A stretch of 38,417 nucleotides of DNA, from the NCBI GenBank assembly GCA_016206155.1, contig JACQSC010000005.1, forward strand, positions 1 through 38,417, given 5' to 3'. The position numbers were made by a program, and so were the translations under genes. The stretch's first letter is position 1. Every line of letters starts with the position of its first letter. Shown one piece after another: positions 1 to 38,417 of this stretch. The notes beneath the pieces are model-generated. The model was not told the DNA's origin. It worked only from the letters and a program-made list of their open reading frames with translations, and did no database searches. This stretch comes from Candidatus Uhrbacteria bacterium. Lineage in GTDB: Bacteria; Patescibacteriota; Patescibacteriia; JACQRZ01.

Positions 1-24
1 CCCTAACCCCTAACCCCTAACCCC
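1..24 (+). repeat. CCCCTAA heptamer repeat upstream of rpsC
   Basis: ccctaacccctaacccctaacccc. Confidence 0.95.
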
Positions 25-27
25 AGT

Positions 28-687
28 ATGGGTCACAAAGTACATCCTCGAAGTTTTCGCACGGCAATTTTGTTTGGCTGGGACTCGAAATGGTTCGCAA
101 CCAATGCTGTCTTTCGCGGGAACTTAAAAAAAGATATCCAGATCAAAAAATTTCTGCGCACAGAGCTTGCGAAAGCTGCCGTGTCTAAGATAGAAATTGA
201 GCGTACGACTCATGTGGTAACGCTTACTATCCGCACAGCAAAGCCGGGCGTCGTGATCGGACGGCAAGGCGCTGGAATAGAAGAGATTAAGAACAAGTTG
301 CGAAAGAAATTTTTCGGTTCAGAGAAAGTGACGCTCCATCTCAACGTGATAGAGGTTGAGCGTCCGACACTTGACGCTCAACTCGTCATGCAGGGAATGA
401 TTGAAGAACTTGAAAAGCGCACTCCCTATCGTCGTGTTATGCGGGCTGCGCTCGAACGCGTGCAAAAAGCGGGCGCTCAAGGCGTTAAGGTACGCGTTGG
501 CGGCCGATTGAACGGGGCAGAAATCGCAAAAACAGAAAGTCTGATCGTTGGAAATGTTCCACTGCACACACTGCGCGCCAATATTGATTATGCCCGCGGC
601 GCCGCACGGACCCTTTCGGGGGCTATAGGTGTGAAGGTTTGGATTTATAAAGGGCTGCATTTCGGCGAACACACCGAACGATCATAA
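28..687 (+). CDS. rpsC: 30S ribosomal protein S3
   Basis: [14 protein letters not shown]...KH-domain pattern; first gene of r-protein cluster. Confidence 0.97.
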
Positions 688-695
688 ATGACCAT

Positions 696-1130
696 ATGTT
701 ATTTCCCAAGAAGGTAAAACATCGCAAGTGGCAACGAGGCCGTGGAAGAAACCAGGGACGCATTTCTGCGCGTACCGTTCATATCGCTTTTGGGGATTAT
801 GGATTGAAGGCGCTTGAGGAGGCATGGATTACCGCTCGCCAAATTGAGGCGGCGCGTCGCGCAATAACCCGCTCGGTAAAGCGTGGCGGCAAAGTCTGGA
901 TTCGCATTTTTCCCGATCGTCCGGTTACCTTCCATGGAAACGAGAATACTATGGGGGGCGGCAAAGGCGCCGTCGACCATTATGTTGCGGTCATCCGTCC
1001 CGGTGCGGTGCTGTTTGAAATGTCTGGCGTGACGGAGCCGATTGCGCGGGAAGCGCTACGGCTTGCGGGCCATAAGTTTTCAGTTAAGACGACGTTTGTT
1101 AAAAAGGAGGAATGTATGCCCCGCACTTAA
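696..1130 (+). CDS. rplP: 50S ribosomal protein L16; last codons and stop fall in the left arm of the inverted-repeat element
   Basis: [22 protein letters not shown]...; synteny. Confidence 0.96.
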
Positions 1131-1252
1131 CTCTGATTGCTGCTATTAATCATCCGTCCTATGATATATACTACACACAGCTTATTCATCATTACTTCGA
1201 TTTTCTCTGCTGCCGTGTCGCAGCATAAGGATGATCAGAGTTAAGTGCGGGG
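1119..1252 (+). repeat. Inverted-repeat intergenic element A (rplP-rpmC)
   Basis: CCCCGCACTTAACTCTGATT...ATCAGAGTTAAGTGCGGGG; TATG on both sides. Confidence 0.9.
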
Positions 1253-1253
1253 T

Positions 1254-1448
1254 ATGAAGATCGCCGAATTGCGAGAAAAAACAGAGAAGGAGCTTGAGGC
1301 ACTGTTGGCAGAATCCCGGCGTGCGCTGAGGCAGGCGCGTTTTAAGGTTGCATTCAAACAGCTGAAGAATGTTCGGGAATTGAGGGTACAAAAAACAACG
1401 ATCGCAAGAATTTTTACGCTCACCAAACAAGGAAAAAAGCAATCATAA
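1254..1448 (+). CDS. rpmC: 50S ribosomal protein L29
   Basis: MKIAELREKTEKELEALLAESRRALRQARF; ATG at 1254 preferred over in-frame GTG at 1245. Confidence 0.92.
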   Translation: MKIAELREKTEKELEALLAESRRALRQARFKVAFKQLKNVRELRVQKTTIARIFTLTKQGKKQS

Positions 1449-1451
1449 TAT

Positions 1452-1718
1452 ATGGACCAAAAAAAGAACCGGCCGCGCACATTTCACGGCACCGTTGTCA
1501 GCGATCAGATGGAGAAGACGATTCTGGTACGTGTTGATCGCACAACGATGCACCCGAAATATAAGAAACGATATACCGTATCGCGGCGGTATCCGGTGCA
1601 TGATGAACACAACCAATACCACGTTGGAGATGAAGTTGTGTTCTGCGAGACGCGTCCGCTGAGCCGTCACAAGCGCTGGCGGGTGACAGGATACTGGAAG
1701 AAAGGAGAGAAGGTATGA
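1452..1718 (+). CDS. rpsQ: 30S ribosomal protein S17
   Basis: [28 protein letters not shown] motif; synteny. Confidence 0.96.
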
Positions 1719-2086
1719 TTCAACATCGCACAATGCTTGCGTCGGCTGATAACACGGGCGCGCGGCGCATTCAGTGTATTCGCGTTCTGGGCGGATATCA
1801 AAAGCGCTATGCACGCATCGGCGATGTTATTACGGTAACAATCAAGGAAGCGCTTCCGCATACCTCGGTAAAGAAAGGGGATGTTGCGCACGGGGTTGTC
1901 GTGCGAACGCGGAAAGAGACGCGCCGCAAAGATGGGACGTATGTTCGGTTTGATGACAATGCAGTCGTGCTGATTGATAAGAAAACAAAGGAACCGCGCG
2001 GATCGCGCATCTTTGGACCGGTGGCCCGCGAGCTGCGCGCCAAGGGATTTACGAAAATTATTTCTCTTGCTCCAGAAGTATTGTAG
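1715..2086 (+). CDS. rplN: 50S ribosomal protein L14
   Basis: [27 protein letters not shown]; synteny. Confidence 0.97.
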
Positions 2087-2089
2087 TAT

Positions 2090-2404
2090 ATGAAAATAAA
2101 AAAGAACGATACGGTAAAAGTGCTTGCAGGAAAAGACCGCGGAAAGACCGGTAAGGTGTTGCGCGCCTATCCATCCGAAGAACGCGTCGTTGTTGAGGGT
2201 GTAAATCTGATCGTAAAGCATGTTCGCGCCCGACGTTCCGGTGAACGAGGACAGCGAATGTATCTTCCCGCGCGCATGCCGATAGGGAAGATTCAGCTGG
2301 TCTGTCCGGGCTGTGGCGCGGCGACCCGCGTCGGTACACGCCGTGCGGAAGGGGCGCGCCAAAAAAGAGAACGCGTTTGTAAGAAATGTAATACAGTGAT
2401 CTAG
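2090..2404 (+). CDS. rplX: 50S ribosomal protein L24
   Basis: KOW motif KKNDTVKVLAGKDRGKTGKVL; synteny. Confidence 0.96.
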   Translation: MKIKKNDTVKVLAGKDRGKTGKVLRAYPSEERVVVEGVNLIVKHVRARRSGERGQRMYLPARMPIGKIQLVCPGCGAATRVGTRRAEGARQKRERVCKKCNTVI

Positions 2405-2415
2405 ATGTACGATTT

Positions 2416-2455
2416 GAAAATCTGAAATCTGAAATCTGAAATCTGAAATCTGAAA
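2416..2455 (+). repeat. TCTGAAA heptamer repeat upstream of rplE
   Basis: tctgaaa in five tandem copies. Confidence 0.95.
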
Positions 2456-2461
2456 TTGTTT

Positions 2462-3004
2462 ATGATACATCCATTTGAAGAACGCTACAAAACAGTCGTC
2501 GTTCCCGAACTCAAAAAAAAGTTCGGGTATACAAACCTGTACCAGGTTCCCAAGATTGTGAAGGTTACACTGAATGTCGGATTGGGTCGTGCGTTGAAGG
2601 ACGCTGAGTATAGCGAGGTTGTTGCGGACTCGTTGACGCGCATTACGGGGCAGCGTCCAGTCAAAACGCGCGCAAAGAAATCAATTGCAGGCTTTAAAAT
2701 CCGAGAGGGTCTAGTGATTGGGATGAAGGTAACGCTTCGCAAGGCGCGCATGCTTGACTTTTTGCAGAAAGTGGTTACCTTTGCATTGCCTCGCGTTCGC
2801 GATTTTCGCGGACTCGATCTCAAGGCAGTCGACCAGAAGGGCAACCTTTCGATCGGTTTTCGCGAGTCCTCCGCGTTTCCTGAGGTGAAATCTGATGAAC
2901 TGGAAAAAATGCATGGACTTGAAGTGACGATTACGACGAATGCGAAAAGCCGTGAAGCAGGCATCGCATTATTTGCATTATTAGGATTTCCGTTTAAAAA
3001 ATAA
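2462..3004 (+). CDS. rplE: 50S ribosomal protein L5
   Basis: NVGLGRALKDAEY...GQRPVKTRAKKSIAGFKIREG; start set at ATG 2462. Confidence 0.96.
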   Translation: MIHPFEERYKTVVVPELKKKFGYTNLYQVPKIVKVTLNVGLGRALKDAEYSEVVADSLTRITGQRPVKTRAKKSIAGFKIREGLVIGMKVTLRKARMLDFLQKVVTFALPRVRDFRGLDLKAVDQKGNLSIGFRESSAFPEVKSDELEKMHGLEVTITTNAKSREAGIALFALLGFPFKK

Positions 3005-3010
3005 TGTATG

Positions 3011-3145
3011 CTCCGCACTTAACTCTGATTGGTGCTCTGAAATTTCCACATTTATGATCACAATAAACCACTCTTATTCATCATTACTCGCTTCGTCTTA
3101 CTGTGCGTGTCGCACCAGGGGGATGAATCAGAGTTAAGTGCGGAG
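3011..3145 (+). repeat. Inverted-repeat intergenic element B (rplE-rpsN)
   Basis: CTCCGCACTTAACTCTGATT...AATCAGAGTTAAGTGCGGAG; TATG on both sides. Confidence 0.92.
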
Positions 3146-3146
3146 T

Positions 3147-3341
3147 ATGGCAACTGTTGCGCAAATTGTTAAATCACGACGCTCGCTTACCAAGCCTAAA
3201 TATTCAACGCGCATTGTGCGACGCTGCTGGCGTTGTGGGCGCAATCACGGCTATCTTCGCAAGTTTGATCTCTGCCGTATTTGCTTCCGCGAGCTTGCTC
3301 AGAATGGAGCGATTCCAGGAGTGCGCAAAAGCAGCTGGTAA
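3147..3341 (+). CDS. rpsN: 30S ribosomal protein S14, zinc-binding type
   Basis: [25 protein letters not shown] zinc motif; ATG 3147. Confidence 0.95.
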
Positions 3342-3431
3342 AAATAATTTCAAATTGCAAATTTTTCATTGCAAAATGTAAATCATCCTCAATCATAAAT
3401 CTGAAATTTGAAATTTGAAATCTGAAATGGT

Positions 3432-3821
3432 ATGACAGATCCAATAGCAGACATGATATCCCGCGTTCGAAACGCAAGCATTGTTCACAAAGAACGCGTG
3501 ACGATGCCCACATCCCGCCTAAAGACGGCGATTGCCGGCGTGCTCAAGGAAGAGGGATATATCGAAGACTATTCCGTGACGGAGGGCGCGCGCGGCGAGC
3601 TGTCGATTACCCTTCGCTATACGGCGAACCGCATTCCGGCAATCCATTCATTGAGGCGTGTGAGTAAGCCGGGAAGCCGAATGTATGCGAATACCGAGTC
3701 GTTGCCGGTTGTACAGCAGAATATGGGTATCGCAATCCTTTCGACATCGAAGGGAGTGATGAGTAATCGAGAAGCGCGCGAGCAGCGTATTGGCGGCGAA
3801 GTTCTTATGTTTGTCAGTTAA
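3432..3821 (+). CDS. rpsH: 30S ribosomal protein S8
   Basis: MTDPIADMISRVRNA...; synteny. Confidence 0.96.
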   Translation: MTDPIADMISRVRNASIVHKERVTMPTSRLKTAIAGVLKEEGYIEDYSVTEGARGELSITLRYTANRIPAIHSLRRVSKPGSRMYANTESLPVVQQNMGIAILSTSKGVMSNREAREQRIGGEVLMFVS

Positions 3822-3956
3822 CCCCGCACTTAACTCTGATTGGTGCTCTGAAATCTCCACATCTATGATCACAATTAACCACTCTTATTCATCATTACTC
3901 GTTTCGCCTTCCTGTTCGTGTCGCACCAGGGGGATGAATCAGAGTTAAGTGCGGGG
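3822..3956 (+). repeat. Inverted-repeat intergenic element C (rpsH-rplF)
   Basis: CCCCGCACTTAACTCTGATT...AATCAGAGTTAAGTGCGGGG. Confidence 0.92.
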
Positions 3957-3957
3957 T

Positions 3958-4509
3958 ATGTCACGTATTGGAAAACAATTGATCCCCATTCCTAACGGCG
4001 TACAGTTCACGGTGAGTGAGCAGGAGGTGCGCGTGAAGGGACCGAAAGGTGAGCTCGTTCAAGCGCTTCATCCGTTGGTGCGTTGCATGCAGGAGAACGG
4101 AACAATTTTTGTATCTGTTCTCAATCCAGACGAAAAAAATCAGCGCGCGCTCTGGGGGCTGTTCCAGCGCCTTGTGGCTAATATGGTGCAGGGGGTAACG
4201 GTAGGATTCTCGAAATCTCTTGAAGTAAACGGTGTCGGATTTAAAGTGGCGGTGTCGGGCAACCAGCTTACGCTTTCGCTAGGGTTCTCGCATCCGGTGA
4301 CCTTTGTCCTTCCTCAGGGTGTTATCGGGATGGTCGAGAAAAACGTGATTACCGTGAGTGGCGCGGATAAGCAAGTTGTTGGAGAAACCGCCGCTCGCAT
4401 CCGTGCACTGAAAAAGCCGGAGCCATACAAGGGAAAAGGAATCAAATATACCAACGAATCAATCCGCCGTAAAGCAGGAAAGGCAGGCAAAGCCGGCGGT
4501 AAGAAATAA
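3958..4509 (+). CDS. rplF: 50S ribosomal protein L6
   Basis: MSRIGKQLIPIPNGV...KKPEPYKGKGIKYTNE; ATG 3958. Confidence 0.96.
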   Translation: MSRIGKQLIPIPNGVQFTVSEQEVRVKGPKGELVQALHPLVRCMQENGTIFVSVLNPDEKNQRALWGLFQRLVANMVQGVTVGFSKSLEVNGVGFKVAVSGNQLTLSLGFSHPVTFVLPQGVIGMVEKNVITVSGADKQVVGETAARIRALKKPEPYKGKGIKYTNESIRRKAGKAGKAGGKK

Positions 4510-4515
4510 GGCGAT

Positions 4516-4866
4516 ATGAAACAGACGACAAACAAGCAATCACGAAAAGCGCGCATACGAGCAAAAATTTCAGGTACCGCAGCGCGTCCTCGCCTCTCGG
4601 TGAGCCGCGGGAGCGCGACAACACTTCTTCAGCTTATTGATGATACTCTTGGGCGCGTTCTTGCAAGCGCGTCAGAGCGAGAACTTCCTGCATCGGAGAA
4701 AAAAAAGACAAAGACTGAACGCGCTTACGCTTTGGGTCTTCTGATCGCACAGAAGGCATCGACAAAAGGGGTTGCCGCCGTTGTATTTGATCGTGGCGGC
4801 AATGCCTATCATGGGCGTGTGCGTGCGGCTGCGGATGGTGCGCGAGAGGGAGGACTTAAATTCTAG
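4516..4866 (+). CDS. rplR: 50S ribosomal protein L18
   Basis: RPRLSVSRGSATTLLQLIDD...; synteny. Confidence 0.94.
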   Translation: MKQTTNKQSRKARIRAKISGTAARPRLSVSRGSATTLLQLIDDTLGRVLASASERELPASEKKKTKTERAYALGLLIAQKASTKGVAAVVFDRGGNAYHGRVRAAADGAREGGLKF

Positions 4867-4900
4867 CTTATAGGGATTAGGGTCTAGGGACTAGTTTTAC

Positions 4901-4930
4901 TAACCCCTAACCCCTAACCCCTAACCCCTA
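4901..4930 (+). repeat. CCCCTAA heptamer repeat upstream of rpsE
   Basis: taacccctaacccctaacccctaacccc, preceded by an inverted TAGGG-rich arm (4869-4894). Confidence 0.95.
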
Positions 4931-4934
4931 TAGT

Positions 4935-5507
4935 ATGGCTGACGAAAAAAAACAAAAACCAGAAGAGCGAGATCAACGAGGGCCGCGGCGCGGAAGGCGC
5001 GACGCCCGTTCCACCCCTGAGGAAAAAGAATTTGACCAGCGCATTATTGATCTTGCGCGCGTGACGCGCGTGATGGCAGGCGGGAAGCGCATGCGATTTC
5101 GTGCCTGTGTTGTGGTTGGAGACAAGAAGGGACGTCTCGGTTACGGCTTAGGCAAGGGCGCCGATGTAACGATGGCGGTCCAGAAAGCCGCAAACAGAGC
5201 GCGGCGCGATGTCATCGCCGTTCCCATTGTTAAAGAGACGATCCCACATGAGTTGCGCGTAAAGGTTAAGGCGGCGCGGCTTCTTCTCAAGCCTGCGCCA
5301 AAAGGAACGGGTGTCGTTGCCGGCGGCGCCATTCGCCAAGCTCTTGAACTGTCCGGTGTTGGAAATATTGTTGCAAAAGTGTACGGCTCAAAAAACAAGA
5401 TTAACAACGTCCGCGCATTGTTTGCCGCATTAAAAAAGCTGACCGAATCGATGGAGAAGCGCACCCTCTTGCCCGTTCGACACAAGAACGCCACACCATC
5501 AACATAG
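4935..5507 (+). CDS. rpsE: 30S ribosomal protein S5
   Basis: VTRVMAGGKRMRFRACVVVGDKKGRLGYGLGKG. Confidence 0.97.
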   Translation: MADEKKQKPEERDQRGPRRGRRDARSTPEEKEFDQRIIDLARVTRVMAGGKRMRFRACVVVGDKKGRLGYGLGKGADVTMAVQKAANRARRDVIAVPIVKETIPHELRVKVKAARLLLKPAPKGTGVVAGGAIRQALELSGVGNIVAKVYGSKNKINNVRALFAALKKLTESMEKRTLLPVRHKNATPST

Positions 5508-5514
5508 AACATAT

Positions 5515-6012
5515 ATGGAGCTTCACACCCTCAAACCGTTTAAGGGATCAAAAAAAACAAGGAAGCGCATTGGCCGCGGGCTCGGCTCTGGCCACGGCGC
5601 CTATTCAACGCGAGGTATTAAGGGGCAGCGCGCGCGCAGCGGCGGATCAAAAGGGCTCAAAGCGCGGGGATTGAAAATGTTTTTGCTTCGCGTTCCAAAA
5701 AGCAGAGGATTCAAGAGTATTCACGAGAAATCGGTTGGTATCAACCTTGATGTTCTCGAGAAGCATTTTGACACGAATGCTACTGTTTCCCCCGACACAC
5801 TGGTGGGTAAGGGGATTGTTCGCCTTAAGGGCTCCAAGCGGAAGGGGACGCCGCCCGCCATAAAAATTCTTGGCAATGGAACGCTCTCCAAAAAGCTTAC
5901 GCTTTCCGGGCTGATGATATCTGCATCAGCGCGCAAAAAGGTTGAGACCGCAGGCGGAACCATTGAAATGCGAAGCCCTAAAGAAAAGCCAAAAAAGAAA
6001 AAGAGCGCCTAG
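5515..6012 (+). CDS. rplO: 50S ribosomal protein L15
   Basis: MELHTLKPFKGSKKTRKRIGRGLGSGHGAYSTRGIKGQRAR. Confidence 0.96.
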   Translation: MELHTLKPFKGSKKTRKRIGRGLGSGHGAYSTRGIKGQRARSGGSKGLKARGLKMFLLRVPKSRGFKSIHEKSVGINLDVLEKHFDTNATVSPDTLVGKGIVRLKGSKRKGTPPAIKILGNGTLSKKLTLSGLMISASARKKVETAGGTIEMRSPKEKPKKKKSA

Positions 6013-6016
6013 TGAT

Positions 6017-7288
6017 ATGTGGAAAAAACTGTTTTCAATCTGGCAGCTTCCTGACTTGCGAAACAAAATTCTCTTTGTTCTTGCAATGCTTGTGATATTC
6101 CGCGTTGCGGCGGCCATTCCTATTCCCGGTGTTGATACGGCAAACCTCAAGAATTTTTTTCAGGACAGCCAACTCTTTGGTTTGCTGAATATTTTTTCAG
6201 GCGGAGGGCTTGAGCGATTTTCGATTGTCGCAATGGGTGTCGCGCCCTATATTACCGCATCGATCATTTTCCAGCTTCTTGTTATGATCGTTCCAAAGCT
6301 TGAAGCATTGCAAAAAGAAGGTGAGTACGGCCGCCAGAAAATCAATCAATATACCCGATACCTCACGGTGCCGTTAAGTCTTCTTCAGGCTTACGGACTT
6401 ATTGCCCTTCTGCGCCAATCACCCAAGCCGGTTTTTGGCAGCCTTGATCCTTTTGCCATGGCGCTCATGATTCTTACGCTTACGGCAGGTACGGTTTTCT
6501 TAATGTGGATTGGAGAGCTTATATCAGAGAAGAAGGTCGGGAATGGCATCTCGCTCTTGATTTTTGCCGGCATTATCGCCGGCTTGCCGTCGGCGCTGCG
6601 CACATTTGAGGTTCTTGATCAATCGCAGCTATTCAACCTTGCCGCGTTTTTTGTTGTGGGGCTCTTGACCATCGTGCTTGTTATTATCATGACGGAGGGC
6701 CAGCGGAATATTCCCGTGACCTATGCCCGACGCGTACGCGGCATGAGTATGGGGGGTGTTGATACGCATCTCCCAATCCGTGTGAGCCAGGCGGGTGTGA
6801 TCCCCATTATTTTTGCGATCTCTGTCATTCTGTTCCCTCCGACGCTCGCGCAGTTTTTTATCGGCGCAAAAACGCAATTTATTGCAGACGGCGCGCGCGC
6901 GGTGATCGCATTTTTTAACGATACCACAGCCTATGGCGTCTTGTATTTCCTCTTAGTGATTGCGTTTACGTACTTCTATACGACCGTTATTTTTAAGCCG
7001 GACCAGATCTCGGAAAATCTTCAAAAGCAAGGCGGGTTTATTCCGGGCATCCGTCCCGGCAGGCCTACCGCGGAATTTTTACAACACACCTCCCATAAAC
7101 TGATCTTTCCGGCAGCTATTTTTTTCGGCGGCATTGCCGTGCTGCCTCTCGTTGTGCAAGAATTCACCGGCATTACGTCCCTTGCAGTGGGTGGTACGAG
7201 CCTTTTGATTGTCGTTTCGGTTGCCATTGAGACATTCAAGCAGATTGAAGCACAGCTGACCGCGCGCGATTACGAAGAGTTTCTGTAG
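6017..7288 (+). CDS. secY: Preprotein translocase subunit SecY
   Basis: MWKKLFSIWQLPDLRNKILFVLAMLVIFR...GMSMGGVDTHLPIRV...; multi-TM; ATG 6017. Confidence 0.96.
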   Translation: MWKKLFSIWQLPDLRNKILFVLAMLVIFRVAAAIPIPGVDTANLKNFFQDSQLFGLLNIFSGGGLERFSIVAMGVAPYITASIIFQLLVMIVPKLEALQKEGEYGRQKINQYTRYLTVPLSLLQAYGLIALLRQSPKPVFGSLDPFAMALMILTLTAGTVFLMWIGELISEKKVGNGISLLIFAGIIAGLPSALRTFEVLDQSQLFNLAAFFVVGLLTIVLVIIMTEGQRNIPVTYARRVRGMSMGGVDTHLPIRVSQAGVIPIIFAISVILFPPTLAQFFIGAKTQFIADGARAVIAFFNDTTAYGVLYFLLVIAFTYFYTTVIFKPDQISENLQKQGGFIPGIRPGRPTAEFLQHTSHKLIFPAAIFFGGIAVLPLVVQEFTGITSLAVGGTSLLIVVSVAIETFKQIEAQLTARDYEEFL

Positions 7289-7306
7289 AGATCCAGGAAG
7301 AAAATG

Positions 7307-7332
7307 ATCCTTGTGTAAGCAGGGATTTTTTT
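7307..7332 (+). terminator. Intrinsic terminator after secY
   Basis: ATCCTTG tgtaag CAGGGAT followed by a T-run. Confidence 0.65.
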
Positions 7333-7368
7333 GTACCCTGAATAGGATCTCTGCTGATGGGCGGTGGA

Positions 7369-7397
7369 TTGACAAAGGAACAAGAGTAATATATAAT
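7369..7397 (+). promoter_or_regulatory. Sigma70-type promoter for the TA operon, overlapping an AT-rich palindrome
   Basis: TTGACA (7369-7374), 17 nt, TATAAT (7392-7397); TATAATAgTATTATA palindrome just downstream. Confidence 0.75.
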
Positions 7398-7425
7398 AGT
7401 ATTATAAATTATTATATTTTTCTCT

Positions 7426-7644
7426 ATGAGTCTTTTAACCGTGCCGCTTGATGGGCTGTTAACTGAAAAAATTGAGGAACTCATTGGTCGCGGAAGAGCC
7501 GCCAATAAAGCCGATTTTGCCCGACGCGCATTACAGCACTATATTGAAGAACAGGCAATCTTAGATGTGTTGAGCGCCGAACAAGAGGTGTCTGAAGGCA
7601 AGATACTGTGTGGCGATCTAGACGAACTGGCGGCAAAGATATGA
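7426..7644 (+). CDS. RelB/ParD-like antitoxin (ribbon-helix-helix type)
   Basis: 72 aa, LTEKIEELIGRGRAANKADFARRALQHYIEEQ; overlaps next gene by ATGA. Confidence 0.75.
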   Translation: MSLLTVPLDGLLTEKIEELIGRGRAANKADFARRALQHYIEEQAILDVLSAEQEVSEGKILCGDLDELAAKI

Positions 7645-7898
7645 CGGTGAGCTTCGCGCCTTCCTTTGTGCGGACATATAAGAATCTGCCAGAACAGCTC
7701 AAACAAGAAGTGAGGGAGAAGATTGCGCTTTTCGAACAAAACCAAAAACATCATTTTCTCAGAACGCATAAACTCAAAGGGAGATTAAAGGGTCGGCAGA
7801 GTTTTTCGGTGAATTATAAATATCGGATCGTTTTTATCACCCAGTCGAGAACGGAGGCAATATTGTTGGCCGTAGGCGATCACGATGTATACGCATAG
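7641..7898 (+). CDS. RelE/ParE-family toxin
   Basis: MTVSFAPSFVRTYKNLPEQLKQEVREKIALFE...HKLKGRLKGRQSFSVNYKYRIVF. Confidence 0.82.
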   Translation: MTVSFAPSFVRTYKNLPEQLKQEVREKIALFEQNQKHHFLRTHKLKGRLKGRQSFSVNYKYRIVFITQSRTEAILLAVGDHDVYA

Positions 7899-7902
7899 TA
7901 CT

Positions 7903-8676
7903 ATGATCTCACTAAAAACATCAGAAGAAATTGACATCATGCGGCGGGGTGCGCGGATTCTTGTTGCTGCATTAACGGCAGCACGTGATGCGGTTCGACC
8001 CGGCGTATCGTTAAAGGAGCTTGATGTCATTGCCCGCGATACAATTCTTGCCTGTGGAGGCGAGCCGGCGTTTTTTGGTTATGGTCAGCGAAAAGGTCAG
8101 ACAGGATTTCCTGCAACGCTCTGCGCCTCTGTTAATGATGAGGTGGTACACGGAATCGGATGCCGCGATATTCTTTTGAAAGAAGGGGATATCGTTGGAT
8201 TTGATCTGGGGGTGAAGTATGAAAAGATGTACACCGATATGGCAGTGACGGTTGGTTCTGGAACGGTGTCGCCGCAGTCGCAGAAATTAATAGACGTCAC
8301 GCGCGAGGTTCTTTCGCGCGCGATCGCTCTTGTGCGTCCCGGAGCACATACGGCAGATATCTCAAAAGAGATCCAGAATTATTGCGAAGGAAATGGATTT
8401 GGCGTTATTCGCGATCTCTCCGGTCATGGGATTGGATACAATCTCCATGAGGAGCCATCAATTTTTTGTTTTGACGATCCGCGTAATCCCGATGTAGTTC
8501 TGGAAGAAGGCATGGTTATTTGTATCGAACCAATGGTGGTAACGGGAGACTGGCGCGTCACAACCGATGAAGATTGTTGGACGATTCGCACAGTCGATGG
8601 CGGCGCTGCTGCGCACTTTGAACATACCATCGCCGTCACGCACGATGGGTATGAAGTGCTAACACTCGGATTATGA
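7903..8676 (+). CDS. map: Type I methionine aminopeptidase
   Basis: MISLKTSEEIDIMRRGARI...SGHGIGYNLHEEPSI...EGMVICIEP. Confidence 0.95.
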   Translation: MISLKTSEEIDIMRRGARILVAALTAARDAVRPGVSLKELDVIARDTILACGGEPAFFGYGQRKGQTGFPATLCASVNDEVVHGIGCRDILLKEGDIVGFDLGVKYEKMYTDMAVTVGSGTVSPQSQKLIDVTREVLSRAIALVRPGAHTADISKEIQNYCEGNGFGVIRDLSGHGIGYNLHEEPSIFCFDDPRNPDVVLEEGMVICIEPMVVTGDWRVTTDEDCWTIRTVDGGAAAHFEHTIAVTHDGYEVLTLGL

Positions 8677-9119
8677 GATATCTCGGCATTGACTACGGAT
8701 TACGGTATGTGGGGTTGGCGCTTGGAGATGATGAGACGCATATGGCGATGCCGTATAAAACGATCGATCAAACACATGAACACATTTTTGATGCGCTAAA
8801 AAAAATAATCCTCGACGAGCATGTCGAGGCGCTTGTTGTTGGTATGCCATTTTCTCAAGGCGCCTCGCGCGAACAAGAAAAAATTGGGTCAAAGGCTTCA
8901 GTTTCGCGGAGCGAATCTGTGCCTGACCCCATTTTTCAAGCGTTTATTAAGCAGCTAAAAAGTGAAGTTACCATGCCCATTCATGAGCAGAATGAGCAAT
9001 TCACGTCGCAAGAAGCGGCTAAGCGATTACGCGAGGGAGGCGGGGGAGACGATCACAGCGTCGCGGCGATGCTCATCCTCCAGGGATATTTAGACTATAC
9101 CCTAACCACTAACCACTAA
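8673..9119 (+). CDS. ruvX: Putative pre-16S rRNA nuclease / Holliday junction resolvase (YqgF/RuvX)
   Basis: MRYLGIDYGLRYVGLALGDDE...VVGMPFS...DDHSVAAMLILQGYLD. Confidence 0.9.
   Translation: MRYLGIDYGLRYVGLALGDDETHMAMPYKTIDQTHEHIFDALKKIILDEHVEALVVGMPFSQGASREQEKIGSKASVSRSESVPDPIFQAFIKQLKSEVTMPIHEQNEQFTSQEAAKRLREGGGGDDHSVAAMLILQGYLDYTLTTNH
8878..8936. repeat. Palindromic element inserted in frame in ruvX
   Basis: AAAAATTGGGTCAAAGGCTTCAGTTTCGC...GCGAATCTGTGCCTGACCCCATTTTT near-palindrome flanked by CAAG (8874-8877, 8937-8940). Confidence 0.8.
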
Positions 9120-9131
9120 CCCCTAACCCCT
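9099..9131 (+). repeat. CTAACCM heptamer repeat at ruvX-recO junction
   Basis: accctaaccactaaccactaacccctaacccc. Confidence 0.93.
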
Positions 9132-9136
9132 TCCAC

Positions 9137-9664
9137 GTGACCTACAAAACGCAAGGAATTATTATCGGAAAAAAAGACTATCGCGACGTTGATCGTCTTT
9201 TTACGTTGTATACCTTTGAGCATGGAAAGATACAAGCAGTAGCCCAAGGGACGCGCAAGATAGAGAGCAAGCTTGCGGGGAGTCTTGAATTGTTGAATCA
9301 TTGTTCATTTACCTTTGCAAAAGGAAAGAAGCTCGATCGCATTGCCACGGTTGACGTTCATGAAACATTCGAAACAATCAAGGGAAATCTTTTTTCACTG
9401 TCTGCCACACTCTACGGTGTCGATATTTTTAATCAATTGATTAAGTGGGGTATGTGTGATGAGGCACTTTTTTTGCTGTTGGTTGATTTCCTTGAGTCTG
9501 TTCAAAAGAGCGCACGCCAATCGGCTCAGAGCGCGTGCGTTGATACGTTTTTATCAAAATTGTCCGCGCAATTAGGATATGGAGAGGCGCTGCCACCACT
9601 TGATACAGACCCGCCTTCCCGCGCGTATTTCGATCTTCTATTCAAAGAAAAAGTAACAGTCTAA
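9137..9664 (+). CDS. recO: DNA repair protein RecO (GTG start)
   Basis: TYKTQGIIIGKKDYRDVDRLFTLYTFEHGKIQAVAQGTRK. Confidence 0.88.
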   Translation: MTYKTQGIIIGKKDYRDVDRLFTLYTFEHGKIQAVAQGTRKIESKLAGSLELLNHCSFTFAKGKKLDRIATVDVHETFETIKGNLFSLSATLYGVDIFNQLIKWGMCDEALFLLLVDFLESVQKSARQSAQSACVDTFLSKLSAQLGYGEALPPLDTDPPSRAYFDLLFKEKVTV

Positions 9665-9684
9665 AAGCGAGTCATGTGGTGCTG

Positions 9685-9708
9685 CCCCTTGCAGAAAGGG
9701 GTTTTTTT
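9685..9708 (+). terminator. Intrinsic terminator after recO
   Basis: CCCCTTGCAGAAAGGGG followed by TTTTTTT. Confidence 0.85.
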
Positions 9709-9741
9709 GTGTACGATACAATCATGATTATCTAAAAAGAT

Positions 9742-9769
9742 TCAATGGCTAAGTCGGTTTAGCCATTGA
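9742..9769. repeat. 28-bp palindrome, related palindrome at 26262
   Basis: TCAATGGCTAA gtcggt TTAGCCATTGA, 11-bp perfect arms. Confidence 0.7.
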
Positions 9770-9784
9770 GGTATTGTATTGCCT

Positions 9785-11584
9785 ATGTTAAGAACACATA
9801 CCTGCGGCGAACTAAAAAAAGAAGATGTCGGAACATATGTGACACTTTGTGGCTGGGTGCAATCGCGCCGTGATCACGGCGGTCTGATTTTTATTGATCT
9901 GCGTGATCGCTATGGCACTACGCAGGTCGTATTCAATCCCGAGAAACAAAAAAGGAGCTTTGATATCGCCGACACCGCACGATCCGAATATGTTGCGCAG
10001 GTTGAGGGTACGGTTTTGGGGCGACCGGATGAAATGGTTAATCCCAACCTGACAACAGGCGCTATTGAGGTTGAGGGACAGGCAATTACCGTATTAAACG
10101 AATCCCAAACTCCGCCATTCGAAATTGAATCAGACCAAGAAGCGGAGCGCGCGATCAATGAGGAGCGGCGACTAACTTATCGGTATCTCGATCTGCGTCG
10201 TCCGCGCGTGAAGCGCAACATTGTCGTTCGCCATGAAATGGTTCGTTTTATCCGTAATTTTTTGAGCGACCGAAAATTTCTTGAAGTTGAAACGCCGCTT
10301 CTGACCAAGAGCACGCCTGAGGGCGCGCGCGATTATCTCGTGCCAGCGCGCCAACACCCCGGCACGTTCTATTCATTGCCGCAGTCGCCTCAGCAATACA
10401 AACAACTTTTGATGGTTGGCGGCATTGATCGTTATTTCCAGATTGCGAAATGTCTTCGCGATGAAGACAGCCGCGGCGATCGGCAGGCTGAATTTACTCA
10501 ACTTGACCTTGAAATGTCCTTTGTCGAGCGGGATGATGTGTTGGATCTGGTAGAAGAAATGATGATAACGCTGATTGAGCATCTCAATGAAAGGGGATAC
10601 ATCAAAAAGCGCATACTTCAAAAACCAATTCCGCGGCTTGCGTACGATGATGTGATGTTGCGCTATGGTATTGATAAACCGGACCTGCGATTCGGGCTTG
10701 AGATTTCCGATATCACAGAGATGGTGAACGGGTGTGGATTTGCCGTCTTTGCCGATGCGGTGAAAAAGGGGGGAGTGGTGCGCGCGCTCAACGCGCGGGG
10801 AGCAGGGGATGTTTTGTCGCGTTCCCATATCGATGAATTGACGGAATTGGCGAAAAAACATCGGGCGAAAGGCCTTGCATACATCAAAGTAAAGGATGGT
10901 GGCGAACTCGACTCGCCGATTGTAAAATTTCTCGGCGACGAGCTCTCAGGCGCGATTGTAAAGAAACTTGGCGCGCACGCAGGAGATATCATTTTCTTTG
11001 GCGCCGACCATCATCTCATCGCTGAAGAGGCGCTTGCATATGTTCGGCTCGATCTTGGCCGGCGCTTGAATATGATTGACCCCGAGGTCATTGCGCTCTC
11101 GTTCACGATTGATTTTCCGCTCTTTGAACCGGAGATGGTTGATGGCCACTATGCGCCGATGCACCACATGTTTACCATGCCGCGCAAGGAAGACATCTCG
11201 CTTCTTGATACGGATCCGCTCAAAGTCAAGTCATGGCAGTATGACCTTGTTATCAACGGGAATGAGACGGCCGGAGGAAGCATCCGTATTCATGTGCCTG
11301 ACATTCAACAGAAGATATTCGACCTTATCGGATTTTCAGAAGAAGACGAAAAGAATTTTGCCCACATGCTCGAGGCATTCCGCTATGGCGCACCGCCGCA
11401 TGGTGGTATGGCGCCAGGTATTGATCGCATCCTTATGCTCTTGCTTGATGAGCCCAATATTCGCGAGGTGATGGCATTCCCAAAGACCGGTGACGGAAGC
11501 GACCTTGTTATTGGCGCCCCAGCCTTCGTCGATCCAAAGCAATTAAAAGAACTGGGCATCCAATCCCTAACCCCTAACCCCTAA
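9785..11584 (+). CDS. aspS: Aspartyl-tRNA synthetase
   Basis: LRTHTCGELKKEDVGTYVTLCGWVQSRRDHGGLIFIDLRDRYG...; bacterial type. Confidence 0.96.
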   Translation: MLRTHTCGELKKEDVGTYVTLCGWVQSRRDHGGLIFIDLRDRYGTTQVVFNPEKQKRSFDIADTARSEYVAQVEGTVLGRPDEMVNPNLTTGAIEVEGQAITVLNESQTPPFEIESDQEAERAINEERRLTYRYLDLRRPRVKRNIVVRHEMVRFIRNFLSDRKFLEVETPLLTKSTPEGARDYLVPARQHPGTFYSLPQSPQQYKQLLMVGGIDRYFQIAKCLRDEDSRGDRQAEFTQLDLEMSFVERDDVLDLVEEMMITLIEHLNERGYIKKRILQKPIPRLAYDDVMLRYGIDKPDLRFGLEISDITEMVNGCGFAVFADAVKKGGVVRALNARGAGDVLSRSHIDELTELAKKHRAKGLAYIKVKDGGELDSPIVKFLGDELSGAIVKKLGAHAGDIIFFGADHHLIAEEALAYVRLDLGRRLNMIDPEVIALSFTIDFPLFEPEMVDGHYAPMHHMFTMPRKEDISLLDTDPLKVKSWQYDLVINGNETAGGSIRIHVPDIQQKIFDLIGFSEEDEKNFAHMLEAFRYGAPPHGGMAPGIDRILMLLLDEPNIREVMAFPKTGDGSDLVIGAPAFVDPKQLKELGIQSLTPNP

Positions 11585-11603
11585 ACCCTAAACCCTAAAC
11601 CCT
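11564..11603 (+). repeat. CCCCTAA/CCCTAAA heptamer repeat at aspS-ybaK junction
   Basis: tccctaacccctaacccctaaaccctaaaccctaaaccct. Confidence 0.95.
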
Positions 11604-11610
11604 GTATTCT

Positions 11611-12177
11611 ATGTCTCTCCCAAAGAAGCTTGTCTCTTATTTGGAGAAAAACAAAGTGCGGTACGATATTCTCAAACACCGCATTGCCTATACCGCATAT
11701 GACCTGGCCGCGACGCTTCGCGTTCCTGAGGTCGGCGTTACAAAGGCGCTGCTGCTCAAGACAGAGCAGGGGCTCGTCCTTGCCTTGCTTTCAGCGGCGC
11801 ATCAACTGGATCTTGCGCGCGTGCTAAAAGTCCTGAAGGCGAAGAAGGCACGTATTTTAAAAGAATCAGAAATGGTCAAGGCTCTCAAATTGGGGAGAAA
11901 GCCGCTCCATGCGTTTTCAAAGCTCTACAAGATTCCCGTGGTGATGGAGCGAGCGCTATTAAAAAACAAAAGCCTCATTCTTCCATCCGGAGCTTTTACC
12001 GAATCATTGAAGCTTTCCATAAAAAGTTTCCTTACGCTTGAGAATCCGATCGTTGGCACCTTTGGTGTTCGCCGGAAGAGTAAAGCAGCGAAACAAAAAA
12101 AGAAAAATGGAACCACGTCAAAAAAGAAACGTGCGCCAATACGACGAATCATGAATCATGGCTTTCCTAAACCCTAA
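11611..12177 (+). CDS. YbaK/ProX-type aminoacyl-tRNA deacylase domain protein
   Basis: VSYLEKNKVRYDILKHRIAYTAYDLAATLRVPEVGVTKALLLKTEQG. Confidence 0.75.
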   Translation: MSLPKKLVSYLEKNKVRYDILKHRIAYTAYDLAATLRVPEVGVTKALLLKTEQGLVLALLSAAHQLDLARVLKVLKAKKARILKESEMVKALKLGRKPLHAFSKLYKIPVVMERALLKNKSLILPSGAFTESLKLSIKSFLTLENPIVGTFGVRRKSKAAKQKKKNGTTSKKKRAPIRRIMNHGFPKP

Positions 12178-12203
12178 ACCCTAACCCCTAACCCCTAAAC
12201 CCT
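12166..12203 (+). repeat. CCCTAAA/CCCCTAA heptamer repeat at ybaK-scpA junction
   Basis: cctaaaccctaaaccctaacccctaacccctaaaccct. Confidence 0.95.
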
Positions 12204-12209
12204 GCTTTC

Positions 12210-13502
12210 GTGTTTTCTGTTAAACTTGAACACTTCGAGGGGCCCTTGGATCTTCTTCTTCATCTTATTGAAGATGAAAAGCTTGATATCACCGAGGTGT
12301 CGCTTTCGCGTGTTGCGGATCAGTATCTGATGAGCCTCGCGCAATTTTCAGACGAGCATCGACTCGACGAGCTTGCTGATTTTATTGTTATCGCCGCAAA
12401 ACTCCTCCTCATAAAGTCCCGCGCGTTGGCGCCGCTCCTTGCGCCGGAAGAAGAGGAAGAGATTCAAGAACTCGAACGCCAGTTAAAGCTCTATCGCGCG
12501 TTTGTCGATGCCGCAAAAAAAATCGACGCGCTCTATCGCTCACTGCGCGTTGCATTTCCTCGCCGTGCGCAGCTCCTGCCGGATGGCGGTTTTGTCCCAC
12601 CGCAATCAGTGTCGCCGCAGATTCTGCACGATACCTTTGTTCGGATGCTGAAGGACATCCGTGTCAGCACGGAACAGCCGCGAGAAATTATATTTCCGGC
12701 GCGCGTGAGCATCAAAGAAAAAATTCAACATATCGTTACCATGCTTTCACAGCGCGCACGATTTCGATTTCGCGACATGCTCGAGGGCGCCTCGTCAAAG
12801 GCCGACATTGTCGTAAGTTTTATGGCGTTGCTTGAGCTCGTAAAACAGCGAAGCGTGGCGGTGTCGCAACGAGCTCTTTTTGACGAGATTGTCATTTCTA
12901 AAAGTCCCGCGCCTGTGCACAGTCAGCGCGGGTCAACATTGATTGAGGTTATGATCGCATTGGTAGTGATTGCTGTCGGTCTTTTGGGGGCGCTGTCTCT
13001 TGCGACAAGCAATGTGCGCAATCAGGGGATTGGCCTTTCGCGTCTTATTGCCAACAATAGCGCGCGGGAGGGCATTGAGCTTGTGCGGAATATTCGCGAC
13101 TCCAACTGGCTTTCGGGCCCTTCGCGCGCGTGGTATGACGGGATCGCGGGGAGCACGGCATGCGCCGTCATCAGAGATGCGCGCGTTGCGACTCTTGATT
13201 TTATTCAATGTCCCGCGGGCGCGGATTTTTTTACCGATAAGTATCGTCTTGTAAAAAATGAAACGGCAATCGCCGATGTTTTTCTGCAGCAGGGGAACCA
13301 GGCAAGCGTTTCCGGATCGCCAACCGCATTTTATCGCAAACTTGAATTAAAGCCGCTGTGTCTTGTTGCCGGCGCGGAAACGCTGACGGGGTGTACGATT
13401 GCAAGCGCGATCGGTATGCGGGTGACCAGCGAAGTCTCGTGGAAACAGAGTGGACAGGATCGTATGGTGCGATTGCGCGAAAATCTTTATAACTGGAGGT
13501 AG
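12210..13502 (+). CDS. scpA: ScpA (segregation and condensation protein A) in one reading frame with a prepilin-like protein; possible internal GTG start at 12915
   Basis: N-part FEGPLDLLLHLIEDEKLDITEVSLSRVADQYL; C-part VHSQRG/STLIEVMIALVVIAVGLLGALSLATSN prepilin motif; no stop between them. Confidence 0.85.
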   Translation: MFSVKLEHFEGPLDLLLHLIEDEKLDITEVSLSRVADQYLMSLAQFSDEHRLDELADFIVIAAKLLLIKSRALAPLLAPEEEEEIQELERQLKLYRAFVDAAKKIDALYRSLRVAFPRRAQLLPDGGFVPPQSVSPQILHDTFVRMLKDIRVSTEQPREIIFPARVSIKEKIQHIVTMLSQRARFRFRDMLEGASSKADIVVSFMALLELVKQRSVAVSQRALFDEIVISKSPAPVHSQRGSTLIEVMIALVVIAVGLLGALSLATSNVRNQGIGLSRLIANNSAREGIELVRNIRDSNWLSGPSRAWYDGIAGSTACAVIRDARVATLDFIQCPAGADFFTDKYRLVKNETAIADVFLQQGNQASVSGSPTAFYRKLELKPLCLVAGAETLTGCTIASAIGMRVTSEVSWKQSGQDRMVRLRENLYNWR

Positions 13503-13507
13503 GCAAG

Positions 13508-14177
13508 ATGTCAACTTTCAACTTTCAACTTTCAACTTTCAAAATTCCTCGTGGGTTTACCCAGCCCAAGCGCCGTGGGGCTGGGTTTACCCTCGTGGAG
13601 ATGCTCGTTGCGGTCAGTATATTTTCCGTGCTCGTCGTCGTGTCAATGGATGTGTTTATCCGTGCGCAGCGCGCACAGCGCGAAGCCGCAGCGCTTGAGA
13701 AGGTGCAGGATGTGACGCGGTTTATCCTAACGCGCATGGCGCAGGAATTCCATACAGGGCACATTGATTATGACTATTATAAAACAGCGCTGCCGAGAAC
13801 CATTTCCGCTACTGCAATCACCTCTGATACGCTTGCATTAAAAAACAGCGAGGATACGACGCTGCTCTTTAGAAAAGAAGAAAGCGGCATATGCGGCACG
13901 GGTGGTGCAACGTCGCCGTGCATGGCAATGATTCTGGATCCGGGCGGCACCAATCAGTCAGAGATGGTAACGCCGGATGGTTATACGGTAGAGAAGTTTA
14001 CTGTTGTTGTTACGCCAAGCGCAGACTCGCTCACGGTTGACCCCACGCCCACGCTTAATGATTACCCCTTTGATCTGCAGCCGCGCATCACAATCATGAT
14101 GACCGTCAAAGGAACGGTTGCCGGTCTTCGCAGGCCAATTACCGTTCCTATCCAAACGACTCTATCATCACGTGAAT

Positions 14178-14188
<11 letters not shown>
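13508..14188 (+). CDS. Prepilin-type protein with N-terminal methylation motif
   Basis: RRGAGFTLVEMLVAVSIFSVLVVVSMDVF. Confidence 0.85.
13511..13541 (+). repeat. CAACTTT heptamer repeat translated as prepilin N-terminus
   Basis: tcaactttcaactttcaactttcaactttca. Confidence 0.93.
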
Positions 14189-17182
<2,994 letters not shown>

Positions 17183-17189
17183 TAAAAAA

Positions 17190-17219
17190 ATGCCGCTCGA
17201 ACACTTTGCCGAGCGGCAT
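17190..17219 (-). terminator. Terminator for the small minus-strand ORF (possibly bidirectional)
   Basis: ATGCCGCTCG/CGAGCGGCAT stem with A/T-run. Confidence 0.75.
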
Positions 17220-17224
17220 AACCA

Positions 17225-17416
17225 TTACGCTCCCGTCCACGGTTTGGGACGTCTACCCCCCTGCAGAAACGCCCCGTGGACGCCAGGCGGGAAGATTATT
17301 CTCAACCCGCCCGACGACGATGCGACTTGCAGGACAAGCGCTACCAGCGCAAGTCCTGCAAGGACGATGGCGCCACCGAGAACGAGGAGCGCAACAATGA
17401 TGACGTTCATCATCAT
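17225..17416 (-). CDS. Small single-TM protein (63 aa)
   Basis: MMMNVIIVALLVLGGAIVLAGLALVALVLQVA...; GGAGGT SD upstream of ATG and terminator just downstream. Confidence 0.6.
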   Translation of the reverse strand: MMMNVIIVALLVLGGAIVLAGLALVALVLQVASSSGGLRIIFPPGVHGAFLQGGRRPKPWTGA

Positions 17417-17515
17417 AGCACCTCCATTATCACAACTCTAACACTTTTTTCCCATATTTCAATTCCCTCGGCGCCCTCTTTTCTTTTTTCGAAAATCATA
17501 TAGGATGAGGAGACT

Positions 17516-17809
17516 ATGGCACTGACCAAACAAGACATCGAACACATCGCACGCCTTGCGCGGCTTGAACTCTCCGAAGAGGAGAAGGAGCGATTCAGCT
17601 CACAGCTTTCTTCTATTTTGGATTACGTGGGCCAGCTCTCAGAGGTGGACACGAAGGGTGTTGAATACCACTATCACGTCGAAGGACTTTTTAACGTGAT
17701 GGCTCCCGACGAGATTGGTGCCACCGGTCAAACGGCGCGCGATGCGCTTCTTGCCGCAATGCCCGATCGGACGGGGGATTTATTGAAAGTGAAGAGTGTT
17801 TTTCAGTAA
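17516..17809 (+). CDS. gatC: Asp/Glu-tRNA amidotransferase subunit C
   Basis: MALTKQDIEHIARLARLELSEEEKERFSSQLSSILDYVGQLSEVDT. Confidence 0.95.
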   Translation: MALTKQDIEHIARLARLELSEEEKERFSSQLSSILDYVGQLSEVDTKGVEYHYHVEGLFNVMAPDEIGATGQTARDALLAAMPDRTGDLLKVKSVFQ

Positions 17810-17822
17810 TAATGTCGCAGTT

Positions 17823-17851
17823 GTCATTCCCGCGAAGGCGGGAATCCAGTC
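17823..17851 (+). repeat. REP-like palindrome (copy 1)
   Basis: TCATTCCCGCGAAGGCGGGAATCCAGTC. Confidence 0.75.
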
Positions 17852-17862
17852 CATGAAATGAT

Positions 17863-19335
17863 ATGTCATTACATCAACTTACCATTACCGAGGCGCATGA
17901 AGGCTTGCGAAAAAAAGATTTCTCCGCACGCGAATTGACCGACGCATGCCTGGAGCATATCAACGCGGTAGACGGTGATGTGCATGCCTATCTGAGCGTA
18001 CACGATGAGAGCGCGCGGGCGCATGCACAATCGGTAGATGAGAAAATCGCGCGGGGAGAAGAAATCGGGATCATGGCAGGCATTCCTTGCGCGATAAAGG
18101 ATGTGCTTCTTATTGAAGGTACACGCACAACAGCAGGATCAAAGATGCTAGAACACTATCAGGCAAGCTATGACGCGACGGTAATTAGCAAGCTGAAAAA
18201 GCAAGGGACTGTTTTTTTGGGAAAAACAAACCTGGATGAGTTTGCCATGGGAACTTCGACCGAGAACTCTGCGTATGGTCCGACGCACAATCCGTGGGAC
18301 CTCTCGCGTGTTCCGGGTGGTTCTTCAGGCGGTTCCGCGGCAGCCGTTGCGGCAAGCGAATGTATTGCCGCGCTGGGATCTGACACCGGCGGATCTATTC
18401 GTCAACCCGCGGGCTTTTGCGGTGTAACGGGCTTGAAGCCGACCTATGGCGCTGTTTCCCGCTACGGCCTTATCGCCATGGCATCTTCGCTTGACCAAAT
18501 TGGTCCCTTTGCAAAAACCGTTGAAGATGCCGCGCTTTTTTTTGACGCAATCAAAGGCCCCGATCCTCATGATTCAAGCTCAGCCGCCGCTCGCACAGAG
18601 CAAACCCATCAATCTCTAAAGAACCCAATCGCGGGTATGAAGATCGGAATCCCTAAAGAATGTTTTATTGACGCTCTTGATCCCGTTATTGAAAAGAGTG
18701 TGCGAGACGCACTCGAGGTTCTCAAGAGTCTCGGCGCCGACGTGGTTGATATAGAATTGCCAACGACACCGTATGCGCTTTCCGTCTACTATATTATCCA
18801 GCCAGCAGAAGTCAGTGCGAACCTCGCACGCTTTGACGGCATGCGCTATGGTACGCGCGCGGCATGGACAAAAGACCTGGCTGAGATGTACAGCAAGTCG
18901 CGTCAAGAGGGGCTTGGCGCAGAGACACGCCGTCGCATTATTTTAGGCACTTATACACTTGCCGCAGGGTATTATGACGCGTATTATAAGAAAGCGCAGG
19001 CGGTTCGTGAGTTGGTGCGCAGAGATTTTGCGAATGCATTCAGAACCGTCGACTGCATAGTGACGCCCACATCCCCGAGCCTTGCGTTTCACATTGGCGA
19101 GAAATCAAGCGACCCCCTTCAATTATATCTTGAAGACGTGTTCACGGTTTCCGCAAACATTGCCGGCGTTCCTGGGCTGGCCGTTCCTTGCGGGTTCGCA
19201 GAGAAAGATGGGGCGCATCTGCCCATTGGTATGCAGTTTCTCGGCAGACATTTTGACGAGGAGACAATCCTTCGCGCTGGCTATGCCTACCAGCAGGCGA
19301 CGGACTGGCACACACAAAAATCTCCGTTATCATAA
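17863..19335 (+). CDS. gatA: Asp/Glu-tRNA amidotransferase subunit A
   Basis: GSSGGSAAAVAASECIAALGSDTGGSIRQPAGFCG amidase signature. Confidence 0.97.
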   Translation: MSLHQLTITEAHEGLRKKDFSARELTDACLEHINAVDGDVHAYLSVHDESARAHAQSVDEKIARGEEIGIMAGIPCAIKDVLLIEGTRTTAGSKMLEHYQASYDATVISKLKKQGTVFLGKTNLDEFAMGTSTENSAYGPTHNPWDLSRVPGGSSGGSAAAVAASECIAALGSDTGGSIRQPAGFCGVTGLKPTYGAVSRYGLIAMASSLDQIGPFAKTVEDAALFFDAIKGPDPHDSSSAAARTEQTHQSLKNPIAGMKIGIPKECFIDALDPVIEKSVRDALEVLKSLGADVVDIELPTTPYALSVYYIIQPAEVSANLARFDGMRYGTRAAWTKDLAEMYSKSRQEGLGAETRRRIILGTYTLAAGYYDAYYKKAQAVRELVRRDFANAFRTVDCIVTPTSPSLAFHIGEKSSDPLQLYLEDVFTVSANIAGVPGLAVPCGFAEKDGAHLPIGMQFLGRHFDEETILRAGYAYQQATDWHTQKSPLS

Positions 19336-19384
19336 CAGTAGTTTTATTCGTATATTCGTTATAATTTATAATTCGTAGGAGGGT

Positions 19385-19999
19385 ATGAATAAAAAAATAC
19401 TTGGCATCACGCTTGGCGCCATTCTCCTCATTGCGGGCATTGCGCTTATTATTGTCGGCGTGCAGGAAATAATGAGCGCAAAACAAGGGGCCTCCTTGGT
19501 GCCAAAAAATGATCTCGCGGCCGCAGTTAACGAATCTCAAAAAGAGCTTGTTTCGTACGAACACCCCGCAACAAAGATGAAGATGAGCTATCCGAAAAAT
19601 TGGACGCTCACAAACGATGAGGAGGGGGGCGGTGTTTCATTTTCCTTTTACGGTGGCGCAGTAAATCTCCGCTTCGTATCTGATGATTTTTCAAAGAATA
19701 AAGACCCTGTTACACTTGATGAATATACGCAGGTACTTATGGCGCAGGGACGAGAGGAGGCTGCAAAACAGCAAGTGACTATAAGCCCTATAAGCGACGG
19801 TCCGGCGACGCTTGCGGGAAGTCCCGGACATGAGTGGCAATATACGGTGACGATTGGGGATGTTGAGGGCAGTGGCATGCAGGTGTGGACGATAAAGAAC
19901 AATCGGAGCTATGTTTTTACATATACCGCCGCCGGCGAGCTCTTTAACGCGTTTACACCGGTTGTTCAAAAAATGTTTACAAGTATCGCACTCCCTTAA
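19385..19999 (+). CDS. Hypothetical membrane-anchored PsbP-like protein
   Basis: N-terminal TM helix, SYPKNWTL...; AGGAGG SD. Confidence 0.55.
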   Translation: MNKKILGITLGAILLIAGIALIIVGVQEIMSAKQGASLVPKNDLAAAVNESQKELVSYEHPATKMKMSYPKNWTLTNDEEGGGVSFSFYGGAVNLRFVSDDFSKNKDPVTLDEYTQVLMAQGREEAAKQQVTISPISDGPATLAGSPGHEWQYTVTIGDVEGSGMQVWTIKNNRSYVFTYTAAGELFNAFTPVVQKMFTSIALP

Positions 20000-20006
20000 A
20001 TTTTTG

Positions 20007-20036
20007 TTGACACGCAGAGCTTTAATCATCTATACT
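20007..20036 (+). promoter_or_regulatory. Promoter upstream of the DsbA-like gene
   Basis: TTGACA, 18 nt, TATACT. Confidence 0.55.
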
Positions 20037-20070
20037 AATCCCTGTACCTTAATCGCTAATCACTATTGTT

Positions 20071-20892
20071 ATGGAACACGAATCACACGAACACGGGCAA
20101 CATGATCATGCGCCACATCACGCAAAGAATGAGCAGGGCGGCATAACATTTACTTTGAGTGCGCGCACCTTGTTTTTTGCCGGTCTTATTCTTGGTCTCT
20201 TGATAATGGCAATTCCGGCAACATTTTTTGCTACCCGCGCATCAACCGGATCTGCCGCTCCTTCAGCAGCCCCGTTCGTTGCCGGCGCACCTGACGGAGG
20301 CGGAGCCGCTCCCGCTCCAACCGCGCCCCCTGGTCCGGTGAAACCAGTATCAAAAGAAGATCATGTTCGCGGTGATGCGAACGCGAAGATAACCCTTATT
20401 GAATACTCCGACCTTGAATGTCCATTCTGCCAGCGGTTTCATCCGACCGCAAAGAAAGCACTCGATGAGTACAAGGGTAAGGTGAACTGGGTCTATCGCC
20501 ACTTCCCGTTGAGCTTTCACGCAAACGCCCAGAAGGAAGCCGAGGCATCAGAATGTGCCGCAGCCGTTGGTGGAAATGACGCATACTGGAAATATATTGA
20601 CACTATTTTCGAGCGCACCACTGCAAACGGTACCGGCTTTGCGCTTGACAAGCTCGTTCCGCTCGCAAAAGAGCTCGGTATCGATGAGGGAAAGTTTAGA
20701 GAATGCCTGGATGGCGGTAAAATGGCAGAGCGCGTTGGAAAGGATTTCTCCGAAGGCCAGTCAGCTGGCGTTGATGGCACGCCAGGAAATATTCTCCTTA
20801 CAAAGAGCGGCAAATCCGTTATTGTTCCCGGAGCCGTTCCCTACGAGACGCTCAAGAGCCAAATTGATCAGCTCCTGGCGCAAGAGAAGTAG
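20071..20892 (+). CDS. DsbA/thioredoxin-fold oxidoreductase with N-terminal TM
   Basis: ITLIEYSDLECPFCQRFHPTAKKALDEYKGKVNWVYRHFPL (CPFC). Confidence 0.88.
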   Translation: MEHESHEHGQHDHAPHHAKNEQGGITFTLSARTLFFAGLILGLLIMAIPATFFATRASTGSAAPSAAPFVAGAPDGGGAAPAPTAPPGPVKPVSKEDHVRGDANAKITLIEYSDLECPFCQRFHPTAKKALDEYKGKVNWVYRHFPLSFHANAQKEAEASECAAAVGGNDAYWKYIDTIFERTTANGTGFALDKLVPLAKELGIDEGKFRECLDGGKMAERVGKDFSEGQSAGVDGTPGNILLTKSGKSVIVPGAVPYETLKSQIDQLLAQEK

Positions 20893-20919
20893 CTCGAATC
20901 GGTAAACATGATACAATAA

Positions 20920-20947
20920 AAGGCGGTGTTATGCCGCCTTTTGTTTT
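20920..20947 (+). terminator. Intrinsic terminator
   Basis: AAAGGCGGTGTTATGCCGCCTTTTGTTTT. Confidence 0.8.
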
Positions 20948-20986
20948 GTCTTTAACTTCCGCGCTTTTCATCTCATCCATACCATT

Positions 20987-21016
20987 GTCATCCCGGCGGA
21001 GGCCGGGATCCAGTCT
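20987..21016 (+). repeat. REP-like palindrome (copy 2)
   Basis: GTCATCCCGGCGGAGGCCGGGATCCAGTCT. Confidence 0.75.
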
Positions 21017-21020
21017 AAAT

Positions 21021-21638
21021 ATGCGCTTCCTCCTTATTATCATAACCCTTTTTGCTGCCGCAGTCTTTGGCACCTATGCCAGTATTCAATATACCTATTC
21101 CAAGCGTATTGTGTCATTTGATGGGGTGCCTGACCCCGTCCCGGATGTTGCTCTCGTACTGGGTGCAAGCATTAAGAGCCGAAAGCCAAATAGCGTTCTT
21201 CAAGAGCGCCTGGACATCGCCGCACAGCTCTACGAAGCGGGGAAGATTAAAAAACTCCTTCTGTCTGGCGATAACAGGACAGTAGACCACAACGAACCGC
21301 AAGCGATGAAAGAGTATCTGATGGAGAAGGGGATACCCGAGCAAGATATGGTACTTGATCATGCGGGCCGTCGCACCTATGACAGCTGTTACCGCGCGAA
21401 GGAGATTTTTCAAATTGAATCCGCGCTCATCGTAACGCAAGGATTCCATCTCCCGCGTGCGCTCTATCTCTGCAATCGGCTTGGCATTGAAGCGCTCGGC
21501 GTCGCCGCGGATACGCAGTATCCCATGCGATGGCTCCAATCATATATTCGCGAGATTCCGGCAACAATCAGAGGCTGGATCGATATCACGCTTCTAAAGC
21601 CAACCCCGGTCCTTGGAAATCCGGAAAAAGTGTTCTAG
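21021..21638 (+). CDS. SanA/YdcF-like DUF218 family protein
   Basis: VALVLGASIKSRKPNSVLQERLDIAAQLYEAGKIKKLLLSGDN...TYDSCYRAKEIF. Confidence 0.82.
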   Translation: MRFLLIIITLFAAAVFGTYASIQYTYSKRIVSFDGVPDPVPDVALVLGASIKSRKPNSVLQERLDIAAQLYEAGKIKKLLLSGDNRTVDHNEPQAMKEYLMEKGIPEQDMVLDHAGRRTYDSCYRAKEIFQIESALIVTQGFHLPRALYLCNRLGIEALGVAADTQYPMRWLQSYIREIPATIRGWIDITLLKPTPVLGNPEKVF

Positions 21639-21683
21639 CCTCCAGTTGTTTGTGGTATAATAGGAGGAGCGGCAGAATGCTTT

Positions 21684-21806
21684 ATGAATACAAATAAAAA
21701 AAGGGTCATTTTTCCTAAAGGGGAGCAGCACCAGTTCCTTGAAAAAGCGCAGGCGCTACTACGCTATTCGAGAACCGAGATATCAAAAATACGGAAGTAT
21801 TGGTGA
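21684..21806 (+). pseudogene. Short ORF resembling the N-terminal HTH part of the LAGLIDADG protein, out of frame with 21739-22503
   Basis: MNTNKKRVIFPKGEQHQFLEKAQALLRYSRTEISKIRKYW*; overlaps next ORF in another frame. Confidence 0.4.
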
Positions 21807-22503
21807 CGAAGAATATCGAAAGAAGAAATGGTTTGAGTGGTGGGATAAGAAGGGAAGATTTCAATTATCTCAAAATCAGCCCCGACCCATGCAGTGTCCG
21901 CCTCGCTCCGAAGAACTCGCAGAATTTGTTGGTATTATGCTTGGAGACGGCGGAATGACGTCATTTCAAATTTCTATCACTCTTGGCTATAAAAGCGATC
22001 GGGAATATAGTGTATTTGTTTCGGCGTTACTCAAAAGGCTTTTCCTTGTTGCACCTTCAATATATGAAGGTGATCAATCAATTATTGATATAAGGATATC
22101 TCGAAAGGTACTCGTGAATTTTTGTGTTTCTCTTGGTCTTTGTATTGGCAATAAGATTCGAAACAAGGTAGATATTCCGCACTGGATTAAACAAAATAAA
22201 ATCTTTTTAACGGCGTGCGTGAGGGGTATGATGGATACGGATGGATGTATTTTCCAAGAGTGCCATGCCATTGGTGAAAAAAAGTATTGCTATCCCAGAA
22301 TAGCTTTGGTAAGCTACTCAAATACCTTGCGGCTATCAGTTTTTGAAGGGCTGAAAAAGTTGGGTTTTAGTCCAAAAGAACGCAATGGTAGGAGTATCAA
22401 CCTCGAGAATAAAGGAGAGATACAAAAGTATTTTTCTTTGGTTGGTACGCATAATCCAAAGCATCAAAAGCGTTTTGAGGAATTCATCTGGAGAGGTGCG
22501 TGA
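21739..22503 (+). CDS. LAGLIDADG-type homing endonuclease-like protein (start uncertain)
   Basis: LAEFVGIMLGDGGM and ACVRGMMDTDGCIF motifs. Confidence 0.7.
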   Translation: MKKRRRYYAIREPRYQKYGSIGDEEYRKKKWFEWWDKKGRFQLSQNQPRPMQCPPRSEELAEFVGIMLGDGGMTSFQISITLGYKSDREYSVFVSALLKRLFLVAPSIYEGDQSIIDIRISRKVLVNFCVSLGLCIGNKIRNKVDIPHWIKQNKIFLTACVRGMMDTDGCIFQECHAIGEKKYCYPRIALVSYSNTLRLSVFEGLKKLGFSPKERNGRSINLENKGEIQKYFSLVGTHNPKHQKRFEEFIWRGA

Positions 22504-22576
22504 GCGGTTGAAACGACCACTCTTGAAAAGTGGCAGACCTGCAAGGGTCTCGAGGGTTCGAATCCCTCCCTCTCCG
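22490..22576 (+). tRNA. tRNA-Ser (anticodon TGA)
   Basis: GGAGAGG...CCACT CTTGAAA AGTGG...variable arm...GAGGGTTCGAATCCCTC CCTCTCC G. Confidence 0.93.
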
Positions 22577-22654
22577 AATTATTTATTACCACTATTCTAT
22601 GACGCAATCAACAATACACATCATCATAACCGGCGGCACTATTGATGCGGTTTG
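22574..22654 (+). repeat. 81-bp direct repeat copy 1
   Basis: Matches 26668-26748 apart from two substitutions. Confidence 0.9.
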
Positions 22655-22721
22655 TGGGGAATCGGTGTCAGGAATAGTTTTTGAGAATTCGATCCAATGT
22701 TCATTGCAAAACTATTCCTGA
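22599..22721 (+). pseudogene. Truncated 5' fragment of the asparaginase-like gene
   Basis: MTQSTIHIIITGGTIDAV, same N-terminus as the gene at 26693, then diverges into an IR element. Confidence 0.8.
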
Positions 22722-22725
22722 CACC
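22664..22725. repeat. Inverted-repeat (REP/RAYT-like) element
   Basis: GGTGTCAGGAATAGTTTT...AAAACTATTCCTGACACC, 18-bp perfect arms. Confidence 0.8.
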
Positions 22726-22859
22726 ATTTCGCACCATTTCGCCGGGGGAAACGGGGGGTCAGGAGCAGTTTTTCCAGTTTTTTCTTTTTCTTTCAAGGAA
22801 TTGACAGTTTAACAAAAAGAAGAAGCATATAAAAATCCTTTATTTGAAAGAAAAAGAAC

Positions 22860-22887
22860 TTGACAGGTTTTGCTTATTCAGTATAAT
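22860..22887 (+). promoter_or_regulatory. Sigma70-type promoter for the AAA ATPase gene
   Basis: TTGACA, 16 nt, TATAAT. Confidence 0.75.
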
Positions 22888-22919
22888 GAATAAGTAGGTA
22901 TACTTACTTATTCAATACA

Positions 22920-24359
22920 ATGATAAAGCCAAATACGGTAGCAGTTAATTATATCCAACAGCAAATGAGCAGAGGAAAAGCTCGTTTACTTCCGTATGTC
23001 TTTAAAGCGCCTTCTTTTGCCTACCCCAAAAGGCACCTTGTGTTCAGAATAGAAAAATACGTTAAAGATTTTTTGAAAGGTGAAAGGGACGTGCGCTGGG
23101 TTGTTATCCCTGGGTTGCGCGGTGTTGGCAAAACAACGGTTATGGCGCAAGTATTTGTTGGAGCGATAGAAACAAAGACATCGGCAACCGCACACTTTTT
23201 GTATCTTTCAGCTGATGATTTACTACCTCGTGGGTTGACCCTTACAGACGCACTCGATGCGTATGAATATATTCTCGGCACTCCGTTTGAAAAACTTGAT
23301 CAGCCAACGTTCATTTTTATTGACGAAGTGCAACAGAGCGCGGACTGGGCGCGCGTATTAAAATCGCTTTATGACCGCGCGCGGAACATCTTTATCGCAA
23401 GCACCGGATCATCGGCCGTTTCGCTCCAGTCCAATCCTGATGTTGCGCGTCGCGCGAAATTTGAAAAACTTTTCCCGTTAAGCTTCGGAGAATACGAGAT
23501 GATAAAGAATAACGTTTTCCCGCAGGCAGGCCTTAAGGATCAGATAAAGACGGCAGTGTATGGGGCACATACGGCGGACGAAGCATTTCAGAATCTTAAA
23601 AATCTTGAATCAAGCGTTGCACAACAATGGTCATGCTTTGAGCGCGCGGACATTGATGACTATCTTATGAACGGCACCTTGCCGTTCACTTTGAAGGACA
23701 TTGCCCCATCGGCGTATGATAGTTTGAACATCCTCATTGACCGCATCATTGATAAAGATATAAAAGATCTCGGACAATTCGATGCGCAAACCTTGAGTGC
23801 CGCAAAAAGATTGCTCTTTATCATGGCGGACAGCAATGAGCTGAATATCAATAAAACAAAAGATATTATTCAATTGAGCTACAACACAACACTCGCGGTT
23901 CTTGACGCATTTGAAAAGGCGGAACTCGTCACTCGTATTCCGGCAAAAGGATCGAGCGCCGCAAAAACAAAAAATCCCGCAAAATATTTTTTTATGAGTC
24001 CTGCTATTCGTGCGGCGCTTCTCGGAGTAAGCGGCATTCCGGAAACATTTTTAATGCGTAGAGGGAAGTTTTTTGAAGACATCGCCGTTCTGCATTTCTA
24101 TCGCGAATTCCTTTCAACGGGCATCGGCGCTTTGTCATTTGACGCCGCACAGGGCGGCGCGGATTTCATTTTTCAGATAGCGGATAAAAAGCAAATTGTG
24201 TGTGAAGTTGGGGTCGGGCGCAAAGGATACGACCAGGCAAAAAAAAGCATGGAGCGTTTTCGTGCGGATTTCGGACTGGTGATTTGCGATACGGACGTAA
24301 TGATTTCAAGGGAAGATAACGTAGTGAAGGTTCCCCTTGATTTTTTTCTATTGATGTAG
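22920..24359 (+). CDS. AAA_14-type ATPase (DUF4143-like)
   Basis: VIPGLRGVGKTTVMAQ Walker A; FIFIDEVQQSADWARVLKSLYDR; FEKLFPLSFGEYE. Confidence 0.85.
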   Translation: MIKPNTVAVNYIQQQMSRGKARLLPYVFKAPSFAYPKRHLVFRIEKYVKDFLKGERDVRWVVIPGLRGVGKTTVMAQVFVGAIETKTSATAHFLYLSADDLLPRGLTLTDALDAYEYILGTPFEKLDQPTFIFIDEVQQSADWARVLKSLYDRARNIFIASTGSSAVSLQSNPDVARRAKFEKLFPLSFGEYEMIKNNVFPQAGLKDQIKTAVYGAHTADEAFQNLKNLESSVAQQWSCFERADIDDYLMNGTLPFTLKDIAPSAYDSLNILIDRIIDKDIKDLGQFDAQTLSAAKRLLFIMADSNELNINKTKDIIQLSYNTTLAVLDAFEKAELVTRIPAKGSSAAKTKNPAKYFFMSPAIRAALLGVSGIPETFLMRRGKFFEDIAVLHFYREFLSTGIGALSFDAAQGGADFIFQIADKKQIVCEVGVGRKGYDQAKKSMERFRADFGLVICDTDVMISREDNVVKVPLDFFLLM

Positions 24360-24369
24360 AGAAAATTTT

Positions 24370-24537
24370 ATGAACGCGCTCAATCGGGTGAAAACAGTAT
24401 ATTCCTTTTGGGGGCGATGGCCCTTGTTGTATGGCGCGCAAGATTATATTACGTTCATGGGCAGGCCGGGGCGTATCAGGAGAAGGGCTGTCGAAAAGCT
24501 TCACATGGTAATGGGGTCAGGAGCCATTATTTTTTAA
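24370..24537 (+). pseudogene. N-terminal fragment, possibly a SAM methyltransferase, truncated by an IR element
   Basis: MNALNRVKTVYSFWGRWPLLYGAQDYITFMGRPGRIRRRAVEKLH then reads into the IR element. Confidence 0.4.
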
Positions 24538-24678
24538 GTTATGATATGCTATAATCATGCCGCGAACTATACGATCTGATATTGCCGACATGAGCTATTA
24601 AGCGTTTTAAGTTAGAATCACCTTTCGGTCTGTCGGGGAGGCCGTGGGATAAAAATAATGGCTCCTGACCCCATTACC
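24507..24678. mobile_element. 172-bp MITE-like element, probably an internally deleted RAYT (REP-associated Y1 transposase) element, copy 1
   Basis: 28-bp perfect TIR GGTAATGGGGTCAGGAGCCATTATTTTT; second copy at 27325. Confidence 0.8.
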
Positions 24679-24682
24679 ACAC

Positions 24683-24940
24683 TATGGTTTTTCAGAGGAG
24701 TACATTAAGGAACAAAAGACTGGCACGCTTGTCGAATACGCAAAAGAGCTTGGCGCATGTCTGGACGATGTGCTTGAACCGCTGTGGCAGGATTCATCGC
24801 GACGAGAGGATTTACTGAAGGACATCAAGCGACAAATCCAGCAGATGATTTTGCGTGACTATAAAGATCGGTTGGCAGTGAAGGATTTTTCAAAATATCT
24901 CAATCGTCTCGTTGATATTATTCTGAAAAAATGGATGTGA
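24683..24940 (+). pseudogene. C-terminal fragment, probably type I restriction HsdR subunit
   Basis: YGFSEEYIKEQKTGTLVEYAKELGACLDDVLEPLWQDSSRREDLLKDIKRQIQQMILRDY...; upstream part missing; next to YgjP. Confidence 0.5.
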
Positions 24941-24941
24941 T

Positions 24942-25496
24942 ATGAAAAAAGTGATCCGTACCCATGAGCGGATAATTCTCTATACGCTTCGGAAAAGCAA
25001 GCGCGCAAAACATGTGCGAATTTCCGTGAATTGCGATGGCGCCGTGCTGGTAACCCAACCGATGCGCGTTCCGTTTGATCGAATCGAAGGGATCGTCGCA
25101 AAGAAGCTCGGATGGATTATCGGTAAAATTGATTTTTTCAAGCAGTTTGTTTCGTCTCGAAAAAGATCGCTTGCGGAATATCAAAAATGCAAAAAAGACG
25201 CGCTCGATCTCGTGCAATCACGCATTGAGTATTTTAATAGTTTTTACGGATTCACTATTGGGCGAATAGCAATACGTAATCAACGTACGCGCTGGGGAAG
25301 CTGCTCGAAAAAAGGGAATTTGAATTTCAATTATCGTATTACCCAGCTTACACCAGGGCTTATTGACTATATTGTTGTCCATGAGTTGTGTCATTTGGCA
25401 GAGTTGAATCACTCGAAAAAGTTTTGGCGGCTTGTTGAACGAACAATGCCGAAGCACAACGAGTTGCGGCAATTACTGAAGCAGAATAGTTTGTAA
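24942..25496 (+). CDS. YgjP-like metal-dependent hydrolase (DUF45/SprT-like)
   Basis: RWGSCSKKGNLNFNYRITQLTPGLIDYIVVHELCHLAELNHSKKFW. Confidence 0.9.
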   Translation: MKKVIRTHERIILYTLRKSKRAKHVRISVNCDGAVLVTQPMRVPFDRIEGIVAKKLGWIIGKIDFFKQFVSSRKRSLAEYQKCKKDALDLVQSRIEYFNSFYGFTIGRIAIRNQRTRWGSCSKKGNLNFNYRITQLTPGLIDYIVVHELCHLAELNHSKKFWRLVERTMPKHNELRQLLKQNSL

Positions 25497-25566
25497 TGGC
25501 TTGATAGTTTTTCACTGCGAAGAAATTATTGGAGTATAATGAAAGCAAGAGAGGAATGCGAATAGT

Positions 25567-25878
25567 ATGATTGAGGTGAGCATATTTTTGTTTGGATTGT
25601 TGATCGGCGCACTAGTCGTTTATTTTGTGATGTCCCGTAAGACGACAACCGGAATCGCCGCGCACGCGAAGAACCAGCAAAATGAGAAGCAATCACGGAA
25701 AGACAAAATTCTTGAGATATTGCGAGAGCGCAACAGCCTAACTAACGATGATATTGAAAAAGTTCTTGGCGTGTCAGACGCATCCGCGACGAATTACCTT
25801 CAAGAGCTAGAACGTGAAGGAAAGATCGAACAGGTGGGCGAGCGTGGGCGGTTCGTATCGTATCGGCCTAAGAAATAA
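25567..25878 (+). CDS. Membrane-anchored winged-helix DNA-binding protein
   Basis: N-terminal TM then RKDKILEILRERNSLTNDDIEKVLGVSDASATNYLQELEREGKIEQVG. Confidence 0.65.
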   Translation: MIEVSIFLFGLLIGALVVYFVMSRKTTTGIAAHAKNQQNEKQSRKDKILEILRERNSLTNDDIEKVLGVSDASATNYLQELEREGKIEQVGERGRFVSYRPKK

Positions 25879-25900
25879 ACTCAGCCATAACTTGCACTTT

Positions 25901-26179
25901 ATGGATCAGTCACTTTTATACCCAGTCATTTTCGGCGCACTTGGCGGATTCGTTCGCGCGCTTGTTGGCATCGCGAAGTATTTTGAGAAGAATAAACGTG
26001 AGCAGAAACTACGGCTTCCATATGTTCTCTATTCCATTTTCGTTGCCGCTCTTGTCGGTGGCATCGCTGGCATTTTCGCGAATGGCGACTGGAAACTCGC
26101 TCTCATCGTAGGTTATGCAGGTTCCGATTTTCTCGAGGGACTCTACAAAATCAAGAAGGCCCAAGGGTTTGAAATATAA
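25901..26179 (+). CDS. Small hypothetical membrane protein
   Basis: MDQSLLYPVIFGALGGFVRALVGIAKYFEKNKREQKLRL...; two TM segments. Confidence 0.55.
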   Translation: MDQSLLYPVIFGALGGFVRALVGIAKYFEKNKREQKLRLPYVLYSIFVAALVGGIAGIFANGDWKLALIVGYAGSDFLEGLYKIKKAQGFEI

Positions 26180-26207
26180 AGAAAAGGGAGTAACATTACT
26201 TTATTCT

Positions 26208-26600
26208 CTTGCCCGCGCACGGGTGGGCGGGGAAAGGGCAAGATCAAACAATAAATTCCCCCAACGGCTAAACCGTCTTAGCCATTGAAATCAGCAATAG
26301 GCGAGAGACGGAAATGGCAAGAAAAAGGGGTGTGGGAAAAATGAATTGCCATTTCCGTCTCTCGCCTCCGTCTCGAAGGCACCCAAACGGAAGCGGCGGT
26401 TGGCGATCCTTTCGCCCCATTCATTAAGAGTGGGGAAGAAATGGTGGGGGCGAAAGGAGCGACAACAATAAAATTCCTAAAATTTTCCCATCCTATTGGG
26501 TTTCCGCCTGCGGCGGATTTGAATGGGGCGCGCGCAAAAGATTAAGAAAAAAATGAAGGGGAAAATTTTAGGGATTTTGTACTCCGCACCGCGGAGTCGC
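26208..26600. other. Non-coding region packed with inverted repeats
   Basis: Successive IRs at 26208-26242, 26262-26287, 26299-26367, 26404-26461, 26470-26577 and about 26581-26597. Confidence 0.6.
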
Positions 26601-26667
26601 CGCTGGGGAGTTAGGGTTCAAAATCGGGATTCTCCTCGAAAAAGCTTCGAACTTTGTTTGAGAAACA

Positions 26668-26748
26668 CCGAATTATTTATTACCCCTATTCTATGACGCA
26701 ATCAACGATACACATCATCATAACCGGCGGCACTATTGATGCGGTTTG
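26668..26748 (+). repeat. 81-bp direct repeat copy 2
   Basis: Matches 22574-22654. Confidence 0.9.
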
Positions 26749-27232
26749 GGATGGCAAAAAAGACACTGCCGTGATTGGCGAAGGACTTGCGACTGCATCC
26801 TCGCTTCCGGATTATTTTTCTCGCCTGATTCTGTATGCCGATGTTCAATTTACCGAGGTATACATGAAGGACAGCCGATCCCTGACGAGCACTGATATTG
26901 AACATATCGTGAAGGAGGTCGAGGACAGTTCCAGTACGCGCATTCTTATCACACACGGCACGTATACCATGCCTGATACCGCGAAGTATCTTAAAGCGCA
27001 TCTGAAGCGGCACGATCAGACGATTATTTTGACCGGTTCCATGGTGCCCCTGCGGGGATTTTCCGGCGAGTATTCCGATGCGGCGTTTAATCTTGGTTAT
27101 GCCATCGCGAAAGTAGAGGATCTCGGACCAGGCATCTATCTTGCGATGAACGGGCGCGTGTTTACGCCAGACGAGGTAGTAAAAAATTTAGCGGAAGGAA
27201 AATTTTATTCCGTCTTTGACCGCCACGCATAA
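26693..27232 (+). CDS. Asparaginase-like N-terminal-domain protein
   Basis: IIITGGTIDAVWDGKKD...LITHGTYTMPDTAKYL...IILTGSMVPLRGFSGEYSDAAFNLGYA. Confidence 0.82.
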   Translation: MTQSTIHIIITGGTIDAVWDGKKDTAVIGEGLATASSLPDYFSRLILYADVQFTEVYMKDSRSLTSTDIEHIVKEVEDSSSTRILITHGTYTMPDTAKYLKAHLKRHDQTIILTGSMVPLRGFSGEYSDAAFNLGYAIAKVEDLGPGIYLAMNGRVFTPDEVVKNLAEGKFYSVFDRHA

Positions 27233-27324
27233 TTTCCTCCATAGGGATTTCCTCATTCGCGACTGGCAAGCGAAAGTGAAAAAATAACTGTCCGCATGGT
27301 AATGGGGTCAGCATGGTAATGGGT

Positions 27325-27496
27325 GGTAATGGGGTCAGGAGCCATTATTTTTTAAGTTATGATATGCTATAATCATGCCGCGAACTATACGATCCGATAT
27401 TGCCGACATGAGCTATTAAGCGTTTTAAGTTAGAATCACCTTTCGGTCTGTCGGGGAGGCCGTGGGATAAAAATAATTGATCCTGACCCCATTACC
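27325..27496. mobile_element. MITE/RAYT-derived element copy 2
   Basis: Near-identical to 24507-24678; right TIR degenerate (AATTGATCC for AATGGCTCC). Confidence 0.8.
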
Positions 27497-27539
27497 ACCA
27501 AGTCGAAACCGCCAATGACTTTACCGCACTCAAACACAT

Positions 27540-28100
27540 ATGAAAAAAATACCGGATAATCAATTGCCCTCCCGCCAATCGCAAATAGTTATCTATAAAG
27601 ACCCACGCGGTAGTGTGAAGATTGATGTGCGTTTTGACGGCGATACGGTGTGGCTCACGCAGGACGCTCTTTCTGAACTGTTTGAAAAAGGTCGATCTAC
27701 TATTACGGAACATATTCAAAATATCTTTACCGAGGGCGAGCTTACCGCCGATTCAGTATGTCGGGAATTCCGACGTACTGGGACAGATGGAAAGGAATAT
27801 CTTGTAAAATATTACAATTTGGAGCTTATCATAGCTGTTGGGTATCGAGTAAAATCACCGCAAGGCATGGCTTTTCGTACGTGGGCGACGGCACGACTTT
27901 CAGAGTATATCGTGAAGGGCTTTGTGATAGACAGCGATAGGCTCAAAAACCCCGATGCCCCGTTTGATTATTTTGAAGAACTCGAGCGCACTATCGCGGA
28001 TATTCGTTCCAGCGAAAAAAGGTTTTATCGAAAAATTACGGATATCTATGCAACGAGTGTGGACTATGACCCGAAAAGCTATCGAGAGTGCACAAGTTAG
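27540..28100 (+). pseudogene. RhuM-family protein, C-terminally truncated
   Basis: IDVRFDGDTVWLTQDALSELFEKGRSTITEHIQNIF...ITDIYATSVDYDPK then abrupt end. Confidence 0.75.
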
Positions 28101-28177
28101 AAAAAATAAAAAGAAATAACTGTCCGAGGTCCGACCTTTGGCGAAGATTTGAAATTTTTGTTCAACATGTTAACGGT

Positions 28178-29065
28178 ATGAAAATTGTATTGGTCATTAC
28201 AAATTTTCGAGGAAAAAAAACAGCTTTTATTTCACAGGAACTTCGCACGTATCCGCTCGAGCAGGCAGTAACGTTGGCGCGTGAAGGAAAAATTGAAGAC
28301 GCCCATGTTGTTCATCGCGGTACAACGTCATATATCCGCACTAATACCAACGTACCCAAAGACGATGAGTTTGATACAATTTCCATTACGGCGCGCAATC
28401 TTTTATTATATGCCCAAGGGCATGGAACGAAAGCGCTTCCACTGCTTGATGCTTTTGTTACGCTTTATCGAGCTCGTTTGAAGAAAAAAGGACGGCTGAT
28501 AACGCCGGTTGGGCAACCAAGTGTGCTTTTGTCAGGTGTTTTAATAGACCTTCGAGAAGTTAAGCGCTTTGTTTTTAATGCTGCCAGGCGATTTGACATT
28601 GATCCCTATCTCCTCGGAGCGATTTTGATAGACGAGATTGCGCGTCTGAAACCGTTTGAGGAAATCATTGATGCCCTTGGCGTTCATGTCGTAGGCCGCA
28701 ATGTGTCTGTTGGCATTGGACAGGTAGAGATAGATACCGCCAATAACATCATAAAAATTGGACTGTATCATCCAAATCCAAACGATCAACAATTGCCTTT
28801 TCGTCGGCTCGATCGGGAATCGCGGACGCATCTGTACGGATATCTTATTGATTCGAAACATAATATCTTTTTCGCTGCGGCAGTGATCAAAGACATTATC
28901 GTCTCTTGGACGCCCGCCGCCGGAGATAAAATGACCTCCGCAGTTATCGCCACGCTCTATTCAAAAGGTGGAATGCCGCATCCCAACCCCGCCTCAAACA
29001 AGAGGGGAGACCAGATAGCTGGTGAGTTTTATGATCTTGCGAGAAGTATCATAAAAAATTCATGA
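28178..29065 (+). CDS. DUF3892-like N-domain plus lysozyme/transglycosylase-like domain, hypothetical
   Basis: TSYIRTNTNVPKDDEFDTISITARNLL; PYLLGAILIDEIARLKP...NVSVGIGQVEIDTANNIIK. Confidence 0.5.
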   Translation: MKIVLVITNFRGKKTAFISQELRTYPLEQAVTLAREGKIEDAHVVHRGTTSYIRTNTNVPKDDEFDTISITARNLLLYAQGHGTKALPLLDAFVTLYRARLKKKGRLITPVGQPSVLLSGVLIDLREVKRFVFNAARRFDIDPYLLGAILIDEIARLKPFEEIIDALGVHVVGRNVSVGIGQVEIDTANNIIKIGLYHPNPNDQQLPFRRLDRESRTHLYGYLIDSKHNIFFAAAVIKDIIVSWTPAAGDKMTSAVIATLYSKGGMPHPNPASNKRGDQIAGEFYDLARSIIKNS

Positions 29066-29568
29066 GCACCGACACTCAACATGTGGGAAGAATCACCCCC
29101 TTGATTATTGGAGGACTAACTCTTGCAACACTTCTCATCGCCTTTCCATTTGCGCGAGATATGGCATATAATGAGATCAAGCTTATATCCCTCAAAAAGA
29201 GAATGCGGGCATATCAACACCCAGTGGACTCACAATTAGTGCGGGAACTCTCACTGATTGGCAACCTTGCTCCAGCTTCAAACCAATGTGGATTCGTCGT
29301 TGCCCAAGTGCGTACAACCACGCGCGCGCCGGATGACGTACGCGCTTTCTACGCTCCTGTTATCATTGATTCATCTGGCGCAGAGCCGCCCTATCAGACA
29401 GTCAGTCTTTTTATGATACCTGATGAAGAGAGTTCAGAACGCATTGATATATCATATTCAGAAATCTCCGAGCAGATCATAAAAGAAAAGCTTGTCGGAG
29501 CTGGAACATATTTGTTTATGATTTCGGAAACGGGTTATCCGCCGAATAATGATCCACGATGTCATTGA
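29062..29568 (+). CDS. Hypothetical membrane protein
   Basis: ORF overlapping neighbours by ATGA-type junctions; N-terminal TM. Confidence 0.6.
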   Translation: MSTDTQHVGRITPLIIGGLTLATLLIAFPFARDMAYNEIKLISLKKRMRAYQHPVDSQLVRELSLIGNLAPASNQCGFVVAQVRTTTRAPDDVRAFYAPVIIDSSGAEPPYQTVSLFMIPDEESSERIDISYSEISEQIIKEKLVGAGTYLFMISETGYPPNNDPRCH

Positions 29569-31481
29569 TCTATGCAGAAGGGATTCTTTATCGTTTTATG
29601 AACATTCTTATATTTTCTCTCCTTGGTTTGTACGCGATGTTTACCCTCGCGCTTGGTGTCGTTGTTGGTGCGTTTATTCTGTTGTGGCTGTCAAAAAAAT
29701 GGAAGCTCTCTCACGCGACATTCAAAACATCACTATTCATTATCCTCATTGTCTCCGTTGTTGGAGTGGTGTTTCTTGCGGGGAATGACGCTCTGGCGCT
29801 GCATACGACAGCGCGTATTGATGACGGATTTCCAGGCGTGCAGGACAGCGGCGCATTGGATTTGATTAGCCAGGAGGTAACGGCAACAACCGCCACGATT
29901 ACCTGGAAGACGTTTGAACCATCGCCGACATGGCTGCAGTACGGGATAACCATCGCGTTTGGCGGGGAATATAAAGATGAGAACGAAAAAAAAGAACATC
30001 GCGTTACATTACGTGATCTCGAGCCCGGAAAAACCTATCAGTACACGGTATGGGTGAAGGATTCCAAAGGCCTTCGACGGTATCATCAGCGGATGGAAGG
30101 CATGAAGATGATTAACTATTATAGCAGCCCTTCGTTCACGACTCTGACGCGTGCGCAGGAGGAAGAGGAAGCGCGCAAGCAGGCAGAAGCAGCAGCAAGC
30201 GGAAAGTCATTGCTCACATTCCGTTTTTATGGCGACGCGATTGAGCGAGCGCCTTTTTTTTATCCAATTTTTAAAGACACAACAACGTTTGATTTTTCCG
30301 CACCGCGCATAACATCAATGACGCTTCGCGGAAATTCATCGCAGGCCGAGCTTCTCTGGACAACGGAACGGGATATGTCAGAAAGCTACATCGGCTATGG
30401 GCCTGACACGTCGCATGGTTTTTGGAGACATAGCGGCTGTACCGAAAATTGTACTTCACACACAGCCATCCTTGATGGGCTTGTTCCCGGTCAAGAAATT
30501 CACTTTAAGATACGAATGCGGGGGCGATACAATGAGGAAAAAACATCGTCAGGGTATTCCGTGATTGAGACGCCGGACCTTTCCTTTGTGGTGCCGCTTT
30601 TGTCATCACAAACAGTGAATATTCCGTTGCGGCAATCGGATATCACCGCTCCGGCCATTACTGACATTCGTAGTGCGAAGGTGGCAGGGGAAAATCGCCG
30701 CGCATCGCTTTTTTTTGACATTCCCAAGCGCGGAGAAATTACGGTTACATCCGACGAGCCCGCGCAGGCGACCGTTGAACTTCTTCATATTAAAGGCGGA
30801 GCGTATAGCATAGGCGACGTTGTGAAAACGGAAACGATTTCGTCGTCGGGTTTTAATACCACAACAACACTTTCGTTTGAGCCGTTGCTTGACGCCGAGC
30901 GCGATTACGCGTATCAGGTTACTGTGCAGGATGCGGCAGGCAATAGGCACACATCGAGATATTTTGCATTGAACGTTCGTGGATCCATGCAGGAAACGTC
31001 TCAAATGATAGGCGCGCTTCCATCATTTTCACAATCAGCGCCGCAGACATCACAGTCCCAGATGGGAGTCACTACACAACAATCACCGACTGTTCTTGGC
31101 AAAAAACTTTTAGGCCGTATTCTTCTCCAGGTCCAGGGAAGCGGTGAAGCATGGTATGTCCATCCGAAAACAGCGCAGCGCCATTATCTTGGACGCCCGA
31201 GCGATGCGCTCCGGGTCATGCGTGAACAAGGAGTGGGGGTGAGTAATGCCGACCTCTCTCGTATCGCGCGCTCTGGAGATGCGAATAGCGGAGATGGCGC
31301 TTTTGCAAAAAAACAGGCGGGTCGTATTCTTCTTCAGGTTCAATCTCATGGCGAAGCGTGGTATGTGAACCCGCTTGATGCCAAGCGTTATTACCTCGGC
31401 CGTCCCTCAGACGCGCTTGCCATCATGCGGACGCTCGGGATTGGCATTAGCAATGCTGATTTAGCGGCCATTTCACTATGA
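29559..31481 (+). CDS. Large surface protein: TM, fibronectin/PAP-N-like domains, two C-terminal repeats
   Basis: Repeats RILLQVQGSGEAWYVHPKTAQRHYLGRPSDALRVMR and RILLQVQSHGEAWYVNPLDAKRYYLGRPSDALAIMR. Confidence 0.7.
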   Translation: MSLIYAEGILYRFMNILIFSLLGLYAMFTLALGVVVGAFILLWLSKKWKLSHATFKTSLFIILIVSVVGVVFLAGNDALALHTTARIDDGFPGVQDSGALDLISQEVTATTATITWKTFEPSPTWLQYGITIAFGGEYKDENEKKEHRVTLRDLEPGKTYQYTVWVKDSKGLRRYHQRMEGMKMINYYSSPSFTTLTRAQEEEEARKQAEAAASGKSLLTFRFYGDAIERAPFFYPIFKDTTTFDFSAPRITSMTLRGNSSQAELLWTTERDMSESYIGYGPDTSHGFWRHSGCTENCTSHTAILDGLVPGQEIHFKIRMRGRYNEEKTSSGYSVIETPDLSFVVPLLSSQTVNIPLRQSDITAPAITDIRSAKVAGENRRASLFFDIPKRGEITVTSDEPAQATVELLHIKGGAYSIGDVVKTETISSSGFNTTTTLSFEPLLDAERDYAYQVTVQDAAGNRHTSRYFALNVRGSMQETSQMIGALPSFSQSAPQTSQSQMGVTTQQSPTVLGKKLLGRILLQVQGSGEAWYVHPKTAQRHYLGRPSDALRVMREQGVGVSNADLSRIARSGDANSGDGAFAKKQAGRILLQVQSHGEAWYVNPLDAKRYYLGRPSDALAIMRTLGIGISNADLAAISL

Positions 31482-32137
31482 TCAAAAAAATAATCGGCGG
31501 AATGTTCATCGTCTTTGAGGGAGGAGAGGGGAGCGGGAAAACCACGCAGGCCAAGATGCTCGGTGAATGGTTGACCGCGCGTGAGCACGATGTTTTATTG
31601 ACAAAACAGCCAGGCGGTGATGAAAGTGTATGCAAACAGATTCGTTCGCTGGTGCTTGACCCCCAGTACTTTGGCAAGATTTTTCCTCGTACGGAATTTC
31701 TGCTCTTTATGGCAGACAAGGCACAGCACCTGGATTCTGTTGTGCGTCCAGCACTTGCAGAAGGGAAGATCGTGATCTCTGATCGCTACATTGCGTCAAC
31801 GTTTGCCTATCAAGCAGTTGCGCGCACGAGCTGCACTCGTGAAGAGTTCGATTATGTATCGCGCTATGCAGTGCAGGGGCTCCAACCACATCTGACGATT
31901 TGGCTCGATGTCGATCCGGCGCTGGGTATGCAGCGCAATCGCGGGGTACCCTCACAACAACTGCGATTTGAAAAAGAGACTCTTGAATTTCACCAGCGCG
32001 TACGCGAAGGATATGAAGAATATCTCACCAAACATACCGACCCCACCCGCGTTCTCCGCGTCGACGCAAACCAGTCCGTTGAACAAAATCACACAGCGAT
32101 TGTCGCTGGGATAAAACATCTTTTGTCGTCAACGTGA
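31478..32137 (+). CDS. tmk: Thymidylate kinase
   Basis: MFIVFEGGEGSGKTTQAKML...VISDRYIASTFAYQ. Confidence 0.95.
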   Translation: MIKKIIGGMFIVFEGGEGSGKTTQAKMLGEWLTAREHDVLLTKQPGGDESVCKQIRSLVLDPQYFGKIFPRTEFLLFMADKAQHLDSVVRPALAEGKIVISDRYIASTFAYQAVARTSCTREEFDYVSRYAVQGLQPHLTIWLDVDPALGMQRNRGVPSQQLRFEKETLEFHQRVREGYEEYLTKHTDPTRVLRVDANQSVEQNHTAIVAGIKHLLSST

Positions 32138-32155
32138 AAACAGTTAGAACGCTCT

Positions 32156-32719
32156 ATGCAAAAGCTGTATTGCTACGTCGACGAGTCAGGGCAGGATGAT
32201 CGATCTCAATATTTTACCGTTGTTGTCATCATCTGTTTTGGTGATCGGGATATTATCCGTCAGCAGCTTATTGATATCGAGCATATTACAAAGACATATG
32301 GTTTAAAGTGGCACAAAACAAAGCATGATCGTCGAATGCACTATCTTGCGGTGGCATGCAAAAGCGATGTCGGAGCAGTAACAACTTATTACGGCATCCA
32401 TAAAAAACCACTTCCTTATTTCTTCCCAATGAGCGATACTTTGGAGAGAGCAATAAAAAAAGCATGTACGGGGAAGTACTCGGCAACTGTTTATGTCGAT
32501 GGAATTGATAGAACAATAGCAAAGAAACTTACAAATATATTACGCTCACGAGGCGTTCAACTCAACTTGGTAAAAAGCAGAAGAGATGAAAGTGAGCCGA
32601 TTATTCGCCTTGCAGATATGTGGGCGGGCTGCATTCGAGGGATGCTTCTTGGCGGAAAAGAGAGTAAAGCTATTTTTGAACACGCAAAGGCAAAAGGTCA
32701 CCTGACGGATGTTAACTGA
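32156..32719 (+). CDS. DUF3800 domain protein (copy 1)
   Basis: MQKLYCYVDESGQDDRSQYF...YVDGID...RRDESEPIIRLADMWAGCIRG. Confidence 0.85.
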   Translation: MQKLYCYVDESGQDDRSQYFTVVVIICFGDRDIIRQQLIDIEHITKTYGLKWHKTKHDRRMHYLAVACKSDVGAVTTYYGIHKKPLPYFFPMSDTLERAIKKACTGKYSATVYVDGIDRTIAKKLTNILRSRGVQLNLVKSRRDESEPIIRLADMWAGCIRGMLLGGKESKAIFEHAKAKGHLTDVN

Positions 32720-32725
32720 GATCAT

Positions 32726-32751
32726 AAAAACCTCGTTGAAACGAGGTTTTT
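32726..32751. terminator. Bidirectional terminator between DUF3800-1 and the convergent ncRNA
   Basis: AAAAACCTCGTTGAAACGAGGTTTTT. Confidence 0.85.
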
Positions 32752-32828
32752 ATGAAGTTCCTTGGCTAGTTTCTCTCATGTGAGAAACAATTCCCTGCCA
32801 TACGGCCAGACCTTCGCCAAGGCTTGAT
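32726..32828 (-). ncRNA. Putative structured RNA convergent with DUF3800-1
   Basis: Minus-strand promoter TTGACA-17-CATAAT; CCTTGG/CCAAGG closing stem with two internal hairpins; ends in the terminator; same layout at 34502-34603. Confidence 0.7.
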
Positions 32829-32834
32829 AACCGT

Positions 32835-32863
32835 ATTATGGCATGTTATGGTACACTTGTCAA
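32835..32863 (-). promoter_or_regulatory. Promoter of the putative ncRNA 1
   Basis: Minus strand TTGACA (32858-32863), 17 nt, CATAAT (32835-32840). Confidence 0.7.
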
Positions 32864-32874
32864 TATCAGTAGAA

Positions 32875-32991
32875 CCGTAAAACAGACTGGCTGCCTAGGG
32901 CCCGATTCTCACCCCCAAAAATTTTGGGGGAGTAGCCTCACGCTTTGGTGAGGCGGGCACACTAGGTCCTTACACTCCAATCTGTTTACTT
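32875..32991 (-). ncRNA. Third putative structured RNA
   Basis: CAGATTGG/CCAGTCTG closing stem (U-G pair only on minus strand), CCTAG/CTAGG, GCCCG/CGGGC, two hairpins; minus-strand TTGACA-16-TATGCT upstream. Confidence 0.6.
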
Positions 32992-33034
32992 AATCTTAGC
33001 ATAGCATGGATAAACCAATTGTCAAGGTGAAGAA

Positions 33035-33958
33035 ATGATACACGTATTTCTTGCCATTGCACCACTGTTCCTCATTATCTTCGCAACCGCTGCGCTGCAG
33101 CGGTGGAAGCATATCGACAAGCATTGGTCGGAGGTGCTCAACGAATTCGCGCTCAAGATTGGTCTGCCGGTGCTGATTTTTTCCGCGCTTGCAAAATCGC
33201 CATTCGCGCTTGCCGATCATGCCGGTGTCATTTTTGTCAACTCGCTGTTCTGCGTGATTCTTTTTTTCTGCACCCTTGCTTTGTGCAGAATGTTCCGCTT
33301 GAGTGCGGAGATGACGCGTACGATTATTGCCGGTCTCATGTTTGGCAACATTGCGTATCTTGGCATTCCTATCCTGACGCAGATTTATGACGCATCAATT
33401 CTTCCGAGGGTCAGCGTTATTATCGCGACATGGTTTTTCTGGTTTTTTACGCTTGTCACCGGGTATGTTACGATGTCGCGCCAAAGAAAAGGAGATGGTG
33501 TGTTCGCGCGAACATGTCAAGCGCTTCTGGGAAATCCACTCCTGATTGCCGTTGCGCTTGGACTCTTGTTTGCGAGTTTTTCTCTTTCACTGCCATCGGT
33601 TGTCGTAACAGCGCTTGATATGGTTTCCGCGTCAGTCACGCCAACGGTCCTCATTGTCATCGGGCTTTTCATTGGAAAGTCTCCGCTGGGTTCATTCAAT
33701 GACTGGATCCCCGCATTTGCGCTTTCCGCACTGACCCTTCTGGCCCTGCCCGCCGGAATGTATTTCGGACTTCAGCTCTTTGGACTCTCGCCGCATACCT
33801 ACGCAATCTCAATTATTGAGATTGCGATGCCCTTTGCGATTACCCCATTTGCCCTTGCCGACGAGTATGGATTGAATAAAGCATGGATCTCCCGTTCCAT
33901 TGTCCTTTCCACAATTCTTTCGGTGCTCACACTCCCGTTCTGGATTTCGATTCTATAA
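33035..33958 (+). CDS. AEC (auxin efflux carrier) family transporter
   Basis: Multi-TM; LNEFALKIGLPVLIFSALAKS...GNIAYLGIPIL. Confidence 0.85.
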   Translation: MIHVFLAIAPLFLIIFATAALQRWKHIDKHWSEVLNEFALKIGLPVLIFSALAKSPFALADHAGVIFVNSLFCVILFFCTLALCRMFRLSAEMTRTIIAGLMFGNIAYLGIPILTQIYDASILPRVSVIIATWFFWFFTLVTGYVTMSRQRKGDGVFARTCQALLGNPLLIAVALGLLFASFSLSLPSVVVTALDMVSASVTPTVLIVIGLFIGKSPLGSFNDWIPAFALSALTLLALPAGMYFGLQLFGLSPHTYAISIIEIAMPFAITPFALADEYGLNKAWISRSIVLSTILSVLTLPFWISIL

Positions 33959-33963
33959 GTGAT

Positions 33964-34503
33964 ATGCAGAAATTGTATTGTTATGTCGATGAATCAGGAC
34001 AAGACCCATCGTCACGGTTTTTTGTTGTCGCGGTAATAGTTTCTGCCAGTGATCAGCAAATGATTCGGGAAGAATTGGAACAGCTAGAGCGAGTGTCTGG
34101 AACGGGGCATAAAAAATGGCACAAGGTACGACAGAAAAATAGAATTGCTTTCCTGGAGCGTGCATTGGGTGAAGGAATCGCACATGGTTTAGTGTATGTC
34201 GCTTGGTATAGGAAACCGGCATTATATTTTTTTACAATGCTCGACGCGATCGAAAAAGCAATTCGCACATCAGTACAAGCTGACTATCAGGCACGTATTT
34301 ATGTGGATGGTATCGATCAACAAAAGGCGCTTGAACTGACAAGCGCACTTCGTATCCGAGGAATATCTCTTCGATTGATTCAAGGTAGTCGAGACGAGAG
34401 CGAACCACTGATTCGTTTGGCGCTCCTCGAAAATAAGGAGTCATCTCGACTCCTTGATAATGCCAGGAAGAAGGATTATCTTAGAGTGATTTTTGAATCA
34501 TAA
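33964..34503 (+). CDS. DUF3800 domain protein (copy 2), missing the ADMWAG segment
   Basis: MQKLYCYVDESGQDPSSRFFVVAVIVSASDQQMIREELEQLE...SRDESEPLIRLALLENKES. Confidence 0.8.
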   Translation: MQKLYCYVDESGQDPSSRFFVVAVIVSASDQQMIREELEQLERVSGTGHKKWHKVRQKNRIAFLERALGEGIAHGLVYVAWYRKPALYFFTMLDAIEKAIRTSVQADYQARIYVDGIDQQKALELTSALRIRGISLRLIQGSRDESEPLIRLALLENKESSRLLDNARKKDYLRVIFES

Positions 34504-34603
34504 AACCCCGCTAAAACGGGGTTTTATGATATACCTTGGCTATTCTTCGTTGCCGAAGACCAATCTCTGCCAAAAAAGGGCAGGCCTTCACCAAGGATTG
34601 ATA
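34502..34603 (-). ncRNA. Putative structured RNA convergent with DUF3800-2
   Basis: Minus-strand promoter TTGACA-17-CAATAT (34609-34637); CCTTGG/CCAAGG three-way structure; terminator AAAACCCCG/CGGGGTTTT. Confidence 0.7.
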
Positions 34604-34658
34604 TAATCATATTGGCACGCTACAATTATTCTGTCAATAGCATGACCGTGGCCTTTTT

Positions 34659-34802
34659 ATGAAAACCTGCGGGCAGTGCAAACTGGAATTTCAGATTTTT
34701 GACGAGGATCGGGAATTCTACAAAAAGATCAACGTGCCGGAGCAGATATGGTGTCCGGAGTGCCGCACTATGCACCGCTGTTACGAACAAACGATCAGCT
34801 GA
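34659..34802 (+). pseudogene. Short zinc-ribbon ORF, probably a truncated gene
   Basis: MKTCGQCKLEFQIFDEDREFYKKINVPEQIWCPECRTMHRCYEQTIS*. Confidence 0.45.
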
Positions 34803-36534
34803 TGTTCAAGAAATGTGGAATATTTTTGGGGTTGTATCCTTTTGCCATAAAGGGAAAGAGCGCAATGGTTTCGCGGTTTGGTCCGGCAAGGGTCCAGACA
34901 GGAATCAGGCGGCCGCTCAAGAGGCCTTCGGTCGCGGATTGACCGGGCCGATAGAGTTCAATTGCCCGTTCGCGAAGCGTGTTGATGAGTTTTTTTATAT
35001 GCTCCGGAATGCCGGCAACAATACTATCGAGAGATGAAAAGAATTGGTACTTGGACATAGTCATCCAATCATTTGTCGCTGACAGTGTTGACCAATCCGC
35101 GCTGCGCAGCTTGTGAACAAGCTCGGGGCTTGGCTGTTCATCGCCATTCTCAATGCGTTCGAAGAAGAAAACAAGTACAGGATTTCCAACATGTTCACGT
35201 CCATCTGCGCCATACAGCGCGCGTACGGCATTCTTCTCTGGCTCTGACATATCGCCTCGTGTTCGATTGTCTCGGATAATTCCTTCCTCGAAAATGATAA
35301 CTTCCGAGATTTTAGGGCTCCGTGGATCATCGTTAAACGCGCGGGCGGCCGCGTACGGGCCCTTCTCGCTTCGGGTAATGACAATAACACTTTCATCATG
35401 GACGCCATAGGGATAGGGTTTCTTTGAGTCATCATCATGATAGTTATGAAGGAACGCAATAAAAGTGTTTGTGAGGAGAATAAGCGCGCGTTCTTTGCGC
35501 TCTTCACTCTTTCCTTCTGATTTGAGTTCCGGAAACACAGCGGTAAGCTTTTTTTCAATAAGCGGGAGAGCGTCGTGAGACATGCCCTGCAGTTTTGTCC
35601 AGAGTCGAAGCGTGTCGTGAGCATACCGGCAAGCAAGATCCATATCAAAAAAATACGTTGAAAGAAGGGCGCGAATGTGCGGATCATCGAGCAGAAGCTG
35701 TGTGGAAATAATTTTTCCTTCGCTTGCAAGCTCATGAAGAAGCGGCTCAGTATAACCATTTTGTACTACCCGCGCGTCATTGATCACTTCATTTTTTTCA
35801 AGACCCATAAAAAGAAAACCTGAATGAGGATCAAACGAGGTATGGATTGGTATAACATATTTGCCCGGGTGATTGACAACACAGTATTCGGTCATTGCCC
35901 GGGCGATGCGCTTCTTTTTTAATACATCATCGCGGAGCCCATTGTCGGCGGGCGATACGCGGATTTTTTCTTGTACGCGTGATCGGGCTGCCGCGCAGCC
36001 ACTATGGCTATCAAGAATTTCAATGACAACATCTTGCGATGCAAACGCTCGATCAAGCATTTTTGCAAATTCCCCGCCAGATTGTACAAACAGGGAGTCC
36101 CCTGGTTTTTCACTTGGAAGGAAATCAATGTCATTATCTCCCGCTGGTGTGCGAAACGAACCCTCGTGAAGGCCGGCGAGTAATTTAAGGCTTACACGAA
36201 CATCAATGCAGATTGATCCTTTAGGAATACCGCGCGGATACAACTCTCGTTGCAGCGATTCAGCATTTTTGATGTCTTCTGATTGCATCTCTTGAAATCG
36301 CGCTTCGCGCGTCGCAAACCATTGTATGAGTTTATAATGCGTCATCGCGTATGCGCGTGGGTCCCGTTGTGCTTCGCGCAGGCGATCAAGATGAAGACAG
36401 GCATTGAGATAGTCATGAACGAGTTTTTCAAATGATTGCTCAACTTCCGGCAGTTCAAGATGTTCCAAGAGTTCTCGGTAAACATCTGACACACATGATG
36501 GCTGTGGGGTTGTATCCACTGTATTTTTATCCAT
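34795..36534 (-). CDS. Hypothetical 579-aa protein
   Basis: Long minus-strand ORF; contains VVIEILDSHSGCAAARSRVQEK. Confidence 0.8.
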   Translation of the reverse strand: MDKNTVDTTPQPSCVSDVYRELLEHLELPEVEQSFEKLVHDYLNACLHLDRLREAQRDPRAYAMTHYKLIQWFATREARFQEMQSEDIKNAESLQRELYPRGIPKGSICIDVRVSLKLLAGLHEGSFRTPAGDNDIDFLPSEKPGDSLFVQSGGEFAKMLDRAFASQDVVIEILDSHSGCAAARSRVQEKIRVSPADNGLRDDVLKKKRIARAMTEYCVVNHPGKYVIPIHTSFDPHSGFLFMGLEKNEVINDARVVQNGYTEPLLHELASEGKIISTQLLLDDPHIRALLSTYFFDMDLACRYAHDTLRLWTKLQGMSHDALPLIEKKLTAVFPELKSEGKSEERKERALILLTNTFIAFLHNYHDDDSKKPYPYGVHDESVIVITRSEKGPYAAARAFNDDPRSPKISEVIIFEEGIIRDNRTRGDMSEPEKNAVRALYGADGREHVGNPVLVFFFERIENGDEQPSPELVHKLRSADWSTLSATNDWMTMSKYQFFSSLDSIVAGIPEHIKKLINTLRERAIELYRPGQSATEGLLSGRLIPVWTLAGPNRETIALFPFMAKGYNPKNIPHFLNIS

Positions 36535-36613
36535 ACATTTTTTTTAATTTCCTTCATTTAACGCCATCTTTGCCGTTCTGTCAACGCGTCTTCCCAAAAA
36601 AGGGAGAGTGTGC

Positions 36614-36619
36614 TATAAT
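36614..36619 (+). promoter_or_regulatory. Extended -10 box (TGCTATAAT) for the riboflavin genes
   Basis: TGCTATAAT about 75 nt upstream of ATG 36695. Confidence 0.5.
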
Positions 36620-36664
36620 TAAGTCATGAGGACACCAAAAGAGGTGCGCCAAGTTTTGTATTCG

Positions 36665-36686
36665 AAAAGCCCCTTTGTGGGCTTTT
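36665..36686 (+). terminator. Terminator-like hairpin in the 5' leader of the riboflavin kinase gene
   Basis: AAAAGCCCctttgtGGGCTTTT 8 nt before ATG. Confidence 0.55.
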
Positions 36687-36694
36687 ATTATAAC

Positions 36695-37087
36695 ATGGAC
36701 AATACATTTGTTTTGTACCGTATTCAAGGAACAGTAGAGCAGGGAAGTGCGCAGGCGCGGAGGTCGGGATATCCGACGGCGAATCTCGCACTTTTAGAGT
36801 TGCCAGACATTCCGGAGGGCATCTATTGTGCGTGGACGGCGATTGACGAGGAAGTGAAACGCATTCCCAGCGTTGTTTTTTATGGCATACCGCATTCATT
36901 GCCCCGCGCGGTCGAACCACGCTTTGAGGTGCATCTGTTTGAGCAGAATAGGGATCTCTACGGTAAAACGTTGAACGTTGAGCTGTGTGTTTTTATTCGT
37001 GAGAATAAAAAGTTTGAAGATTTTGAAAGTTTGCAAGAAGCTATTCAAGATGATATTAAGAAAGCAAAAGAATATTTCAATTTTTGA
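36695..37087 (+). CDS. Stand-alone riboflavin kinase
   Basis: GTVEQGSAQARRSGYPTANLAL...EVHLFEQNRDLYGKTLNVELCVFIRENKKFEDFESLQEAIQDDIKKAKEYF. Confidence 0.85.
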   Translation: MDNTFVLYRIQGTVEQGSAQARRSGYPTANLALLELPDIPEGIYCAWTAIDEEVKRIPSVVFYGIPHSLPRAVEPRFEVHLFEQNRDLYGKTLNVELCVFIRENKKFEDFESLQEAIQDDIKKAKEYFNF

Positions 37088-37130
37088 CTTTTAAAGTTTA
37101 AAGTCGCACGTTTCAAGTAGAAAGTTGTGT

Positions 37131-37724
37131 ATGTTTAGCGGGATTATCAAAAATATCGGGACTATTGTTCGCGTGACAGAAAAGCAGGGTGGACGCGAAT
37201 ATGAGATCCGCACGTCGCTTCGTCGATCATTGAACATGGGCGAGAGTGTTTTGATTGCCGGTATCTGTTCAACGGTTATAAAAAAAACACCAACAACAAT
37301 TACGGTGTTTCATATGCCCGAAACGCTTGCTAAAACAACATCGACAGAATGGAGAAAAGGAACACTGGTAAACATCGAACCCTCTCTTCGTGTAGGCGAG
37401 GACATTTCCGGTCATGTCGTGAGCGGACATGTGGACGGGAATGCGCGCGTATCTGAGATTAGAGAAGAGGGCGTGTGCAAATGGGTTTCGTTCTCTCTTT
37501 CAAAAGATCTTGCGAAATATATGATTCCAAAGGGATCGGTTGCGGTTGACGGCGTAAGCTTGACCGTTACTGACGCGCGAAAGCAGTCGTTTTCTGTCGC
37601 GCTTATTCCCTATACGCTCTCTCATACAACACTTGGCATAATAAAAAAAGACGATCCGGTCAACATCGAAGTTGATCAGGTCGCGAAGTATATTGAGCGT
37701 TTTGCTTCCCGCGGAAAAAAATGA
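37131..37724 (+). CDS. ribE: Riboflavin synthase alpha chain
   Basis: MFSGIIKNIGTIV...ISGHVVSGHVDGNARV...GSVAVDGVSLTV. Confidence 0.93.
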   Translation: MFSGIIKNIGTIVRVTEKQGGREYEIRTSLRRSLNMGESVLIAGICSTVIKKTPTTITVFHMPETLAKTTSTEWRKGTLVNIEPSLRVGEDISGHVVSGHVDGNARVSEIREEGVCKWVSFSLSKDLAKYMIPKGSVAVDGVSLTVTDARKQSFSVALIPYTLSHTTLGIIKKDDPVNIEVDQVAKYIERFASRGKK

Positions 37725-37741
37725 AAAGGCGCTTCAAGAGA

Positions 37742-38089
37742 CTACTTGGGGGATGATTTTGGCGCCTGAGAGAAATGGGGTAATTCGGCGGCGCCAGTGT
37801 GAGGCGGAGCAGATTTTATTGTCGTTGATTCACGGAGGTGCGCGCGCGCTGCTGCGTCAGTAGCTGCTCTTTCCTGTTCTTCAATTTCTCTCAAAGCTGC
37901 CGCTTGCGCTCGTTGGTCTTCCCGCATATCAGGATCTCCGCCTTCATGTGTAGGATGAGGTCTGTCACTATCCGACCAGAGAGAGCGTTGGTCATCGACT
38001 GATTGGGTAGTTGCGTTGGGATCAACTCCGCGTTCCGCCAAGAACCCAGGTATTTCTTCCGGTTTTGGTTTATCAAAATTATCTGGCAT
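37742..38089 (-). CDS. Hypothetical low-complexity charged protein
   Basis: MPDNFDKPKPEEIPGFLAERGVDPNATTQ... Confidence 0.5.
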   Translation of the reverse strand: MPDNFDKPKPEEIPGFLAERGVDPNATTQSVDDQRSLWSDSDRPHPTHEGGDPDMREDQRAQAAALREIEEQERAATDAAARAHLRESTTIKSAPPHTGAAELPHFSQAPKSSPK

Positions 38090-38187
38090 AGTCTTTATCA
38101 TGATGAATTAGCTCTCTTTACCATAACAGAACTACGACGATTTGCAATTTTTTAACACAACCGTATACTGGGAGAAGCATAAATCAT

Positions 38188-38217
38188 AGTCTGGATCCCG
38201 GTCTTCACCGGGATGAC
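38188..38217 (-). repeat. REP-like palindrome (copy 3, reverse)
   Basis: AGTCTGGATCCCGGTCTTCACCGGGATGAC. Confidence 0.75.
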
Positions 38218-38223
38218 ACTAAT

Positions 38224-38417
38224 ATGGCACAGGTAACACTGTATACAACTCCAACGTGTGGCTACTGCAAGCTCGCGAAGGCATTTTTTAAGGAGAACAA
38301 TATTGAATACACCGAGAAGGATGTGGCAGTTGATGAAGCGGCTCGCGAGGAGCTCTTTTCCCGCGCAAAAGCAAAAGGCGCGTCTGCAAGCGGCGTACCG
38401 GTTATTTTCGTAGACGA
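38224..38417 (+). CDS. Glutaredoxin-like protein, partial (runs off window end)
   Basis: MAQVTLYTTPTCGYCKLAKAFFKENNIEYTEKDVAVDEAAREEL...GVPVIFVD. Confidence 0.88.
   Translation, partial: MAQVTLYTTPTCGYCKLAKAFFKENNIEYTEKDVAVDEAAREELFSRAKAKGASASGVPVIFVD

Follow-up and report, generated by a model that had tools for sequence, protein, structure and literature searches.

The window, i.e. the whole stretch of 38,417 nucleotides that was analysed (contig C2 of a genome of 0.91 Mb), carries two like units in which the gene for a DUF3800 protein is convergent with a structured RNA of the minus strand, about 105 nt long and with a promoter of its own. The combination of DUF3800 and a structured RNA is already known as a kind; the RNAs found here constitute a DUF3800-associated class, R1, that is unlisted in Rfam 15, set apart against Rfam models alone. 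As judged from covariation, the three-way-junction structure of the R1 RNA is under selection, and phylogenetic comparison shows the RNA class and the protein clade to be matched. The reading that we favour, tentatively and at somewhat less than even confidence, is that each unit would be a two-gene RNA-protein module in which a nuclease is restrained by its own RNA.

Layout of the units

DUF3800 protein A (187 aa) is encoded at 32156..32719 and DUF3800 protein B (179 aa) at 33964..34503, both on the plus strand, and both match Pfam PF12686 above its gathering cut-off of 21 bits (A 38.1 bits, E 3.1e-9; B 34.7 bits, E 3.6e-8). The A-stem-T terminators that the initial annotation had assigned to the two genes are there as palindromes and represent bidirectional intrinsic terminators, one common to gene A and RNA 1 (32723..32754, CATAAAAACCTCG-TTGAAA-CGAGGTTTTTATG) and the other to gene B and RNA 2 (34499..34528, CATAAAACCCCGCTAAAACGGGGTTTTATG). 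On the minus strand, the R1-class core of RNA 1, a three-way junction of P1, P2 and P3, occupies 32758..32823 (68.8 bits with the R1 model in cmsearch) within an estimated transcript from about 32828 to 32721, and that of RNA 2 occupies 34532..34597 (82.8 bits, the top score of all) within an estimated transcript from about 34602 to 34498. The opposite-strand promoters are likewise present as described; they are of the sigma-70 type and read TTGACA(32863-32858)-17-CATAAT(32840-32835) for RNA 1 (32835..32863) and TTGACA(34637-34632)-17-CAATAT(34614-34609) for RNA 2 (34609..34637). Promoter-like sites are in keeping with transcription of the RNA strand in general: among 104 PF12686-type loci, being those whose flanks were long enough (mostly of the 384-genome class sample, with 7 named ones added), 49 sigma-70-like sites with at least 11 of 12 consensus positions were found antisense to the gene versus 4 on the sense strand.

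The convergent layout and the common terminator would also fit an RNA that chiefly controls DUF3800 expression in cis, either through convergent transcription or by pairing with the 3' end of the mRNA. However, the body of the RNA lies beyond the common terminator, so that the overlap with the mRNA amounts to the terminator hairpin only, interference needs neither a covarying three-way junction nor conserved junction bases, and RNA copies without a gene exist. We hold control in cis to be the most improbable of the explanations considered.

The two units had been described as a duplicated module. They are indeed alike, but the term is a loose one: A shares just 44% identity with B and is nearer to, and groups with, proteins of other species, on which grounds a recent tandem duplication was rejected. 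The gene between the units encodes a membrane transporter (33035..33958, plus strand, Pfam Mem_trans E 8.7e-29) and is context, outside the unit; the neighbours of the two units are housekeeping genes (tmk, the transporter), with no obvious defence island. The nearest DUF3800-bearing relative of the host family in this sample is a Candidatus Uhrbacteria MAG (L011/G006).

Two further elements had been missed. The minus strand carries, upstream of RNA 1, a near-threshold DUF3800-III RNA (32884..32983), which matches RF02962 over its full length at 42.6 bits (gathering 43.8; E 5.1e-8) and has a promoter TTGACA-16-TATGCT (32998..33025, minus strand). It has no DUF3800 gene of its own, and no DUF3800 remnant was found at 32700-34000 besides the known gene ends. 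The other element is a third unit outside the window (G000:C5:89375), where the third DUF3800 gene has the same layout as A and B, the promoter reads TTGACA-16-TATGAT, and the RNA scores 36.2 bits against Rfam DUF3800-II (gathering 43.2; E 2.2e-5).

Other parts of the window deserve a brief description. At 34660-34798 a truncated gene copy (MKTC..., weak zf_Tbcl match) adjoins the RNA; in the relative G006 (L006/L011) this gene extends further, at the same position beside the RNA. The region 21739-28100 looks horizontally acquired: a sub-threshold LAGLIDADG_3 ORF precedes a tRNA-Ser, and behind the latter come genes for an AAA_14/DUF4143 ATPase and a YgjP metallopeptidase and one of the RhuM family. 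An ORF at 28088-29065 has a sub-threshold match to the catalytic domain of the Tse3 peptidoglycan muramidase (E 6.5e-5).

Structure of the R1 RNAs and other DUF3800-linked classes

The closing stem and the variable hairpin pair as the initial annotation had it: the former is CCTTGGC/GCCAAGG in copy 1 and CCTTGGT/GCCAAGG (one G-U) in copy 2, the latter GTTTCTC/GAGAAAC and TCTTCG/CGAAGA, respectively. The second hairpin, given as CTGCC/GGCAG, is exact in copy 2 and reads CTGGCC/GGCAG with one bulged G in copy 1. Both copies form the three-way junction when folded from near the start site. Their fold z-scores are -7.8 and -5.2, with none of 200 shuffles as good, where the terminators were included and the fold of -7.8 also took in promoter bases upstream of the transcript.

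A covariance model was built from ten related RNAs and then extended to 21 sequences; in all, 20 further R1 RNAs came to light in other genomes. Across the 21 RNAs 94.7% of the pair cells are standard and both sides have changed in 13 of the 18 pairs; the closing stem, for instance, occurs as CCTTGG/CCAAGG, TCTTGG/CCAAGA, GTTTGG/CCAAAC, CCTCGG/CCGAGG and CTTCAG/CTGAAG. The number of double-change cells in this alignment, which was fitted to the model, is 89 versus 26.1 ± 5.4 after shuffling, which does not correct for shared ancestry, and versus at most 26 in slid controls, which retain that ancestry and are likewise far lower. On an unfitted MAFFT alignment the R1 structure still gives 25 such cells versus 7.6. 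The earlier proposal that the sequence changes keep the pairing, and that the structure is selected, thus agrees well with the larger set.

The unpaired junctions of R1 (GAAGG, GAGA..TGG and TAG) are near-invariant, the variable part being the paired hairpin, and the class has a conserved sequence of its own (GAAGGCCTGCC..GGCAGAGATTGG..ATAG). With the aligned junctions conserved, no variable unpaired segment usable as a guide was found in the R1 RNAs, and an RNA-guided nuclease was rejected for want of such a segment on a constant scaffold.

In Rfam, the DUF3800-linked RNAs figure as curated sRNAs; its families DUF3800-II, -III, -V and -IX reportedly originate from the work of Weinberg et al. 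2017. The comparison with these motifs that the initial annotation had called for gave no home to the two RNAs: cmscan of the region returned no DUF3800-family match for RNA 1 and RNA 2 even at E<=5, which rules out an Rfam DUF3800 class, and none of the 4227 Rfam families matches them. The R1 relatives likewise lack an Rfam DUF3800-family match (cmscan, E<=0.01 or 0.05). Since other loci of the lineage do match DUF3800-II, -III, -V and -IX, the search works for such sequence. Weak sub-gathering matches of the terminators to istR, RNAI and rimP were rejected as identities. In their position as antisense sRNAs downstream of a DUF3800 gene the window RNAs resemble DUF3800-II (RF02961), -III (RF02962), -V (RF02964) and -IX (RF02968), and with II and III they also share the closing stem and two hairpins; each of the Rfam classes has its own DUF3800 clade, and II and III, both with scores below gathering, are present in this genome. 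What sets the window RNAs apart is that they match none of these families and carry their own conserved sequence.

Another unlisted class, group 2 (model R2, AGCCGAAnAC...ATAGGCT), goes with a neighbouring set of proteins and occurs at L017, L018, L020, L027-L029, L040, L041, L153, L178, L180, L182, L183, L206 and L212. Here 82.8% of the cells are paired and 23 double-change cells were counted versus 8.0 after shuffling, the third helix being poorly aligned; model R2 matches neither the R1 RNAs nor the window. No Rfam RNA match was obtained for the DUF3800 loci L052, L061, L064, L079, L082, L086, L097, L098, L100, L102 and L104, most of which have a strong antisense promoter-like site, and these probably carry further unlisted RNA classes.

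Clusters in which a single DUF3800 gene has two to four RNAs of DUF3800 type around it, belonging to one class or two, occur at L212 (G463:C14), L180 (G515:C29) and L153 (G580:C44), and at L147, L152 and L153 an R1-type RNA is directly followed by a group-2-like unit, as if in one fused transcript. In L147, three clustered tRNA genes precede the R1-type RNA by 8 nt. At L148, roughly 1 kb separates a LOOT RNA (RF03000, 50.7 bits; 324-466, minus strand) from an R1 RNA that lacks a gene.

The DUF3800 proteins and their match to RNA class

The AlphaFold2 model of A, made from 11 sequences, has a pLDDT of 88.7 and a pTM of 0.85. In a Foldseek search of the PDB all seven matches under E 0.001 were RNase HII or RNase H2 (top match E 1.9e-5, probability 1.00), with TM values of just 0.50-0.59 and an identity to RNase HII and RNase H3 of 11-16%; a sequence search of the PDB gave no match, and an NCBIfam search gave nothing. 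The type 2 and 3 RNases H have an adjacent D-E in strand 1 and two further acids, as in D78-E79-D180-E206 of Ta-RNase H3 (PMC4132731). A carries an intact set of the same kind, D9-E10-D115-D154, where the residues were matched by motif, order and secondary structure rather than by superposition of coordinates, and these acids are conserved among 100 relatives (99%, 99%, 88% and 99%, respectively). A is therefore predicted to have an RNase HII/H3 fold with a four-carboxylate metal site, and probably works as a metal-dependent nuclease whose target is RNA or RNA/DNA. The RNase H fold of DUF3800 has been reported before, with a remark on catalytic rearrangement (PMC10910872), and hence is not new in itself.

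In B, a clean deletion of 10 residues (DMWAGCIRGM in A) takes out D154, which is present in 97 of 98 aligned relatives and whose loss had escaped the initial annotation. Going by its sequence, B is probably catalytically inactive, yet RNA 2 beside it is intact and has the best R1 score. The sole PADLOC match of B is marginal (DUF3800_VII, E 0.002). As for a phage origin, viral contigs contained neither the R1 RNA pattern (in its strict form) nor a protein relative.

An RNase HII-like fold next to a structured RNA, in housekeeping gene surroundings, could also mean that the RNA is a substrate or decoy, processed or sensed by DUF3800, and that the role of the pair lies in regulating RNA metabolism of the host, not in defence. 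The spread of the family is patchy, however: PF12686 matches occur in 71 of the 384 genomes of the class and matches to the A2 profile in 14 of 384, where a housekeeping role would be less patchy. This explanation appears improbable to us.

The match between RNA and protein emerged from a tree of 64 proteins, on which the 8 RNA label groups need 8 changes (minimum 7) versus 42.0 after shuffling, with ten rows labelled 'na', no class being assigned, and with the label of L143 set by hand (a locus whose group-2-type gene has a divergent R1 RNA). A branch with an SH-aLRT of 99 sets off the R1-type proteins on one side, and all 14 rows of the R1 clade have an R1 RNA. The search for loci of the lineage that lack the RNA, another suggestion of the initial annotation, ended with an RNA at every readable locus checked in the superclade of R1, group 2 and DUF3800-II. 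The proposed unit of a protein and its cognate RNA is thus well supported, considering that RNA class maps to protein clade and that the pairing covaries.

These same observations, i.e. the strict match of class and clade, the conserved unpaired junctions and the presence of the RNA at every readable locus, would equally suit an RNA that is an obligate cofactor, such that the nuclease is a ribonucleoprotein which needs its RNA for folding, substrate choice or activation. In fact, DUF3800 occurs with Cas12a2 (V-A2) and VI-F CRISPR loci in the form of TPR-DUF3800, which like the present units has an RNase H fold beside an RNA-based system and for which a role in interference or crRNA handling has been suggested (PMC10910872, PMC12669027). 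The window proteins, in contrast, are small and stand-alone and have no TPR domain, and the flanks read showed no association with CRISPR. Against a cofactor stand the absence of a guide-like variable single-stranded region and the persistence of gene-less RNAs with promoter, terminator and stems, in one case in a genome without any DUF3800. We consider an obligate cofactor the main competitor of the favoured reading, though less likely than it.

RNAs without genes and the proposed restraint

For 8 of the 22 R1 RNAs an intact cognate gene is missing (G036, G661 twice, G580 twice, G614:C89, G545 and G463:C14). The genome of G036 is 100% complete and has no DUF3800 anywhere; one of the two gene-less RNAs of G580 adjoins a group-2 unit, and in G545 a remnant of 49 residues is left. 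Gene-less copies are also found in the genus g439 (Doudnabacteria), and in several genomes the gene-less R1 RNAs keep promoter, terminator and paired stems. Frameshifted or truncated genes stand beside intact RNAs at L016/L142 and, for group 2, at L040 and L041. A match in G062 (33 bits) was treated as false, having no clear promoter of its own and no DUF3800. Some of the frameshifted or truncated genes may be assembly errors, and target size partly explains the asymmetry, a gene of 560 bp breaking more often than an RNA of 100 nt; as both act in the same direction, we take the asymmetry as supportive only.

The gene-less copies in G036 and g439, the multiple RNAs around one gene and the RNA behind the tRNA cluster could be read as signs that the RNAs function independently of DUF3800 and that the association with the gene reflects a hitch-hiking cassette. 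That RNA class fits protein clade over 64 proteins argues against this, as does the fact that at least one gene-less copy adjoins a DUF3800 remnant (L207, tblastn 4e-12), and we think hitch-hiking very improbable.

Restraint of the nuclease is favoured because no intact gene lacked the RNA at the readable loci checked, whereas the RNA outlives the gene, because a single gene may have several RNAs around it, and because AbiF and RCd22 of Clostridioides difficile (abiF motif, RF03085) are a precedent for such a system. Direct binding of RCd22 has been shown to neutralise the toxin AbiF, whether the RNA acts in cis or in trans (PMC12373285). As in the window, a protein with a nuclease fold has a structured cognate RNA, some 100 nt long, and RCd22 too has its own (sigma-A) promoter and a terminator. 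The differences are that AbiF is a HEPN protein, whereas an RNase HII-like fold is predicted here, and that RCd22 is found on the strand of its toxin gene, upstream of it and with read-through, whereas the R1 RNA is downstream, convergent and driven by its own promoter. By analogy with RCd22 and AbiF, the abundant RNA would bind its cognate DUF3800 protein directly and hold back the nuclease as long as the cell is uninfected; the enzyme would become free once the RNA is lost or, upon invasion or stress, displaced. The spare copies, namely the DUF3800-III RNA, RNA 2 beside the probably inactive B and the gene-less RNAs elsewhere, could then be the residue expected of an antidote that acts in trans. 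The proposed logic of an RNA antidote binding a nuclease is also that of the type III toxin-antitoxin systems (ToxIN, CptIN, TenpIN). However, their antitoxin RNAs are upstream of and co-directional with the toxin gene, whereas R1 is a single unit without tandem repeats, on the opposite strand, and goes with an unrelated protein fold.

Some observations count against restraint: the retention of RNA 2 beside the probably inactive B is not specifically accounted for, and the convergent layout of the RNA, the housekeeping neighbourhood and the marginal PADLOC match of B fit it less well. A toxin-antitoxin-like or anti-invader role, as the initial annotation had suggested, would have indirect evidence in the predicted nuclease fold, the loss asymmetry and the AbiF/RCd22 analogue.

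A limited literature search found no tested function of DUF3800-linked RNAs. To these RNAs the present analysis adds the covarying unlisted class R1 and a second class, group 2; it finds the class of the RNA to go with protein phylogeny, links the protein by prediction with the active site of RNase HII/H3, and reveals the loss asymmetry. It is conceivable, though on balance doubtful, that DUF3800 as a whole is a large RNase HII-derived nuclease family, each member gated by a small non-guide RNA, which would make up a defence or addiction system widespread within and outside Patescibacteria, with the gene-less RNAs providing immunity in trans. More specifically, the question whether a DUF3800 nuclease is switched off, or on, by its own RNA has become directly testable.
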